Origin: Amphibacillus xylanus NBRC 15112
GTDB taxonomy: Bacteria; Bacillota; Bacilli; Bacillales; Amphibacillaceae
Assembly: GCF_000307165.1 (NCBI RefSeq)
Contig: NC_018704.1
Coordinates: forward strand, 2,108,001-2,172,000
Direction: 5' to 3'
Length of the DNA: 64,000 nucleotides
Position 1 is the first letter of the stretch; every line of letters begins with the position of its first letter. This document shows, piece by piece, positions 1 to 64,000 of this stretch. Both the position numbers and the translations under genes were made by a program. The notes under the pieces were generated by a model that did no database searches, was not told the origin of the DNA, and saw only the letters and a list, made by a program, of their open reading frames with translations.

Positions 1-564
1 CACCAACCATACCACCTAAGACAAAGGCGATAGCAATATTTAGTGTGAGATTTGGACTCACTGGTGTCGGGTTTGCTGGTAGAACTGCAGGATTTAATAT
101 ATTTACGTTATCAACATTCATTAATTCGTCTATTTGATCTTGGAAAACTTCAACGGTCACATTGGCAAGATCAACTGCCATCTTTGGATCGGGATCTGTA
201 GCCGAGACGGTTACCACTTGTGATCCATTCTCATTTGTGACGGAAATTTTTTCAGCAAGTGCTGATGGTGAGATTGTCAATTGAAGTTCATCAATCACTT
301 CATCAAGAATCCGGTTACTTCTGATAATTACGCTATAGGTATTGATTAATTCAACGTTTGTTCGAATTTCATTTAATTCTACTGTTGCGTTGGGTTGATT
401 TTGATTCACAAGAAATTGTGAATTAGCTCGATAAATTGGTGTGATAAAAAAGTATGTAAATATACCGCTTATAATCGCTGATCCTATTGTTAGGACAATG
501 ATTAATCCTAGTCTCTTTTTAATTATCTGAGCGATCTCTTTTAGTGTAATTGTTTCCTCCATTT
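1..564 (-). CDS. Wzz/YveK-type polysaccharide chain-length regulator, N-terminal part (runs off left edge)
   Basis: Translating the minus strand from the ATG at 564 gives an uninterrupted 188-codon frame that leaves the window at base 1. It begins METITLKEIAQ-like (M-E-E-T-I-T-L), has a membrane segment at about residues 17-40 (LGLIIVLTIGSAIISGIF) and an extracytoplasmic region with the Wzz signature (YRANSQFLVNQ, then SATDPDPKMAVDLANV and a proline-rich PANPTPVSPN stretch before a second membrane helix at the edge). Family members pair with a BY-kinase and set the length of capsule or exopolysaccharide chains. The likely kinase partner and cluster lie to the left, outside the window. Shine-Dalgarno GGAG (GGAGGATC) lies just upstream. 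The family call is from recognisable motifs; the end is not visible. Confidence 0.85.
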
Positions 565-753
565 AGTTTGATCCTCCAATGTTTAGTTGAGTAGTCCTGA
601 ATTGGACAAAAATATACAAAAAACATTATAGCATATTTTTTTATAAAATTGGTAAATTAATTTAATATAATGATTTTACGTCATTACTTTTAGCAATTGG
701 TATAATATTTTTTCAGAATATTAGGAAAATTGTTCTTTTTTATTAACACTTTA

Positions 754-781
754 TTGGCTTATTTGTAATATTTGATATAAT
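754..781 (+). promoter_or_regulatory. Sigma-A-type promoter for the EAL gene
   Basis: TTGGCT at 754-759 and a perfect TATAAT at 776-781 are separated by 16 bp. This lies about 40 bp before the ATG at 820 and is the only good candidate between the divergent Wzz-like gene and the EAL gene. Confidence 0.6.
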
Positions 782-819
782 AGAGTTTGTAAGCGAATTC
801 ATTTTATGGGGGCTTTCAT

Positions 820-1545
820 ATGTTGATCGATCATTTTATCGAAAAAAGACTTTTTACACATAATTTTCAGCCCATCTATCACTTAAACAGTCATCAGTGT
901 CTTGGATTTGAAGCGCTAATGAGGCCGTTTGATTTTCCAAATCCTGAGTTAGCGTTTGAGGCGGCTAAGCGGGCTGGGCGCTTGTATGATCTCGATACTG
1001 CATCGATTGAATTAGTGATGCGCTCTTTTCGGGATTCTCGTCTTTCTGATGGTGATGCGGTCTTATTTATTAATGTGCTCCCTTCTACTTTAATCAATCC
1101 TAATTTTTCTACGTTTATTTATCACACTTTACACACCAATCAATTACGAGCGGATCAAATCGTTTTGGAAATTTCCGAGTCAGAACAGATGGATCAATTG
1201 CTCGATTCCTTTCATATGATTCATGATCTTGTTGATTATGGTTTCCAATTTGCACTTGATGATGTCGGTAAGGGTTATTCCAATTTTGATGTTATCATTG
1301 AATTTCCGTTTAAGTATATAAAACTTGATCGCTTGTTTAGTACGCAGCTTCATCTTTCAAGTAAGAAAAAAGCTCTAGTTCAGCTATTTCGCGATTATTG
1401 TAGGGATCAGCAGATCCAGCTTGTGTTAGAAGGATTGGAGACGCGGCAGGAGTATCTTTTTGCTATGCAATTAGGTGTTGAGGTTGCGCAAGGTTATTTT
1501 CTCGGTCGTCCAAAAGCAATTGAAGAAGTGCGTGCATTTTTGTAA
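820..1545 (+). CDS. Stand-alone EAL-domain cyclic-di-GMP phosphodiesterase
   Basis: 241 residues, almost exactly one EAL domain and nothing else: no GGDEF, PAS or membrane segment. Catalytic motifs are all present: EALMR (E-A-L-x-R) near residue 31, the metal-binding Asn in FINVLPSTL, the Glu of VLEISESE, the DDVGKG pair, the Lys in YIKLDR, the Glu of EGLET and the terminal QGYFLGRP. It is therefore probably an active c-di-GMP hydrolase in the cytoplasm. Start ATG is preceded by TATGGGGGC with good spacing. It is divergent from the Wzz-type gene, so a role in switching exopolysaccharide or motility is plausible (inference). Without a sensory domain, its activity must be set by expression or a partner. 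Confidence 0.9.
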   Translation: MLIDHFIEKRLFTHNFQPIYHLNSHQCLGFEALMRPFDFPNPELAFEAAKRAGRLYDLDTASIELVMRSFRDSRLSDGDAVLFINVLPSTLINPNFSTFIYHTLHTNQLRADQIVLEISESEQMDQLLDSFHMIHDLVDYGFQFALDDVGKGYSNFDVIIEFPFKYIKLDRLFSTQLHLSSKKKALVQLFRDYCRDQQIQLVLEGLETRQEYLFAMQLGVEVAQGYFLGRPKAIEEVRAFL

Positions 1546-1613
1546 AGTTTGTTCCTTTGACTTATAGAATATATCGTTTAAACTTAAATATAGTATACAT
1601 AAAGGAGTGATAA

Positions 1614-2450
1614 ATGATGATCTGTGGAAAATGCCAAACAATCAATAACGATGATGCAAAATTTTGTATCAATTGTGGAAAACAAATTGATCATTTAAAG
1701 CAAAATCCAGTTGAAAATGAGCCAGAGGTGAAGGTTGAAGCTACTGCTACGCAGGCGACTGATGAAAATCCGACTAGTGCTGCTGGGGCGGAAAGCGTTC
1801 AGCCACCTAAGCGTCCGATGGAGCCAGATCCAACAATTGAAATGGCAAAAGAGATTGGCCAAAGTTTTTGGAATTACTTACTTAATGGTTTGAAGGCACC
1901 TTATCAAGCAAGTAAGGAAGTTGGTGCTAAGCAAGCTGATTTAATTAATGGACTAATTACTTTAATTATCTTTTCTGCTTTCCTTCCGTTATCTGTTTAT
2001 CTATCAGGTACGATGTTGATGGCTGGATGGGGACGTCCGTCTTTCATTAGAACTGTTGTTATTCCGTTTTTCTTGTTTATTTTATTTATTGCAATTACGG
2101 TAGCAGTTCTGTTTGCAGTCGCACGACTAATGAATTCTAAAATTGACTTCTTACAAGTCTTTACACGTTTCATGACGTTTATGATTATTCCAGCTGGACT
2201 CGCTTTATTATCTTTTGTCGTAAGTATTTTCAACGCATACTTGTTTAGTACTATTTTAATGTCGTTAGTATTTTTAACTATGTTCTTAGCAAGTATTGCA
2301 ACGATCTTTACGATTAAAGATACAAAAGAAAAACCAGGTGGATTAGATGTTACTTACGTGATTATTATTCATTTCTTAATCATGACGATCGTGTTGCTAT
2401 TATTCAGTGACGCACTTATCGGACAGTTAATCAATCAGATGATGTGGTAA
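1614..2450 (+). CDS. Zinc-ribbon membrane protein, function unknown
   Basis: 278 residues. The N-terminus is a double-knuckle zinc ribbon (CGKCQ at residues 4-8 and CINCGK at about 19-24), followed by an acidic, Thr/Ala/Pro-rich linker to about residue 80 and then about five hydrophobic helices (residues about 108-275). This is the layout of many Bacillota zinc_ribbon plus integral-membrane proteins of unknown role. Start: AAAGGAGTGATAA precedes two adjacent ATG codons (1614 or 1617). It is followed directly by a strong terminator, so it is transcribed alone or with the EAL gene upstream (68 bp gap). No specific function can be assigned. Confidence 0.7.
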   Translation: MMICGKCQTINNDDAKFCINCGKQIDHLKQNPVENEPEVKVEATATQATDENPTSAAGAESVQPPKRPMEPDPTIEMAKEIGQSFWNYLLNGLKAPYQASKEVGAKQADLINGLITLIIFSAFLPLSVYLSGTMLMAGWGRPSFIRTVVIPFFLFILFIAITVAVLFAVARLMNSKIDFLQVFTRFMTFMIIPAGLALLSFVVSIFNAYLFSTILMSLVFLTMFLASIATIFTIKDTKEKPGGLDVTYVIIIHFLIMTIVLLLFSDALIGQLINQMMW

Positions 2451-2465
2451 ATTTTATTGGACTTT

Positions 2466-2495
2466 AGTAGGTTCTGACTCAGGTCAGAACCTACT
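2466..2495 (+). terminator. Strong intrinsic terminator after the zinc-ribbon gene
   Basis: A 13-bp perfect stem, AGTAGGTTCTGAC paired with GTCAGAACCTACT, carries a TCAG loop and is followed by TTTTTATTTTT. Confidence 0.9.
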
Positions 2496-2516
2496 TTTTA
2501 TTTTTGGAGGGGTGTT

Positions 2517-2583
2517 GGAACTGGCTTGGGCCAGTTCCTTCCTTTTGATTTGGATGATGTGAGAATTGGCGTATGCCAATTCT
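2517..2583. repeat. Two further 9-bp hairpins in series
   Basis: GGAACTGGC/GCCAGTTCC (2517-2538) and AGAATTGGC/GCCAATTCT (2562-2583) are perfect 9-bp stems, each with a 4-nt loop. They follow the terminator at 2466-2495, which also has a 4-nt loop, at about 45-50 bp spacing. They lack a proper T tract, so they are not obviously terminators. Confidence 0.7.
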
Positions 2584-2624
2584 GACTGCTTGGAGGCTGG
2601 GAGTGGGAGTATTATATAGTGGTG

Positions 2625-2740
2625 GTGCGAAATTCTATTTTTGGGTGCGAACGCACTATGATGTGGTGCGAATTTTCAATTTCGGGTGCGAACGCACTAC
2701 GATATAGTGCGAAATTACTTTTTCGAGTGCGAACGCACCC
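2625..2740. repeat. Family-1 iteron-like array, downstream of NERD1
   Basis: Six copies of the core GTGCGAA start at 2625, 2645, 2666, 2686, 2707 and 2727, so the step is strictly 20 or 21 bp. Two unit types alternate: A units (GTGCGAA then AT-rich) of 20 bp and B units that begin with the inverted pair GTGCGAACGCAC followed by TAYGATRTR, of 21 bp. A degenerate unit (GTGGGAG) at 2603 keeps roughly the phase. The array ends 21 bp before the NERD1 stop codon. Confidence 0.9.
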
Positions 2741-2761
2741 AATTTGGTTATAATTACCTCA

Positions 2762-3718
2762 TTATACCGGAATTATTTTTGATAAATCATAGTGAGTTGA
2801 ATTTCTATTCCCACTAATCGGTAGATTTAAATCTTTAAATATTCGGTACACTGTAAAACGCGATTCAACCTCCAAAAAATATCGAGCTGTCTTATTTGTA
2901 ATAAGGGGATTTACTATTTTTGCATAATCACTAAGTGCTGAGATATGTGCCTGTTGATTCTGCTGTTTACAAAATTCACAAATCCACGTACCATGAACAC
3001 GCACCATCTTTCCCCGTTCACAATCGGAACACAACACTCCAGTACGGATTGAGTAAATATTTAAATTAAATTTTTCAAGAATATTCTCCCTCCTCACCGT
3101 GTGTTTGCTCAACAATCTATAAGCTAGATTTTGGATCATCTTTGGATTTTGAATTCTTTGATAAAAATTTAGGATTTCGTCGATTCGGAAAGTAAGTCTG
3201 TGTAACGCAATTAGATCTGGCGTTCCTCCTAGATTTAATATTGCATTTTTATTTGTGAAGACAACAAGTGGATGAATAGGTAAGTCTGAATAGCCAAGTT
3301 GATTCAAAACCTGGCGGAGTTGTTTTGCTTGAAGTTTTACTTGTGTGTAGGGATTTTCATAAATTTTTTGACTATCTGAGGTTTGCTGGATCAGTTGATC
3401 TTCTTCGTTTAATAATAACTGACCTTTAAGATTTTTAGACTCAATAATGATGCAGACTGACTGTGTTAAAATCATTCGATCGATTTGAAAATAGTGTTTA
3501 TCACCTTTTAATCTTAATCCTGCCAAACTATACGCACCTGCTAAATCAGACAAGTTTAAATAATAATCTAGCTGCTTTTCACCTTGATATCCCGCTTCTT
3601 CTCTCCGGTAAATATCCTGTAGCTCATCTAAAATTTTATCTCTTCTAGGATACCGCTTTAACAAGATCTCCGATTGTTGATGTAATTCAGTTTTTGACAA
3701 TGGTAAAACAATTTTCAT
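2762..3718 (-). CDS. NERD-domain nuclease-like protein with zinc ribbon and C-terminal HTH-like region (NERD1)
   Basis: 318 residues. The NERD domain (about residues 40-150) keeps the PD-(D/E)xK-like residues E47 (GYQGEKQL), D80 (YFQIDRM) and E93-x-K95 (IIESKNLKG). A CxxC...CxxC zinc ribbon follows at about residues 230-255 (VLCSDC and WICEFC), then a conserved C-terminal segment (TARYFLEVESRFTVYRIF ... NSTHYDLS) that looks like a helix-turn-helix with a wing (inference). NERD proteins are named as nuclease-related; most are uncharacterised. It is a clear paralogue of the gene at 53720-54691, with the same domain order and similar length. It is bracketed by family-1 arrays 21 bp downstream and 42 bp upstream. 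SD AAAGGAG precedes the ATG. DNA cleavage at the arrays is a hypothesis only. Confidence 0.8.
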   Translation of the reverse strand: MKIVLPLSKTELHQQSEILLKRYPRRDKILDELQDIYRREEAGYQGEKQLDYYLNLSDLAGAYSLAGLRLKGDKHYFQIDRMILTQSVCIIIESKNLKGQLLLNEEDQLIQQTSDSQKIYENPYTQVKLQAKQLRQVLNQLGYSDLPIHPLVVFTNKNAILNLGGTPDLIALHRLTFRIDEILNFYQRIQNPKMIQNLAYRLLSKHTVRRENILEKFNLNIYSIRTGVLCSDCERGKMVRVHGTWICEFCKQQNQQAHISALSDYAKIVNPLITNKTARYFLEVESRFTVYRIFKDLNLPISGNRNSTHYDLSKIIPV

Positions 3719-3759
3719 TCATAAATCACTCCTTTTACTTTTCCAGAAAAATTAATGTA

Positions 3760-3916
3760 GTGGGAATTAAAAAATTTGAGTGCGAACGCACTACGATATG
3801 GTGCGAATTATGAGGATTGGGTGCGATCGCACTACGATATGGTGCGAATTATGAGGATTGGGTGCGATCGCACTACGAGATAGTGCGAATTTTCTATTTC
3901 AAGTGCGAACGCACCC
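3760..3916. repeat. Family-1 iteron-like array, upstream of NERD1
   Basis: Cores start at 3780, 3801, 3821, 3842, 3862, 3883 and 3903, plus a degenerate GTGGGAATT unit at 3760, all in 20/21 bp phase. A and B units alternate perfectly. Two B units carry the perfect 12-bp palindrome GTGCGATCGCAC; others have GTGCGAACGCAC. Two successive 41-bp A+B dimers (3801-3841 and 3842-3882) are identical except near the end, suggesting recent duplication. Confidence 0.92.
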
Positions 3917-4135
3917 GAATTGGATAAATATTGAAGGGGAAGTCAACTAGATTATATGTTTTATTATAACAAATTACTTTTTTATAACAATTAACTACTT
4001 GATTTATTCTTTTGGGGGAATCTAAATAAACTGACAAAAAATTTTCTAGGGCTGTGTCACTTTTTCAAAATTAATTCGTCTAATATATGAATCATTACAT
4101 TATGGTTACAAATTTACGTAAAATTAATAATTTAA

Positions 4136-4164
4136 TTTACCTTTTAGGTCTTTAATAGTACAAT
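4136..4164 (+). promoter_or_regulatory. Sigma-A-type promoter for the LCP gene
   Basis: TTTACC (4136-4141), a 17-bp spacer and TACAAT (4159-4164) lie about 40 bp before the ATG at 4203. Apart from this promoter, 3917-4135 is AT-rich sequence in which nothing else is recognised. Confidence 0.55.
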
Positions 4165-4202
4165 TAAATTTAGCGCATTTTACATTTTGTAAGGGGATAA
4201 AG

Positions 4203-5240
4203 ATGAAAAAAGATAATCAAGCACCTTCACGACTCGTTAAACGAGAAGTGAAAAAAAAGCAACGAAATAAAAAATTAATTATATTTCTTGTCGTACCTAT
4301 TGTACTACTATTTTTATTAATCATTTCATATGGCGTTAGTGTATTTTTTAAAGCTCAACAAGTTGTTGATAATTCATTTGAAAGTGATGGACGAGATGGT
4401 GGTTCTGAACTAAGGGAAGATGAGATTGATCCGAATGTTGATAATGTGTCAATTCTGTTTATTGGGGTTGATCAAGGTGGAACGAGAGGTAATTCTGGTC
4501 ACGGTCTATCAGATGCATTAATTCTAGCCACATTGAACAAAGAAGAGAATTCAGTAAAACTATTAAGTATCCCGCGTGATTCATACGTCTATGTACCTGA
4601 ACGCGATCGTTATACGAAAATAAATCATGCCCATTCATATGGTGGTGCTAAAGCGACAATCGAGACAGTTGAAAATCTCTTAGAAGTACCGATTGATTAT
4701 TTCGTCAGAATCAATTTTGATGCATTTATAGATATTGTCGACACACTCAATGGCGTTAAAGTTGATGTTCCTTATGAAATTAAAGAGATGGATTCAAACG
4801 ATACTAAAGGAGCGATTCATTTATTACCAGGTGAACAATGGTTAAATGGCGAGGAAGCATTAGCATTTGCCCGTACACGTAAAAAGGATAATGATATTGA
4901 ACGTGGAAAGAGACAGCAACAACTGATTAGCGCAATGGTCGATCGAGCTGTATCAATTAATACAATATTTAATATTGATGCTCTAATGACTGCAGTCGGT
5001 GACAATATGAGTACAAGTATGAATTTTAAAGATATCGTCAGCTTTACAAACTACGGTCTAAAAGGCAACCTGCAAATTGAGTCATTAAATTTAGAAGGTA
5101 GCGATTTATGGACTGATGCATATTACTTCCAAATTGATGAACAGAGTTTAGCTGAAACGAAACAAATTCTTCAAGAACATCTCGGATTAACAAGTCCTGC
5201 CTCAGCCTATTCAACTGAAGACAGTGATGATAATCTATAA
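4203..5240 (+). CDS. LytR-CpsA-Psr (LCP) family wall-polymer ligase
   Basis: 345 residues: a basic cytoplasmic tail, one membrane helix at about residues 24-46, then an extracellular LCP domain (about 80-260). Family motifs are visible: DALILATLNKEENSVKLLSIPRD, the KINHAHSYGG stretch, VDTLNGVKVDV and the Arg-rich ALAFARTRKKDNDIERGKRQQ segment that binds the polyprenyl pyrophosphate. LCP enzymes transfer wall teichoic acid or capsule from the lipid carrier to peptidoglycan. The position next to mnaA/tagA fits a TagT/TagU-like job. A separate paralogue assignment is not possible without alignment. Start SD is AAGGGG 6-7 bp upstream. Confidence 0.92.
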   Translation: MKKDNQAPSRLVKREVKKKQRNKKLIIFLVVPIVLLFLLIISYGVSVFFKAQQVVDNSFESDGRDGGSELREDEIDPNVDNVSILFIGVDQGGTRGNSGHGLSDALILATLNKEENSVKLLSIPRDSYVYVPERDRYTKINHAHSYGGAKATIETVENLLEVPIDYFVRINFDAFIDIVDTLNGVKVDVPYEIKEMDSNDTKGAIHLLPGEQWLNGEEALAFARTRKKDNDIERGKRQQQLISAMVDRAVSINTIFNIDALMTAVGDNMSTSMNFKDIVSFTNYGLKGNLQIESLNLEGSDLWTDAYYFQIDEQSLAETKQILQEHLGLTSPASAYSTEDSDDNL

Positions 5241-5245
5241 AAACT

Positions 5246-5321
5246 AAGCCTCCAACTCGGTGGTGCAACCAGAAGTTAGACAACAATCTAGCTTTTCGGT
5301 TCATCACCTAGATGGAGGCTT
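5246..5321. terminator. Long-loop bidirectional terminator between LCP gene and mnaA
   Basis: AAGCCTCCA (5246-5254) pairs with TGGAGGCTT (5313-5321). Inside, GGTGGTG faces CATCACC with one mismatch, so the whole 76-nt segment can fold as one long hairpin. T runs follow on the plus strand. Confidence 0.6.
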
Positions 5322-5349
5322 TTACATCTCTTTAACTTTATTCTGACGC

Positions 5350-6474
5350 TTACTTATCCTTTTCCACATTAAAGTACGCCAATATTGCATCTGCAATTCT
5401 TCTTGATGCTTCACCATCACCGTAAGGGTTTTTGGCTTGTGCCATACGGTCATATTCTTCTTGATCTGTTAATAGTTGATTTGCTAAATTGAAGATCGTG
5501 TCTTCATCTGTACCCGCTAATTTTAATGTACCTGCATCAATTCCCTCTGGACGTTCAGTCGTATCACGTAACACTAAAACAGGCACACCTAATGATGGAG
5601 CCTCTTCTTGAACTCCGCCTGAATCAGTTAAAATCAAATGTGATCGAGCAGCAAAATTATGAAAATCAATTACACCCAATGGTTCAATTAACTGAATACG
5701 ATCTGAATCAGCTAAAATATCAGCTGCCGTTTGTTGAACAACTGGATTTAAATGAACTGGATAGACCACATAAATATCACGATGCGCTTCAACTAGTCGT
5801 TTTATAGCTCGAAACATCTGTTCCATATTTCCACCAAGATTTTCTCTTCTGTGAGCTGTTAATAAGACTAATCGCTTGTCACCAATCTCGTCTAAAATAG
5901 GATGGGAATATGTATCAGATACTGTTGTTTTTAATGCATCAATGGCAGTATTTCCGGTTACATAAATATGATCTTGTGCAATATTTTCACTGATTAAGTT
6001 TTGTTTTGACTTTTCAGTCGGCGCAAAATGAATGTCAGCTATCACACTTGTCAATTGACGATTAATCTCTTCAGGAAAAGGTGAGTGCTTATTCCACGTT
6101 CTTAATCCCGCTTCGACATGGCCGACAGCTACTTGTTGATAATAACTTGCCAATGATGCAGCAAATGTCGTCGTTGTATCACCATGAACAAGGACAATAT
6201 CAGGGCTTGTCTCCTCAATAATATCATTCAAGCCATTTAACGCACGAGTCGTTATCTCTGCTAATGTCTGTTTCTTTTTCATGATATTTAAATCGTAATT
6301 TGGCTTTACTCCAAAAACATCCAGTACTTGATCTAGCATTTCGCGATGCTGTGCTGTTACCGTCACAATTAATTCAAACTCTGATGAGCGTTCTTGTAAT
6401 TCACGAACAAGTGGTGCCATTTTAATTGCTTCTGGTCTTGTACCGAATACAACCATTACTTTTATTTTTTCCAT
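5350..6474 (-). CDS. mnaA: UDP-N-acetylglucosamine 2-epimerase (non-hydrolysing)
   Basis: 374 residues, the usual length. It converts UDP-GlcNAc to UDP-ManNAc in the cytoplasm, the donor for the TagA step of the teichoic-acid linkage unit. Family motifs are clear: FGTRPEAIKMAPLV at the N-terminus, HGDTTTTFAA, HVEAGLRTWNKHSPFPEE (active-site region), LTAHRRENLG and LTDSGGVQEEAPSLGVPVL near the C-terminus. The gene is transcribed toward the LCP gene, with a shared terminator between. It is followed on the same strand (upstream in map) by tagA, so both early linkage-unit enzymes are adjacent. Confidence 0.96.
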   Translation of the reverse strand: MEKIKVMVVFGTRPEAIKMAPLVRELQERSSEFELIVTVTAQHREMLDQVLDVFGVKPNYDLNIMKKKQTLAEITTRALNGLNDIIEETSPDIVLVHGDTTTTFAASLASYYQQVAVGHVEAGLRTWNKHSPFPEEINRQLTSVIADIHFAPTEKSKQNLISENIAQDHIYVTGNTAIDALKTTVSDTYSHPILDEIGDKRLVLLTAHRRENLGGNMEQMFRAIKRLVEAHRDIYVVYPVHLNPVVQQTAADILADSDRIQLIEPLGVIDFHNFAARSHLILTDSGGVQEEAPSLGVPVLVLRDTTERPEGIDAGTLKLAGTDEDTIFNLANQLLTDQEEYDRMAQAKNPYGDGEASRRIADAILAYFNVEKDK

Positions 6475-6552
6475 TCAAATTCACCCCTTGTTATCTAATC
6501 TTCACGATAATCCTTCCAGTGATTTATTATAGCAGATGATCTTTGAAAATAA

Positions 6553-6602
6553 AAAATAACGTCAACTATCCATTCATAAAAATTAGATAAATTGACGTTT
6601 AC
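6553..6602 (-). terminator. Terminator after tagA
   Basis: AACGTCAA (6558-6565) pairs with TTGACGTT (6592-6599). On the minus strand the stem is followed by T-rich sequence (TTTTTTAT). Confidence 0.55.
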
Positions 6603-6608
6603 TTTATT

Positions 6609-7337
6609 TTAATACTTTCTAATTATCATCCTAAAAATAAATTCAAAAACTTTTAAAATACGTTTAAATCGTGAGGGCTGCTTAATTAATCGATATAACC
6701 ACTCAAGATTAAGCTTTATCCAAATCTCTGGTGCTCTTTGGACTTCTCCTGCAACGACATCAAAACTACCACCAACACCCATGAAAACGCCCTTTGAAAA
6801 AGAATCAATATTATTTGCGATCCACTGTTCCTGCCTTGGCATTCCAAGTGCAACGAAAACGAAATCAGGTTGTGTCTTTCTAACGTCATTTACAATGCTC
6901 TCATCATCCAATTTGAAAAATCCGTGATGATGACCTGCTATAATTAATTCAGGGAATTTCTCTTTAAGCTTTCTGACAGCAGCTTGATTAACTTCTTCAC
7001 TCGCACCAAGAAAGTAGCAACTTTTTTGATTCTTAGATGCATATTCAATCATTGTCATCATTAATTCATAGCCTGGTATTCTTTCAGATAAAGGCTGCTT
7101 TAGCAATTTAGACGCGATAATAATCCCAATTCCATCAGCGATGATATAATCAGATTTTGTGATACTGTTCTTATACGCCAAATTATTACGAGCTTCCATC
7201 ACAATTTCGGGATTGGCTGTGACGATAAAATTTTTCCCTGTATCTGAAGCTGTTATATTATCAATTAAATCTTGCTTGGAGAGATTATTAAAAGGTATCC
7301 CCATAATATTTATAAGCTCTGACACATCTCTCACCAT
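6609..7337 (-). CDS. tagA: WecG/TagA/CpsF glycosyltransferase: ManNAc transferase of the linkage unit
   Basis: 242 residues covering the whole GT26 family. It adds ManNAc from UDP-ManNAc to undecaprenyl-PP-GlcNAc (the TagO product) at the inner membrane face. Recognisable motifs: IVTANPEIVMEARNN, YIIADGIGIIIASK (with the catalytic Asp), ERIPGYELM, CYFLGASEE and VFVALGMPRQEQWIANN. The basic, hydrophobic C-terminal tail (WIKLNLEWLYRLIKQPSRFKR) is the membrane-targeting appendage typical of TagA. Start: AAGGA lies 9 bp before the ATG at 7337; the in-frame Met12 is an alternative. Confidence 0.94.
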   Translation of the reverse strand: MVRDVSELINIMGIPFNNLSKQDLIDNITASDTGKNFIVTANPEIVMEARNNLAYKNSITKSDYIIADGIGIIIASKLLKQPLSERIPGYELMMTMIEYASKNQKSCYFLGASEEVNQAAVRKLKEKFPELIIAGHHHGFFKLDDESIVNDVRKTQPDFVFVALGMPRQEQWIANNIDSFSKGVFMGVGGSFDVVAGEVQRAPEIWIKLNLEWLYRLIKQPSRFKRILKVFEFIFRMIIRKY

Positions 7338-7393
7338 CCAAATTTCCTTAGAATATATTTGCTTTAAACTTTAGCAATATTTTCACTACTGAA

Positions 7394-8590
7394 TTATAAA
7401 GTATGATTTTCACTTTCTAATAATGTATCAACTACTCTTTTGGTAGCATTCCCATCTTCCAGACTGCAAAATTTCTTTATAAAGGATTGATAGTTTTGAT
7501 CTGGTTTAAAATTATCTAGATCCAATTTTTTTAATGCCTCTATTAATTGATCATTTGTTTTTAATAATGGCCCAGGAGCATAATTCTCCATATCAAAATA
7601 GAAACCTCGTAATTGGTCTCGGTACTCTTCAATATCATACACAAAAAATAAAATTGGTCGGCCTAAGATTGCATAATCAAAGAATACTGATGAATAATCA
7701 GTAATTAAAACATCAGATACTAAATAAAGATCACTTATATCCTTATACGATGAAAAATCATAAACAAATCCGCTATAGTTTTCAATATTTATGTTCTCTG
7801 AAATTAAATAGTGTGATCTTAACAAAATGATAAAATTATCTCCAAATTCCTTTTTAAATAACTCTAGGTCCAGATGAAGATTTAATTTATATTTACCTAC
7901 AGTATAGAATTGATTGTCTCTCCATGTAGGGGCGTATAAAATAATTTTTTTATTTAAAGGAAGATTCATTTCTTTAAGTATATCTTCTCTACTGGTTAAT
8001 CCCTTTTGTAAGACATCATTTCTAGGGTATCCAGATTCAATCACTTTACCTTGAAATTGAAAAGCTCTTTTGAAAATTTCCGTAGAATACGGGTTAGGTG
8101 ATACCAAATAATCCCATTTGACTGCTTCATTAATAAAATTGCGTCTGTATTTTTCTGTTGTCGTACCGGGCATCCGGACTTCTTCAATATCAACCCCCAA
8201 CTTCTTCAAGGGAGTGCCGTGCCACGTTTGAAGATAAACTGTATTAGTTCGTTTTGGGATCCAAAGTGGTAATCTAGTATTAGTGACCCAGTACTTTGCT
8301 CTAGCCATCGTCAGAACCCATTTCAAAGAAAGTCGCTTAATTATTTGAATGTCCTCATTTAGAAATGAGGGTATGACTTCTTTATTTAAACTCCAATATA
8401 GTTTGAATTCCGGATGATTTTCCTTGATATACAGAAATATTGCTTTAGGATTGTCACTATACTGATTTCCCAAAAAGCTCTCAAATACGATTGTATTTTC
8501 ATTTTGCGGTAATAATGAGGCAACTCTAAATGCGATACGATATATTATAGGGGCAATTGTCCTCAAAGCATACATTACAAACTGCTTCAA
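7394..8590 (-). CDS. CDP-glycerol glycerophosphotransferase (TagB/TagF family), teichoic-acid synthesis
   Basis: 398 residues. It transfers glycerol phosphate from CDP-glycerol to a lipid-linked acceptor. Motifs of the Glyphos_transf family: FESFLGNQYSDNPKAIF, YLQTWHGTPLKKLG (catalytic His), ILYAPTWRDN, LLRSHY and ITDYSSVFFDYAILGRPILFF with the DYSS active-site region, ending CSLEDGNATKRVVD. The start is a TTG at 8590 (SD AAAGGAG with good spacing); no better ATG exists upstream. It is very similar in motif spacing to the plus-strand gene at 12339, so these are recent paralogues. Priming (TagB), polymerising (TagF) or decorating cannot be separated by eye. Confidence 0.9.
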   Translation of the reverse strand: MKQFVMYALRTIAPIIYRIAFRVASLLPQNENTIVFESFLGNQYSDNPKAIFLYIKENHPEFKLYWSLNKEVIPSFLNEDIQIIKRLSLKWVLTMARAKYWVTNTRLPLWIPKRTNTVYLQTWHGTPLKKLGVDIEEVRMPGTTTEKYRRNFINEAVKWDYLVSPNPYSTEIFKRAFQFQGKVIESGYPRNDVLQKGLTSREDILKEMNLPLNKKIILYAPTWRDNQFYTVGKYKLNLHLDLELFKKEFGDNFIILLRSHYLISENINIENYSGFVYDFSSYKDISDLYLVSDVLITDYSSVFFDYAILGRPILFFVYDIEEYRDQLRGFYFDMENYAPGPLLKTNDQLIEALKKLDLDNFKPDQNYQSFIKKFCSLEDGNATKRVVDTLLESENHTL

Positions 8591-8846
8591 TGAAAAAACT
8601 CCTTTATTTATAAATTTAGGATCTTGTTAGAACTGGAGAATTGAATTATCAAATTTATTATCTAAATAAAAGCCCATATACATTTCACGTTATATTGCAA
8701 GTACCACCAAATAATATAAAAAATGAATTCACATGACCCAATTATATCCTATCACATCGTGAAATAAAATGGTTACTTGAACTTAGCCCTCAACCATAAA
8801 TGGTGACTCTAAACAACCATACTACAGGTGGGTAAGTAGATGCAAA

Positions 8847-9050
8847 ATGGCAAGGTCTACTTTTATGAGAAAGAAGTATAATTCGCTGATGTCTACCTTA
8901 AAACCTATGAAAAATACCGATCGAATTGCAGCTACCATCCTAAATAAATTGATGGACGAAATTTTATCGAGTGGGTATATAAAAAGATGCTTGAAAGGAA
9001 ATGGTCACCGGATGTTATCGTTAATAAAGCAAAGATAGAGGACTGGTTTC
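8847..9050 (+). pseudogene. Degenerate IS30-type transposase fragment
   Basis: Frame-by-frame reading gives a broken peptide ending KKMLERKWSPDVIVNKAKIEDW, preceded by KTYEKYRSNC. This resembles the WSPEQI region of IS30-family transposases, with frame changes and stops. Nothing else coding is seen in the roughly 900-bp gap 8591-9491, apart from the palindrome at 9303. The call is tentative. Confidence 0.4.
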
Positions 9051-9302
9051 ATTAATAGATCTTTCCGAGTACATAGACTCTTTTTAATTGGATTGGTAGT
9101 GGCATCATGCTAATCAAATTCATTGGCCTTCTTGTGTAGGTTGATCGAAGAGCAGATAGGGTTCAATAATGGATGAATGACTAGCCACTTCGGAACCGAA
9201 ATTACAAAACACCACATCAAGCATTTGTCTTAAACTTAGAGAAATTAGAGTTCAATCTCGTAGTCTAAGCAATTGATTGACCTGGTATATACGCGAAAGT
9301 GT

Positions 9303-9340
9303 GATGTATCTAATTGGACTTAAGTCCAATTAGATACATC
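9303..9340. repeat. Perfect 38-bp palindrome
   Basis: GATGTATCTAATTGGACTT is followed immediately by its exact reverse complement, with no loop. A smaller inverted repeat, ATGAC-TTAT-GTCAT, follows at 9352-9365. No T tract is adjacent. Confidence 0.9.
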
Positions 9341-9491
9341 CATATTAAACAATGACTTATGTCATCGCATACAATATAACTTTTGAAATCACTACAATAC
9401 CTTATCTAGATGACTAACTTAAACTTGAAATTTAAGTAAACTATTAGCGATGAAAGACTCTTATCTACTTATAATATTACAGTCATAAAGT

Positions 9492-10274
9492 TTATTTTAA
9501 GCCTAAAGCTTTTTTTCTGTACTCTTCTCTTTGTTGTTTATTTAGATTTTTAAATTCTTTTAAAAAGGCTTCATAATTTTTTAAGACCTTATCAGCTTCT
9601 CCGTACTCTTTAATCTTCCCATATTCAAGCCAAAGAATTTTATCACAAAACTGTCTCATTTGAGCTATAGAATGACTAACAAAAATCATAGTTTTTCCTC
9701 TGTTTTTAAACTCTTGCATTTTCGCTAAAGATTTTTCAGAAAAGGCTTTATCACCAACAGATAAAGCTTCATCGACAATTAAGATGTCAGGATCAACTGT
9801 AACCGATATAGCAAAGCCCAAGCGAGCTCTCATACCACTGGAATATGACTTTATCGGTTGATCAATGAATTGTTCTAATTCGGCAAATTCAATAATATCA
9901 TCTTCCATAGCTTTTATTTCTTTCTTCGAAAAACCAAGCATTAGACATTTGAGTTCAATGTTATCCCGTCCACTCAATTCAGCTTTCAAACCAGAAGAAA
10001 CAGCGATTAAAGATACTTGTCCATTTACTTCTATAGTCCCAGTTGTGGCAGGAACAATACCTGCGATTATGTTAGACAAAGTTGATTTTCCAGATCCATT
10101 AATCCCAACGAAACCAACCACATCTCCCTCATCCGCTTCAAAGTCAATATTATTTAGAGCCCAAAAATCTTCGCCGTATTCTCTCGGCAAAATCAAGTCT
10201 AAAACTCTTTCTTTTTGATTTTTATATAACTTATACTTTTTTGAGATGTTTTTCAATACAATTCTTTTATTCAT
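9492..10274 (-). CDS. tagH: Teichoic-acid ABC exporter, ATP-binding subunit
   Basis: 260 residues. Walker A GINGSGKST, signature SYSSGMRARLGFA, Walker B ILIVDEALSVGD and the switch His in FVSHS are all intact. The N-terminal KNISKKYKLYKNQKERVLDL matches polysaccharide/teichoic-acid ATPases. It powers flipping of the lipid-linked polymer across the membrane with TagG. The frame is open to 10328, but the ATG at 10274 has AGGAAGG 6 bp upstream and begins MNKRIVLKN, so it is preferred. It lacks the long C-terminal extension of B. subtilis TagH (known to be about twice this length). tagG ends 16 bp upstream: one operon. Confidence 0.94.
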   Translation of the reverse strand: MNKRIVLKNISKKYKLYKNQKERVLDLILPREYGEDFWALNNIDFEADEGDVVGFVGINGSGKSTLSNIIAGIVPATTGTIEVNGQVSLIAVSSGLKAELSGRDNIELKCLMLGFSKKEIKAMEDDIIEFAELEQFIDQPIKSYSSGMRARLGFAISVTVDPDILIVDEALSVGDKAFSEKSLAKMQEFKNRGKTMIFVSHSIAQMRQFCDKILWLEYGKIKEYGEADKVLKNYEAFLKEFKNLNKQQREEYRKKALGLK

Positions 10275-10290
10275 TTTATACCTTCCTAAT

Positions 10291-11121
10291 TTAAACAAAA
10301 TCAATAAGATGTCTTCTAAATCTGACATGAATGATCGAACCTAGTAAGAGAATAAAGAGGGTTAATATCCAAAAGCAAATTGTCAATTTGATATTCTCGA
10401 TAAAGTACCAACCCGTACCAAAGAAACTTGCCCGATAGCCCTCAATTAAGTAATATAAAGGATTATATCGTAGTAGTCCTTTAATTGAACCTGACATTCT
10501 TCCCGAGTCTTCTAAACTCCAAAGGACAGGTGAAATATATAGTAACAGACGTAAAGAAGAATTTAGGAGCATGTGTATGTCTCTGATAATTGTTGATAAT
10601 GTTGATGTAATTAATGCCAGTGAATATGAAAGTATTACTGTCGAAAACAAGAAATAAAATACTTGAATGAAATATATATTGATACCGTAACCAAACGTAT
10701 AAATTATGACCAATGATAAAAATATCATAAAAATGTGAATGTATAGTTGAGAAAATATAACTATATTTGGAATAATACTTAACGGAAAATTCATTTTAGA
10801 AAGCATTTTAAGGCGAGTATAGATAGATTTTGACCCCTGTATTGTTGATTGGTAAAACAATGTATAAACAATAAAACCAGTAACCATCCAAGGTAAGAAT
10901 GGTACCAATTCACCAGTACTGATTTCAACATCGCCTCTTGCTCTTATGCCATATCCAAAAACAAACCAATAAATTAAAATTTGTATAAGTGGATTTAAGA
11001 ATTCCCATGCGATACCTAGGTAATTACTATTATTGGCGCTCTTAAGTTCATAAAAAGATAGACGTCGAATTAAATAAAAATTCACAATCTGTTCTTTTAA
11101 TACTAAATATAAAGATTTCAT
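10291..11121 (-). CDS. tagG: Teichoic-acid ABC exporter, membrane subunit
   Basis: 276 residues of the ABC2 membrane family with about six transmembrane helices. Conserved parts include the N-terminal amphipathic ELKSANNSNYLGIAWEFLNPLIQI and the C-terminal RYNPLYYLIEGYRASFFG motif. With TagH it exports wall teichoic acid. The ATG at 11121 (SD GAGGAAC) is preferred over the upstream in-frame codon at 11199 because the extra 26 residues are not family-like. It forms a two-gene operon with tagH. Confidence 0.93.
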   Translation of the reverse strand: MKSLYLVLKEQIVNFYLIRRLSFYELKSANNSNYLGIAWEFLNPLIQILIYWFVFGYGIRARGDVEISTGELVPFLPWMVTGFIVYTLFYQSTIQGSKSIYTRLKMLSKMNFPLSIIPNIVIFSQLYIHIFMIFLSLVIIYTFGYGINIYFIQVFYFLFSTVILSYSLALITSTLSTIIRDIHMLLNSSLRLLLYISPVLWSLEDSGRMSGSIKGLLRYNPLYYLIEGYRASFFGTGWYFIENIKLTICFWILTLFILLLGSIIHVRFRRHLIDFV

Positions 11122-11864
11122 AACAGTTCCTCTCTTACTAAATGCTATAACTAAATGATATGGTGAAGTTATTATATTCTTTATTCTAATCTTAGTCAAT
11201 TAATTCTACAACTACAGAAGTGACTCTGTATTGTTCTATACGTGAATTAAAGAGTTATTTTGTACTCTGAAGCAAGAATTTAAGTTAGAGAAAATTCAAG
11301 CCAAATCACTCAGCTCGATGCGTATTCTTTCTAAGCTTCTCAATTGCAATATTGGTCACTATTCATTATTGAGCGAAGTATGACAGACCATACACAGCTT
11401 ATTTTAGCTCAAGTACGAGTGTATGATATTCTACTTGGCATGCCAGCATCAATATTTTTAAATTATGTTATTAATTATTCATTCTTGTTGTTTTATCAAC
11501 CAAATAATCTCAACCTATGTAAAATGGATAAATTCAAAATAGGTTAGAGGTTCAAATATTACCGCTTTTATGATATTCTAATTTTTGATGCAAATATATT
11601 AAAGTATAGATCTAAAACTACATAATTTTATGATATATTGCATTTATGGTTTATACTGATTCTCATCTATTCAATTACATTAATCCGGTTAATTATTGTT
11701 GATAATGTACATATTAATATTTATAAATTACAAAGGAGATTCAATATGTCGATAACTAATAAGTTAAGCAAAATCCTTGATGGTATTTATGATTTTTAGG
11801 CCTTGTCTCCCAATTTGTTTGAGAGACAAAAAAGGGTGTACTCCCAAAACTCTTGATAATTGTA

Positions 11865-12095
11865 GTTGGTGGGATTATCCAAAAAGCTGAAGGTTTTATT
11901 GTAGACGAAATCATAACAATAAACGCTACTCATTTTAAAGCACATAATCGATCACTGCTACAAGAAGAAAAGCCAAAGCTAAACCAAATAAACGCGGATG
12001 TAAATCCAAAGCAGAGTGAAAACGATGTCTGCGATTATGATGTTCCTTATCAACAAGTTCATCGAATAGTCATCAATCTAACACTGTTACATTAA
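11865..12095 (+). pseudogene. IS1182-family transposase fragment (copy 1)
   Basis: The peptide GFIVDEIITINATHFKAHNRSL followed by LQEEKPK matches the region of IS1182-type transposases around THFEARDQAPPKEEKPK. It is truncated on both sides and frame-disrupted. At DNA level it is clearly homologous to the fragment at 21500-21870 in the same orientation. In the rest of 11122-12338 nothing else can be recognised. Confidence 0.65.
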
Positions 12096-12338
12096 AAAAA
12101 CCGAAAGTGATCTTATAGCTTTGACAAACATTTCGCTTTAACTATGCTCGTTGTTGAACTGGAAAACGCGCCAAAATTCACTTTGATATGGTAAATTTTA
12201 CTTAGTAATACAGCAAATTTGAACGCAGATCGCATCCATGCATAATTAATTCTTTAATAGATTGCATTTATTATCTTCTAAAAATAAGCAATCATAAAAT
12301 CGATTCATATAAATAAAAATTTTGAGGTGGAGTTTTCA

Positions 12339-13466
12339 ATGAATTTTAAAGCATCATTCATACGTAGATTAAGTAAATTTATTAGTGTAATAACCCCTAA
12401 AAATAAAAAGTTAATAGTTTTTGAAAGTTTCTTGGGACGCCAATATAGTGATAATCCACGTGCGATTTATGAGTACTTAAAAAGAGAAAAAGAGGATTAT
12501 ATATGTTATTGGAGTGTTGATCCAAAGCATATTAATAAATTTAAAGATGAAAACTTAAAAATAATAAAAAGATTTACACTAAAGTGGTTGTTTGTTGCAA
12601 TGAGAGCAAAATACTGGATTTCTAATAGCCGAATCCCTTTATGGATATATAAGCCAAAAGGTACAACTTATATACAAACCTGGCATGGAACACCTTTAAA
12701 AAAACTTGCCTTAGATATGGACAAAATAAATACGTCTTGGAAAAACCCACACTTATATAAATCAGATTTTATAACAGAATCAGCTAGATGGGATTACTTA
12801 ATCTCGCCAAATAGTTATTCTACAAAGATTTTTAAACGTGCCTTTGATTTTAAAAATGAAGTAATTGAATCTGGATATCCTAGAAATGATTATTTAATTA
12901 ATAATAACACTCCAGAAAACATCGCTCGGATAAAATCTAAAATAGGAATCCCAGAAGATAAAAAAGTGATACTATATGCACCTACATGGCGGGATAGCTT
13001 TTCATTTGATTTGCCTTTAAGCATAACAAATTTAAAAAAATCACTTGGTGACGACTACTTTATTATTGTAAGACTGCATTATTTAGTAACTAAAACCTCT
13101 GAACTAATCGGGCACGATGATTTCATTAAAAACGTTTCATCTTATAACGATATTAATGAATTGTATCTAATTAGTGATATATTGGTAACCGATTATTCTA
13201 GTGTTTTCTTTGATTATGCCGTCCTTCAACGTCCTATAATATTTTATTGCTATGACTTAGATGAATACAAAAATGATATGAGGGGCTTTTATTTCGATTT
13301 TGAAAAAGAAGCACCTGGTCCAATCGTACAAACGACAGATGAGTTAATCGATGCTGTTCACAATATTGATAATTATAAGTTACCTTTAGAATTTGTTAAA
13401 ATCTTTTCTTCTTTAGAAGATGGAAATGCATCAAAGAGAGTGGTTGAACAAATAATGAAACCTTAA
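12339..13466 (+). CDS. CDP-glycerol glycerophosphotransferase (TagB/TagF family), paralogue of the 7394 gene
   Basis: 375 residues. Motifs: FESFLGRQYSDNPRAIYEYL, YIQTWHGTPLKKLALD, ILYAPTWRDSF, VRLHYLV, VTDYSSVFFDYAVLQRPI and CYDLDEYKNDMRGFYFDFEKEAPGP, ending SSLEDGNASKRVVEQ. It acts at the cytoplasmic membrane face in poly(glycerol-phosphate) synthesis or side-branch addition. The ATG at 12339 sits 9 bp after GAGGTGGAG; the in-frame GTG at 12327 lies inside this SD and is not the start. It is transcribed opposite to the neighbouring 7394 and 13515 genes. It is probably a rearranged duplicate, as IS1182 debris lies just upstream. Confidence 0.9.
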   Translation: MNFKASFIRRLSKFISVITPKNKKLIVFESFLGRQYSDNPRAIYEYLKREKEDYICYWSVDPKHINKFKDENLKIIKRFTLKWLFVAMRAKYWISNSRIPLWIYKPKGTTYIQTWHGTPLKKLALDMDKINTSWKNPHLYKSDFITESARWDYLISPNSYSTKIFKRAFDFKNEVIESGYPRNDYLINNNTPENIARIKSKIGIPEDKKVILYAPTWRDSFSFDLPLSITNLKKSLGDDYFIIVRLHYLVTKTSELIGHDDFIKNVSSYNDINELYLISDILVTDYSSVFFDYAVLQRPIIFYCYDLDEYKNDMRGFYFDFEKEAPGPIVQTTDELIDAVHNIDNYKLPLEFVKIFSSLEDGNASKRVVEQIMKP

Positions 13467-13508
13467 AAAAATCTCTGCCTTATTTATAGTTGAGGCAGAG
13501 ATTTTTTA
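13465..13508. terminator. Bidirectional terminator
   Basis: AAAAAAATCTCTGCCT pairs with AGGCAGAGATTTTTTA across a 12-nt loop, serving the convergent genes at 12339 and 13515. Confidence 0.9.
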
Positions 13509-13514
13509 TTCTTT

Positions 13515-16001
13515 TTATTCTAGTATGGATTTAACTCTTTCCTTAACTTTTTCATCATAAAGATAAGGATCAAATTTTTTATATTTTTTCTCCGGTTTAA
13601 TCACTGAAATCATCTTTCTAGACAATCCTATCTCAGTTGCCTCTACTAACTCACCATACCCTTGCTTCAAGATATTATCTGGTCCAGGAATATCTGTAGA
13701 TATCACTTTAAGACCTACCGCTAATGCCTCAAGTATAGCTAGCGCTTGTCCCTCATAGTTTGAGCTTAAGACAAAGACATCACACATTTTTAATAAATAA
13801 TATGGATTATCCATATGTCCTGTTAAAATCACTTTATCTTCAATTTCTAAATTTTGGATTAGGGTCATCAACTTTTTCCTTTGTGTACCTTCACCAATTA
13901 TATACAATCTACTATTAGGTTCTTCATTTAAAACTCTTTTGAATGCTCTGATTAGTAGCTCTTGATTCTTCTCTGGGGAAAGGCGACCTAAGGTAACGTA
14001 ATTGTTATTATTTTTAGAAGGTTTTAAAATTCCCTTAAATTCTAATACTCCATCTTCTAAATTTACATTGTCTATTAAGACTTTCTGATTTAAAATATTG
14101 AATTCTTGGTATTCTTCTGATAGCCTCTCTATTCTTTCGGCATCTAAGTAATTCTCAACATAGTCCATCTTATTAGTTATACCTAATTGCTCACCTAATT
14201 TGGATAAATTTGTTAAGTGACTTGTTTTAGATACAGAAAGTATTTTATCAAAGTACTTATAAATTGAAAACATTAATTGTAGCGGTAATTTGTTCGGCCG
14301 TCTCCCTCTTACTACACGTTCTTTATCTTTCTTCATGTCACTGTGAAGATATGTTATTTTTTCTTTCACATTACTAAAAGCAAAGACTGAACCATAAAAT
14401 GAATTATAACCACTAAAGTCTATTACTTTGTCATATTTAACATTACCTACGATTTGTTTATATCCCCTATACATTATATGGTCAATATTTAGTTTTTTTA
14501 CAATTCCGTTTAATCCACGATTCATAAAAAGCTTATACTGATACTCCTCATTAAACTTAAGATTAATGCGATTATTATTAAACAACAAATTAATTTTTGG
14601 ATCTAATCGGTCAATGACTTTTTCTACTCCACTGTTTTTAGGTACAATACTAGGAATAATTATTGTTAAGTTATATTTTTCATAATCAAATTGATTAGTT
14701 AATCTAATTAAAGACTCAGTTATTCCATTATTTTTAAAGTATCCACCATAAATTAATATTTTTTCCTTAGTTGTTTCAGTCTTATAGATAGACCCCAATG
14801 TTTGTTTTTTATTAAAGAAAATATAATCGATAACTCTTTTTGATACTTTACCATCATCATATGGTGAAAATCTTTCTATCATTGGAAAGTATTTATCCTC
14901 TAAAATACCAGTAGATTCACTAATCAATTCAGCCAATTTATCGATAGTCGAACAAGTTGGACCAGGTAATTCATCTTTTTCTAGGTATAAACCGCGTTTG
15001 GTGCTATATTCATCGTAGTTTTTAAAATAAAAATATATCGGTCTCTTTAATCCAAGATAATCAAAAAACACGCTAGAATAATCTGTAATTAAATAATCAC
15101 TGATTTGCAGTACTTTATTAGTGTCAATAGAGTTATCAACTAAATAGCATTCCGTATTCATATTTGAGATGGCCTGATATTCGTAGTAATGTACCTTTAA
15201 TGCTACTAAATAATCATTACCAAGTAACATCTGTAATTGCTCAGCATCTCTAACTAACTCACTAACACTCTGATTGATATCTTGACTATAGTCATTCCAT
15301 GTTGGCGCATATAAGACAACCTTTTTTTCAAGAGGAATATTCATTTTCATTTTTAAATCTTCAGCATTTACATTATAAGTTAAATCCACTCTCGGCATTC
15401 CTAACTCTAAAACTTCACCTGAAAACAAATCTTTTGAGGTTTGACTATTCAGTATTGTATCAGTAGTATATTTTGATGGTGAAATAAAATAATCAGTATG
15501 TAATATATTTTTCATTACATTTTTATGCGAATCATAGTTAGAGCTTTTCACATCTTTCCCAATTGTTTTATAAGGCGTTCCATGCCACGCCATAATATAA
15601 CTTTGTTCTTCCCTTTTGTTAAAATAGTGCGGGAAGGTTGTGTCTGTAATTAAATACTTAGCGCGTGCTAAATACTTAACATATGCAACAGTACCTTTTT
15701 TTACAAGTTTAACATTTCTATACTGAGAAAGTGCCTTTCTCTCCTTTTTCGGTTCTATAGAACTCCAAATAAATCTATACTCCTTGAATCGAGAATCATT
15801 ATGTATTTCCTCAAATAGAGCTAAAGAGTTACCCGTTACACTTTGTCCAGAGTATGCTTCAAATAATATTGTTTTATCATAGATTGGTCTATCTAAGTAT
15901 TTAGTGTATTTCATCCTTAAATATTCAATATTCTTTTTTAAGTATAATACAATTGGATTAAGTAAAAAAATTAACATTCTTTTTATTCTAGCTTTATTCA
16001 T
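13515..16001 (-). CDS. Two-domain fusion: CDP-glycerol glycerophosphotransferase + GT4 glycosyltransferase
   Basis: 828 residues. The N-terminal half (about 40-390) is a Glyphos_transf domain: FEAYSGQSVTGNSLALF, IMAWHGTPYKTIG, VLYAPTWNDY and LITDYSSVFFDYLGLKRPIYF. The C-terminal half (about 410-828) is a GT4 glycosyltransferase with YVTLGRLSPEKNQELLIRAF, LYIIGEGTQRKKL and the EX7E motif in SSNYEGQALAILEALA. Such a protein could both extend a glycerol-phosphate chain and glycosylate it in one polypeptide (inference). SD AAAGGGG precedes the ATG at 16001. The gene stands alone between IS remnants. The fusion could in principle hide a lost stop codon, but the linker reads continuously with normal codon use. 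Confidence 0.9.
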   Translation of the reverse strand: MNKARIKRMLIFLLNPIVLYLKKNIEYLRMKYTKYLDRPIYDKTILFEAYSGQSVTGNSLALFEEIHNDSRFKEYRFIWSSIEPKKERKALSQYRNVKLVKKGTVAYVKYLARAKYLITDTTFPHYFNKREEQSYIMAWHGTPYKTIGKDVKSSNYDSHKNVMKNILHTDYFISPSKYTTDTILNSQTSKDLFSGEVLELGMPRVDLTYNVNAEDLKMKMNIPLEKKVVLYAPTWNDYSQDINQSVSELVRDAEQLQMLLGNDYLVALKVHYYEYQAISNMNTECYLVDNSIDTNKVLQISDYLITDYSSVFFDYLGLKRPIYFYFKNYDEYSTKRGLYLEKDELPGPTCSTIDKLAELISESTGILEDKYFPMIERFSPYDDGKVSKRVIDYIFFNKKQTLGSIYKTETTKEKILIYGGYFKNNGITESLIRLTNQFDYEKYNLTIIIPSIVPKNSGVEKVIDRLDPKINLLFNNNRINLKFNEEYQYKLFMNRGLNGIVKKLNIDHIMYRGYKQIVGNVKYDKVIDFSGYNSFYGSVFAFSNVKEKITYLHSDMKKDKERVVRGRRPNKLPLQLMFSIYKYFDKILSVSKTSHLTNLSKLGEQLGITNKMDYVENYLDAERIERLSEEYQEFNILNQKVLIDNVNLEDGVLEFKGILKPSKNNNNYVTLGRLSPEKNQELLIRAFKRVLNEEPNSRLYIIGEGTQRKKLMTLIQNLEIEDKVILTGHMDNPYYLLKMCDVFVLSSNYEGQALAILEALAVGLKVISTDIPGPDNILKQGYGELVEATEIGLSRKMISVIKPEKKYKKFDPYLYDEKVKERVKSILE

Positions 16002-17292
16002 CTATGTGCCCCTTTCTACATTAAGTCAGTATGGATAGTTATAAAAAATACTTCCTTATTTAATATTTCACAATCATCCTATAGTATATAATAAAAACCA
16101 CATAAAAAAACAGTATATTATATTAGATTATATCAATTTTTAAAGAATAAACCAATTTCATAGTTTTGTTGAAATTTTGTGAAAATTGTCCCGTTTGGGT
16201 AGATATGTTAACCTGCTTTTGTTAGTAGTATGTCAAAACTAAACTGTACATTTTTTATTAGGTGTAAGATGTCCATCTCGTTCATTTATTTGAAAACTCT
16301 AATGTATATAGTGATAATCTACTATCAATTGACTTGGACCCTTTGCTTGCTTGCTCGCACTTAAACTCAGAATACAGCTAATAATTATACAGACTCTCCC
16401 ACACAGGCTAGCATGCTCGCTCTCTAAGTAAAGTGCACGTCACTTTATGAAGCTTTGAATATTCATTTTAATTGCTTATATTTTTTACGTTCCAAGTAAC
16501 TGAATGATCTGAGGAAACGGATATTGTTGTAACAATTCACATAATCGTATAATGCCAAATCTAATTCTGACTGTGTTTTAAAATGCTCATCCAGTATAAA
16601 TTCAGTTTTAAGCGTCTTAAACGTCGATTCAGTACGGCATACCTTGGGCACATAATGAACAAACAATGCCGAGGCCTCTAGAACGTAATCAATACTTTTT
16701 TCATAAACTCACTTTTGGGATCTGTATGAAATAACTAGAGTCGGTATAGATTATATTTTACAGAAGCAAAGGCCCGTGCAACTAATATGGTTGTTTTATG
16801 AGGGAATCACTATGACTTATAATTTCACAATCAAATAAATTTATCAATTTCTTCAAATGGACTACTTTCTTTATGTTATGTTGGCGCACCCATTATTCAA
16901 AGGCAGACGACGTAAGTTCGTATTCTTTGATGATCACAGCTTTTACTTCCTCAATAAATATAATTGGTCTATTTAATCTTTAAATGATTTAGAAAATGTC
17001 TGTCGTTAACTCGTTGTCATTACTTTTCTCTTCAGAATGATTAGTGACTTAATCTTAACTGACCTCAAGATATCTGTCCAACTTATTGTAACCCATTCAA
17101 TACGATGTATACTCATGCAATAGCTATCAGACGACATTAACTTCTTTCGTAATTTCACTCGTATATGTTGACTTCTGCTCATCAGATCGGAGATTTGCCT
17201 AGTGCTTCAGATTCTACGTTAACATGGATACCCATGCCTTTGGCTATATACTTACAGCTATAAGCTCAAATTTAAGACTTTCACCCGTTAGC
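16002..17292. other. Gene-free stretch with decayed IS3-like debris
   Basis: About 1.3 kb without an intact gene. The recognisable part is the IS3 transposase tail at 16463-16666. Further right, minus-strand reading gives broken fragments interrupted by many stops (around 17000-17200). These might be the same element's N-terminal part, but this is weak. The first 400 bp are AT-rich and show nothing. Confidence 0.45.
16463..16666 (-). pseudogene. IS3-family transposase C-terminal fragment
   Basis: The peptide contains STFKTLKTEFILDEHF, then ELDLALYDYVNCYNNIRF, and ends near SYLERKKYK. This matches the C-terminal catalytic end (Glu of the DDE triad in F-x-x-LK-x-E, then the YNxxR motif) of IS3/IS150-type transposases. 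The N-terminal part and both ends are missing. Confidence 0.7.
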
Positions 17293-17350
17293 GTTCGCCC
17301 ATGCTGGGCGAACAAAAACACATTATCCATTTCGATGTGGATAATGTGTT
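17293..17350. terminator. Hairpin plus terminator after the GW autolysin gene
   Basis: GTTCGCCCA-TGC-TGGGCGAAC (17293-17313) is a perfect hairpin. Next to it AACACATTATCCA (17317-17329) pairs with TGGATAATGTGTT (17338-17350). On the minus strand the second stem is the terminator of the gene ending at 17360. Confidence 0.8.
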
Positions 17351-17359
17351 TAAATAATT

Positions 17360-20300
17360 TTATTTATAAACTGGTATATCTAGGTGTATTGTATATGAAT
17401 CTAATTGTTGATACAGATTATAGATTGTCCTAGTTTGTTTAGCAGCCCATCCGATATCTGTTGCATATTGATGGGTGACATTTCCTTTTTCCATTGCCCC
17501 AGGATTCCAACGCATTTTATATAAAGTATTTTGTCCAGCGTTAACATAGCCATTACCTATAAATTGCGCACCTTCAACAATTGCTGTTTCTACTGAGAAC
17601 CATCCATTATCATAGGCTCTTTGAGCCCCGCAATCTCTTGCACACCTATCAAAAGCCCCTATCCCATATACGTTATAAACTTTCTTAGGAGAAATATCTA
17701 TAATAATAGGGTTTCCGTCTGCGTCACGTACAATATTACCTTTACTATCTCTCTGAGTCCATTTACTAATTCCATTAGCAAGCTCTGATGATCCGTTTCC
17801 TGTTTCTAATTTAGCGTGTGATACTAGATAAATATCGTTGATTTTATATTTATTACCTGCTTCGATAAAATATCTCCCTTTACCAGTTAGCACACCATTA
17901 TTATTTAATACTTTGTTGAGTTCCGTAACACTTGCAGAACTATTCCGTGATAAATCTAAAAACTGGAATTGTTGTCTGTCATCGTTTATAAAATTTAAAG
18001 GATTGAGATAATACATTACATCAGCAGGATGAGCATGTCTCCATTGATGATTAGAGCTGTATTCTATTGCATACCATCCATTGTACTCTTCTAATACTTT
18101 AACAACGTGACCATTAGGAAGTGAACCTATTGGATCTTTTTTTGTATTAGGTTCTGGTCTAACATTAAGGTTTGTAGCTGTTACTTTATTGTTTTTATCT
18201 ATATATTCTTTAGAAACCCAAGCATATTTCATATCTGTCTGAGGTGAAGCTTTCATTTGCATTTCTACTGCTTCACTTAAAGTTAAGTTGTACTCACTCA
18301 CTCTAGCTACATTTACGTAACTTGAATGTAGCCAGATTCTTTTACCATTTAACATTCCACGATACCAAGTATTATTGCCAACCTTCTCAGTTAGATCTAC
18401 TTTAAACTCTTCGTTCTTATATATATCCATATTTTCAAATACTATATCTTTCGCTCCGCCCCAAGCTTTAGAATAGGCGATTCCATTACCTTTAATGTAA
18501 AATAATTTCGCCTTTTTATCGACAGTAATATGCGAGTAAGTTGACAGGTCTTTTGCATTAACCCAACCAACAGTCCCTTTAGTACTGCTTGGTGACGTAC
18601 TGATTAAATAAAATATTTGATCATGTATTTCAGCCTGCTTTTTAATATAATATACTGCGTTTGTATATTGAGCCCCAGCAATAAATGCTGTAGAAGGGTC
18701 CCCTATAGTTGGATATATTTCAACACTTCTGTTACGAATATGACCCAATCGGCTTGTTCTACTTTCTGTTTTGGTGGTTACATAACTAGAATGTAGCCAT
18801 ATTGTCTTACCATTAAGTACTCCTCGATACCAAGTATTGGTCCCAACTTTTTCTGTCAAATTCACTTTAAATTCCTGGTAAGCATATTGTGACATGTCCT
18901 CATAAACCAAATCCTTGGAGCCACCCCATGCTTTTCTGTAAGCTTTTCCAGTACCCTTAAAGTAAAGTGTTTTTGCATCCCTATCCACTCCTACATGAGA
19001 ATAGGTAGATAGATCCGATGCTTGGACCCAACCCACTAGTCCCCTAGTATCACTTGGTGACGTACTTATCAGATAATACAATTGTCCATTTAAACTCGAT
19101 TGGCTTTTAATGTAGTAAACTGCATTCGTATATTGAGCTCCAGCCACTTCAAACGATGCATTACTTTCTAGACTAGAATATATCTTCACATTTCTATTAC
19201 GAATATGGCCAAGTCGACTTGTAGGACTGCCACCACTACTTACCAAATCAGAAGAATGTATCCACACTGTTTTTCCATTTAATGTTCCTCGATACCATAT
19301 ATCATTGCCTACTTTTTCGGTTAGATGTACATTAAATACATGATCCTTATATTCAGATAAATCATACACAATATTTTGGGAACCACCCCACGCTTTGTCA
19401 TAAGAATTCCCAGCTCCCTTAATATAAAAAGTCTTAGAAATTTTATCTACACCCACGTGAGAATAAGTAAATAAATCTGATTCTTGAACCCAACCTACTA
19501 CCCCTTTTGAAATACTTGGAGAGGTACTAAGTAAATAATATAGATTCCCATTTGCTTCGGATTGACTTTTAATATAGTAAACTGCATCCGTATACGTTGA
19601 TCCAGCTACTTCAAAAGATGCATTATTTGCTAAACTTGAATATATCTTTACATTTTGGTTGCGAATATGGCCGAGTCTGCTAGTAGGATTCCCTATGTTA
19701 CTTGATAGATAGGATGAATGTATCCATACAGTTTTACCGTCTAAGGTTCCACGATACCATATTTCATTTCCTACTTTTTCAGTAAGATGAACATTAAAGA
19801 TGTGATCTTTGAATTTTGATAAGTCATGAACTAAATTTTTAGAGCCTCCCCATGCCTTATCATAAGATTTTCCATTTCCTTTAATATAAAATGTTTTAGA
19901 TGCTTTATCTACACCCGTATGTGAGTAGGTAGATAAATCTGATGCTTGAACCCAACCTACTAATCCTTTAGAATTACTCGGCCTGGTACTTATCAGATAA
20001 TACATCTTACCGTTTATTTCGGATTGACTCTTAATATAGTAAACTGCATTCGTATATTGAGCTCCAGCCACTTCAAACGATGCATCACTTTCTAAACTAG
20101 AAAATATCTTTACATTCCTGTTACGAATATGGCCAAGTCGACTTGTGGGACTGCCACCAATACTTACCAAATCAGAAGAATGTATCCACACTGTTTTTCC
20201 ATCTAATGTTCCTCGATACCACACATTATTTCCTACTTTTTCAGTAAGGTGAACCTTAAAGATCTGATCTTTGTAATTTGATAAGTCATATACTAAATTT

Positions 20301-20986
20301 TTAGATCCTCCCCAAGCTGTATCATAAGCATTTCCGGTGCCTTTGATATAGAAGTCTTTAGCTTTTTTATCCACACTTACATGAGGATGTGTTGATAAAT
20401 CCGTTGCTTTTACCCAACCAACTACACCTCTAGTACTACTAGCATTATAGCTTATTAGATAATAGAGATTACCATTCACTGTATTTTGCAGTTTAATATA
20501 ATAAACTGCATTCGTATATTTTGATCCAGCTACTTCAAAAGATGAATCATTCTCTAAACTTGCATATATTTTCACATTACCATTACGAATATGACCTAGT
20601 CTACTAGTTGGTGTTGCATTAGGGATAGACATATGTTTCAACTCGTTTATACCTTTAGCATTCACGTTAGTTTCTATCTCTTCACTCTCAGCTTGAAGCG
20701 TAAAAGCTTTTTCTTTGATTTCTTCAGAGATAATTTGTTTATCTGTCTTTATTTCAACTATTTGATCTTTTTCATTATTATCTTCATCAATTATATTCTT
20801 CATACTATTCTCAGTTTCATCCAAATCATCTGTAGCATTTTTTCCTTCTACAACATACTGCTCATTTTCCGGATTAAACTCAGGCGTGGCTATATCATTC
20901 GCTTCTAAACTTTCTGCTAACACACCATAAGGAGTAACTGAACTAAGAATCAATAACGTAACTAGTATTGTAGCAATTTTCCTCAT
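17360..20986 (-). CDS. Secreted GW-repeat N-acetylglucosaminidase (autolysin)
   Basis: 1208 residues. A signal peptide (MRKIATILVTLLILSSVTPYGVLAES) is followed by an acidic linker to about 120. Then come five tandem units of about 154 residues (about 127-895), each starting TSRLGHIRN and each holding two GW-type modules (GVVGWVKATDL and WYRGTLDGKTVWIHSS), giving ten GW modules. An SH3-like module follows (about 925-985, VTATNLNVRPEPN), then a C-terminal glucosaminidase (about 1030-1200) with the catalytic Glu in SHAKLETGNGSS. GW modules are known to bind lipo- or wall teichoic acids; the enzyme cleaves the glycan backbone of peptidoglycan, for daughter-cell separation or turnover. SD GGAGGTAAG precedes the ATG. 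It lies in the teichoic-acid island, which fits its docking ligand. A 30-bp near-palindrome lies about 125-155 bp upstream. Confidence 0.93.
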   Translation of the reverse strand: MRKIATILVTLLILSSVTPYGVLAESLEANDIATPEFNPENEQYVVEGKNATDDLDETENSMKNIIDEDNNEKDQIVEIKTDKQIISEEIKEKAFTLQAESEEIETNVNAKGINELKHMSIPNATPTSRLGHIRNGNVKIYASLENDSSFEVAGSKYTNAVYYIKLQNTVNGNLYYLISYNASSTRGVVGWVKATDLSTHPHVSVDKKAKDFYIKGTGNAYDTAWGGSKNLVYDLSNYKDQIFKVHLTEKVGNNVWYRGTLDGKTVWIHSSDLVSIGGSPTSRLGHIRNRNVKIFSSLESDASFEVAGAQYTNAVYYIKSQSEINGKMYYLISTRPSNSKGLVGWVQASDLSTYSHTGVDKASKTFYIKGNGKSYDKAWGGSKNLVHDLSKFKDHIFNVHLTEKVGNEIWYRGTLDGKTVWIHSSYLSSNIGNPTSRLGHIRNQNVKIYSSLANNASFEVAGSTYTDAVYYIKSQSEANGNLYYLLSTSPSISKGVVGWVQESDLFTYSHVGVDKISKTFYIKGAGNSYDKAWGGSQNIVYDLSEYKDHVFNVHLTEKVGNDIWYRGTLNGKTVWIHSSDLVSSGGSPTSRLGHIRNRNVKIYSSLESNASFEVAGAQYTNAVYYIKSQSSLNGQLYYLISTSPSDTRGLVGWVQASDLSTYSHVGVDRDAKTLYFKGTGKAYRKAWGGSKDLVYEDMSQYAYQEFKVNLTEKVGTNTWYRGVLNGKTIWLHSSYVTTKTESRTSRLGHIRNRSVEIYPTIGDPSTAFIAGAQYTNAVYYIKKQAEIHDQIFYLISTSPSSTKGTVGWVNAKDLSTYSHITVDKKAKLFYIKGNGIAYSKAWGGAKDIVFENMDIYKNEEFKVDLTEKVGNNTWYRGMLNGKRIWLHSSYVNVARVSEYNLTLSEAVEMQMKASPQTDMKYAWVSKEYIDKNNKVTATNLNVRPEPNTKKDPIGSLPNGHVVKVLEEYNGWYAIEYSSNHQWRHAHPADVMYYLNPLNFINDDRQQFQFLDLSRNSSASVTELNKVLNNNGVLTGKGRYFIEAGNKYKINDIYLVSHAKLETGNGSSELANGISKWTQRDSKGNIVRDADGNPIIIDISPKKVYNVYGIGAFDRCARDCGAQRAYDNGWFSVETAIVEGAQFIGNGYVNAGQNTLYKMRWNPGAMEKGNVTHQYATDIGWAAKQTRTIYNLYQQLDSYTIHLDIPVYK
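18300..20608 (-). repeat. Five tandem 462-bp coding repeats in the autolysin gene
   Basis: Each unit encodes one approximately 154-residue double-GW block. Units 2-4 are the most alike (identical TSRLGHIRN and AGAQYTNAVYYIKSQS stretches); units 1 and 5 diverge more, the pattern expected when internal copies are homogenised by recombination. Confidence 0.85.
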
Positions 20987-21110
20987 TACTTACCTCCAAA
21001 CGATAAGGATTTATTGAATCTTACAAGTTTACATAAACGTATTATTTATTATTTTTTTGTTTTTTTGTTTTTAACCCCTCCTTTGCTCAATCAATCGAGC
21101 CTAGATATTA

Positions 21111-21140
21111 ATAGATTACAATATTAATATTATAATCTAT
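21111..21140. promoter_or_regulatory. Near-perfect 30-bp palindrome upstream of the autolysin gene
   Basis: ATAGATTACAATATT is followed directly by AATATTATAATCTAT, with one mismatch in 15 pairs. The minus strand carries TTGATA at its outer edge. The size and position suit an operator for a dimeric regulator, but no regulator is known. Nothing coding is seen in 20987-21499. Confidence 0.5.
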
Positions 21141-21499
21141 CAACCCAAAATAATCTATATATTATCTATATCGGTTCATTCTATAAAACTAAAATAAGTG
21201 AGTAAATTTCATAATTACTTGTCCCTGTATTTAAACGTTTTTGAAGCACAAAGAAGAAAGCATCTCCCAAAATATTGAAGGGTCAATTTCTATAATCATT
21301 ATACGTCCACAAGGTTTACATGGCACGCAAGAGCTATTTAAATTGGAACATTTCCAACGTTAAGAGTCGATTATTTTTGCGATAGAATAAGATACAATTT
21401 ATTGTGTAGTAAAAAAACTCGACTTCATGCACTATTAGAACTATCTTATGCAGCTATGATTATTAACTTCTACATTCTATAAATTGAGGTGACTCCAAT

Positions 21500-21870
21500 T
21501 ATGGTTTAAGGTTTTATTGTAGACGAAACCATCACAATAAACGAAAACCATTTTAAAGCACATATTCAAGCACTACCACAAGAAGAAAAGTTAAAAGCTA
21601 ACCCAAAAAAACTAGGACCTAAATCAAAAGCAGATAGAGATTGATGGCTACAATAATAGGTAGAAGAGGAAGTCGGTATTTCTATTTATGAATAGAAAAG
21701 AGAAGCTCAATTGTATGTACCTTTGACTGAATTGCGCACTAAAGTTTTTCAAAAGACCCAATGGGATGCGAATAAAAGAAAGGTGGTAAAATCATTTTCT
21801 TATATGGCTATAAAGGACATTTAGCTATTGATCCATCAAGTCAATGCATTCTACAGTTGCCTTTTTATTA
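21500..21870 (+). pseudogene. IS1182-family transposase fragment (copy 2)
   Basis: Reading through stops and frameshifts gives GFIVDETITINENHFKAH, then LPQEEKLKANPKKLGPKSKADRD, then an AQLYVPLTELRTKVF stretch and, in another frame, LYGYKGHLAIDPSSQCILQ. These align in order with the middle of IS1182-type transposases. It is non-functional, and homologous to the fragment at 11865-12095. Confidence 0.8.
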
Positions 21871-21908
21871 GGTCAGAAAACTTGATTCAGTCTCAATTTA
21901 ACTTTAAC

Positions 21909-21937
21909 TTGATATAAGATTAAATAGACTTTATAAT
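21909..21937 (+). promoter_or_regulatory. Sigma-A promoter of tagD-tagB
   Basis: TTGATA (21909-21914), exactly 17 bp, then TATAAT (21932-21937), about 70 bp before the tagD ATG. Confidence 0.75.
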
Positions 21938-22007
21938 AAATATTTAGATATAATTAATATATATATATATGTAATTTCGATGTTACACATAATCTAGGAG
22001 GATATAA

Positions 22008-22406
22008 ATGAAAAAGGTTCTAACATACGGCACATTCGATTTATTACACCATGGTCATATAAATATATTACGACGTGCTAAAGAATTAGGCGATCATTTA
22101 ACAGTTGCGATTTCATCAGATGAATTCAACGCAATTAAAGGAAAGAAAGCCTATTATCCATATGAAACACGAAAAATGATTCTAGAAGCCATTCGCTATG
22201 TTGATAAAGTAATTCCAGAACATGAGTGGGATCAAAAGATAAGAGATGTTCAAGAACATAATATCGATGTCTTTGTCATGGGTGATGATTGGGAAGGTAA
22301 ATTTGACTTTTTAAAAGATTATTGTGAAGTAGTCTATCTTCCACGTACTGAGGGTATCTCTACCACTCAAATAAAGAAAGATATGCAGGCAATAAAAAAT
22401 GGCTAG
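22008..22406 (+). CDS. tagD: Glycerol-3-phosphate cytidylyltransferase
   Basis: 132 residues, full family length. It makes CDP-glycerol from CTP and glycerol-3-phosphate for the poly(glycerol-phosphate) polymerases in this island. Nucleotidyltransferase motifs: LTYGTFDLLHHGHINIL (HxGH) and the C-terminal RTEGISTTQIK. Also seen: the YYPYETRKMIL stretch and VFVMGDDWEGKFD typical of TagD. SD AGGAGG lies 7 bp before the ATG. It overlaps the next gene by 8 bp, so the two are translationally coupled. Confidence 0.97.
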   Translation: MKKVLTYGTFDLLHHGHINILRRAKELGDHLTVAISSDEFNAIKGKKAYYPYETRKMILEAIRYVDKVIPEHEWDQKIRDVQEHNIDVFVMGDDWEGKFDFLKDYCEVVYLPRTEGISTTQIKKDMQAIKNG

Positions 22407-23556
22407 AGAATTTCTTATCTCTAGCTATTTGTTCTTATTCAACATCTTTTTTTCTTTGTTTAAGCGCTATCCTACTCAAAACAAAACCGTACTAATCGCA
22501 TCTTTTGGTGATAATATCAATCATGTGCGTAAAAAGTGTCTAGCCGAGACAGATCATGATATCGTTATTCTCACGACACGAAGTTGCAGGATTGATTTTG
22601 CTGATTCTGATCGTGAAAGTGTTTTAAAATTTGAGACGATTCATTTAGTTCAATTCATTCAATCGATTTATCACCTGGCAACTGCTAAGGTTATTTTTGT
22701 AGATAATTATTTTGGCTTTTTGGCTGTAACTGAGTTTAATGAAGGTGTTAAAGTTATTCAGCTTTGGCATGCGGCTGGAGCGATTAAAAAGTTTGGTTTA
22801 CATGACCCTACGATAAAGAATCGTTCACCACGTGCTCATAAACGGTTTAAAGCTGTTTATCAAAGGTTTACACATGTTGTTATCGGATCTGATCATATGG
22901 GTGAGATATTTAAACAAGCCTTTGATTTGTCCGACAATCAGTTATTAAAAACGGGGATTCCACGTACTGACTTCTTCTTTGATGAAAAGCGTGTAAATGA
23001 AGCAGCTCAGAAGGTGTTGTCGGCATACCCGCAAATTAATAATAAAAAGGTCATCCTTTATGCACCAACTTTTAGAGATGCTGAGATCGGTAAGGCTGAT
23101 TTACATTTAGACATTGAGATGCTATCGACAAAGCTAAAGGATACTCATGTCGTTCTCTTACGTCTACATCCTGTCGTTAGAAGTGGGTTTTCACTTGAGG
23201 GATTTGCTGATTTTGTTATTGATGCTTCTAGTTATCCTAACATCAATGAATTACTGACTGTTACTGATTATTTAATTTCAGATTATTCGTCAATTCCATT
23301 TGAATTTGCATTATTGAATAGGCCGATGATCTTTTATAGTTATGATATCGATGATTATGTTGATGAGCGTGGCTTTTGGGTTAATTATAAAGAAAACATG
23401 CCTGGTCCGGTTGCTTTAACAACTGATGAGATCGTGACATGTATCGTAAATGATGATTTTGATTTATTAAAGGTGAAAAAATTTGCTGATGAATGGAATA
23501 CATACTCTACTGGACAATCAGCAGAATCACTGATTAATGCCATTTATAATAAATAA
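22399..23556 (+). CDS. tagB: TagB-like priming glycerophosphotransferase
   Basis: 385 residues. It contains the TagB-specific signature IQLWHAAGAIKKFGL in place of the WHGTPLKK of TagF types, plus VILYAPTFRDAE, VLLRLHPVV and LISDYSSIPFEFALLNRPMIFY. TagB adds the first glycerol-phosphate to the ManNAc-GlcNAc linkage unit at the membrane. The N-terminal hydrophobic stretch (FLISSYLFLFNIFFSLF) is the membrane-association region. It is coupled to tagD by an 8-bp overlap and ends at a strong terminator. Confidence 0.93.
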   Translation: MAREFLISSYLFLFNIFFSLFKRYPTQNKTVLIASFGDNINHVRKKCLAETDHDIVILTTRSCRIDFADSDRESVLKFETIHLVQFIQSIYHLATAKVIFVDNYFGFLAVTEFNEGVKVIQLWHAAGAIKKFGLHDPTIKNRSPRAHKRFKAVYQRFTHVVIGSDHMGEIFKQAFDLSDNQLLKTGIPRTDFFFDEKRVNEAAQKVLSAYPQINNKKVILYAPTFRDAEIGKADLHLDIEMLSTKLKDTHVVLLRLHPVVRSGFSLEGFADFVIDASSYPNINELLTVTDYLISDYSSIPFEFALLNRPMIFYSYDIDDYVDERGFWVNYKENMPGPVALTTDEIVTCIVNDDFDLLKVKKFADEWNTYSTGQSAESLINAIYNK

Positions 23557-23602
23557 AGAACTTAGGTGCTATTTAGTTGAAAAGCACTTAAGTTCTTTTT
23601 TT
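23555..23602. terminator. Bidirectional terminator between tagB and tagO
   Basis: AAGAACTTAGGTGCT pairs with AGCACTTAAGTTCTT (one mismatch), followed by TTTTTTT. It overlaps the tagO stop codon. Confidence 0.9.
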
Positions 23603-24641
23603 ATCTTCTTTTATTTAAAAAATTTAGTAATGGTCGATAGTTGACGCTAATAATTCCTGTTAATTCGATCATTAGCTCGATTAAGATTGCCATCGCAAAG
23701 AACGTGATCGTCGTTCCCCACATTGTAGACTGATTAAAGATAATCGCAGCTAAACTAAATAACGCACTAATGCAATAGATTAAAATAACTGTTTGTCGAT
23801 GACCAAAGCCCAAATTAAGCAGGCAATGGTGTAAATGCATTTTATCGGGTGAGTATAATGGTTTTTTATGAACCGCTCGTCTAATGATTGCTAAAAGTGT
23901 ATCTAAAATAGGAACGCCTAAGATTGCAATTGGAACAATTAATGAGAATAATGTAGCATTTTTAAATCCTAAGATCGACAGAACGCCAATCATATACCCT
24001 AAAAATAGCGCCCCTGTATCGCCCATAAATATCTTTGCCGGATAGAAATTAAAGACTAAAAATCCGAGTGTACTTCCTACTAATAAAAAGCTAATTAAAG
24101 CAACGAATATATCTCCTAACGAGATGGCTAAGCCGCCAATTGTAAGTAATGCAATTGTCGAGACACCACCTGCTAATCCGTCTAACCCATCGATTAGGTT
24201 TATCGCATTCGTAATGCCTACAATCCATAGGATCGTAATCGGTGTACTTAAATAGCCAAATTCAATCACATGTCCAAAAGGAAAGTTAATGTAAGTGATT
24301 TCTAATCCTGATAATACAATAATCAATGCTGCAATTAGCTGTACGATAAATTTATATCTTGCTTTGATTTGATATTTATCATCAATAATACCAACTATCA
24401 TAATTAAGATCGCACCTAGCGCAATTGGTAATTCATACTGACCGTCTGGTTGAAAAAATAATATTCCAATTACAAAACTAAAGAATATAGCTAAGCCACC
24501 TAATCGTGGCATAATTGTTTGATGAACTTTCCGCTTATTTGGATGGTCAACTGCACCAATCCTAAATGCTAATTTTTTTACTAAAGGGGTCAGTATTAAA
24601 GATAAGCCAAAGCAAATCAATACAGCGTAAATATAAGTCAT
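23601..24641 (-). CDS. tagO: Undecaprenyl-phosphate GlcNAc-1-phosphate transferase
   Basis: 346 residues, about ten membrane helices, MraY/WecA family. It starts wall teichoic acid (and other glycopolymer) synthesis by putting GlcNAc-1-P on undecaprenyl phosphate. Seen: DHPNKRKVHQTIMPRLGG, the Asp-rich VGIIDDKYQIKARYKF, NAINLIDGLDGLAGGVS, FNFYPAKIFMGDTGALFLGY and the HLHHCLL His motif. SD AAGGAAGGGG precedes the ATG. It converges with tagB and is divided by a gap of 172 bp from the Alg13-like gene. Confidence 0.95.
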   Translation of the reverse strand: MTYIYAVLICFGLSLILTPLVKKLAFRIGAVDHPNKRKVHQTIMPRLGGLAIFFSFVIGILFFQPDGQYELPIALGAILIMIVGIIDDKYQIKARYKFIVQLIAALIIVLSGLEITYINFPFGHVIEFGYLSTPITILWIVGITNAINLIDGLDGLAGGVSTIALLTIGGLAISLGDIFVALISFLLVGSTLGFLVFNFYPAKIFMGDTGALFLGYMIGVLSILGFKNATLFSLIVPIAILGVPILDTLLAIIRRAVHKKPLYSPDKMHLHHCLLNLGFGHRQTVILIYCISALFSLAAIIFNQSTMWGTTITFFAMAILIELMIELTGIISVNYRPLLNFLNKRR

Positions 24642-24813
24642 TTTCCCCTTCCTTTCTTAATTTGTCTGTTATTCATTCGTCCGTAGTATTAGTCGTGATA
24701 TTAAATATTAAGTTACAGTAAACATTTTGTAAAGTCATTTCATCAAATAACTATATCATATTTCGATAAATATATCATGGAAAATGTGTGTAATTATCAT
24801 TAAAAAGCAGTTA

Positions 24814-25293
24814 CTATGCTTGTTCAATATACGTTTCTAATAGTGAACAGATTTTTTCTCTACCTGAAACAAATGGTTTCGGCTTAAACAGTTGAACAGC
24901 TTCAACTGCTTTTTTTAAGTTCTTTAGATCATGACATGGAATAATGTGTCCTTTGCTACCTAACATATCTAGCAGTTGCAGTTGATGGTCATCATTATGT
25001 TCATGATATTTTTTCAGTCTTGGAACTGCTATGACCGTCTTACCCTTTTTTAGTCCACCCAGAACCGATCCTGTTCCTGCGTGAGAAATGACATAGTCCG
25101 CTTCTTCAAACCATTTATCCATTTGTTGATACGAAACAAAACTATGGATTTCCATTAATGGTGAATCATAGCGTGTATGACCTGCTTGGACAATTACTTT
25201 ATCAGTAATTGTTTTGTTTTTAATTAGTGATTCAACTTCAATTAACAACCGTTTAAATGAGAGTTCATGAGTACCAAGTACGACAAATATCAA
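24814..25293 (-). CDS. Alg13/PssE-like glycosyltransferase subunit
   Basis: 159 residues: IFVVLGTHELSFKRLL at the N-terminus and the nucleotide-sugar loop VISHAGTGSVLGGLKKGKTVIAVPR. This is the C-terminal half of a GT28-type enzyme, active together with the Alg14-like partner encoded upstream. The start is taken as the TTG at 25293, which overlaps the partner's stop codon (TTGA) and has GGGGGGTG 7 bp upstream. The longer open frame to 25347 would run inside the partner gene and is not family-like. Confidence 0.88.
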   Translation of the reverse strand: MIFVVLGTHELSFKRLLIEVESLIKNKTITDKVIVQAGHTRYDSPLMEIHSFVSYQQMDKWFEEADYVISHAGTGSVLGGLKKGKTVIAVPRLKKYHEHNDDHQLQLLDMLGSKGHIIPCHDLKNLKKAVEAVQLFKPKPFVSGREKICSLLETYIEQA

Positions 25294-25760
25294 TAGACGC
25301 ACCCCCCGTATACTGCTTTTGGATAAATTTCTTTCATTGATTCCCACTGTACGATAAATAAATCTGAAATTGGATAAACAAGACGACCTGACAATGTTGG
25401 ACTTGATGATTTAGCATAGCTTTCAATAAAGATTACTTTTCTACGGAAAAGCTTTGCAACATAGCACATAGGTACAGCTGTATGTGCACCTGTTGTAATG
25501 ACGACATCTGGGCGATTAATTAAAAATATAACAATTGTCTTACAGATGTTATAAATAAATTTAAAGACGTAACGGATCGGATAATTACGTCCACCATGTA
25601 ATAACGTTGAGATAGGATATTGCTTTTGCAGTTCCTTAGCGATAACAGAGCGTTCTGTTACAATATGATATTTGTAGTTTTTGAATAGTGACTCCAATTG
25701 CAATAATTGAGTGAGATGTCCACCAATTGAAGCAATTAAAAGGATTTTCTTTTGTTTCAT
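25290..25760 (-). CDS. Alg14/PssD-like glycosyltransferase membrane subunit
   Basis: 156 residues: LLIASIGGHLTQLLQL (the Alg14 GGH loop), DVVITTGAHTAVPMCYVAKL and VIFIESYAKSSSPTLSGRLVYP, with a hydrophobic stretch at about 70-85. It anchors and binds acceptor for the Alg13-like donor-binding subunit downstream, adding probably the second sugar of a lipid-linked repeat unit. It overlaps the preceding gene by 4 bp and the next by 4 bp: a tightly coupled operon. Confidence 0.9.
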   Translation of the reverse strand: MKQKKILLIASIGGHLTQLLQLESLFKNYKYHIVTERSVIAKELQKQYPISTLLHGGRNYPIRYVFKFIYNICKTIVIFLINRPDVVITTGAHTAVPMCYVAKLFRRKVIFIESYAKSSSPTLSGRLVYPISDLFIVQWESMKEIYPKAVYGGCVY

Positions 25761-28039
25761 TTTACTAACTCCTTGTAGCCATATAGTTGTATCAGTTTTG
25801 CAATCACTTTATCTTGATCATATTGATTTGCTTTCTCTTCTCCGTTTTTGATTAATCTTTCTCTAAGTGCTTGATCTTGAATTAGTTTATTAATCGCATC
25901 GCCTAGGGCTTGCGGTTGATGTGGTGGTACAATTAATCCCGCTTCATCTGCAAGCAGATAGGCTAATCCTCCAACATCTGTACCAACAACAGGTGTATGT
26001 GTTGCCATAGCTTCTAAAGCCGCTAAACCAAATCCCTCCATATGTGATGGTAATACGAAGATATCCGCTGCTTGTAGCCATGTTGCAATTTGTGTTTGAA
26101 CAGTTGCTTTATGATGATGGATCTTCATCTTGGTCGATTTAAGTAACTGTTCAAAAAAAATCGGCTCCTTGTTTGCACCAATTAAATGACATTCAAGATG
26201 ATGCTGATCTGTTAAAGACTCGCATGCTTTGACTAATTCTTCTAACCCCTTCGCTTTGATTAAGTTGCCGACAAATAAAACAATTATTTTGTCTTGCGGG
26301 AGATTAAGTTTTTTTCTAGCATGAGTTTTTGAACCTGGTTTAAAGACAGACCGATTAACACCCATATTGAGGACGGTGAGTTTATTATGTGCAATTTTAT
26401 ATTTTTTATTTAATACTTGTTTTAATTTTTCACCTACGACCACAATATGGTCTGCATTTGTTAGAATTCTTTTTATGCTTACGGCGATAAGTCGGTGTTT
26501 TTTTGGCATTTTATCGATGTCACCACCATGTGCGGTAACGATTAGACGAGTCCCATAAATGCGCTTAATGACTTGACCTAATAAGCCACTTGGAAAAACA
26601 TAATGCGCATGAACGACCTGATAGCTTTCTGCTTTAAAGAGTAGTATCAAACAAAATCTAATCAGCCATACGGTATATTTAACGATCACATTTAACTTGT
26701 CCATTTTATGATTTTTGATAGCTAAGATATCTACTTTGATTGGGTAGTTTTTAATTTTTTCAACGTGATTTTTAATAAAAATTCCGAATGACGGTGTTTT
26801 GTTCGTCGGATACATCGTAGTAATAATCAGTAATTTCTTTTCATCTTGATAGCGCTGATTAAATATGACTAATAATAAAGTGAGGTATATGCTTACAGCT
26901 GGTGCTGATAAGACATGACCTGCAATAAACGCACTACCTGCTGATAAAAAGATTGCTAACAGCAGGATCGTACTTGCTTTACAATAGCGCCAATGTAAGT
27001 TTGGAATAATATTGACGATCAGAACAATAAACGGATAACAAAGCAACATCATTCCGAGAAAACCAAAACCGATAAACCAATCAAAAACATCCATCTCAAC
27101 TAATTTGGGTTGTTCTTTATACAATCCACCATAGCCAAGGCCAAATGCCTTCATTGTTAATGGAGCAGTTTGATATTGTTTAATATTAGTCATTAAAAAG
27201 TCACGCCTACCACTTAACATTTGATCAAATACCTGATCCGGATCTTGATTAATGTCTTCAGACGTTGACGGTTCATTTACAAGTCGTTGTGTATTATGAC
27301 CAGCAGGTGTATATGGATAGACAAAATAGATGATCAAAAATAGCGTTAGTAATGCTGCACTTAATTTTAAATTTGCAGGTTTGATAAATGTTAGTAAGGT
27401 TGTGATCGAAACTAATATGAAGATGCTAAATAGACTAACTTTTGTTCCGACAGTTAGCATATTAGAAATATGAACAAGCAGTAGAGCGAATAGCCAGAAG
27501 GTATGTTTATTGTTTTTTGTTGTGATGAGTTTCAATAATATCATTGCTAGTCCCATCAGTAAGATTACGCTTAATTCGTTTCCTGAAAAGAACCATCCTG
27601 TGTGTCCTTGCTTTGCGAGCATGTCGTAAGTTCTTTTTCCTGTTTGTGTAAGACCAGCTATAATCATAACGAGATTTATAACGACTTGATTGATTAAAAT
27701 CATGTTTACATAATTGGTTGTGCGGAACTTATTTTTCGCATACAAAAATACGATTGGTAAGTAGATTGTTTTAATGAAATAAGATATTTCACTACTTAAT
27801 GAGAGAGGGGCCTTTTGCAAAACTAAGACCGCAAGATGTATGCATCCATAAAGACAGATTAGCAGGATGTATAGACGTGCTTTTTTTTGACTGAATAAAT
27901 AAATGATCGCGAACAACAAAAAGCCTCCTCTAATTAAAGAAGGAAGGCGATTTGAATAGAGTGCGATCATATCGATAAATGGTTGTAATAATAGAAACGT
28001 GATCCAAATGATATCACTATTTTTATATTTATTTTGCAT
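25757..28039 (-). CDS. Fusion: O-antigen ligase/Wzy-like polymerase + GT4 glycosyltransferase
   Basis: 760 residues. About 1-390 is a polytopic membrane region (roughly ten helices) with a large extracytoplasmic loop (around 235-320, containing SGRRDFLMTNIKQ), as in O-antigen ligase/Wzy polymerases. About 400-760 is a GT4 enzyme beginning LLIITTMYPTNKTPSFGIF, with VHAHYVFPSGLLG, VTAHGGDIDKMPKKHR, LFVGNLIKAKGLEELV and the EX7E region SHMEGFGLAALEAMA. Joining polymerase and glycosyltransferase in one chain is unusual. SD AGGTGAAG precedes the ATG. It lies 6 bp from the flippase gene and overlaps the Alg14-like gene. Confidence 0.88.
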   Translation of the reverse strand: MQNKYKNSDIIWITFLLLQPFIDMIALYSNRLPSLIRGGFLLFAIIYLFSQKKARLYILLICLYGCIHLAVLVLQKAPLSLSSEISYFIKTIYLPIVFLYAKNKFRTTNYVNMILINQVVINLVMIIAGLTQTGKRTYDMLAKQGHTGWFFSGNELSVILLMGLAMILLKLITTKNNKHTFWLFALLLVHISNMLTVGTKVSLFSIFILVSITTLLTFIKPANLKLSAALLTLFLIIYFVYPYTPAGHNTQRLVNEPSTSEDINQDPDQVFDQMLSGRRDFLMTNIKQYQTAPLTMKAFGLGYGGLYKEQPKLVEMDVFDWFIGFGFLGMMLLCYPFIVLIVNIIPNLHWRYCKASTILLLAIFLSAGSAFIAGHVLSAPAVSIYLTLLLVIFNQRYQDEKKLLIITTMYPTNKTPSFGIFIKNHVEKIKNYPIKVDILAIKNHKMDKLNVIVKYTVWLIRFCLILLFKAESYQVVHAHYVFPSGLLGQVIKRIYGTRLIVTAHGGDIDKMPKKHRLIAVSIKRILTNADHIVVVGEKLKQVLNKKYKIAHNKLTVLNMGVNRSVFKPGSKTHARKKLNLPQDKIIVLFVGNLIKAKGLEELVKACESLTDQHHLECHLIGANKEPIFFEQLLKSTKMKIHHHKATVQTQIATWLQAADIFVLPSHMEGFGLAALEAMATHTPVVGTDVGGLAYLLADEAGLIVPPHQPQALGDAINKLIQDQALRERLIKNGEEKANQYDQDKVIAKLIQLYGYKELVK

Positions 28040-28045
28040 AAGGCT

Positions 28046-29473
28046 TCACCTAATCTTTGTTTTTAGCACACCATTACTCGTGAAGTAAATGATTATTCCT
28101 ATAGCAATTTTGATCAGTAGATGCAGATTCAAAACGAGCATCAAAACGATTCCCATCACAAGACTTGATACGAGAATTTTTCCTAAAGAAATTAGAAAAT
28201 TATTATTCATTAGTGTTCCTATATGTTTGACAAATATACGATATGTTAGCAAAAAGTATATGATGCCAACAATTGATGATGCTAGTGGGATTCCAATGTG
28301 ACCGATGTTTATCGTCAGTAGTTGGTTTAAGATGATGTTCAGCGCGATCGAGATTAGGCCTAATCGCATTATTAGATGACCTTTATGAATGGCGTATATT
28401 CCATTTGCAAGCATTTGATTTAGGCTATAAAAGAGTACTGATCCTAAATAGTAATACGCGATGACAGCCGTTTGGCGGGTGGCATCATTTGTGAAGGCAC
28501 CTCGTTCGTATAAGAAGGCGATTATTTCTGGCATTAGTATAGCCAAGCCTACAATAGCTGGGACTAATAGAGCGATCATGAATAACTGACCTTGTCGGAT
28601 TGTATTAATGAATTTTTGTGTCTGTTTCGTTGCACTGCTTTGTGAAATGACTGGGAGTGTGATTGTTGCTAGTGCTGTTGCAATTAGCCCTTGTGGTAAA
28701 TGGACTAAATTTTTTGCATAGCTTAAATAGGTCACGATCCCCTCACCAAATCTGTTAGCAAAAAACTGGTCAGTTGCTAAGTTAATTTGGCCAACCATAA
28801 CTGTAATTGCAATTGGTATATAGGCACGGTAGAATTTTTTTACGGTTTCGGTTGAAAAATCTGGTCTGACTATTTTTCGCGCTGGATATAGTTTGATTAG
28901 TAGTGAGACAAGCGTACCAATTCCATATCCATAAGCTAATGCATAGATGCTGAATTTTTCTTGAAAAAAATATGTGAAAATAATCATTGTAAGTAAAACA
29001 ATGAATTGTGAAAATGCTGATAAGCTATACAGTTGATTGGCTTCAAAGTATGACTCCATAACGACGTTAATTGATACTGCAATAAGTGAAATAAATAGAA
29101 TCTGTGTAAGTTTTGTAATTAATTGTGCTTGATTTGGGTATAAGATTCGAATGAATATTGGTGATGTAATAAGCATTAAGATTACCAAGCAAACTGTTAG
29201 TATCAATGTACCTGTCAATAGCGATCTGGTGAATTCAAGCTGCTTGTTATTTAGTTTTGCTTTCATGTAATTAGGAATAAATACATTTCTCATTCCATTT
29301 GTGAAAAATAATATGAATATATTTACGATAACAAATGCTGTTAAAAATGCATCGGCTTGATATGAATCACCAAAATAATAGGCGATGACGACATCTTTTA
29401 TTACAGCAGCAAATTTAATTAAGATGATAATTAATATGTATGTAAATGATTTTTTTACTAATCGTGGATTCAA
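28046..29473 (-). CDS. MurJ/Wzx-type lipid-linked oligosaccharide flippase
   Basis: 475 residues with about 13-14 membrane helices. The N-terminal FAAVIKDVVIAYYFGDSYQADAFLTAF and the central GQINLATDQFFANRFGEGIVTYLSYAKNLVHLPQGLIATALATITLP are typical of the MurJ/MviN family. In this operon it more likely moves the polysaccharide repeat unit made by the Alg13/14-like and GT4 enzymes than lipid II, but either is possible. The start is a TTG at 29473 with AAGGA 7 bp upstream. It is the first gene of the five-gene run 29473-23601. Confidence 0.85.
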   Translation of the reverse strand: MNPRLVKKSFTYILIIILIKFAAVIKDVVIAYYFGDSYQADAFLTAFVIVNIFILFFTNGMRNVFIPNYMKAKLNNKQLEFTRSLLTGTLILTVCLVILMLITSPIFIRILYPNQAQLITKLTQILFISLIAVSINVVMESYFEANQLYSLSAFSQFIVLLTMIIFTYFFQEKFSIYALAYGYGIGTLVSLLIKLYPARKIVRPDFSTETVKKFYRAYIPIAITVMVGQINLATDQFFANRFGEGIVTYLSYAKNLVHLPQGLIATALATITLPVISQSSATKQTQKFINTIRQGQLFMIALLVPAIVGLAILMPEIIAFLYERGAFTNDATRQTAVIAYYYLGSVLFYSLNQMLANGIYAIHKGHLIMRLGLISIALNIILNQLLTINIGHIGIPLASSIVGIIYFLLTYRIFVKHIGTLMNNNFLISLGKILVSSLVMGIVLMLVLNLHLLIKIAIGIIIYFTSNGVLKTKIR

Positions 29474-29638
29474 TTGGATTCCTTCTTTTAGTGTTTTTTA
29501 TATAGGATGGGGATTTTTGTGGAAGTTTATTCAAGTGTTATTAAAGTAGTCATCAGTGGAGAATGCTTGAATGATTCTCCACTGATTTTTTGTGTAGATA
29601 TTTATTTTGACGTCGATTGACCTAATTAATAAACTAAA

Positions 29639-29959
29639 TTACTCTTCTTCATCTTTAGGCTTATCTTGATCTTCCGTATTTCCATCTTCCGATTCCTCAG
29701 GTGCCTGGTCACCACCTGTGTCTTCAGTTCCTTGGTCTGTGTCGTCAGTTCCCGGATCTGTTTCATCGGTAGCAGGATCTGAATCGTCTTGTCCCACATC
29801 ACCTTCATCTAACATGTCGTCTGTCTCTTCCTCAATCTTATCTATATCCTCTTGAATCTCTTCATCTAAAGGTTGATCATCTTGTGGAGGTTCTTCGTCC
29901 TGCATACAACCCGATAATAGACCAATCGTCATTAATGAAATTAACAATTTCGTTAACAT
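29639..29959 (-). CDS. Small acidic lipoprotein, function unknown
   Basis: 106 residues from the ATG at 29959, which has AGAGGTG 7 bp upstream. A lipobox LLSGC (Cys about residue 18) follows a short signal peptide, then the chain is almost wholly Asp/Glu/Thr/Pro (repeats like TDETDPGTDDTDQGTED). This is a disordered, highly acidic surface tail. No enzyme motif. It sits between the glycopolymer operon and the 30-kb repeat array. Confidence 0.7.
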   Translation of the reverse strand: MLTKLLISLMTIGLLSGCMQDEEPPQDDQPLDEEIQEDIDKIEEETDDMLDEGDVGQDDSDPATDETDPGTDDTDQGTEDTGGDQAPEESEDGNTEDQDKPKDEEE

Positions 29960-30070
29960 CTCGTTCACCTCTTTTCATATAAAATACAGACATAGTTTGC
30001 CCCGGTGAATCAATTCTAAACAAGATGATTTTTGATTTTTGTATGAAAGTTATTTTGGGTTTGAGGAATA

Positions 30071-30645
30071 TAGTTGAGTGGTGGAAATGGAGTTAAGTTG
30101 CGGGGGTAAGCAGTCAATTTGGGGGAAATGTAGTCAGGTTTTTGAAAATGCACTCAAGTTCGCGGAAATGCACACAAGTTCGAGAAAATACACTCAAGTT
30201 CCGAGAAATACACACAAGTTCGAGAAAATACACTCAAGTTCCGAGAAAATACACTCAAGTTCGAGAAAATACACTCAAGTTCCGAGAAATACACACAAGT
30301 TCGAGAAAATACACTCAAGTTCCGAGAAATACACACAAGTTCCGAGAAATACACTCAAGTTTGCGAAAATACACTCAAGTTCCGAGAAATACACACAAGT
30401 TCGAGAAAATACACTCAAGTTCCGAGAAATACACACAAGTTCGCGAGAATACACTCAAGTTTGCGGAAATACACACAAGTTCCGAAAAATGCACACAAGT
30501 TCAAAGAAATACACACAAGTTCCGAAAAATACACACAAGTTCGAGAAAATACACTCAAGTTTCGAGAAATACACTCAAGTTCCGAGAAATGCACACAAGT
30601 TCCGAGAAATACACACAAGTTTGAGAAAATGCACTCAAGTTCCGA
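30071..30645. repeat. Family-2 iteron-like array, solo locus
   Basis: Twenty-five well-conserved units (plus-strand anchor CACWCAAGTT at 30151, 30171 ... 30231, then 30252 to 30632) repeat every 20 bp with a single 21-bp step. Four decayed units at 30071, 30091, 30111 and 30131 remain exactly in phase. On the minus strand the unit is ACTTGWGTGYATTTYNNNGA. ACTTGTGTG and ACTTGAGTG units tend to alternate, giving a 40-bp dimer in part of the array. No NERD gene is nearby; the matching one is at 53720. Open reading frames across the array are artefacts of the 20-bp (60-nt) period. Confidence 0.95.
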
Positions 30646-30660
30646 GGCATTGTCGCCAAC

Positions 30661-30696
30661 AAAAAATCCTTCACAGTATTCGTGAAGGATTTCTTT
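30661..30696 (-). terminator. fabZ terminator
   Basis: AATCCTTCAC pairs with GTGAAGGATT across a 7-nt loop; the minus strand continues TTTTTTG. Confidence 0.9.
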
Positions 30697-30699
30697 CAT

Positions 30700-31119
30700 T
30701 TATTGTATTGCAAACATGATTTCTGCTTCGCAGGCGATTTTTCCGTCGACTGTTGCGATTGCTTTTCCTTTTCCAATTGGGCCTTTGAGTCGGGTAATTT
30801 CAACTTCTAATGTAAGTGTATCGCCTGGTCTGACTTGTTGTCTAAAGCGTGCTTTATCAATCCCAGCGAGGAATCCAATTTTTCCTTTGTTTTCTTCTTT
30901 GCCTAGCATGGCGACGGCTCCGGTTTGTGCTAAGGCCTCTAGGATTAATACGCCTGGCATTACAGGGTATTCGGGGAAGTGACCTTGGAAAAATGGTTCA
31001 TTGATTGTTACGTTTTTCTTACCGACAACACGGTTTTCTGACACTTCTTGAATTTGGTCGACTAGTAAAAATGGATAGCGATGTGGGATGATCGCTTTGA
31101 TTTCTTCTATAGTTAACAT
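30700..31119 (-). CDS. fabZ: 3-hydroxyacyl-ACP dehydratase
   Basis: 139 residues, full length. It dehydrates beta-hydroxyacyl-ACP in fatty-acid elongation. Hot-dog fold motifs: [15 protein letters not shown], the catalytic His in [23 protein letters not shown] (split here for length: [12 protein letters not shown] with following Glu) and [20 protein letters not shown] precedes the ATG. It follows the flhO-flhP genes, as ywpB does in B. subtilis. Confidence 0.97.
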
Positions 31120-31192
31120 AATTAGTACGCTCCTTTAGTACCTGGTATTTATTTGGTGAAAATTCTGTCTTTTTATTTCCGTAAAAAAGCAG

Positions 31193-31227
31193 TTAATCTG
31201 TTCTGGATTAAACTGCTTTATTTTTTT
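31193..31227 (-). terminator. Terminator after epuA
   Basis: AGCAGTTAATC pairs with GATTAAACTGCT (one bulge) and A/T runs flank both sides. Confidence 0.75.
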
Positions 31228-31255
31228 ATAAAAATAATTCCAACGTTATGTCCCG

Positions 31256-31540
31256 TTATTCGACTCCGCGTATCATATCAAGCACTCTTTTCCAGAAGTC
31301 AAAACTTAATACTTCCAAAGCGTCGGTACCATCACCCAATACTGTGTATCCGATGATCATACCTATAATAAGTGCGAATACGGCTAGCAAGAAAATGACA
31401 ATCAGGCGAAGCCAAATTGGGAAAATCCGGCGAATCGGTGCTTTCGTTCGCTTTTGTTTTTCCTCTTCGTGTCGATTGACGCGTCTTCTTTGTTTCACTT
31501 GATTTGGTTTTTCTTGAGTAATGACATTGGCTCTTTGCAT
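31256..31540 (-). CDS. EpuA / 'RNA polymerase subunit beta'-annotated small membrane protein
   Basis: 94 residues. A very basic N-terminal half (RRRVNRHEEEKQKRTKAPIRR) is followed by one membrane helix (LRLIVIFLLAVFALIIGMIIGY) and a short outside tail ending in FWKRVLDMI. This is the EpuA-like family often found after flagellar rod genes in Bacillaceae and misleadingly named after RNA polymerase beta. The function is unknown. It follows flhP by 12 bp. Confidence 0.7.
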   Translation of the reverse strand: MQRANVITQEKPNQVKQRRRVNRHEEEKQKRTKAPIRRIFPIWLRLIVIFLLAVFALIIGMIIGYTVLGDGTDALEVLSFDFWKRVLDMIRGVE

Positions 31541-31552
31541 AGGTAGAACTCC

Positions 31553-32386
31553 TTAGCGTAGTTGATTAATCAACCCGCGCATTTGATCGTGCATCGTGAT
31601 TGTTCTGGCATTGTATTGATAAGCACGTTGTGTTTGTAATAATTCGGCCATTTGTGTGGCAAGGTCGACGTTTGATTGTTCAAGTGCTCCACTTTGAATC
31701 TCATTGTCAAACTGATTGACCGTTGAAACTATATCTGCAGCAACATAAGGTGTACCTTCTAAATTCGGTAATCTGAATAAATTCTTGCCTGCTGCTTGTA
31801 AAAATTGTGGTCGGACCGCTTCAACAACTGCTAGTCCATCCTCAACAACCTCTACACCATTACGAACTGTGACAATTTGTCCGATTTCATTAATACGAAT
31901 GTCTTCGATATTTTCATCAAACATAATCGCACCACCGGATTGTCCAATTACCGGGTGACCGTCGCTTGTTGTTAACATAACCTGCCCACCATCAACTGGC
32001 TGTAGGTATAGCGATCCGTCACGTGTGTAGCGTGTTTCAGTGTTACCATTTTCGGTGACTTGAATTTGTAATAAATGATTGTCACGAAGTAATGCAACAT
32101 CTAAACCGCGGTTTGTGATATTTAACGAACCTGCTGTTAGGTTAATATTCGTGTGACCAATACGCGCACCTGATCCTAAACGGATACCATGTGGTGTGTG
32201 TCTTCCTGGTGCGTTCGCGTCGACATCTTTTAGATTATTAATATTTTGATAGATTAATGATGAAAAATTGGACGAGCGCGCTTTGTAACCATTTGTATTT
32301 AAATTTGCTACGTTATGACTAATTAAATCAATTTTATTTTGAAGTTGCCCCATTGTAACAGCAGCTTGAATATTCATTCGACTCAT
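31553..32386 (-). CDS. flhP: Flagellar hook-basal body protein FlhP (FlgG-like)
   Basis: 277 residues. The N-terminal NKIDLISHNVANLNTNGYKA is the rod-protein signature, and the C-terminus ends in the matching coiled-coil region (SNVDLATQMAELLQTQRAYQYNARTI). It forms part of the distal flagellar rod outside the membrane. Neighbours flhO and mbl are as in B. subtilis. A 13-bp gap from flhO indicates one transcript. Confidence 0.94.
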   Translation of the reverse strand: MSRMNIQAAVTMGQLQNKIDLISHNVANLNTNGYKARSSNFSSLIYQNINNLKDVDANAPGRHTPHGIRLGSGARIGHTNINLTAGSLNITNRGLDVALLRDNHLLQIQVTENGNTETRYTRDGSLYLQPVDGGQVMLTTSDGHPVIGQSGGAIMFDENIEDIRINEIGQIVTVRNGVEVVEDGLAVVEAVRPQFLQAAGKNLFRLPNLEGTPYVAADIVSTVNQFDNEIQSGALEQSNVDLATQMAELLQTQRAYQYNARTITMHDQMRGLINQLR

Positions 32387-32399
32387 CTTAATTCGCCCC

Positions 32400-33224
32400 T
32401 TATGTTAGTCGTCCGACTTGATTAACGGCTATATCCATTGATTGATCATAAGCTTGAAGCACCTTTTGGTTTGCTTCGAATAATCTGAATGCTTGCATCA
32501 TATCTGTCATTGTTTGAACAAGGTCAACGTTAGAACTTTCTAAGTAGCGTTGTTGGACGGCGAATGTTAAGCCAGCAACACCTCTAGCATCAACGGCTTC
32601 TCCAGTCCCTTCAGTAAACGTAAACAGATCATGATCATCTTTAATCAAATCATTAACATTTTCAGTGTAGGCAATATTTAAAGGAATTACCGTTCCACCA
32701 ACTTCAAGTTCTCCTTCACTTGTAACAGAGAAAACTTGTCCATCAGTAAAAATCGGTTCTCCCGCTTGATTAAGCACATAGTAGCCTTGGTTCGTTGTTA
32801 AATAGCCTTCGCCATCAATTGTGAAATTACCATTTCGAGTATAGCGAACTTCACCGTCAGCATTTTGAACAGCAAAAAAGATTCCGCCTGTTTCATCTGG
32901 TAGTTCAACATTGATTAACGCCATGTCTGTTGTCATTCCCGTTTCCTGTAGACCGCCTTGTTGGTGGTCGGAAATCGTTTCTTGAACATAGACTCCTGTA
33001 TTTATCGAACCAATGGGCTGTTGAGTAGGCACGGAAAACGGCCGTGTTGTAGGAATATTCTTTTTCCCCACCTGATTGATCAGCAATTCAGGAAATGCTC
33101 GAATCGCCGCTTGATCTTGTTTGAATCCAGGCGTTTGTGCGTTTGCTAAGTTGTTTGATAAAGCCTCTTGTCGGCGTTGTTGTGCTTGCATTCCGCTTGC
33201 TGCAGTATAAAATCCTCGTAACAC
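32400..33224 (-). CDS. flhO: Flagellar hook-basal body protein FlhO (FlgF/FlgG-like)
   Basis: 274 residues: MLRGFYTAASGMQAQQRRQE at the start with EALSNNLANAQTPGFKQD, the classical rod signature; YTRNGNFTIDGEGYLTTNQG in the middle; and SNVDLVQTMTDMMQAFRLFE at the C-terminus. It is a rod component paired with FlhP. SD GGAGAGAGG precedes the ATG. It lies between mbl and flhP. Confidence 0.94.
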   Translation of the reverse strand: MLRGFYTAASGMQAQQRRQEALSNNLANAQTPGFKQDQAAIRAFPELLINQVGKKNIPTTRPFSVPTQQPIGSINTGVYVQETISDHQQGGLQETGMTTDMALINVELPDETGGIFFAVQNADGEVRYTRNGNFTIDGEGYLTTNQGYYVLNQAGEPIFTDGQVFSVTSEGELEVGGTVIPLNIAYTENVNDLIKDDHDLFTFTEGTGEAVDARGVAGLTFAVQQRYLESSNVDLVQTMTDMMQAFRLFEANQKVLQAYDQSMDIAVNQVGRLT

Positions 33225-33337
33225 GTAACCTCTCTCCTTCCAATGCGAAAAACATTACCTTTATATTACCATAATTTCAATCATATAGGGCAATTTCAAT
33301 GATTTTTTCGATATTTTTGTAGATTTTTTTATAAAAA

Positions 33338-34339
33338 TTAAACGATTGATTTTCTTTCAATCTTATCAATATTCTCTAACATGAGGCCTGTCCCTTTGGC
33401 TACGCAGTGCATTGGCTCTTCTGCCAAGAATACAGGAACTTTAAGCTCTTCTGACAGTAATTGATCGATACCGTGAATTAGCGCACCGCCACCTGTCAAA
33501 ATAACACCTCGATCGATGATATCTGCTGATAACTCTGGTGGTGTTTTTTCTAGAACATTCTTAGCTGCTTGAACAATAATACCTACAGATTCACGTAGTG
33601 CTTGTTCAATTTCTGCTGATCCGATCGTGATTGTTCTAGGTAGACCTGTTACCATATCTCGACCTCGGATATCAATTTCTTCGTTGCGTGAATTAGGGAA
33701 TACAGTTGCAACATGAACTTTAATATCTTCAGATGTACGCTCACCGATTAATAATTTATAGTGGCGTTTTACATAGTTTAAAATTTCATTATCGAACTTG
33801 TCACCGGCCATTTTGATTGATTGAGCTGTAACGATGTCTCCCATTGAGAGAACTGCAACATCTGTAGTTCCTCCACCAATATCAACGACCATGTTACCGC
33901 TAGGTTGGAAAATATCCATTCCAGCACCGATAGCAGCTACTTTTGGTTCTTCTTCTAAATAAATTTTCTTTCCGCCTGATTTTTCTGCGGCTTCTTTAAT
34001 CGCTTTTTGTTCCACTTTAGTAATATTTGTCGGGCAGCAAATAAGCATGCGTGGTTTTGAGAACATGCCTCTTACTTTAATTTTATTAATGAAGTACTTT
34101 AACATCGCCTCAGTCACGTCAAAGTCAGCAATGACACCATCTTTTAATGGGCGAATCGCTTCGATATTTCCTGGTGTACGACCAACCATTCGACGGGCTT
34201 CTTCACCAACTTCTAAAACGCGCCCAGTTGATCGATCCATTGCGACAACAGAGGGTTCGTTTAATACGACTCCTTTTCCTTTTACGTGAATTAATACATT
34301 CGCTGTACCTAGGTCAATTCCAATATCTCTTGCAAACAT
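33338..34339 (-). CDS. mbl: MreB-like cell-shape protein Mbl
   Basis: 333 residues. It is an actin-fold filament guiding lateral wall synthesis at the inner membrane face. Seen: FARDIGIDLGTANVLIHVKG (N-terminal amphipathic plus phosphate-1 loop), EVGEEARRMVGRTPGNI, MVVDIGGGTTDVAVLS (phosphate 2) and ILTGGGALIHGID. The ATG at 34339 with GGGAGGATC upstream is chosen over the open frame to 34387. The position directly after spoIIID identifies Mbl rather than MreB. Confidence 0.95.
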   Translation of the reverse strand: MFARDIGIDLGTANVLIHVKGKGVVLNEPSVVAMDRSTGRVLEVGEEARRMVGRTPGNIEAIRPLKDGVIADFDVTEAMLKYFINKIKVRGMFSKPRMLICCPTNITKVEQKAIKEAAEKSGGKKIYLEEEPKVAAIGAGMDIFQPSGNMVVDIGGGTTDVAVLSMGDIVTAQSIKMAGDKFDNEILNYVKRHYKLLIGERTSEDIKVHVATVFPNSRNEEIDIRGRDMVTGLPRTITIGSAEIEQALRESVGIIVQAAKNVLEKTPPELSADIIDRGVILTGGGALIHGIDQLLSEELKVPVFLAEEPMHCVAKGTGLMLENIDKIERKSIV

Positions 34340-34550
34340 GAGTACGATCCTCCCTATGTATATAACTTCCGAAAATAAATCATACATCTAATAGTATATA
34401 ATAGCATATATAGGTAAGTAAAGATAAACTATTTTGATTAGATTATGTCAAAATTCAAAAATCATTTATTAGTTTGTTGATCTTTTTATCTTTACTTCAG
34501 ATTTTGTCCATTTTTGGATTTTTCGTTTTAGAGAGGATCTAACATGGAAG

Positions 34551-34811
34551 CTACTTATCAGCCGATAATTTCTGGTATTTTCGTTTCGTTGCTTCACCAC
34601 CTCTTAAGTGGCGAATTGATTTGTGGTATTCAAGAATTTGTTTAACTTCTTTGGCAAGTGTGGGATTTAATTCGGGTAATCGTTCTGTTAAATCTTTGTG
34701 AACAGTACTTTTTGACACCCCGAATTCCTTTGCGATCGTTCGAACAGTTTTACGGGTGTCAATGATATATCGTCCTGTTCGAAGTGTTCTTTCTTTAATG
34801 TAATCATGCAC
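34551..34811 (-). CDS. spoIIID: Sporulation transcriptional regulator SpoIIID
   Basis: 86 residues from a GTG at 34811 (SD GAGGAGG, 9 bp), starting HDYIKERTLRTGRYI. The HTH is TIAKEFGVSKSTVHKDL and the C-terminal helix SIRHLRGGEATKRKY matches SpoIIID, the mother-cell regulator that acts between sigma-E and sigma-K. It is slightly shorter at the C-terminus than the B. subtilis protein (93 residues). Classical order: spoIIID followed by mbl. Confidence 0.96.
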   Translation of the reverse strand: MHDYIKERTLRTGRYIIDTRKTVRTIAKEFGVSKSTVHKDLTERLPELNPTLAKEVKQILEYHKSIRHLRGGEATKRKYQKLSADK

Positions 34812-34975
34812 ATCATTTGCCTCCTCTTGTTGTCTGGTCAAGGTGTGGGAGTTTGGATAGCACGAATAAATGATGAATGATTCAGTTATGAAAATCCTCA
34901 GACCTACTTTGTTGTTTGTACCATTTTATTATCAAAATGTTTTGAATATGCGTGTAGGTTGAATTTTGGCATAAT

Positions 34976-35010
34976 AAAAAGCCGAACCATTAAATTAGGT
35001 TCGGCCTTTT
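34976..35010 (-). terminator. Terminator of the receptor-peptide operon
   Basis: AAAAGCCGAACC pairs with GGTTCGGCCTTTT (one bulge); on the minus strand the stem is followed by TTTTTATTAT. Confidence 0.9.
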
Positions 35011-35025
35011 CGGGTGCACGATCAG

Positions 35026-35244
35026 CTAGAAAATCTCCCCGTGCTCAGGATCGCTGAAGATTTCGCCATGTTCCGGATCACTGAAAATTTCTCCATGCTC
35101 CGGATCACTGAAAATCTCCCCATGTTCAGGATCACTTGCTTTGACACTGGCAGCCTCGACAGAAGGTGTAAGTTCTAGTTGCATGACTGACAACATTCTA
35201 ACAAACATGAGTGTAACAATAACTTTCGCTATTTTACGCAACAT
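35026..35244 (-). CDS. Secreted signalling-peptide precursor with four SDPEHGEIF repeats
   Basis: 72 residues from the ATG at 35244, with GGAGGTGA 5 bp upstream (an in-frame TTG at 35259 overlaps this SD). Basic start MLRKIAK, a hydrophobic stretch at 8-23 and an A-rich cleavage-like region (TPSVEAASVKA, about 26-36) form a signal peptide. Residues 37-72 are four exact head-to-tail copies of SDPEHGEIF and then a stop. The four 27-bp units differ only at synonymous positions (for example GAT-CCT-GAG-CAC versus GAT-CCG-GAA-CAT), so the peptide itself is under selection. It begins 40 bp after an AimR-like receptor gene on the same strand. It is probably cleaved and re-imported as a short pheromone (inference). 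Confidence 0.8.
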   Translation of the reverse strand: MLRKIAKVIVTLMFVRMLSVMQLELTPSVEAASVKASDPEHGEIFSDPEHGEIFSDPEHGEIFSDPEHGEIF

Positions 35245-35284
35245 ACCTGTCACCTCCAAATATTCATTTATGAATTAACTGAAG

Positions 35285-36283
35285 CTACAGTGTACGCAAT
35301 GCTGTTAATGGGAGACGTGCAAAAAAATGATCGCTACGTTGCTCTAAGAATTCATTGTACGATTGAAGTAAAATGCGACGATTTTGGAAAGCACGACCAA
35401 TATAATACTTGGTGAATGGTGTATCTTCAGTTACTTCTGATAAAATACGCTGTGCTGTACTAAAATCTCCTCGTGCAAGTGCTAAGTGAGCTTGTTCGCT
35501 TTTAATCGGTGTATCTAGCTGATTCGGTATGTTAAAATGGGCATAGATAAATGGACGAGTATTATTTTCAACACTTGTGATCAATCGTGGTAAATTATTT
35601 TCCTTTGCAATTCTAATTGTTTCATCTAAGTGATAATTCGCTAGTTCAAAATCTTCAAAAATATAGGATAGACTCAAATTAATGTGTAGATTGGCAAGGT
35701 AGCGAATATTTGTCGTATTCACTAATGCATCAAAGCCATATTTTCTAGCTAAGACCATCTCATTACGCTTCCAATAATGATGGAATAAAACCATGTTCAT
35801 CCTTTGCTTAAAAAGCGGTTTTAAAATAGGATCCGTTACTGCATATAGCTTTCTAATTAGCTCCTCTAAGCGATTGGCTAAAATGCCATATTCAAAGATA
35901 TCAAAATATAGTGCAATTTCTAAAAATAATTGGATACATTGAAGCGCTGCGTCCTCCGTATTAAAATGTTGTACCAACTCAAGCAGCTGACTTTTAGAGC
36001 GGACTCGCTTTTGTTTCATTAAAAACAAATCATAAATAAATGCCCATTCTCTATTCACTTTTGAACGACTATTACGATTACGTTCTAGTAATTGTTCAAA
36101 CTCAGGCAAAAATCCATTCATTAATAAAAATTCTAATCCAATACATTGGGAATATAGATCATTCGTAGAAACAAAAAAAGCTTTAAGCTTATCTGGATGC
36201 GTATTAATATCGCTATTTAATTGTAGCCAACTCAAATATTGATGCGCGTCTTTAAACTTAACTTGACTTGGTTTAATTGACAT
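35285..36283 (-). CDS. AimR-like TPR peptide receptor lacking an HTH domain (RRNPP-type)
   Basis: 332 residues from the ATG at 36283 (SD GGAGGGG). The chain is all helical with TPR-like repeats. Segments such as LANLHINLSLSYIFEDFELA and the C-terminal HFFARLPLTALRTL correspond to the conserved ends of AimR-family arbitrium receptors. AimR proteins of phages carry about 40 additional N-terminal residues forming an HTH; here the similarity starts directly at the helical linker, and the upstream in-frame extension (to 36382) is not HTH-like. It therefore probably acts by binding a protein, as Rap proteins do, not DNA (inference). The partner gene directly downstream encodes the repeated peptide. 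Located between spoIIQ and spoIIID, among sporulation genes. Confidence 0.75.
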   Translation of the reverse strand: MSIKPSQVKFKDAHQYLSWLQLNSDINTHPDKLKAFFVSTNDLYSQCIGLEFLLMNGFLPEFEQLLERNRNSRSKVNREWAFIYDLFLMKQKRVRSKSQLLELVQHFNTEDAALQCIQLFLEIALYFDIFEYGILANRLEELIRKLYAVTDPILKPLFKQRMNMVLFHHYWKRNEMVLARKYGFDALVNTTNIRYLANLHINLSLSYIFEDFELANYHLDETIRIAKENNLPRLITSVENNTRPFIYAHFNIPNQLDTPIKSEQAHLALARGDFSTAQRILSEVTEDTPFTKYYIGRAFQNRRILLQSYNEFLEQRSDHFFARLPLTALRTL

Positions 36284-36421
36284 TAATACCCCTCCATTCC
36301 ACTCTAGTCTAATAATAACTCTATTATTACATATTTTCATTTTTTTACAATAGATTTGCGCAAATAACTTACATAAATTCATGCAAATTTGACATAATTA
36401 TGCGTTTTTTGTCAATTAGAC

Positions 36422-36460
36422 AAAAAAGCACAGTACTTACATTACGAGTACTGTGCTTTT
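36422..36460 (-). terminator. spoIIQ terminator
   Basis: AAAAGCACAGTACT pairs perfectly with AGTACTGTGCTTTT; the minus strand continues with TTTTTTG. Confidence 0.92.
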
Positions 36461-36466
36461 GGCATA

Positions 36467-37237
36467 TTAGGTTTGTGCTCTAGTTAGTCCAGATTCAAGC
36501 TCTGGCTCAGGGTTTTTAGGCTCTTTTTGATCATCATCCACTGTTAAGTCAGCAACTGGTTTTTCGAAATATGATTCTGGATTTACCGGTTTGCCATCTT
36601 TACGAATTTCAAAGTGGACGTGTGTACCCTTATCTTTGTTAAATAAATTCGTTCCTGCTTGTGCTAGCACTTCACCTTGTGAAACTTTTTGCCCTTCTTC
36701 AACAACGACATCTGTTAGACTTGAGTAGTACGTCGTCACGTCATGGTCATGCTTTAACTGAACAATGTAGCCAAGCAGTGGATTTTCTTTCACCTCTACT
36801 ACCTCACCGCTTAAGGCAGCTACAACTTGTAATGGTTCATCGCTAGTTGCAGCAATATCAATCCCTTGGCTTTGATAGTATTTATTGTTGTAAAATACTA
36901 GTGCTTGTTCCTGCTCTTCTTGATCAGCATCATGATCATAAAACTTCGTGACAATTTGTGTACGACTCTCAGCTAAAACAGGTAAACTAATATTCTCTAC
37001 TGGTGTTGTTACAGGCTCTGATGGCTCTTCTCGGTCAAGTGCATTGTCGCCCCAGAGATCGTCCTGATAATTAAAATCAAGATTTATATCTGGCTCAGCA
37101 ATTCGATTTGCATTTTGATACCATAGCACACCTGTTAATAGAAGTGCTGCTACAGCAAGATAAAGCGCCGGGAAAAAGCCTTTTTTCCTAACAATTCGTT
37201 TCCAGTGAGATTTTAGCCCACGTTTTTCCTCTTTCAT
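36467..37237 (-). CDS. spoIIQ: SpoIIQ, forespore membrane protein with degenerate LytM domain
   Basis: 256 residues from the ATG at 37237 (SD GAGGTGATAATT). One membrane helix at about 23-40 and an outside M23/LytM domain (about 130-235). The late motif HVHFEIRKDGKPVNPESYF is kept, but the first zinc ligand is missing: the usual HxGID is SQGIDI here, as in B. subtilis SpoIIQ, which is not a peptidase. It spans the forespore membrane and links to SpoIIIAH in the feeding-tube/engulfment channel. The C-terminal tail is acidic and Pro-rich. Confidence 0.93.
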   Translation of the reverse strand: MKEEKRGLKSHWKRIVRKKGFFPALYLAVAALLLTGVLWYQNANRIAEPDINLDFNYQDDLWGDNALDREEPSEPVTTPVENISLPVLAESRTQIVTKFYDHDADQEEQEQALVFYNNKYYQSQGIDIAATSDEPLQVVAALSGEVVEVKENPLLGYIVQLKHDHDVTTYYSSLTDVVVEEGQKVSQGEVLAQAGTNLFNKDKGTHVHFEIRKDGKPVNPESYFEKPVADLTVDDDQKEPKNPEPELESGLTRAQT

Positions 37238-37322
37238 AATTATCACCTCAGCAACCATTGTGATCAGAAAGAGGCATTTATATACATTTAATTTGATATT
37301 TTTAAATTTTTTTCTAGAAAAA

Positions 37323-38384
37323 TTAATTATTTGGTGTTTCTGACTGTGACATCACTACTGATTTCAATGCAAGCTCAGGATATTTAGCTTCATCTAATTG
37401 CGCAATCTCTACACCTTGATAGTAATGCTCTACAATCTCTTGATAGGTCTTCCCTTCCTCTGCCATACCATTTGCACCATACTGACTCATCCCTACACCG
37501 TGTCCGAAGCCTTTCGTTGTAAATATGAGATGGTCATCCTTTTGCTCAATTTCAAAATCCGTCGAACGTAACTTTAATGCTTCACGAATCTGTCTACCTG
37601 TAAAAAACTCTCCACCCAATTGTACGGTTTTTACCCGGCCACTATCTGTGTATGTTGTTGGCGGATTTTCTACTGGTGCATTAATGCGAATGCCAAGTAA
37701 CGATTCTACTTCATCGATTGGAATACTTTTCTGGTCTAAATATCGCGGTGATGATACATCCCACGGGCTTTCAACACTCACAAGGTATGGTAATGAATTT
37801 TCCCAATAATCTTCGGCATTTTCAGTCTTGCCATTACTCGTTGAAAAAAACGCTGGCGTAATCGGCTCGTCTTGATAGGTTAGGATTTGGCCTGAGGTTG
37901 CAAGTACTGCACCCGTGATCTTTTCCATTTTCCAATTGTAGTCGGCTCCCCATTGTTCTTTCAGCTCTGATTGATTTTTGTAAACTTGGTGCTGGACAGT
38001 ATCTGTAATGGCTTGATCTGTGTCAAGTGATCCTGTCGCTAATAGGTACTGAATAATGTAAGTTCTAGCTGCTAGGGCTTGAGCTTTTAACGCTTCTAGC
38101 TCAAATTCTGCCGGCATCTCAGAGGCGACAACACTGGCGACGTATTGTTCAATTGGAATCGATTCAATTTCATTTGTAACAGATCGTTCTACATGAACAG
38201 TCAGTTCACTTTCTTCATTAAGAATTTCCACTAGTTCTGTTACGTCATTTGGTGGTTGAGTGTCTTCCTCTTTTGAAAATAGCAAGATAATCAAAGTTGG
38301 TAGGCTCAATACCAGTACAGTTATTGCTAATAATAAAATGGAGATCGGGTTGACTGAATTACGTTTGGATAGATTGTTTCGAAT
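37323..38384 (-). CDS. spoIID: SpoIID, sporulation peptidoglycan lytic transglycosylase (possible ATT start)
   Basis: About 353 residues. An N-terminal membrane anchor (NPISILLLAITVLVLSLPTL) is followed by the SpoIID domain: IEQYVASVVASEMPAEFELEALKAQA (first catalytic Glu region), AARTYIIQ, FFSTSNGKTENAEDYWENSLPYL and GFGHGVGMSQYGANGMAEEGKTY near the end. With SpoIIM/SpoIIP it thins septal peptidoglycan for engulfment. Start: the only SD, GGAGGG, lies 7 bp before an ATT codon at 38384. The TTG at 38399 overlaps the SD and has none of its own, and there is no ATG in frame nearby. Either rare start is possible; ATT is better placed. Confidence 0.92.
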   Translation of the reverse strand: MRNNLSKRNSVNPISILLLAITVLVLSLPTLIILLFSKEEDTQPPNDVTELVEILNEESELTVHVERSVTNEIESIPIEQYVASVVASEMPAEFELEALKAQALAARTYIIQYLLATGSLDTDQAITDTVQHQVYKNQSELKEQWGADYNWKMEKITGAVLATSGQILTYQDEPITPAFFSTSNGKTENAEDYWENSLPYLVSVESPWDVSSPRYLDQKSIPIDEVESLLGIRINAPVENPPTTYTDSGRVKTVQLGGEFFTGRQIREALKLRSTDFEIEQKDDHLIFTTKGFGHGVGMSQYGANGMAEEGKTYQEIVEHYYQGVEIAQLDEAKYPELALKSVVMSQSETPNN

Positions 38385-38646
38385 TGTTAAGCCCTCCAAT
38401 CTAAATATGGTAAACAGTATACACTATGAAGAAACGCTTAAAACTATGACGGATGAACAAAATTTTAGTAGTTTTTTTATAAAGTCACGTTACTGTTGTA
38501 ATTAAATTGGTAGGGGGGTTGTTTACGACTATTATATGAAGGAACTTGCTAGAGTCTGATTAACAAAAACTTTTACTGGTGAGATTTATTTGCTTTTTTA
38601 TGGGGTTGGAAATTTATCAAGACTAATTAGGTGGGGCTTTCAAGCA

Positions 38647-38709
38647 AAAAACTCCCCTAAACGTTAGAGTCAATGATTCAATGTCTGACGCTAACGTTTA
38701 GGGGAGTTT
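38647..38709 (-). terminator. murA terminator
   Basis: A 19-bp stem AAACTCCCCTAAACGTTAG pairs with CTAACGTTTAGGGGAGTTT, with further pairing toward the loop. Besides this, the 38400-38646 gap shows no feature. Confidence 0.92.
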
Positions 38710-38725
38710 CGTTATTTTTTTCTGT

Positions 38726-40033
38726 TTATAATGAGGAAACTTTTTCAACCGGTTCTTCTGTTGTAATTTGTGTCGCTTCATCAACTCTTTCAATGTCAGC
38801 GCCGAGTGTGCGAAGTTTTTCTACTAAACCAACATAGCCACGATCGATATGTTTAAGTTCTGTGACGCGCGTGTAGCCTTCAGCGATCAGGCCAAGTAAG
38901 ACGAGAGATGCACCTGCTCTTAGGTCTGTTGCTTGGACTTCTGCACCTTGGAGCTCTCGATCGCCTTTAATAATTACACTTCTGCCTTCAATTTTCATAT
39001 CAGCATTCATGCGTCTAAATTCTTCTACGTGCATAAAACGATTTTCAAATACTGTCTCAGTCACGATGCTCGTGCCTTCAGCTTTTAGCATTAGAGTCAT
39101 CATTTGTGATTGCATATCTGTTGGGAAACCTGGATAAGGTAATGTTTTAATATCAACAGGCTTTAATTTTTCCGGACCAATAACACGAATACCGTTTGGT
39201 TCAGGCATAACTGTTACACCCATTTCTTCAAACTTAGATACGATTGCTCGACAGTGGTCAATTTCAGCACCTTCGACAAGGACATTTCCGCCAGTTAACG
39301 CTGCTGCTGCCATATAAGTTCCTGCTTCGATTCGGTCAGCAATTACTGTGTGTTCTACGCCTTTTAATTGTTCAACACCAATAATTTTAATCGTTTCAGT
39401 TCCAGCACCAATAACTCTAGCACCCATCTTATTTAAGAAGTTTGCTAGATCAACAATTTCTGGTTCTTTTGCAGCATTTTCAATAATAGTCTTTCCTTTA
39501 GCAAGGGTTGCAGCCATCATAATGTTTTCTGTCGCCCCAACGCTAGGCACATCTAAATAGACCTTTGCACCCTTCAAAGGTTTATTTGCATATACTTCTA
39601 CATATCCATTGCCAACATGTACATTTGCACCTAGTGCTTCAAATCCTTTTAAATGTAAATCAATTGGACGTGAGCCGATTGCACAGCCACCTGGCATGGC
39701 TACTTTTGCATGACCATAGCGCGCAAGTAATGGACCTAATACTAAAACTGATGCACGCATTTTCGTAACATACTCTAATGGCGCTTCTGTTAGTAATGGT
39801 CTCGTTGCGTTGACCGTTAATTGATTTTTTTCTAGTGTTACTTTAGCATTCAAATGTTTTAATACATCTTTTATTGTATATACATCTGCTAATGCAGGTA
39901 CGTTATAAATTTTTGATATTCCTGTAGATGCCATTAAAGTTGCAGCTATTACAGGTAAAACAGCGTTTTTTGCTCCTTCAACCTTAACAGTTCCAAATAA
40001 ACGGTTACCACCTTTAATGATTATTTTTTCCAA
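38726..40033 (-). CDS. murA: UDP-N-acetylglucosamine 1-carboxyvinyltransferase (MurA1)
   Basis: 435 residues. First committed step of peptidoglycan synthesis: adds enolpyruvate from PEP to UDP-GlcNAc in the cytoplasm. Seen: [16 protein letters not shown], the active-site Cys loop [30 protein letters not shown]-like [11 protein letters not shown] and [14 protein letters not shown]. The start is taken as a TTG at 40033 (LEKIIIKGG), 8 bp after GAGGAG; the ATG at 40057 lies before that SD. A second MurA is encoded at 56323. Upstream ywmB and downstream spoIID are the standard neighbours. Confidence 0.96.
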
Positions 40034-40070
40034 GATGCATTCTCCTCTAAATTTCAAAGTCTATATATCA

Positions 40071-40736
40071 TTAGTATTCAGTCATAAGGATAGGTGTGCC
40101 TATCATAACTTGTTTTTCTTGGTTAATTCCTGTTCTGACTGAAATCTGTAAGTTCATTAGTTGATTTTTATATGGGATTTTTTGTTTAAATTTTGGTGAA
40201 TAGCCGGACATGACTGTTAAATCAGGCTCTTCAATTCTATCAATCTCTTGATAGTTCCATTCTTTTTTAATATTTTCAAAAAAATATCCACTTAGCATCA
40301 TATCATGAATAGATAACTTAATACAAGCATAATCATGCCTTTTACTTGTGTAAATCGTGGCAATTAATCTGTTAGTCCTATTGGCGTAATCCTTATCTTC
40401 ACTCCATAGACTAATGTTTCCTGTTAATTGATAATTTACGGTGATTTCTCGCTGATCTTGAGTATCAATTATTGTCACCGTTTCAATTAAATCTGGCGCT
40501 AATTCGCGATCAAATCTGTGATTGGATTTTTCAAAGCCTAATTCAATCAGTTGCTTTTCAATGTGGTCTTGTTCTGTCGTTGAGAATGCTTCTTTTATGA
40601 TTAATTGACCAGATTCAATTTGATATTGATGCTCGTGTGCAAATTGAATCAGTTGATTTAATGATGTTTCGACTTTGATAGGATTAAAAAGTGGTATTAG
40701 CAATAAAACCAGTAAACTATGAATCACTGTTTTCAT
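40071..40736 (-). CDS. ywmB: YwmB family protein
   Basis: 221 residues with a signal peptide (MKTVIHSLLVLLLIPLFNPIKV). The body has the two-domain YwmB/TATA-box-binding-like fold (named for structure only), containing ITVNYQLTGNISLWSEDKDYANR and DRIEEPDLTVMSGYSPKF. The function is unknown; the location between ywzB and murA is conserved in Bacillus, which supports the call. Confidence 0.88.
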   Translation of the reverse strand: MKTVIHSLLVLLLIPLFNPIKVETSLNQLIQFAHEHQYQIESGQLIIKEAFSTTEQDHIEKQLIELGFEKSNHRFDRELAPDLIETVTIIDTQDQREITVNYQLTGNISLWSEDKDYANRTNRLIATIYTSKRHDYACIKLSIHDMMLSGYFFENIKKEWNYQEIDRIEEPDLTVMSGYSPKFKQKIPYKNQLMNLQISVRTGINQEKQVMIGTPILMTEY

Positions 40737-40884
40737 TCTCTTCTCCCCAAATCATTTTTACTACTCAGTATGACCGAGGACGATGGTTCTTATTCAAATC
40801 GAAATAATTTACTTGTGGAAATATATTCAGTGTGGTGCTGTAATGAAAAGTGATTTTTCACAAAAGGAAAAACCACTGCAGAAT

Positions 40885-41124
40885 TTAGAATAAATAGACG
40901 ATTTGTTGAGCCCAGTTGATAAGATCGATGAAAAAATTGCTGACGACTGAACCGATTGTAATCGTCAAAAACACGATCAACACGCGCGCTTCAAATACGC
41001 GGTTTTTCTTAAAAATCTCTTCAATCCGAACGGCTTGGAGTACTTGCCATGTAATCATAATAAAAATAATATGCGAGGTGATATTAAATACAGCTTGTTT
41101 ACCTAAATCCTGTAACATTTCCAC
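40885..41124 (-). CDS. ywzB: DUF1146 small membrane protein YwzB
   Basis: 79 residues with two membrane helices (FNITSHIIFIMITWQVLQAV and ARVLIVFLTITIGSVVSNFF) joined by a charged loop FKKNRVFEAR, the YwzB layout. Function unknown. In B. subtilis it lies after the ATP synthase operon; here the upstream neighbour is a protease instead. SD GGAGGGTGGAA precedes the ATG. Confidence 0.88.
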   Translation of the reverse strand: MEMLQDLGKQAVFNITSHIIFIMITWQVLQAVRIEEIFKKNRVFEARVLIVFLTITIGSVVSNFFIDLINWAQQIVYLF

Positions 41125-41184
41125 CCTCCTTCAGTAATTGATATTTCCCGGGAAATATTAGCGGTTCCTGTCGAGAAAAGCTCT

Positions 41185-41228
41185 AAAAAAACTTTAACAT
41201 ACCTTTGGGGAATGTTAAAGTTTTTTTG
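41185..41228 (-). terminator. Terminator of the Vpr-like protease gene
   Basis: AAAAAAACTTTAACAT pairs with AATGTTAAAGTTTTTTT around a 10-nt loop. Confidence 0.92.
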
Positions 41229-43385
41229 TTAATGGATCGTGTGTTGGTAATATGTCGTTTCATTGTCTGTGGTGATTGTGACATTGAGTAAATATTGGTC
41301 TAGTTGCTTTTCATCTGAAAGATCAATTGTTGTTTCGAATAATCCTGCTTCAAGATTTTCTGCATATAACAGTTCGCCTAAGTATGCGTAAGTGACTGGA
41401 TCGTAAAGCTCGATCATTAACGATTCGGTTGTGTTAGCAAGTTGGAGGCGTATATGATAAATTTGTTCATCTTTATAGCTTTGTTCAACTTCAAAACCAG
41501 CTATGTGTGGAAATTCAGCTGTTTGATTTATGAATAAGTAAGGTAAGTGATAATCTTTACGATCAATTTCTACTGTTAGATAGTCTTGATAAATTCCTGT
41601 TTTAAGTTGATCTGGTCTAATTGACAGCTGAATCGGTAAGGTTTTTGCTTCGTTTGGGTTAAGCGTTGTCGATTTTGGTAATGTCCATCTTACACCTTTT
41701 TTAATTGGTGGACGGCTAAATCTGACTTTAATCGGGGCATCTGACACATTCGTAATCGTTACATGTTCTGTTTGTCTATTTACGCGTTCGTCAATTAAGC
41801 CAAAGTTAATCATTGAGTTTGTAATTAAAACTGATGTGTGAATAGATTTGCTTAGATTAACTTCTCCCATTCCTTGTTCAGTTGGCGTCTGATCGTCGAT
41901 TCTGTTAGCTTGAGTTAATAGTGCTGCTTTTAATTGAGCGGGTGTCCAATTGGGATGTGCTTCTTTTAAAACGGCTAATGCTCCAGTGACATAAGGTGCT
42001 GCCATACTTGTTCCTTGCAGACTTGCATATCCATTTGGAATTGTACTCATAATGTCAACACCAGGTGCAACAATATCAGGTTTGATCTCCCAATTTGCGG
42101 TGACCGGACCACGTGAACTAAAGTTTGCAATATGATTTTCGCGTGTTTCATATTTTGTTTTTAGCCAAAGTTGATTTGATCTTTCAATTTGCTCCATTAG
42201 CCATTCGCCATCATCTTGTGAAATAAAAACAGCTGGAATGTCTAGTGTTTCACTTCCTTCAACTCCTGCTTCGATTGGATCAGGAGAGTTATTAAAAATG
42301 ATTACCGCCTCTGCATTTGCTTGGATCGCGTTGGTGATTTTTTCTGCAAAGCTAATTTCGCCTCTTTTGAATAAAACAATTTTTCCCGTTAAATCTGGTA
42401 GTGCATCGATGCCTAGTCCGTGATATTCAACTGAATAGTCGCGATTAAGTGTCCAGTCTTTCGTATTGGAAATTTGTTTAATTTGAATCTGTTTATTTTG
42501 CTTTGGTTCAATGAGGATCGGTGTTTGGTATTTTTGTGTTGATGCACCAACTGAGATTGCATCTGTTGCTGTTGCTGGTGATCCGACAGTCCATTCGTTT
42601 GGACCGGAGTTGCCGTTGGCGATCACAACTGATACACCATGCTTGATTGCTTGATTAACTGCTAGACTCGTTGGATAATCTGGTCCATTAACTCGATTGC
42701 CTAGCGATAGGTTAATGATATCCATACCGTCGTTTACCGCTTTTTCAATTGCTGCGATCACTTGGACAGATGTTCCAAATCCTCCTGGGCCAAGTGCGCG
42801 ATAACCGTAAAGTTCAGCATCTGGTGCAACACCTTGAACTGTTCCATTTGCTGCAATTATCCCAGCAACATGTGTACCATGTATTGTTGGAATCCCTTGA
42901 GTCGATGTCGTTTCCATCGGATCATCATCAAAATCAACCAAATCATAGCCACCTTGATAATTTGCTTCAAGATCAGGGTGTGTATAGTCTATCCCCGTAT
43001 CGATCACACCAATTTTTACGCCTTTTCCTGTGTATGTGTGCTGATCTGCATTTTTTGGACGGCTCGGTATTTTCCCTTGCTCAATGAACTGAACTTTCTC
43101 TGGTGTGACAGAATATGTCGTAATCGGATATGCCTGTTTGACAGCTTCATCTTCAACAATTCGATCAAGTTGATGCATTTGTCCTTCAATTGCGATGCCA
43201 TCAAATAGTGTCTCAAATGTTTCTAAAATTGTTACCCTAGGATAGTCACGATCTAGTGTTTCGATAAACTCATCTGCTGGTACATTCAGCTCAAGAAGTA
43301 ATCGCTTTGGTTGGTGAGGTGACTGCGCTTGTAGTGTAATTGGTATAGATATGATTAATAAAAATAATATGATGGCACGTTTCAT
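41229..43385 (-). CDS. Vpr-like secreted subtilisin-family serine protease
   Basis: 718 residues: signal peptide (1-20), I9 propeptide region (about 27-90), then the S8 domain with Asp129 (GVIDTGIDYTHPDL), His169 (HGTHVAGII) and Ser460 (GTSMAAPYVTGAL). The oxyanion Asn lies in ANGNSGPNEW. A PA-type insert (about 320-415) splits the catalytic domain, as in Vpr. A beta-rich C-terminal region (about 520-718) follows. It is an extracellular protease for protein scavenging. It sits in the slot between upp and ywzB that in B. subtilis holds atpIBEFHAGDC. SD GGGAGCGATC precedes the ATG. Its 5' flank carries a family-1 array. Confidence 0.94.
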   Translation of the reverse strand: MKRAIILFLLIISIPITLQAQSPHQPKRLLLELNVPADEFIETLDRDYPRVTILETFETLFDGIAIEGQMHQLDRIVEDEAVKQAYPITTYSVTPEKVQFIEQGKIPSRPKNADQHTYTGKGVKIGVIDTGIDYTHPDLEANYQGGYDLVDFDDDPMETTSTQGIPTIHGTHVAGIIAANGTVQGVAPDAELYGYRALGPGGFGTSVQVIAAIEKAVNDGMDIINLSLGNRVNGPDYPTSLAVNQAIKHGVSVVIANGNSGPNEWTVGSPATATDAISVGASTQKYQTPILIEPKQNKQIQIKQISNTKDWTLNRDYSVEYHGLGIDALPDLTGKIVLFKRGEISFAEKITNAIQANAEAVIIFNNSPDPIEAGVEGSETLDIPAVFISQDDGEWLMEQIERSNQLWLKTKYETRENHIANFSSRGPVTANWEIKPDIVAPGVDIMSTIPNGYASLQGTSMAAPYVTGALAVLKEAHPNWTPAQLKAALLTQANRIDDQTPTEQGMGEVNLSKSIHTSVLITNSMINFGLIDERVNRQTEHVTITNVSDAPIKVRFSRPPIKKGVRWTLPKSTTLNPNEAKTLPIQLSIRPDQLKTGIYQDYLTVEIDRKDYHLPYLFINQTAEFPHIAGFEVEQSYKDEQIYHIRLQLANTTESLMIELYDPVTYAYLGELLYAENLEAGLFETTIDLSDEKQLDQYLLNVTITTDNETTYYQHTIH

Positions 43386-43493
43386 CTTGTTTGATCGCTC
43401 CCTTTTCCAATCTAGTATGACTCGATCAATTAGAAAAAATACAAGCTGAAACTACGTGAATTTATGATGAATGGTTCAATTTTTCCAGTTTGA

Positions 43494-43587
43494 GTGCGAA
43501 ATTACTGATTTGTGTGCGATCGCACTATGATTATGTGCGAATTTTGAGATTTGCGTGCGAAATTTCGATTTTGAGTGCGATCGCACC
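43494..43587. repeat. Family-1 iteron-like array, solo locus
   Basis: Five cores GTGCGA start at 43494, 43514, 43535, 43555 and 43575 (steps 20, 21, 20, 20). Two units (43514 and 43575) carry the perfect palindrome GTGCGATCGCAC; they are three units apart, so strict alternation is lost. It lies between the protease promoter region and the upp terminator, 40 kb from the NERD1 locus that has the same repeats. Confidence 0.9.
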
Positions 43588-43630
43588 AGAATTAGTAGTT
43601 AATGTAAAATCATCCAACACTTTTCTCAAT

Positions 43631-43661
43631 AAAAAAACTGCTTCGATGGAAGCAGTTTTTT
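43631..43661 (-). terminator. upp terminator
   Basis: AAAAAAACTGCTTC-GATG-GAAGCAGTTTTTT, an ideal hairpin with a 4-nt loop. Confidence 0.95.
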
Positions 43662-43668
43662 GTCATCA

Positions 43669-44298
43669 TTATTTAGTTCCGAAGAGGCGGTCACCTGCGT
43701 CGCCAAGACCTGGGACGATATAACCTTTTTCGTTTAGTTTTTCGTCGATTTGTGCAAGGTAGATATCAACGTCTGGGTGTTTTTCCTGAAGATATTTAAC
43801 GCCTTCTGGTGCTGCGATTAGACAAACAAATTTAATTCGTCTTGCGCCACGCTTTTTCAAGGAATCGATCGCGTCAGCTGCTGATCCACCAGTTGCAAGC
43901 ATTGGATCAACGACAATTAATTCACGTTCAGAAATGTCGTTTGGCATCTTGAAATAATATTCAACAGGCTTTAATGTTTCCGGATCACGATATAGCCCAA
44001 CGTGGCCTACTTTTGCTGCTGGGATGTGACGTAATACGCCGTCTACCATACCTAAACCTGCACGTAAAATTGGCACGATACCAATTTTCTTACCGCTCAA
44101 TACTTTTGATTTCATTTTTGCTACAGGTGTTTCAATTTCAATTTCAGTTAATGGTAAATCGCGTGTAATCTCATAAGCCATTAGGCCTGCTACTTCATCA
44201 ACTAGGTCACGGAAATCTTTTGTACCTGTTTCTGTTTGTCGAATATGTGTGATTTTGTGTTGTATCAATGGATGATCCAGTACAAATACATTACTCAC
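43669..44298 (-). CDS. upp: Uracil phosphoribosyltransferase
   Basis: 209 residues, the standard length. Pyrimidine salvage: uracil + PRPP to UMP. The PRPP-binding loop [27 protein letters not shown] and the C-terminal [16 protein letters not shown] are diagnostic. SD AAGGAGTGATCG precedes the ATG. Neighbour glyA is as in B. subtilis; the expected downstream ATP synthase genes are missing. Confidence 0.98.
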
Positions 44299-44425
44299 GT
44301 TCGATCACTCCTTATCAATTTATATATCTATAAAATTGTACAGAAAATAGTCTGTGCTTTCAAGTAAAGTTCGATTCTTTTTGACAAAAATATATTTTAT
44401 TCGCACGTACTACAGAAAATATACG

Positions 44426-44504
44426 AAAAAGTCGAAACAAGAATATGAGCTGCCAGCTGTCTACTCAACAGATAGCCATTCATAAACTGGTTTCGACTTT
44501 TCAT
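44426..44504 (-). terminator. glyA terminator
   Basis: AAAAGTCGAAAC (44427-44438) pairs with GTTTCGACTTTT (44490-44501); the loop region contains further short inverted repeats. Confidence 0.8.
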
Positions 44505-44506
44505 TT

Positions 44507-45742
44507 TTATTTATAGAGCGGGAAACGATCTGTCAGTGCTTTGACACGTTGTTTCGCTTCTGTTAATTTTGCTTCATCTTGGTAATTCTTCAAAGTAAAG
44601 GCAATGATTGAGCCGACTTCTTTTAGTTCAGCTTCTTTAAAGCCACGTGTTGTGACTGCTGCTGTACCAACACGAACACCACTTGTAATAAATGGTCCTT
44701 CTGGGTCAAATGGAATTGTGTTCTTGTTTGTTGTCATGCCGATATCATCAAGAATTTTCTCTGCATCTTTTCCAGTTAGATTAAGGGTGCGAACATCTAG
44801 GAGTAATAAGTGGTTGTCCGTACCGCCTGAAACAAGACGAATACCTTCAGCTTGCAAGCTTTCTGCTAGGCTTTGAGCGTTTTTGATAATCTGTTCTGAA
44901 TAATCTTTAAAGCTTGGGTCTAATGCTTCTTTAAATGCAGTTGCTTTAGCTGCAATAACGTGCATTAATGGACCACCTTGCATGCCTGGAAAAACAGATG
45001 AATCAATTTTCTTGGCGTATTTTTCTTTAGTTAAAATCATACCGCCACGTGGGCCTCTGAGCGTCTTATGTGTTGTTGTCGTGACGAAATCAGCATATGG
45101 AACTGGATCTGGATGATGACCTGTTGCGACAAGTCCAGCAACGTGTGCCATATCAACCATTAAGTATGCGCCAACCTCATCAGCAATTTCACGGAATTTC
45201 TTAAAGTCAATTAAGCGTGGGTATGCACTTGCTCCTGCAACAATCAACTTAGGTTTTACCTCGAGCGCCTTTTGACGAATTGCTTCATAATCGAGCATTT
45301 CTGTTTCTGGGTCTACACCGTATTCTTCGAAGTTGTAGAGCTTTCCACTAAAGTTTACTGGACTACCGTGCGTTAAGTGGCCACCGTGAGATAGGTTCAT
45401 GCCTAGCACCGTGTCACCAGGTGTTAAAAATGCTGAATAAACAGCCATATTTGCCTGTGCGCCTGAGTGTGGCTGAACGTTGACATGCTCAGCACCAAAT
45501 AGCTTTTTAGCGCGGTCACGAGCGAGGTTCTCTGCGATATCCACATATTCACAGCCGCCGTAGTAGCGCTTGCCTGGGTATCCTTCAGCGTACTTGTTTG
45601 TTAAAACAGAGCCCTGTGCCTCCATTACCGCTTCTGAGACAAAGTTTTCTGAAGCGATCAACTCGATTTTATCGTGTTGTCTTGCTCGCTCCTGTTCAAT
45701 CGCTTGGTACAATTCTTGGTCACTTGCTTGTAAAAATTTCAT
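44507..45742 (-). CDS. glyA: Serine hydroxymethyltransferase
   Basis: 411 residues. PLP enzyme converting serine and THF to glycine and methylene-THF in the cytoplasm. Seen: [35 protein letters not shown], the PLP-Lys motif [18 protein letters not shown] and [17 protein letters not shown]. The start could be the ATG at 45742 (MKFLQ, matching the family) or 45748, six bp upstream; both are served by GGGGGAACG. The ywlG homologue found between rpiB and glyA in B. subtilis is absent. Confidence 0.97.
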
Positions 45743-45898
45743 CCTCATCGTTCCCCCTTAATCCTCTTCTATTAAAAATTTATTTGATTGTAGATGGTTA
45801 TCCACCTACAAAATCAGCAACACCTACAGGTCTCTTGATCTTTAGATTTTAGAACGTGATGTATTAATTGAGGACCTAAAAAAGTCTTTCTCTACTTT

Positions 45899-46345
45899 TT
45901 AGCGATTTGCTTGTTCGTATTCAGCAACTTTATCAAGGCGGCGTTGGTGACGACCACCTTCAAAATCAGTGCCGATCCATGTTTTTACGATTTCTTTAGC
46001 TAGATCAACACCGATAACACGCGCGCCCATTGCTAAAACGTTCGAGTTGTTATGTTCACGTGTTACACGTGCTGTATATACGTCATGTACAAGTGCACAG
46101 CGAATGCCTTTTACTTTGTTAGCTGCAATTGACATCCCAATGCCTGTACCACAAATGACTAAACCGCGGTCAAATTCGCCACTTGAAACTTTTTCAGCTG
46201 CTGGAAAACCATAGTCTGAAAAGTCAACTGACTCTGAAGTTGTTGGTCCTGTATATTCAACTGTTGCTCCAAGTTCTTCAATAAATGGTACTAATTCTTG
46301 TGCTAATTCATAACCAGCGTGATCTGCTGTAATAATAACTTTCAT
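45899..46345 (-). CDS. rpiB: Ribose-5-phosphate isomerase B
   Basis: 148 residues from the ATG at 46345 (MKVIITADHAGYEL). Interconverts ribose-5-P and ribulose-5-P. Motifs: DYGFPAAEKVSSGEFDRGLVICGTGIGMSIAANK with the catalytic Cys in ICGTGIGM (listed as key residues), and [21 protein letters not shown] at 46357 is in frame but sits in the SD region. Order ywlE-rpiB-glyA as in Bacillus. Confidence 0.95.
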   Translation of the reverse strand: MKVIITADHAGYELAQELVPFIEELGATVEYTGPTTSESVDFSDYGFPAAEKVSSGEFDRGLVICGTGIGMSIAANKVKGIRCALVHDVYTARVTREHNNSNVLAMGARVIGVDLAKEIVKTWIGTDFEGGRHQRRLDKVAEYEQANR

Positions 46346-46422
46346 TAATCCTTCCACTCCTCATCAATTTTACTTAACTCTATTGTACTCATTTTTAGGC
46401 TTAAATAATAGTAGCTTTCTTA

Positions 46423-47001
46423 TTATTCTGGCAACTTTTCAATTAATTTGTCAATTGCGCTGTTAATTTCTTGATATGCCTGTTGATATGCTTCAAGATT
46501 CTGACCAAATGGATCGACAATATCCAAGTCTCTAAGCTTCTCTTCAAGCCGTCTGATTTCAGCAATTTCTTCACTTAAGCAGGCTTCAATCTCTTCTTTT
46601 GTTGAGTTTTCACTGATGCTGGCTCTTTTTTCTTCTAATTTTAAATAAGTAGCTTTTAAAGCTTGCCAAGTCTCATCGGCGTCATCACTCGTATACTCTT
46701 TTAGTGTAAAAACTTTATCAATACCAGCTGAAAAGTGAGAGGTAATCGCCTGTTTATGGTGATTAGTCATTGTTAAAATCAAATCTGCCCAGTCAACAAG
46801 TTCTGAATCGAGCTGTTGTGATTGTCCTGAGAAGTCAATCTGATTTGCCTTTAAAGTGTCAATCGCTTTTGGATTTGTCGGTTGACCAGTCATTGCTGCA
46901 ATTCCAGCCGATTGGACTTCAAAGTTTGCTTTTGATTTAAGAATTGCTTCTGCCATTGGACTTCTACATGTATTGCCTGTGCAGACAAATAATATTTTCA
47001 T
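46423..47001 (-). CDS. ywlE: Low-molecular-weight phosphatase, YwlE-type protein-arginine phosphatase
   Basis: 192 residues from the ATG at 47001 (SD AGGGGAG); the open frame to 47148 is not family-like. The P-loop CTGNTCRSP carries the Thr typical of arginine-phosphate-specific YwlE, and the acid loop is DIVDPFG. It reverses McsB phosphorylation of Arg, protecting proteins from ClpCP. It is longer than B. subtilis YwlE (150) because of a charged, helical insert of about 40 residues (about 115-155, KLEEKRASISENSTKEE) before the acid loop. Confidence 0.92.
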   Translation of the reverse strand: MKILFVCTGNTCRSPMAEAILKSKANFEVQSAGIAAMTGQPTNPKAIDTLKANQIDFSGQSQQLDSELVDWADLILTMTNHHKQAITSHFSAGIDKVFTLKEYTSDDADETWQALKATYLKLEEKRASISENSTKEEIEACLSEEIAEIRRLEEKLRDLDIVDPFGQNLEAYQQAYQEINSAIDKLIEKLPE

Positions 47002-47176
47002 TATTTCTCCCCTTTGGCTTAATTTTTTCATGTAAATCATATCATAACAGGAAGTGGGAACCAAATAAGATGCTACAAAGAATGGGGGTATTGAAAGCAT
47101 TGGGAGGGAGAGTTTTTTGCGAAGAAAAATAAGCTTGCGTCTACTCATATTGATGTTGAGTCAAGCTGTATTTTTG

Positions 47177-47722
47177 CTAAAAAATAATTTTCAGGCCGAG
47201 AATACATAGAATAAGACCACCAATCCATGCAAGCGAGCGGTTGATATTATGTTGAATTTTCTTTCCGATTAATAGACTGAGCCAAGCAGCAAACATTGAT
47301 ACACTACCAAATAGTACGAGTGTAAGTGCTGTATGGAAGCCAGAGATACCTAGGCTAATGCCAACAGGAAAGCTATCGATACTAACTGAAAATGCGAGCA
47401 TCGTAATTGCAGATGTTGTCAGTGTTTTTGGAGATGATTGACGAGTCTGTTCTGCAAATGTTTGAAAAATAAGTTGGGCACCAATGCCGAAAAGCAATAG
47501 TCCACTTATTAGCTCAGTTAAATGGGTAAAACGATCATTGAGGAAACTACCTAGAAGTAATCCTAGAAGTGGCATTAAGATATGAAATAAGCCAATCCAA
47601 ATGCCAATCTCTGCTACCTTTTTTAATCTGATCGGTTGGAGGCCGATACCTAGACAAACTGAAAAAGCGTCAAATGAGACGACAATTGCAAGGATGAGTT
47701 GTGTAACAATTGAATTTAGCAT
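47177..47722 (-). CDS. mntP: Manganese efflux pump MntP
   Basis: 181 residues, six membrane helices. Seen: VVSFDAFSVCLGIGL and AFSVSIDSFPVGISLGI, the two internal repeats with the membrane Asp residues that bind Mn2+. It exports Mn2+ to prevent toxicity. The position between ywlE and ywlC matches B. subtilis ywlD/mntP. No riboswitch is visible in the short upstream gap. Confidence 0.93.
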   Translation of the reverse strand: MLNSIVTQLILAIVVSFDAFSVCLGIGLQPIRLKKVAEIGIWIGLFHILMPLLGLLLGSFLNDRFTHLTELISGLLLFGIGAQLIFQTFAEQTRQSSPKTLTTSAITMLAFSVSIDSFPVGISLGISGFHTALTLVLFGSVSMFAAWLSLLIGKKIQHNINRSLAWIGGLILCILGLKIIF

Positions 47723-47798
47723 TGGTATTCCCCCTTGGTTGGACGAGCTAAATAAAGTTTATGCTAGGGAAATAAAAAAATGACTCGGTAAGTACCTG

Positions 47799-48824
47799 TC
47801 ATTTTTCTTGTTTTATGATTTGATTTGCTGCTTTGTTAAGTCGATTCATAATCGCTTGTCCAATACCTTCTGTTGGAAATACCTCTGTTAGAATGATATC
47901 AACCTCTGTTTTCTTAAAGACTCTTAACGATTGGTATAGCTGACCTGCTACTGTTGATAAATTCTCAACTGTTCCACAAATATGAATCAGATCTGCATTT
48001 AGAATTGTCGCTAACTCCTCGCTTGCGAGCACTCCTACCTTTTCTCCATTTGATCGATATTCGTCAATTTGTGCTTGGAAAAATTCCTGATCACCATCAA
48101 TCAAAATTAACGGGACATCTGGTTGATAGTGTGTATATTTCATCCCTGGTGATTTTGGTTGTACTTCACTGGCATCCTCTGTTGCAAGTTCAACAGGATA
48201 CCCGAGTACTTCTTCAATCTCCATTTGTGTTACACCGCCCGGGCGGATAATTTCTGGTTTTTCTCCGGTACAATCGACAACAGTTGATTCTAATCCAACA
48301 CCAGTTGTCCCACCATCTAATATCGCCTTAATTTTTCCGTTCAAATCTTGGAACACATGGATCGCACTTGTTGGGCTTGGCTTACCTGAAAGATTGGCAC
48401 TAGGTGCTGCAATCGGTACGTTTGCTTTCTGAATCAGCTCTTGTGCGGCTGGGTGGTCTGGAATCCTCACGCCAACTGTGTCTAGACCTGCTGTTACTTG
48501 ATCGGAAATCTTTCCGTTGCTTGGTAGCACAACAGTAAGTGGTCCAGGCATAAATGCTTGAATTAATCGCCGTGCAGCTGGTGATATTTCTGTTACATAG
48601 CTTTCAATTTGTTCAATACTGGCTACATGAACAATCAATGGATTATCTGATGGGCGGCCCTTCGCTAGAAATATTTTCTTAACGGCTTCAGGATTTGTTG
48701 CGTCCGCTCCTAGTCCATAGACTGTCTCTGTTGGAAAAGCGACAACCTCGCCTGATCTAATATATTTTGATAGTTGGTCTGTCGCCTGCTCATCCCAGAT
48801 TAAAAATTCTGTTTGCATTGACAT
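47799..48824 (-). CDS. ywlC: L-threonylcarbamoyladenylate synthase (Sua5-type TsaC)
   Basis: 341 residues from the ATG at 48824 (SD AAGGAC). First step of tRNA t6A synthesis. The YrdC domain (about 15-200) shows GEVVAFPTETVYGLGADA, FLAKGRPSDNPLIVHV and PSANLSGKPSPTSA; a Sua5 C-terminal domain (about 215-335) starts after SPGMKYTHYQPDVPL. This is the long Sua5 form usual in Bacillus. An inverted repeat AAAAATGAC/GTCATTTTT at 47775-47805 overlaps the stop codon and is probably its terminator. Confidence 0.95.
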   Translation of the reverse strand: MSMQTEFLIWDEQATDQLSKYIRSGEVVAFPTETVYGLGADATNPEAVKKIFLAKGRPSDNPLIVHVASIEQIESYVTEISPAARRLIQAFMPGPLTVVLPSNGKISDQVTAGLDTVGVRIPDHPAAQELIQKANVPIAAPSANLSGKPSPTSAIHVFQDLNGKIKAILDGGTTGVGLESTVVDCTGEKPEIIRPGGVTQMEIEEVLGYPVELATEDASEVQPKSPGMKYTHYQPDVPLILIDGDQEFFQAQIDEYRSNGEKVGVLASEELATILNADLIHICGTVENLSTVAGQLYQSLRVFKKTEVDIILTEVFPTEGIGQAIMNRLNKAANQIIKQEK

Positions 48825-49007
48825 AAATAAGTCCTTCTTTCCTTTAACGGCTTTGCCGAATAAGTTACCCACAACTTATTAACAGGTTCAATTTGCTCTT
48901 TGCCTATTTTAGCGATAATTTATAATTTATACAAGTCAGTTTTTGGAGATTAACAAATTTTCACCAATATGCTTGGACAACAGGTCATGTCTGCGGATAA
49001 GATTGTC

Positions 49008-49373
49008 TTAACTATAAGTGTAGCCTAAAATATTTTTTTCATCAGACCATTGTTTAAAACCGAGCCAAATTAATAATTCTGTTAGTGGTTCTTCTTCTGT
49101 TTCTACAATTAAATGCTCAGCTTCTGTGCGTTCGAATTTTTCAAGAATGTGATAGAAAATCTCAATCAATTGCTCTGTATGATCTAGCTTGGTCACAACA
49201 AATTTAGTTAACTTACAAATCTTTTCGTCCTCCCACTCGAGCTCGACAAAACCTAGCACTCGCTTTCTGTCTTTGATTAAATAAGTCATCTGCTGTTGTT
49301 GATTTTTGCTGATTAAATGTTGAAAAGGCAACTCTTTCATGCTTTCATCGGACGGCAGTGGCGTTAATAACAT
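49008..49373 (-). CDS. Small GNAT-like protein, uncertain
   Basis: 121 residues. It has the alpha/beta succession of a truncated acetyltransferase (RVLGFVELEWEDEKICKLTKFVV, then LIVETEEEPLTELLIWLGFKQW, where a final 'L...LGF' is typical of GNATs) but no convincing acetyl-CoA loop. It occupies the position of ywlA/ywlB between spoIIR and ywlC. It may be an acetyltransferase relative or a non-enzymatic remnant. SD GGGAGCGATTG precedes the ATG. Confidence 0.55.
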   Translation of the reverse strand: MLLTPLPSDESMKELPFQHLISKNQQQQMTYLIKDRKRVLGFVELEWEDEKICKLTKFVVTKLDHTEQLIEIFYHILEKFERTEAEHLIVETEEEPLTELLIWLGFKQWSDEKNILGYTYS

Positions 49374-49438
49374 GTCAATCGCTCCCTCTCAAGTTTTTCT
49401 AGTCTAGTCTATGAAGGTTAGCAACCATTCATGATAGA

Positions 49439-50026
49439 TTATCTAAACCATTCAAGAAAAAAGAATGAGATTTTCGGTTTATCTGTGAGGTCTGACTCTT
49501 CTTGTTCAGCAACTTGTTCTTCCTCGTCCATTGATACTGTCGTCCCTGCTGAGAAGTCAAGAAAACATAATGGCGGGAATAGTACACACCACCAGTTCGA
49601 GCCTTCTCCTTCACCTAGCGTAATTAGTATCGCTTCATACTCACCAGCAGGGTACACATATTGATCATACAGTTTTGCTGGGAATAAAACATTTGAATCA
49701 TAATCGATCGTGTAATTAATCGTTGAACCGTGATCTTTTAATGTATTGGCAACAATCATATCAATTTGATCAAGTCGAGTCTTGATGATTTCTCGCGCAT
49801 CCTCGATACTCGTCAATTGCTCTACCCAAGTTGTAATTTCAGCATTAACCGCGTCACGCACAGCATATTTTAATTGTTGATCTTCTGGATCATCACTCTC
49901 TGCTAAAATTCTTAACCTAATCGCTTCATCTGGAATCATTTGATAGCCAGCTGTTTCTGGCATTGGAACTGGTTGATGAGTTAACAAAATCACGAGTGAC
50001 ATGATTACTTGAAAAACCTGTTTCAT
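49439..50026 (-). CDS. spoIIR: Stage II sporulation protein R
   Basis: 195 residues from the ATG at 50026 (SD GGAGGGG). A signal peptide (MKQVFQVIMSLVILLTHQPVP) is followed by the SpoIIR domain: IRLRILAESDDPEDQQLKYAVRD, and YPAGEYEAILITLGEGEGSNWWCVLFPPLCF. It is secreted from the forespore and triggers SpoIIGA to process pro-sigma-E in the mother cell. The C-terminal tail is acidic. Order prfA-prmC-spoIIR is as in B. subtilis. Confidence 0.96.
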   Translation of the reverse strand: MKQVFQVIMSLVILLTHQPVPMPETAGYQMIPDEAIRLRILAESDDPEDQQLKYAVRDAVNAEITTWVEQLTSIEDAREIIKTRLDQIDMIVANTLKDHGSTINYTIDYDSNVLFPAKLYDQYVYPAGEYEAILITLGEGEGSNWWCVLFPPLCFLDFSAGTTVSMDEEEQVAEQEESDLTDKPKISFFFLEWFR

Positions 50027-50085
50027 TATTTTCCCCTCCGGCATCAATCTTAAGACTAGTATCACCAGAGGGGAAATCTTTTAAA

Positions 50086-50937
50086 CTAGCATTTTGCAAA
50101 AATGATTCGATCTTTTTGATTGATGTCCTTAATCACTTCAACAGAGCTCGTTGGGAATGCTGATTTGATTAATTGTGTAACTGACTCTGCTTGTTGATGG
50201 CCAATTTCAAATGCTAGACATCCTGATGGTGCGAGAACTGATTTGGCTTGGTTGATAATTGTTTCGTAAGCTTTAAGGCCTTGATTATCAGCGAATAAGG
50301 CGAGCTCTGGATCAAAATTTTTCACAGTATCAGATAAGGTTTCACGCTCTTCCCATGCAATGTACGGTGGGTTTGAAACAATTAAATTAAACTTTTCACC
50401 TGTACCGAGCCATTTTTGTAAAAAATCACTTTGATGAAACTTCACGTCTGCGTTAAGGTTTGTAGCATTTTGCTTAGCAATTGCGAGTGCTTGTGTCGAA
50501 ATATCGCTCGCTTCAACTGTTAATGTTGGATCTTCACTTTTTAGCGTAATCGCAATTGCCCCGCTTCCTGTTCCGATATCTAGTACTTTCAGTGGTCGTG
50601 GCTGATCTTTCGTTTTTGCTAAAATCAGTTGAACGAGTTCTTCAGTTTCTGGTCTTGGAATGAGCACGTGCTCGTTAACAGTAAAGTTTCGCCCGTAGAA
50701 TTGTTCCGTTCCAGTTAGGTGTTGGACGGGCTTGCCTGTTGTCGCATGTGTCTCAATATCTTTCAAAAATGCGTTTAGCGTTGCTTCATCAATTGGCTCG
50801 CGCAGATTCAAGAGTAGGTCTGTTTTTGAAAAATTGGTGTGATGAAGCAAGAGTATCTCAGCTACTTTAGGTTCTCGGCCATGTTCTTCTAAAAAAACAG
50901 AAGCCCTATTGAGGACTTCTTGAATTGTTTGACTCAT
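50086..50937 (-). CDS. prmC: Release-factor glutamine N5-methyltransferase
   Basis: 283 residues. It methylates the GGQ glutamine of PrfA/PrfB. SAM motif VLDIGTGSGAIAI, catalytic NPPY in LIVSNPPYIAW and the helical N-terminal domain (about 1-80) are all seen. The ATG at 50937 follows the prfA stop by one base (TAATATG); a GTG at 50949 overlaps prfA and is less likely. Co-transcribed with prfA, its substrate gene. Confidence 0.96.
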   Translation of the reverse strand: MSQTIQEVLNRASVFLEEHGREPKVAEILLLHHTNFSKTDLLLNLREPIDEATLNAFLKDIETHATTGKPVQHLTGTEQFYGRNFTVNEHVLIPRPETEELVQLILAKTKDQPRPLKVLDIGTGSGAIAITLKSEDPTLTVEASDISTQALAIAKQNATNLNADVKFHQSDFLQKWLGTGEKFNLIVSNPPYIAWEERETLSDTVKNFDPELALFADNQGLKAYETIINQAKSVLAPSGCLAFEIGHQQAESVTQLIKSAFPTSSVEVIKDINQKDRIIFAKC

Positions 50938-50938
50938 A

Positions 50939-52009
50939 TTAATCACCAACGTGCTCCATTTTGTGAGCTTGCTCTTCCATAATCAGAGCATCAATAATCT
51001 CAGAGAGCTTCCCTTCTAAAATTTGATCGAGCTTTTGAATGGTTAAGCCAATTCGGTGGTCAGTAACTCGGTTTTGCGGGAAGTTATACGTTCTAATTCG
51101 TTCTGAACGGTCACCTGTACCGACAGCTGATTTACGTGTTTGGTCTAATTCAGCTTGTGCCTCTTGTTGATACATATCATAAATACGAGCACGGAGAATC
51201 TTCATCGCTTTTTCTTTGTTTTTAATTTGTGATTTTTCATCTTGCATTGAAACGACGATTCCAGTTGGGACGTGTGTTAGACGAACAGCTGACATTGTCG
51301 TGTTAACACTTTGGCCACCTGGTCCACTTGATGCGAACGTATCTACCCGGATATCTTTTTCTTGGATATCAACCTCAACATCTTCTGCTTCAGGTAAACA
51401 AACTACCGTAGCTGTAGATGTATGGATTCGTCCACCTGATTCTGTTTCCGGTACGCGTTGAACACGGTGTGCGCCGTTTTCGTATTTCAGTTTTGAGTAG
51501 GCACCTTTACCATTAATCATAAAGATAATTTCTTTGTAGCCGCCGACACCAGTTGAGCTTGCTTCCATAACATCGATCTTCCAGCCTTCAGCCTCTGCAT
51601 AACGGTGGTACATTCTGAATAGATCTCCTGCAAATAAAGCCGCTTCATCTCCACCAGCAGCGCCACGGATTTCCATAATAACGTTTTTATCGTCATTCGG
51701 ATCTTTCGGTAAGAGTAATATTTTCAGTTTTTCTTTTATTTCTGGGATTTGTGGTTCGAGTTCATCAAGTTCCTGTTGAATCATTTCTTTCATCTCAGGA
51801 TCTGTTTCTTCCTGAAGCATTTCTTTAGCGCCTTCTAATTGTTCATTAATATTTTTATATTCACGGTATGCGTCAACAATATCTTGTAAATCAGATTGTT
51901 CTTTTGAATATTCACGTAACTTGTTTGTATCACTTATTACGTCTGGGTCACTTAATAATTCGTTTAATTTTTCATAACGTTCTTCTAGACCAGCTAATTT
52001 ATCAAGCAT
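50939..52009 (-). CDS. prfA: Peptide chain release factor 1
   Basis: 356 residues. It ends translation at UAA/UAG. The GGQ motif is in [19 protein letters not shown]; the PxT anticodon-like motif is at [11 protein letters not shown]. The ATG at 52009 ([21 protein letters not shown]) has GAGGTGG 5 bp upstream; the GTG at 52018 lies in that SD. Full length and typical. Confidence 0.98.
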
Positions 52010-52070
52010 GGATTCCACCTCTTTTTGTTCGAATCATTCAATTTATTATATATTATCGGCAGGGACTCGG

Positions 52071-52667
52071 TCAAAGTTGTTTGATTTTATATTCATAATC
52101 CGGTTTGCCTGGTACTTCGTGACATTTTCGGCAGCGAGGTTCATACGATTCTGATGCCCCAATTTTAATGATTGGATCATCGTAGTGTGCCGGCTTTTGA
52201 TCAATTAATCGCTGTGTTCGACTAGCATCTGCTCCACATTTTGGGCAAATTGCATTTAGTTTTGTAACAGATTCGCTGAGTGCCATTAATTCCGGCATAA
52301 ACCCAAATGGTTCACCGCGGAAATTAGTATCAAGTCCAGCAAGTATTACACGAAAGCCAAGATCTGCAAGTTGACTAACGAGATCAACGATTTCTTTTTC
52401 GAAAAATTGTACTTCATCAATTCCGACCACATCAATTTCAGGGGAGAGTTTTTCAACTAATTCAGATAATGATGTCACTGAATATGCTTTGATTGAGTTG
52501 CCATTGTGTGTCATGATCGCTTCTTCTGAGTATCGATTATCGATCGCGGGTTTGAATACGACTGTGTTTAGTTTGCCGTATTTTGCACGACGGATACGGC
52601 GAATAAGTTCTTCTGATTTTCCTGAAAACATGCTGCCGCAGATCAGCTCAATTGATCCTTGCTTCAT
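52071..52667 (-). CDS. tdk: Thymidine kinase
   Basis: 198 residues. Phosphorylates thymidine (salvage). P-loop [18 protein letters not shown], the DEVQFF motif, lasso-like region and a structural zinc site ([13 protein letters not shown] plus CRKCHEV) are all intact. Typical type II TK1-like enzyme. Order rpmE-tdk-prfA as in B. subtilis. Confidence 0.97.
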
Positions 52668-52759
52668 CGTAGTTGTCCTCCATTTGTTTGTCTGTTTGTC
52701 GAAATAAAAAAACAGGCTCGTTTTGACGGTGGCCTGTGTCTAGTTTTAGCAAGACTTAA

Positions 52760-52788
52760 GACAGCCAATCCATTGTGGAATGGCTGTC
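52760..52788. terminator. Hairpin after rpmE2
   Basis: GACAGCCA (52760-52767) pairs with TGGCTGTC (52781-52788), with additional pairing inward. No clear T tract on the minus strand, so termination is only possible. Confidence 0.45.
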
Positions 52789-52809
52789 GTTAGTATCACT
52801 AGGTATTTC

Positions 52810-53055
52810 TTAGTTAATGTTATATTTTTTCTTAAAGCGATCCACACGGCCACCAGCAGTATCTGCTTTTTGTTTACCAGTGTAGAATGGATGAGATTCC
52901 GAGCTAATTTCAACGCGGATTAATGGGTAAGTATTTCCGTCTTCCCACTCAATTGTTTCTTCTGATTTCTTAGTTGATCCGCTTAAAAATTTATAGCCAG
53001 AGCTCGTATCAAGAAATACAACTTTTTGGTATTCTGGATGAATATCCTTTTTCAT
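52810..53055 (-). CDS. rpmE2: Ribosomal protein L31, type B (zinc-free)
   Basis: 81 residues from the ATG at 53055 (SD AAAGGAG). Starts [16 protein letters not shown] and ends [16 protein letters not shown]. The [18 protein letters not shown] signature is present but both CxxC pairs of type-A L31 are missing (ISSESHPF instead of CxxCHPF), so this is the zinc-independent type B. In B. subtilis this rho-tdk slot carries the zinc-binding rpmE. Confidence 0.96.
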
Positions 53056-53161
53056 GTGTTCCAACTCCTTTTGCCCTGAATCCACCGGAATCAGAGTTAA
53101 TTTTGGCTAGCTTACAACAGCGGGTTAAACTGCTCCAAACTGCCTTTTTACATACTTTTAG

Positions 53162-53190
53162 ATTATACCAGTGTCAGAAATACAATGCAA
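53162..53190 (-). promoter_or_regulatory. Sigma-A promoter of rpmE2
   Basis: On the minus strand TTGCAT (53190-53185), 17 bp, TATAAT (53167-53162). It leaves a leader of about 100 nt before the ATG, containing GGCAGTTTGGAGCAG-like direct repeats that could fold; leader regulation cannot be judged. Confidence 0.75.
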
Positions 53191-53245
53191 TACTTTTATT
53201 TATTTTGATTGACAGATCCGGTTGGGAGATGTTGTCTTTTGGTGA

Positions 53246-53706
53246 ACTTGAGTATATTCTTGAAAACTTGTGTGCATTTTCGCGGAACTTGTGTGTATTC
53301 TCGAAAACTTGTGTGTATTTCAGCGAACTTGTGTGTATTCTCGAAAACTTGTGTGCATTTCGCGGAACTTGTGTGTATTTTTGAAAACTTGTGTGCATTT
53401 CAGTGAACTTGTGTGTATTCTCGAAAACTTGTGTGCATTTCCCGGAACTTGTGTGTATTTTTGAAAACTTGTGTGCATTTTCCGGAACTTGTGTGTATTC
53501 TCGAAAACTTGTGTGTATTTCAGCGAACTTGTGTGTATTCTCGAAAACTTGTGTGCATTTTCGTGAACTTGTGTGTATTTTCGGAAACTTGTGTGCATTT
53601 CTCGGAACTTGTGTGTATTTTCGGAAACTTGTGTGCATTTCAGCGAACTTGTGTGTATTTTTGAAAACTTGTGTGTATTTTCGCGAACTTGTGTGCATTT
53701 TCAATA
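53246..53706. repeat. Family-2 iteron-like array, downstream of NERD2
   Basis: Twenty-three units ACTTGTGTGYATTTYNNNGA on the plus strand start at 53246, 53266, 53287 and then every 20 bp to 53687. Units ending in TCGAAA or TTGAAA alternate with units ending in CRGCGA, CGCGGA or CCCGGA, giving a 40-bp dimer. The first unit is slightly degenerate. Weak units at 53707 and 53726 extend into the last codons of NERD2. Confidence 0.96.
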
Positions 53707-53719
53707 AGTTGATTATAAT

Positions 53720-54691
53720 TTATGAACTTTTGTCTATTTTATTCAAGCTGGATAAGTTATATTGCACTGCTTTGCGGCCGCTTGGTTTAATTACTGGGAA
53801 TTCCGATAGCAGGCGATAAGTCAGTGAGTAACAACTTAATCCTAACCACCATCTGGCTGTACGGTTGTTGATAATTGGACTAAACAGATGAGTATAGTCT
53901 CGTAAAGCTTGGTGATGTGCAGTTGGGTCGGAATTTTCGCATTTTGAGCATGTCCATGTTGCGTATTGTCGCTGCATAAAAATATTTCTACATAATGGGC
54001 AGAGTACACCTGTGTTTAAGTCCTCTAATTTGATGTTGTAATCTTTGATCAAATCGACTTCTCGCGGTTGGTGAAGACTTCTTAAAAGTTTTTCAAGTTG
54101 TTGTAATTGGTGGTCGTTATAGTATAGTTGGCGATTATTCGCTAGACAGTCATTGGTGAAAAACGGTACTTCCTGTGCGACCATTACTTCTTTAGAAGTT
54201 ATCGAGACATCTAGTTGAACTGAGTTGTGTGGAAATGCAACGATTGGAATAATCGGGATACAGGGAAAACCGTGGTGTCGAAGGATATAGTCAAGCTGAC
54301 GTTTTTGGATGTCGGCTTGGTGTTTAGGATTATCAAAGGTGACGGAGGTTTGTTGGTATTGTTGGACGTATTGACCGTGTTGATTTTGTGCGATAATTCC
54401 TTTGCGATTTTTGACTTCAATGATGAAAATTATGTGAGGCGTTGCAATTAGGTGGTCAATCTGGGTATAGTATGTGCTACCGTGCAGTCGAAGTCCAGAT
54501 AAATGGATGACTTTCTTTGCTTGAATAAATTCAAAGTAATAACGGAGGTTCTTTTCACCAACGTAGCCTGCTAGATCCTTGCCTAGCTGGATATTTAGTT
54601 CGTGAAAATTGGGATGTGATTGTTTGAGTCTAGGTATGAGTGCTTCTAATTGGATGAGACGATTCGACTTTTCAACAAATTGATAGTTCAT
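53720..54691 (-). CDS. NERD-domain nuclease-like protein with zinc ribbon and C-terminal HTH-like region (NERD2)
   Basis: 323 residues, a paralogue of the gene at 2762. NERD residues: E46 (GYVGEKNL), D79 (YTQIDHL) and E92-x-K94 (IIEVKNRKG). The zinc ribbon is VLCPLC ... WTCSKC (about 232-257). The C-terminal block TARWWLGLSCYSLTYRLL ... AVQYNLS matches the NERD1 HTH-like end. Shared blocks such as SGLRLHG and INNRTAR show common ancestry, with much divergence elsewhere. It is inserted with its array between rho and rpmE2, genes adjacent in B. subtilis. SD AAAGGATTG precedes the ATG. Substrate and activity are unknown. Confidence 0.8.
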   Translation of the reverse strand: MNYQFVEKSNRLIQLEALIPRLKQSHPNFHELNIQLGKDLAGYVGEKNLRYYFEFIQAKKVIHLSGLRLHGSTYYTQIDHLIATPHIIFIIEVKNRKGIIAQNQHGQYVQQYQQTSVTFDNPKHQADIQKRQLDYILRHHGFPCIPIIPIVAFPHNSVQLDVSITSKEVMVAQEVPFFTNDCLANNRQLYYNDHQLQQLEKLLRSLHQPREVDLIKDYNIKLEDLNTGVLCPLCRNIFMQRQYATWTCSKCENSDPTAHHQALRDYTHLFSPIINNRTARWWLGLSCYSLTYRLLSEFPVIKPSGRKAVQYNLSSLNKIDKSS

Positions 54692-54725
54692 TGCTTCAAT
54701 CCTTTCTTAATATTTATATTCTTTA

Positions 54726-54768
54726 TAAAAAAAGCTCTCAATCTCGCAAAAGATTAAGAGCTTCATTT
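54726..54768 (-). terminator. rho terminator
   Basis: AAGCTCTCAATCT pairs with AGATTAAGAGCTT (one mismatch); T run on the minus strand. Confidence 0.85.
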
Positions 54769-56048
54769 TATGGTTTAATATTTTTCCGCTTCATTTCATC
54801 AATCGTTTGCTGATAAAATTCTTCGTTCGATTTTGTTGAGCGAATCTTTTTCAATAGGCGTTCGATGAAATCAGGTGTGTCTTGCATCACTTTACGCATT
54901 GACCAAACGATATCGAGTTTTTCCTTAGAAATAAGAAGCTCTTCTTTACGAGTACCTGAACGTAATAGATCAATCGCTGGGAAAATTCTTCGTTGAGCAA
55001 GTTGACGATCGAGGTGAAGTTCTAAGTTACCTGTTCCTTTAAACTCCTCATAAATGACGTCGTCCATTCTTGAACCTGTTTCAACTAAAGCAGTCGCTAG
55101 TATCGTTAAGCTACCGCCCTCTTCAATATTACGCGCTGCACCGAAGAAACGTTTTGGTCGGTGGAAGGCTGCTGGGTCAATACCACCTGATAATGTACGA
55201 CCACTTGGTGGAATAACAAGGTTATAAGCACGTGCCAAACGTGTAATACTATCCATCAAAATAACGACATCTTTCTTATGTTCAACGAGTCGCATCGCGC
55301 GTTCTAAAACTAATTCCGATACTTTAATGTGATTCTCTGGAACTTCATCAAAAGTTGAGCTAACAACATCAACGTCCGGATGAACCTGGCGCTCTATATC
55401 AGTTACTTCCTCTGGACGCTCATCAACAAGTAAAATAATTAACTTAACATCTGGATGATTTTTAGTAATGCTATTGGCAATTTCAGTGAGTAGCATCGTT
55501 TTACCTGCTTTTGGTGGCGCTACGATTAATCCACGCTGGCCAAAACCAACAGGAGTAATAATATCCATTATACGCGTTGAGACTTCATGAGGCTCTGTTT
55601 CGAGTGTCATCATTCTATTTGGATAAAGAGGAGTTAACGCTGGAAAATGCACACGTTCTTTCGCAAGCTCAGGATCTTCTCCATTGACCGCATCTACATG
55701 AAGCAAGCCATAATATCGTTCATTTTCTTTAGGTGGTCTAACCTTACCTGAGACTTTATCGCCATTTCTTAAATCAAAACGACGTATTTGAGATGCAGAG
55801 ATATAAATATCTTCAGCACTTGGTGAATAATTAATTGGTCTTAAGAAGCCAAATCCTTCTGATGGAATGATTTCTAGAATTCCATCCATAAATAAATAAC
55901 CGCTTTTTTCGGCCTGTGCTTTTAAAATTGAAAAAATGAGTTCCCGTTTCGTTAATTTGGCATAGTAAGATACTTTAAATTCTCTTGCCTTTGCGTAGAG
56001 ATCTTTTAACGTCAGTTCCTCTAATTGTGAAATTGTAACTTCTGACAC
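54768..56048 (-). CDS. rho: Transcription termination factor Rho
   Basis: 426 residues. RNA-dependent ATPase hexamer that stops transcription. The N-terminal Rho-N region and cold-shock RNA-binding fold ([16 protein letters not shown]), Walker [12 protein letters not shown], Walker [12 protein letters not shown] and the Q/R-loop stretch [21 protein letters not shown] are all present. Start ATG with no strong SD visible. The neighbour glpX (ywjI) normally found between rho and murAB is absent. Confidence 0.97.
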
Positions 56049-56282
56049 GTGATCATCACACCTATTCTATTAGTTATTTTATTCAATTGAAAAATGGGAA
56101 TATAAATTTAGAAGATTTTGAGTGTTCATGAAGTATGCGGTAGATATTTTTATCCTACTCCTTTTCGAAAAAATTTTCAACCGCTTTTCTAGAAATAGCA
56201 ACTTAGTCGTGGTGGGTTTGTGCTTATTTTGCCATTTTTACAATATAACTCTTTCTTCATTCAAGCTTGACTTCAGTAAAGA

Positions 56283-56316
56283 AAATGCAAGCATCGCATA
56301 AAAGATGCTTGCATTT
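56283..56316 (-). terminator. Terminator after the second murA
   Basis: AAATGCAAGCATC pairs perfectly with GATGCTTGCATTT. Confidence 0.9.
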
Positions 56317-56322
56317 ATGTTG

Positions 56323-57606
56323 TTAATTTTGTGTTTGGCGAATTTCTTCTTCAGTCATCGCTTCTTTCCAAATTTTCGCACCTAAATTGGTTAATTTCGT
56401 TGTTAGGTTTTCATAACCTCGTTCTATATGTTCGACTCCTGTAATTTCAGTAATTCCTTCGGCCATCAAACCAGCAATGATGAGTGAGGCACCAGCACGA
56501 AGGTCTGAGGCTCGAACTTTTGCTCCTTGTAATTTTGTTGGACCATATACAATTGCACTTGATCCTTCAACTTTAATCTTCGCACTCATGCGGCGCAATT
56601 CATCTGTATGTTTAAAACGAGCACTATAAATGGTGTCAGTTACGATTGAAGTACCTTCAGCTTTCGTTAATAGTGCTGTAAATGGTTGTTGTAAATCTGT
56701 TGCAAAGCCTGGATAAACGAGTGTTTTAATATCAACGGCTTTTAGATTTTCTGATTTTTTAACACGAAGCTTATCTTCCCCTACTTCAATTTCCACTCCC
56801 ATTTCGCGAAGCTTAGCGATAACAGGCTCTAAGTGTTGTGGAATGACATTATCAATTAAAACATCTTCTCCTAAAGCTGCAGCAAGGATTGTATACGTAC
56901 CTGCTTCAATTCGGTCAGGAATAATCGTGTGTGTACATCCAGATAATGAATCAACACCCTCAATCCGAATAACATCTGTTCCTGCACCTTTGATTTTAGC
57001 ACCCATACTTGTAAGAAGTGTTGCAACATCAATTATTTCAGGCTCACGCGCTGCATTTTCGATAATCGTTTTACCTTTTGCGCGAACAGCTGCAAGCATA
57101 ATATTAATTGTTGCGCCAACACTAACGATGTCAAGATAAACTCTAGCGCCAACTAACTCATCAGCACGGAGATAGATTGCACCTTGTTCATTCGTGACTT
57201 TAGCACCTAATGCTTCAAATCCTTTAATATGCTGATCAATTGGACGCGGGCCAATGTGACAACCACCTGGTAGCCCAATGACTGCTCGCTTAAAACGACC
57301 GAGCATCGCACCCATGAAATAATAAGACGCACGAAGTTTTTTAACTTTTCCATTTGGTAGTGGCATTGAAGTCATATGTGTTGGATCGATATGTACAGTG
57401 CTTCCATCACGTCTAACTTTACCACCGACTTCTTCGAGTAATTCACTTAAGATCACAATATCGGAAATATCTGGTAGGCCTTCAATACTTACTTCAGAAT
57501 CTGCTAAAATTGTTGCCGGTAATAGAGCAACCGCACTGTTCTTTGCTCCACCTATTTTTACCGTTCCTTTTAAAGGGTTACCACCTTCTACAAATAATTT
57601 TTTCAT
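56323..57606 (-). CDS. murZ: UDP-N-acetylglucosamine 1-carboxyvinyltransferase, second copy (MurA2/MurZ)
   Basis: 427 residues. Same reaction as the murA at 38726. Seen: [17 protein letters not shown], active-site Cys in [21 protein letters not shown] (key residues), [15 protein letters not shown] and [17 protein letters not shown]. The ATG at 57606 ([15 protein letters not shown]) is preferred to the one at 57621. Two MurA copies are usual in low-GC Gram-positives; this one is the murAB-type by position next to rho/fba. Confidence 0.96.
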
Positions 57607-58029
57607 AATCAGTAGCCTCACTTTTTATATTTGTCGTCTCGTTTCGTTACTCTTAGTGTATACCTTCTTGGTACTTTGATGCGTTTAAATTGTTCAGATC
57701 ATAAAGAAAAAACTTGTCTCAATGAATATAAAATTCCTGATAAAGCTTAAAAATCGATTAGGTAAACGCTTACTTTACCAACCTTTATTATAACAGAAAA
57801 TGTTCATTAAGTAGTTTTAACTTACCAATAATTCGCTTATTAAGTCTGTTTATCGAATCATGATGGTATTTTCTGAAAAACGCGCTCTTTGTATAAAAAA
57901 CGCATTCCTTTTCATTATACAAATAAATCACGTATGTATCTACCTCATTTTATTAAAAATTGGTCAATTGACAAATAATTTACACGAAAAAAAATTGACA
58001 GAAGCGTGTATCATAACAGATTAGATAAT
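57607..58029. other. Intergenic region without a recognised gene
   Basis: AT-rich sequence upstream of murZ. On the plus strand a TTGACA occurs at about 57995 with no gene behind it. The transaldolase gene (tal/ywjH) that lies here in B. subtilis is not present. Confidence 0.6.
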
Positions 58030-58080
58030 AAAAATGGAGTTGTCACAAAAGCAGATGCTTTTTACAACAACTCCATTATC
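58030..58080 (-). terminator. fba terminator
   Basis: ATGGAGTTGT (58034-58043) pairs with ACAACTCCAT (58067-58076); a small AAAGCA/TGCTTT hairpin lies in the loop. Confidence 0.8.
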
Positions 58081-58133
58081 ATTTTACTGTTCATTCATTC
58101 CGTTTGAATAAACAGTATCACTGACTGGATTTC

Positions 58134-58988
58134 TTACGCTTTATTAGAAGAACCAAATTCACGCATTTTACCAATAACTGTTTCTTTAATTACATCACGT
58201 GAAGGTCCAAGATATTTACGAGGGTCGATCATATCTGGATTTGCTGCTAATACTTCACGTACAGTTTTCGTTTGTTGGATTTGGTTTTCAGTGTTTACGT
58301 TAATCTTAGCTGTACCGAAAGAAATTGCTTTTTGAATATCTTTCAATGGAATACCAGTTCCACCGTGTAATACTAGTGGCACACCAGTTGCAGCGCCGAT
58401 TTCTTCCATTTCTTTAAATCCTAATTTAGGCTCACCTTTGTAAGTTCCGTGAACAGAACCTAGAGCTGGAGCTAATGTATCGATTCCAGTACGCTCAACA
58501 AGTTCTTGACACTCTTTAGGATCAGCATACATAACTTCTCCTACAACGCCGTCTTCTTCTCCACCAACGATTCCAAGCTCAGCTTCAACAGATACACCGT
58601 GTAAGTGAGCTAACTCAACAACTTTAGAAGTAATTGCTACGTTTTCTTCGAATGGAGCATGAGAAGCGTCGATCATTACTGATGTGAAACCTGCATGAAT
58701 AGCTTTAGCACACTCAGCAAAGCTTGAACCGTGATCTAAATGGATTGCTACTGGAACAGTAGTTCCTTGAGCTTTATAAACAGCTTTAACCATTGCTACA
58801 ACTACATCGTAGCCACCCATGTAGCGTGCTGCTCCTTCAGAAACACCTAAAATTGCTGGAGATTTTTCCTCTTCTGCTGCTTGTAAAATAGCTTGGACAT
58901 ACTCTAAGTTGTTAATGTTAAATTGTCCAACAGCATATTTTCCTGCTTTTGCATCTTGAAGCATTTTTGTCATTGATACTAATGCCAT
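58134..58988 (-). CDS. fba: Class II fructose-bisphosphate aldolase
   Basis: 284 residues. Glycolysis/gluconeogenesis; zinc-dependent. Seen: [17 protein letters not shown], the zinc/catalytic [40 protein letters not shown] and [15 protein letters not shown] with the His ligands. SD AAGGAGGAAC precedes the ATG. Neighbours spo0F and murZ as in B. subtilis, but tal is missing in between. Confidence 0.97.
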
Positions 58989-59235
58989 GAATTGTTCCTC
59001 CTTAAAAATATAAGAAATTATTTATTCGCCATTTGGCACGCTCATTAAAAATGAGCACACGACTATATCCAGTCAAAATTTTTTCTTGATTGGGTACTCT
59101 AATAGCATACCAATTTCGACAGTTCCATGCAACAACGTGAAGCAAATGTAAGCGATTACGTCAAAATTTTTTAACAATTCTATTAGAGTTATTGTAATTT
59201 TAAGTAAATTATGTAATTAAAACCCTTTATTCTGA

Positions 59236-59604
59236 CTATTCGTTCATTAATTGATTTATCTTTTCTTTGACATCGATTAAATTAAATGGTTTGGAAATAT
59301 AACCTTTTACTGTTTGATATTTTTTGGTCAACGCTTTTGCATTTTCGATTAAGCCGCTGATGAAAATTGTCGGTACTTGGTAGCCTGATTCCTCTAATAT
59401 CGCTACCACTTCTGAGCCGCTTTTTAGAGGTATTTGAAAATCTATAATCATTAAATCTGGTTGATGTTCTTTTACATAGTTAATCGCAGAGATCCCATCT
59501 TCACAGCTCGTCACTTGATAGCCTTCACCACGAATTACTTCTTCAAGCAAAAGACGAATCCCAGCTTGGTCGTCTACTATTAAAACATTTTTAGTCACTT
59601 GCAT
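59236..59604 (-). CDS. spo0F: Spo0F, sporulation phosphorelay response regulator
   Basis: 122 residues, a lone receiver domain. Acidic pocket VDD at the N-terminus (ILIVDDQ-like VLIVDDQAGIRLLLEEV), phospho-acceptor Asp in LMIIDFQIPLKSG, switch Ser in FISG and Lys in YISKPFN. It takes phosphate from KinA-type kinases and passes it to Spo0B. The start could be the ATG at 59604 (very close to GGGAGGAG) or the GTG two codons later (better spacing). Sits between pyrG and fba as in B. subtilis. The loop 'PLKSGSEV' differs from the usual 'PGMDGIEI'. Confidence 0.93.
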   Translation of the reverse strand: MQVTKNVLIVDDQAGIRLLLEEVIRGEGYQVTSCEDGISAINYVKEHQPDLMIIDFQIPLKSGSEVVAILEESGYQVPTIFISGLIENAKALTKKYQTVKGYISKPFNLIDVKEKINQLMNE

Positions 59605-59727
59605 CTCCTCCCTAGCAATTCATCTTACAAGATTTTTGAATAATAGGCCTATTTTACTGTAAATATACATAAAAAATCTAACTTTTCCATCTATTGACCT
59701 TGTTCACAAGTGAGCAATTGCACGATA

Positions 59728-59771
59728 AAAAAGTGATGAACGAAAGGTAAGGCTTCATTCATCACTTATTA
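59728..59771 (-). terminator. pyrG terminator
   Basis: AAAAAAGTGATGAA pairs with TTCATCACTT; the stem is next to the pyrG stop codon. Confidence 0.8.
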
Positions 59772-59774
59772 AAT

Positions 59775-61376
<1,602 letters not shown>

Positions 61377-61480
61377 TTATTTCGCTCCCTTTTCATAAAA
61401 ATACGGATCTACTTGTAGAATATCCAAGCAGGTCGGTTATATGTTTTAAAAACGCTCTACAGCCACATTAAAAACAAAAA

Positions 61481-61503
61481 CGCCCCCCTGTAACAGGGGG
61501 ACG
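61481..61503 (-). promoter_or_regulatory. pyrG leader attenuator (CTP-sensitive)
   Basis: On the minus strand CGTCCCCCTG pairs with CAGGGGGGCG and is followed by TTTTTGTTTTT. The 5' arm is C-rich. The predicted transcript starts GGGCTC (61530-61525). In B. subtilis pyrG, low CTP causes repeated addition of G at such a start, and the poly-G end pairs with the pyrimidine 5' arm to prevent termination; all required parts are visible here. Confidence 0.85.
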
Positions 61504-61537
61504 CATCATTATAATTCTTTTGTAGAGCCCAAATAAA

Positions 61538-61566
61538 ATATTACGCATTGAGCAGAAAAATGTCAA
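61538..61566 (-). promoter_or_regulatory. pyrG sigma-A promoter
   Basis: Minus strand: TTGACA (61566-61561), 17 bp, TATAAT-like TAATAT (61543-61538), then 7 bp to GGGCTC at 61530, the expected start site. Confidence 0.88.
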
Positions 61567-61624
61567 GTAGTTGATCGTTATCTTTTTAAAAAATAAAAGT
61601 TAATTGACACTCGACTTGCTAAAT

Positions 61625-62185
61625 TTAGAGTTCATCCTCATCATCGTAATCATCTTCGTCATCTAGATCTTCATCTTCTTCATCATCTAGATCTTCATCA
61701 TAATCATCGAAGTCTTCCTCATCAATGATGTCATCACTTAATGTTAATGTATCTTCGTCGTCATCGTTAATTGTATTTTTATATGCAGCTCCAACAATAT
61801 CTAGTGGAACTTCAGTTAAATCTTCATCCGCATCATCAATGATTGGATCATCTTCAACTGGATCGACCACTTTCTTTTTCTTCTTACGTTTTTTCGGTGT
61901 TGCTTCGATTTGAATGACCTCGTCAATTTGCTCAACTGAATACCACTTTTTCAAACCCCACTCACCGCCGCCTAGTGTTAAAAAGCGGCCGTCTAAGTTA
62001 AGGTCAGTGTAGAAAAGAGCTAAGTTTGAGTGACGCTCTGACTCTGAATAACCTTTTATATCAGCAACTTGATTAAATATTTCTCTATAATTTAGTGCTT
62101 TGTTTGTTTTTTCTAATACGAGGATTGCTAATTCAATCATCGAGTATTCCTGTAAATTCTCACGGTTTGTATTCGCAATTGACAC
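61625..62185 (-). CDS. rpoE: RNA polymerase delta subunit
   Basis: 186 residues: an N-terminal globular domain (about 1-90; YSMIELAILVLEKTNKALNYREIF, then FYTDLNLDGRFLTLGGGEWGLKKWY), a KKRKKKKKV basic patch and a very acidic unstructured tail (runs of D/E to the end). It raises polymerase recycling and selectivity in Bacillota. Start ATG is preceded by AAAGGGAG. Order rpoE-pyrG is conserved in Bacillus. Confidence 0.97.
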   Translation of the reverse strand: MSIANTNRENLQEYSMIELAILVLEKTNKALNYREIFNQVADIKGYSESERHSNLALFYTDLNLDGRFLTLGGGEWGLKKWYSVEQIDEVIQIEATPKKRKKKKKVVDPVEDDPIIDDADEDLTEVPLDIVGAAYKNTINDDDEDTLTLSDDIIDEEDFDDYDEDLDDEEDEDLDDEDDYDDEDEL

Positions 62186-62420
62186 CGTTTTGCACTCCCT
62201 TTACTCCATATTTAAAGCGATCGTGTTTAATCACATGATTCCATCATTTGTACATTATATGAGTATGTTTTATAAAAAGCAATCTTTCTTATTAATTGAT
62301 ATAAAATTAATCACATTGCATGAAGAATGAACAAATAACTGATTACTTTTATCACTCATCATTAGTGTTGTACAAAGATCAGAAAAAATTTATCCTAACT
62401 AAACAAAATTAACGATATCA

Positions 62421-63008
62421 TTATTTACCGATAAAATTAATGAGTTCAGCGACTTTATCTTCTGTTAAATCACCTGAATTATCAAAGACGAGAACGCTGT
62501 CTTCAGGAATATCCCAATTAATTTCAGGAACGAAATTAACTCGTGTTTCATACTGATCCCAATTCTCAAGCTTCCAAGTATCACGGTCTGTACCTCTTTG
62601 CTCGATTCGCTTACGTTGTTGTTCAATATCTTGTAGTGTAACAACGACAACCTTCACGTCTACTTCTGCTTTTGTTTTATTTGCTGCTACAAGCAAGTCT
62701 TCTAAGTATTGTTTATTTTTTAGCTCTGAAGTAAATGGAGAGATCATGAATACATTTTGACCAACACGAAGGTTTTCAACACAAATATCTAACGTTGTAT
62801 CATATTCTAAATCACGAAGATTTTCTTTATAAAATTGTGAATCACGGTCATCTGGATCTAAGCCTTGCTGTTCTAAGAATCTTTCAACAAAGCGACCTCC
62901 CACTGTATCACGATCTAAAAATGCACAAGGAATCTCACGTGCGACCTTTTCTGCTACGGTTGTTTTCCCTGTACCCGCCACTCCCACAAAATAGACTAAC
63001 TTTTGCAT
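62421..63008 (-). CDS. P-loop kinase-like ATPase, unknown substrate
   Basis: 195 residues from the ATG at 63008 (SD GAGGTG). Walker A GVAGTGKTTVAEKV at the N-terminus, FLDRDTVGG (Asp for metal or substrate), a LID-like basic stretch QQRKRIEQRGTDRDTWK and a C-terminal VFDNSGDLTE typical of small-molecule kinases of the AAA_33/zeta-toxin-like group. No toxin-antitoxin partner is seen beside it. The frame extending to 63056 is not required. Confidence 0.75.
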   Translation of the reverse strand: MQKLVYFVGVAGTGKTTVAEKVAREIPCAFLDRDTVGGRFVERFLEQQGLDPDDRDSQFYKENLRDLEYDTTLDICVENLRVGQNVFMISPFTSELKNKQYLEDLLVAANKTKAEVDVKVVVVTLQDIEQQRKRIEQRGTDRDTWKLENWDQYETRVNFVPEINWDIPEDSVLVFDNSGDLTEDKVAELINFIGK

Positions 63009-63151
63009 CCTACTACACCTCGTTTTTTTACATTTTCTTATATGGTATCGTATCATCCTGAAAAATGCACGATATTTATAAGTTGATTAATTATTTTTGC
63101 ATTAATGTTAAATAATTATTGAAACCTATGTTCTACTTAGATAAAAATTTG

Positions 63152-64000
63152 TTACATACTAAGTTGTTTTGATTTTACGCTGTTGATTTGATTTAATTTT
63201 TCTGAGCTAAACAACATTCCTGCTACTAAAAGAATTGCAATTGGTGGGAAGATTGCGATCGTAAGCTGACCTGCAAATAGACCAATTAACGGCGGGACAA
63301 ATGTCGTCCCAGTGTAAGCTGCTGCCATTTGATAACCAATTAATACTTGTGAATGCTGTTTACCGAAGTTTGCTGGTGTCTCATGAATCATACAAGGGAA
63401 AATTGGTGCCAGTCCAAGTCCGATAATCACAAAGCTACTCATTAAAAATATTTGTGGCAATGGTAAAAATAGCAGGATCGTACCGATTAGTGCAGTCATT
63501 TGACCAGTTCGTATCAGTGCTTTGTTTGACATTTTGAATGTAATAAAACCCGTTATAAAACGGCCTATTGTAATACCACCATAATAAAATGATACCCAGC
63601 GAGCAGCAATTGCAGGATCAAAGTTTTTAATATTAACTAAAAAGCTACTCCCCCAAAGGCCGACACCCGCTTCAATTCCACAGTAAAATAAAAATGTTAA
63701 TAGTGCATATTTTACACCCTTTACTTGTAGCGGTTTTGTTGCAGTTTTTGATGCTGTTGCTTCTGCTTCAATCGCTTGATTTAATTGACTTTCTTCTGTT
63801 GCTGCGACTTTACTCCATAAAGGGATGCTTAAGAAAAGTATCGCTACAAGTGCAAATTGGATAATCGAAATCGTTAAATAGCCTTCGCGCCAAGCATGAC
63901 CTTGAAGAATAAATTGCGACATGATGATTGGACTAAGTGAAGCACCAACACCCCAAAAGCTATGAAGCCAGCTCATGTGACGCGCTTCATAGTTAATGGC
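63152..64000 (-). CDS. MFS transporter, C-terminal part (runs off right edge)
   Basis: The frame is open through the right edge: beyond the Met at 63976 it continues AINYEARH, so that Met is internal. At least eight membrane helices are visible. The motif HMSWLHSFWGVGASLSP and the repeat-half boundary (an acidic, Ala/Thr-rich loop, EAEATASKTATKPLQ) fit fucose permease-like major-facilitator proteins with a central cytoplasmic loop. The substrate cannot be told. No partner gene in the window. Confidence 0.85.
   Translation of the reverse strand, partial: AINYEARHMSWLHSFWGVGASLSPIIMSQFILQGHAWREGYLTISIIQFALVAILFLSIPLWSKVAATEESQLNQAIEAEATASKTATKPLQVKGVKYALLTFLFYCGIEAGVGLWGSSFLVNIKNFDPAIAARWVSFYYGGITIGRFITGFITFKMSNKALIRTGQMTALIGTILLFLPLPQIFLMSSFVIIGLGLAPIFPCMIHETPANFGKQHSQVLIGYQMAAAYTGTTFVPPLIGLFAGQLTIAIFPPIAILLVAGMLFSSEKLNQINSVKSKQLSM

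Follow-up and report, generated by a model that had tools for sequence, protein, structure and literature searches.

An HTH-less AimR-family receptor with a tandem peptide precursor beside spoIIQ and spoIIID: a candidate chromosomal peptide-signalling system in Amphibacillus xylanus and its relatives

A small gene ending in four identical peptide units, directly downstream of a receptor-like gene, raises the question of whether the chromosome of a spore-former carries a peptide-signalling system akin to the arbitrium of Bacillus phages, and of what such a system would act upon. The gene pair lies in a stretch of 64,000 nucleotides of the Amphibacillus xylanus NBRC 15112 chromosome (the window), on the minus strand, in the order murA, spoIID, spoIIQ, receptor, precursor, spoIIID, mbl, with murA and mbl assigned from sequence and an MreB-family profile (Table 1). 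The nearest relatives of the genome include Amphibacillus species. The original prediction, made from the sequence alone, described a receptor of 332 residues, a precursor 40 bp further on and four SDPEHGEIF units running to the stop codon, and these particulars are confirmed. The receptor ATG is preceded by a ribosome-binding-site-like ggagggg.

Table 1. Positions of the receptor-precursor pair and of related features in the window
Feature	Position	Strand	Remarks
Receptor, HTH-less AimR family, 332 aa	36283-35285	-	Pfam/NCBIfam profiles, AlphaFold2 model, PDB match
Pheromone precursor (putative), 72 aa, signal-like N-terminus	ATG 35244 to stop 35026	-	alternative TTG start 35259
Four tandem SDPEHGEIF units up to the stop	35029-35136	-	core octapeptide DPEHGEIF
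spoIIID, downstream neighbour	34551-34841	-	TIGR02844 E 2.8e-41
spoIIQ, upstream neighbour	36467-37258	-	NF053738 E 1e-87
Promoter-like TTGTAA-16-AATAAT, 5' of receptor	36323-36350	-	
Near-consensus Spo0A box TGTCAAA, one mismatch to TGTCGAA	36388-36394	-	111 bp 5' of start codon
Near-consensus Spo0A box TGTCTAA, one mismatch	36416-36422	-	at -139
Short inverted repeat TTGTCTAATTGACAA	36423-36409	-	contains the TGTCTAA box
Terminator-like inverted repeat followed by T's, 3' of spoIIQ	36425-36459	-	absent from scan list
Terminator-like inverted repeat with T-run, 3' of peptide gene	34973-35006	-	absent from scan list
Subtilisin-like protease, S8 and PA domains, signal-like N-terminus	41229-43385	-	sole S8 match in the genome
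Stand-alone receiver-domain protein, 122 aa, candidate Spo0F	59236-59604	-	

The window also holds repeats of other kinds. Arrays of 20/40-base units lie at 30079-30646 and 53244-53699 in opposite orientations, and their 15-mer AATACACACAAGTTC, when up to one mismatch is allowed, has 241 clustered occurrences in the genome, against none for the reversed control. A 462-base unit is repeated about 3.5 times at 18995-20608, and two short arrays of 41-base units, at 2622-2738 and 3776-3891, have GTGCGAACGCACTACGAT or close forms in common.

Profile searches place the receptor in the AimR family. Pfam AimR (PF22871) matches residues 35-330 with E 2.6e-59, and NCBIfam AimR (NF038310) matches with E 2.5e-42 and 145.2 bits (cut-off 70) over profile positions 53-365 of 365; as the latter match begins at position 53, the N-terminal (HTH) part is missing from the receptor. 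Pfam, searched to an E-value of 1, gave no Rap match, its one match besides AimR being to HrpB1_HrpK and below threshold; NCBIfam likewise gave no Rap match but AimR alone, and a sequence search of the PDB returned arbitrium receptors only. Prediction of the structure of the receptor alone, proposed at the outset as a check, bears the assignment out. The AlphaFold2 model, built from six sequences (pLDDT 82.7, the last 16 residues being unsure), matches SPbeta AimR with a TM of 0.75 (Foldseek) and Z 27.5, and AimR structures score 25.8-27.5 as against 14.2-21.0 for Rap structures. In 5xyb_B, AimR 41-375 is the counterpart of model residues 8-332. The best chains of Rap, whose N-terminal three-helix bundle binds a response regulator, align starting at model residue 39-44.

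The DNA-binding domain of AimR comprises residues 1-73 in five helices, according to the accessible text of PMC6340889, and the portion missing from the receptor would be about the first three helices, the HTH proper. The 183 bp between the receptor and spoIIQ are occupied by an inverted repeat and a promoter-like stretch, which leaves little space for an HTH in another frame upstream. Among the 13 peptide-contact residues of AimR named in the same text, E300, D360, F276 and F362 map to receptor E263, D318, F245 and F320. These four are identical in 29-30 of 31 relatives; L363 maps to F321, a phenylalanine in 28 of the 31. The other eight contacts (N202, L205, N206, R228, N239, L242, Q299 and N329) are not conserved in identity. 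By sequence and by predicted TPR fold, the protein belongs to the AimR family over its whole length and lacks the HTH, as had been supposed.

Receptor matches occur in 83 of 150 related genomes, and 73 of these are within the 90 genomes of the same family; 115 stretches, covering 116 matches outside the window's genome, were fetched for comparison. Searches by blastp with the window neighbours found 72 receptors beside spoIIQ or spoIIID (spo loci hereafter), each in a different genome and the window included; the count omits L141 and L146. The spo-locus receptor is present in 71 of the 90 sampled family genomes, the 72nd locus coming from another family. Both genes are in view in 66 of the 72 loci, spoIIQ upstream and spoIIID downstream, with spoIIQ alone in four and spoIIID alone in two; in L039 and L042, spoIIID lies approximately 7 and 10 kb away. 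The stretch before the core is 45-65 residues long in 69 of the 72 spo loci, against 78-93 in the HTH-bearing relatives L142, L144, L145 and L147, with starts picked by a simple rule and the HTH judged by length and by eye. Co-occurrence of the receptor with sporulation itself was considered as an argument and judged weak: spoIIID is absent from 5 of 17 receptor-negative family genomes, 12 of which keep it, versus 0 of 13 tested receptor-positive ones.

A quick maximum-likelihood tree of 110 rows sets 103 apart from the seven others (L142-L148), two of which, L143 and L146, lack a clear HTH. The spo-locus receptors fall in a clade of 78 rows, and a second HTH-less clade consists of 17 rows without a motif peptide. 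L135 (the same receptor as L133), L141 (broken) and L150 were omitted from the tree, and L149, L151 and L152, matches that blastp did not recover, were left out. In a class-wide sample of 398 genomes, 14 had a match, and the 12 rows outside the family comprise eight open frames of 387-402 residues and four shorter ones. A phage origin was rejected: a search of 50,697 phage records with the window receptor (P0001) gave no match, the scan of viral contigs with alignment A2 found no relative, and the chromosomal place is conserved in 71 of 90 family genomes. One remote plasmid match to P0001 has 23.5% identity.

The small gene is conserved along with the receptor. At 47 of the 72 spo loci the next gene is a small ORF with a hydrophobic, secretion-type N-terminus (signal peptides were judged by hydrophobicity) and DPxxG near its end, and in 40 of these 47 the octapeptide DPxxGxxx forms the exact C-terminus, as in DPEHGEIF, DPGHGTIF, DPGYGDID, DPDYGEIG, DPGLGDMD and DPWLGELD. 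The nonapeptide first described holds as the repeat of the window; as the conserved unit it gives way to the octapeptide, since the preceding residue varies among relatives (S, G, R, K or N). A control was run because the precursor search had itself targeted the DPxxG motif. Across 103 loci, with L142-L148 again omitted, DPxxG falls within the last 19 residues in 51 of 135 hydrophobic small ORFs downstream of the receptor. The opposite strand of that stretch gave none among 202 such ORFs, and the remainder of the loci one among 1,715 (1/445 on the same strand, 0/1,270 on the other), the single match adjoining another receptor. A stricter DNA pattern of the octapeptide followed by TAA or TAG, which is blind to TGA stops and looser motifs and missed the precursors of L101 and L112, recovered 9 of 9 positive controls and found 13 places in 36 whole genomes, 10 of them beside a receptor. 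In the 21 peptide-less genomes it found only G008, beside a second receptor, and an unconvincing frame in G045; in six genomes without the receptor it gave nothing beyond a similarly unconvincing frame in G031. As far as sequence comparison goes, receptor and precursor form a pair conserved beside spoIIQ and spoIIID, which upholds the prediction of a chromosomal pheromone-type gene pair.

The number of octapeptide units ranges from 1 to 14, and 12 of the 51 peptide loci are multi-copy. The nearest relative, L038, has four units and a degenerate one, and Amphibacillus sp. MSJ-3 (L039) has 14, of which 13 are identical; L040 has four, one altered, L041 four, L043 nine of two kinds (position 3 being E or G), L067 nine, L068 five, L090 three, and L072, L074 and L085 two each. 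Parsimony requires at least six switches between single and multiple copies on the tree. The four DPEHGEIF units of the window differ by seven synonymous and no non-synonymous variant changes, where the expected synonymous fraction is 0.18 (P 6e-6). The synonymous share exceeds expectation in all 12 multi-copy precursors and significantly so (P<0.05, uncorrected simple binomial) in 11, the exception being L040 with P 0.064; L043 is the least clear, with four synonymous and three non-synonymous changes. These codon patterns show purifying selection on the predicted octapeptide, which has been multiplied in several lineages. The unit of L068 ends in F and those of its single-copy genus mates L059 and L071 in D, and an F ahead of the cut would suit a subtilisin-like protease. 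A terminal F as the mark of multi-copy precursors was rejected, as units end in D in L067, L072, L074, L085 and L090 and in V in L040.

Tandem repeats are common in the window, and the repeat ORF could in principle be a chance or non-coding repeat next to an unrelated TPR protein. The differences between units are mostly synonymous, however, the precursor is conserved in relatives and the receptor meets the AimR profile at the E-value given above. Together, the purely synonymous differences in the window and the motif control indicate that the units did not arise by chance, and this explanation, already refuted by the comparative data, retains practically no probability.

Four further precursors, at first counted as missing, belong to one genus (L103, L119, L122 and L126, in G005, G048, G073 and G085) and have no leader. 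These ORFs of approximately 15-22 residues lie directly 3' of the receptor and end in DPDYGDIG or DPDFGDIG; codon changes between species are mostly synonymous, and a terminator-like hairpin follows in three of the four loci, as judged by eye. Their existence lends some support to the view that the octapeptide is an intracellular ligand or a cis-acting cofactor and no cell-to-cell signal, with the leader dispensable or otherwise used. Against it stand the secretion-type N-terminus at 47 of 72 loci and the tandem multiplication, which suits secretion followed by cleavage outside the cell; LCP-type leaderless signals, moreover, also act between cells according to the available text of PMC10518010. 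We regard the intracellular role as improbable, and a peptide pheromone system as very probable from the sequence evidence.

With the leaderless variants included, 51 of the 72 spo-locus receptors have a peptide of their own. Receptors without a peptide gene among relatives, which the original prediction would have counted against itself, do exist, at 21 of 72 spo loci, where no recognisable peptide gene adjoins, and in all 17 rows of the second clade. Median root-to-tip distances of 1.24 for peptide-less receptors versus 0.97 (P 0.006) suggested faster evolution of the former, which was dropped because the rows are not independent and terminal branches are alike (P 0.18). A broken spo-locus receptor in G034 (L141) is in two pieces, one with an in-frame stop, and adjoins a precursor-like ORF with the altered motif DPAYEDVG; this is perhaps a case of coupled decay.

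Eight loci were viewed at the second site, seven of the second clade (L077, L084, L104, L107, L113, L116 and L120) and L127, which branches outside it. By eye, ywiB and argS follow the receptor in all eight, and speE and speB lie upstream in seven, these not being in view in L120; speE, agmatinase and DUF1934 are profile-confirmed in L084. Where one contig holds both copies, the speB-argS receptor lies approximately 42-102 kb from the spo-locus one, and those without a motif peptide are possibly listeners to the same peptide.

Further receptors were seen in passing. In another family of the order, HTH-less receptors stand in tandem in G140 (L133/L135), and one in G095 (L140) is accompanied by a precursor with DPGDPGMG repeats. 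The second receptor of G008 (L112), away from the spo locus, adjoins a leader-bearing precursor ending in DPGYGDVD, and another ORF with this ending, without a clear leader, follows approximately 500 bp on. The precursors of two HTH-bearing AimR proteins of the same family, L142 and L148, end in DPGGGIGN and DPGGGGGNG.

Cross-talk of these DPGGG peptides with the chromosomal code is possible, and the presence of HTH-bearing AimR with such precursors in genomes of the same family is in line with an AimR that was domesticated and either overhears the arbitrium signals of phages, as an eavesdropper, or disrupts them, as an HTH-less dominant-negative partner. Eavesdropping has been proposed in PMC9765709, whose accessible text reports a propeptide candidate for 11% of AimR genes outside prophages. 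The spo-locus receptors, on the other hand, mostly have a peptide of their own, their synteny is conserved together with the Spo0A boxes described below, and the window's genome contains a single AimR match over the cut-off. Domestication of this kind accordingly appears to us a rather remote prospect next to a dedicated signalling pair.

The core 0A box is TGTCGAA, and many true targets have near-consensus boxes (PMC3485338, accessible text). Within 180 bp upstream, on either strand, TGTCGAA is found in 50 of 71 spo-locus receptors (L132 being omitted from the promoter count), as against a shuffled mean of 1.1; within 250 bp it occurs in the same orientation in 58 of 71 and in reverse in 3, the background being 0.022 per window and strand. 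Stacking of 59 sites brought out chiefly the box, as TTGTCGAACGATT, together with a -10-like element. The four leaderless loci have TGACGAACGATT upstream. Patterns for SigH, SigE, SigF, CodY and cre upstream of the receptors were at or near the shuffled level. In the window species and L038 the exact box is absent upstream of the receptor, the window having one-mismatch boxes alone. The promoter-like element of the window has similar -35 and -10 sequences, by eye, in L038 and L039, while promoter-like matches across the region are, taken together, about as frequent as chance predicts (13 found versus 11.7 expected). Receptors of the second clade mostly lack the box, which occurs in 3 of 18, with L127 included.

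Most promoters of the spo-locus clade hence contain a Spo0A box by sequence, and control by Spo0A across the clade is likely. Fifteen genomes, 12 of which were picked because their receptor promoter has the 13-mer TTGTCGAACGATT or nearly so, contain it 19 times: 11 occurrences are in receptor promoters, five in gaps between sda and yqeG, and three elsewhere. In these gaps (L172, L173, L176, L180 and L185) it lies approximately 210-335 bp before sda, encoding a sporulation inhibitor (profile-confirmed in L185, recognised by sequence pattern in the other four). As the box faces yqeG and not sda, the link to sda is uncertain and the argument for the phosphorelay is weakened.

The original prediction of a link to sporulation gains from both the conserved place beside spoIIQ and spoIIID and the boxes in relatives. 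The receptor might still regulate another process, such as competence, exoenzymes or antimicrobial production, its place being merely stable. Such a role would accommodate the second HTH-less clade, between speB and ywiB/argS and away from sporulation genes, and the retention of spoIIID in most receptor-negative genomes; the Spo0A boxes speak against it, not decisively, as Spo0A also governs non-sporulation genes. We consider it unlikely, if a serious contender.

The reading that we prefer, and hold to be moderately probable as a whole, is a chromosomal peptide-signalling system of arbitrium lineage, controlled by Spo0A, linked to sporulation entry and acting via a protein partner. The pair would be regulated by Spo0A~P. 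The precursor would be exported by Sec and processed into octapeptides, a step for which the single S8 protease gene, approximately 6 kb away in the window, possibly supplies the enzyme. Several units would raise the signal yield per precursor. The octapeptide would be re-imported by an oligopeptide permease (of three SBP_bac_5, OppA-type matches in the genome, one has an internal stop) and would then bind in the TPR groove of the receptor, which would switch the contact between receptor and target. As the receptor lacks the HTH, a protein target is most likely by analogy with Rap, and the receptor would restrain or gate the phosphorelay, or else a nearby step of sporulation, according to cell density. 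The most attractive version has it act on the phosphorelay itself, under Spo0A control, as a brake or gate; that the target belongs to the sporulation pathway, argued by analogy, is a tentative proposition to which we give slightly less than an even chance.

A broader evolutionary account, for which we see barely more than an even chance, is that an ancient chromosomal branch of arbitrium receptors shed its DNA-binding domain, separately from the loss in Rap, and turned into a quorum system linked to sporulation, controlled by Spo0A and using the code DPxxGxxx. An early split would have produced a signalling copy at spoIIQ/spoIIID and, at speB-argS, an orphan copy that listens, with the number of units in the precursors evolving between 1 and 14 and the leader dropped in one genus. 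If so, the 'viral' arbitrium-family receptors would also be a widespread signalling system of spore-formers, some AimR homologues described as orphans or eavesdroppers could be assigned peptides, and a further independent case, besides Rap, of a peptide receptor without HTH shifted to protein targets would be at hand. With natural precursors of 1-14 copies and a leaderless variant to compare, the design and processing of precursors lend themselves to direct testing by means of synthetic octapeptides.

Several elements of this system have known counterparts. The precursor was initially set against a one-copy norm; its tandem design stands, and the norm does not, since the accessible part of PMC9765709 describes RRNPPA precursors, those of AimR among them, in which an identical pheromone is present up to six times, and multi-copy Phr precursors are known, the processing of duplicated Phr pheromones having been studied (PMC11343458, accessible part). 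The leaderless variant of one genus resembles the leaderless communication peptides, for which, unlike here, the receptor is RopB (PMC10518010, as available). The spo-locus clade lies outside prophages, like the chromosomal 'putative eavesdropper' AimR homologues of PMC9765709, and may belong among them as they are outlined in its accessible text; it differs in the conserved peptide ORF adjacent to 51 of 72 members. Novel RRNPP clusters, a DPG motif and the Alkalihalobacilli subfamily 21 are reported in the available portions of PMC10075063 and PMC12700828. The Paenibacillaceae AloR, subfamily 08 and subfamily 21 treated there are likewise chromosomal and grouped with AimR, and subfamily 08 has DPG-type peptides as at the spo loci, but AloR and subfamily 08 are described as HTH-9TPR, and the available portions of the two papers contain no HTH-less system beside spoIIQ/spoIIID. 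Nor did searches of openly accessible papers find an HTH-less AimR clade at this place, a DPxxGxxx code or a Spo0A link. Multi-copy pheromones and chromosomal AimR homologues are already published. Given the scope of the searches, there is weak evidence that the HTH-less spoIIQ/spoIIID clade, its peptide code and its link to Spo0A are new.

The closest parallels are with Rap-Phr and arbitrium. Like Rap, a TPR receptor without a DNA-binding domain (PMC9765709, accessible text), the receptor would have its own secreted-type precursor; unlike Rap, it is AimR by sequence, with no Rap match and higher structural scores for AimR, and the loss of its HTH would be separate from that of Rap. With AimR-AimP it shares the receptor family, the predicted TPR fold and a peptide gene directly downstream with a C-terminal pheromone, and the HTH-bearing relatives L142 and L148 with their DPGGG precursors are likewise AimR-like. 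It departs from arbitrium in the absence of the HTH at the spo locus, in the conserved chromosomal place beside sporulation genes, in an octapeptide of the form DPxxGxxx with variable copy number, and in the Spo0A box found in relatives of the window.
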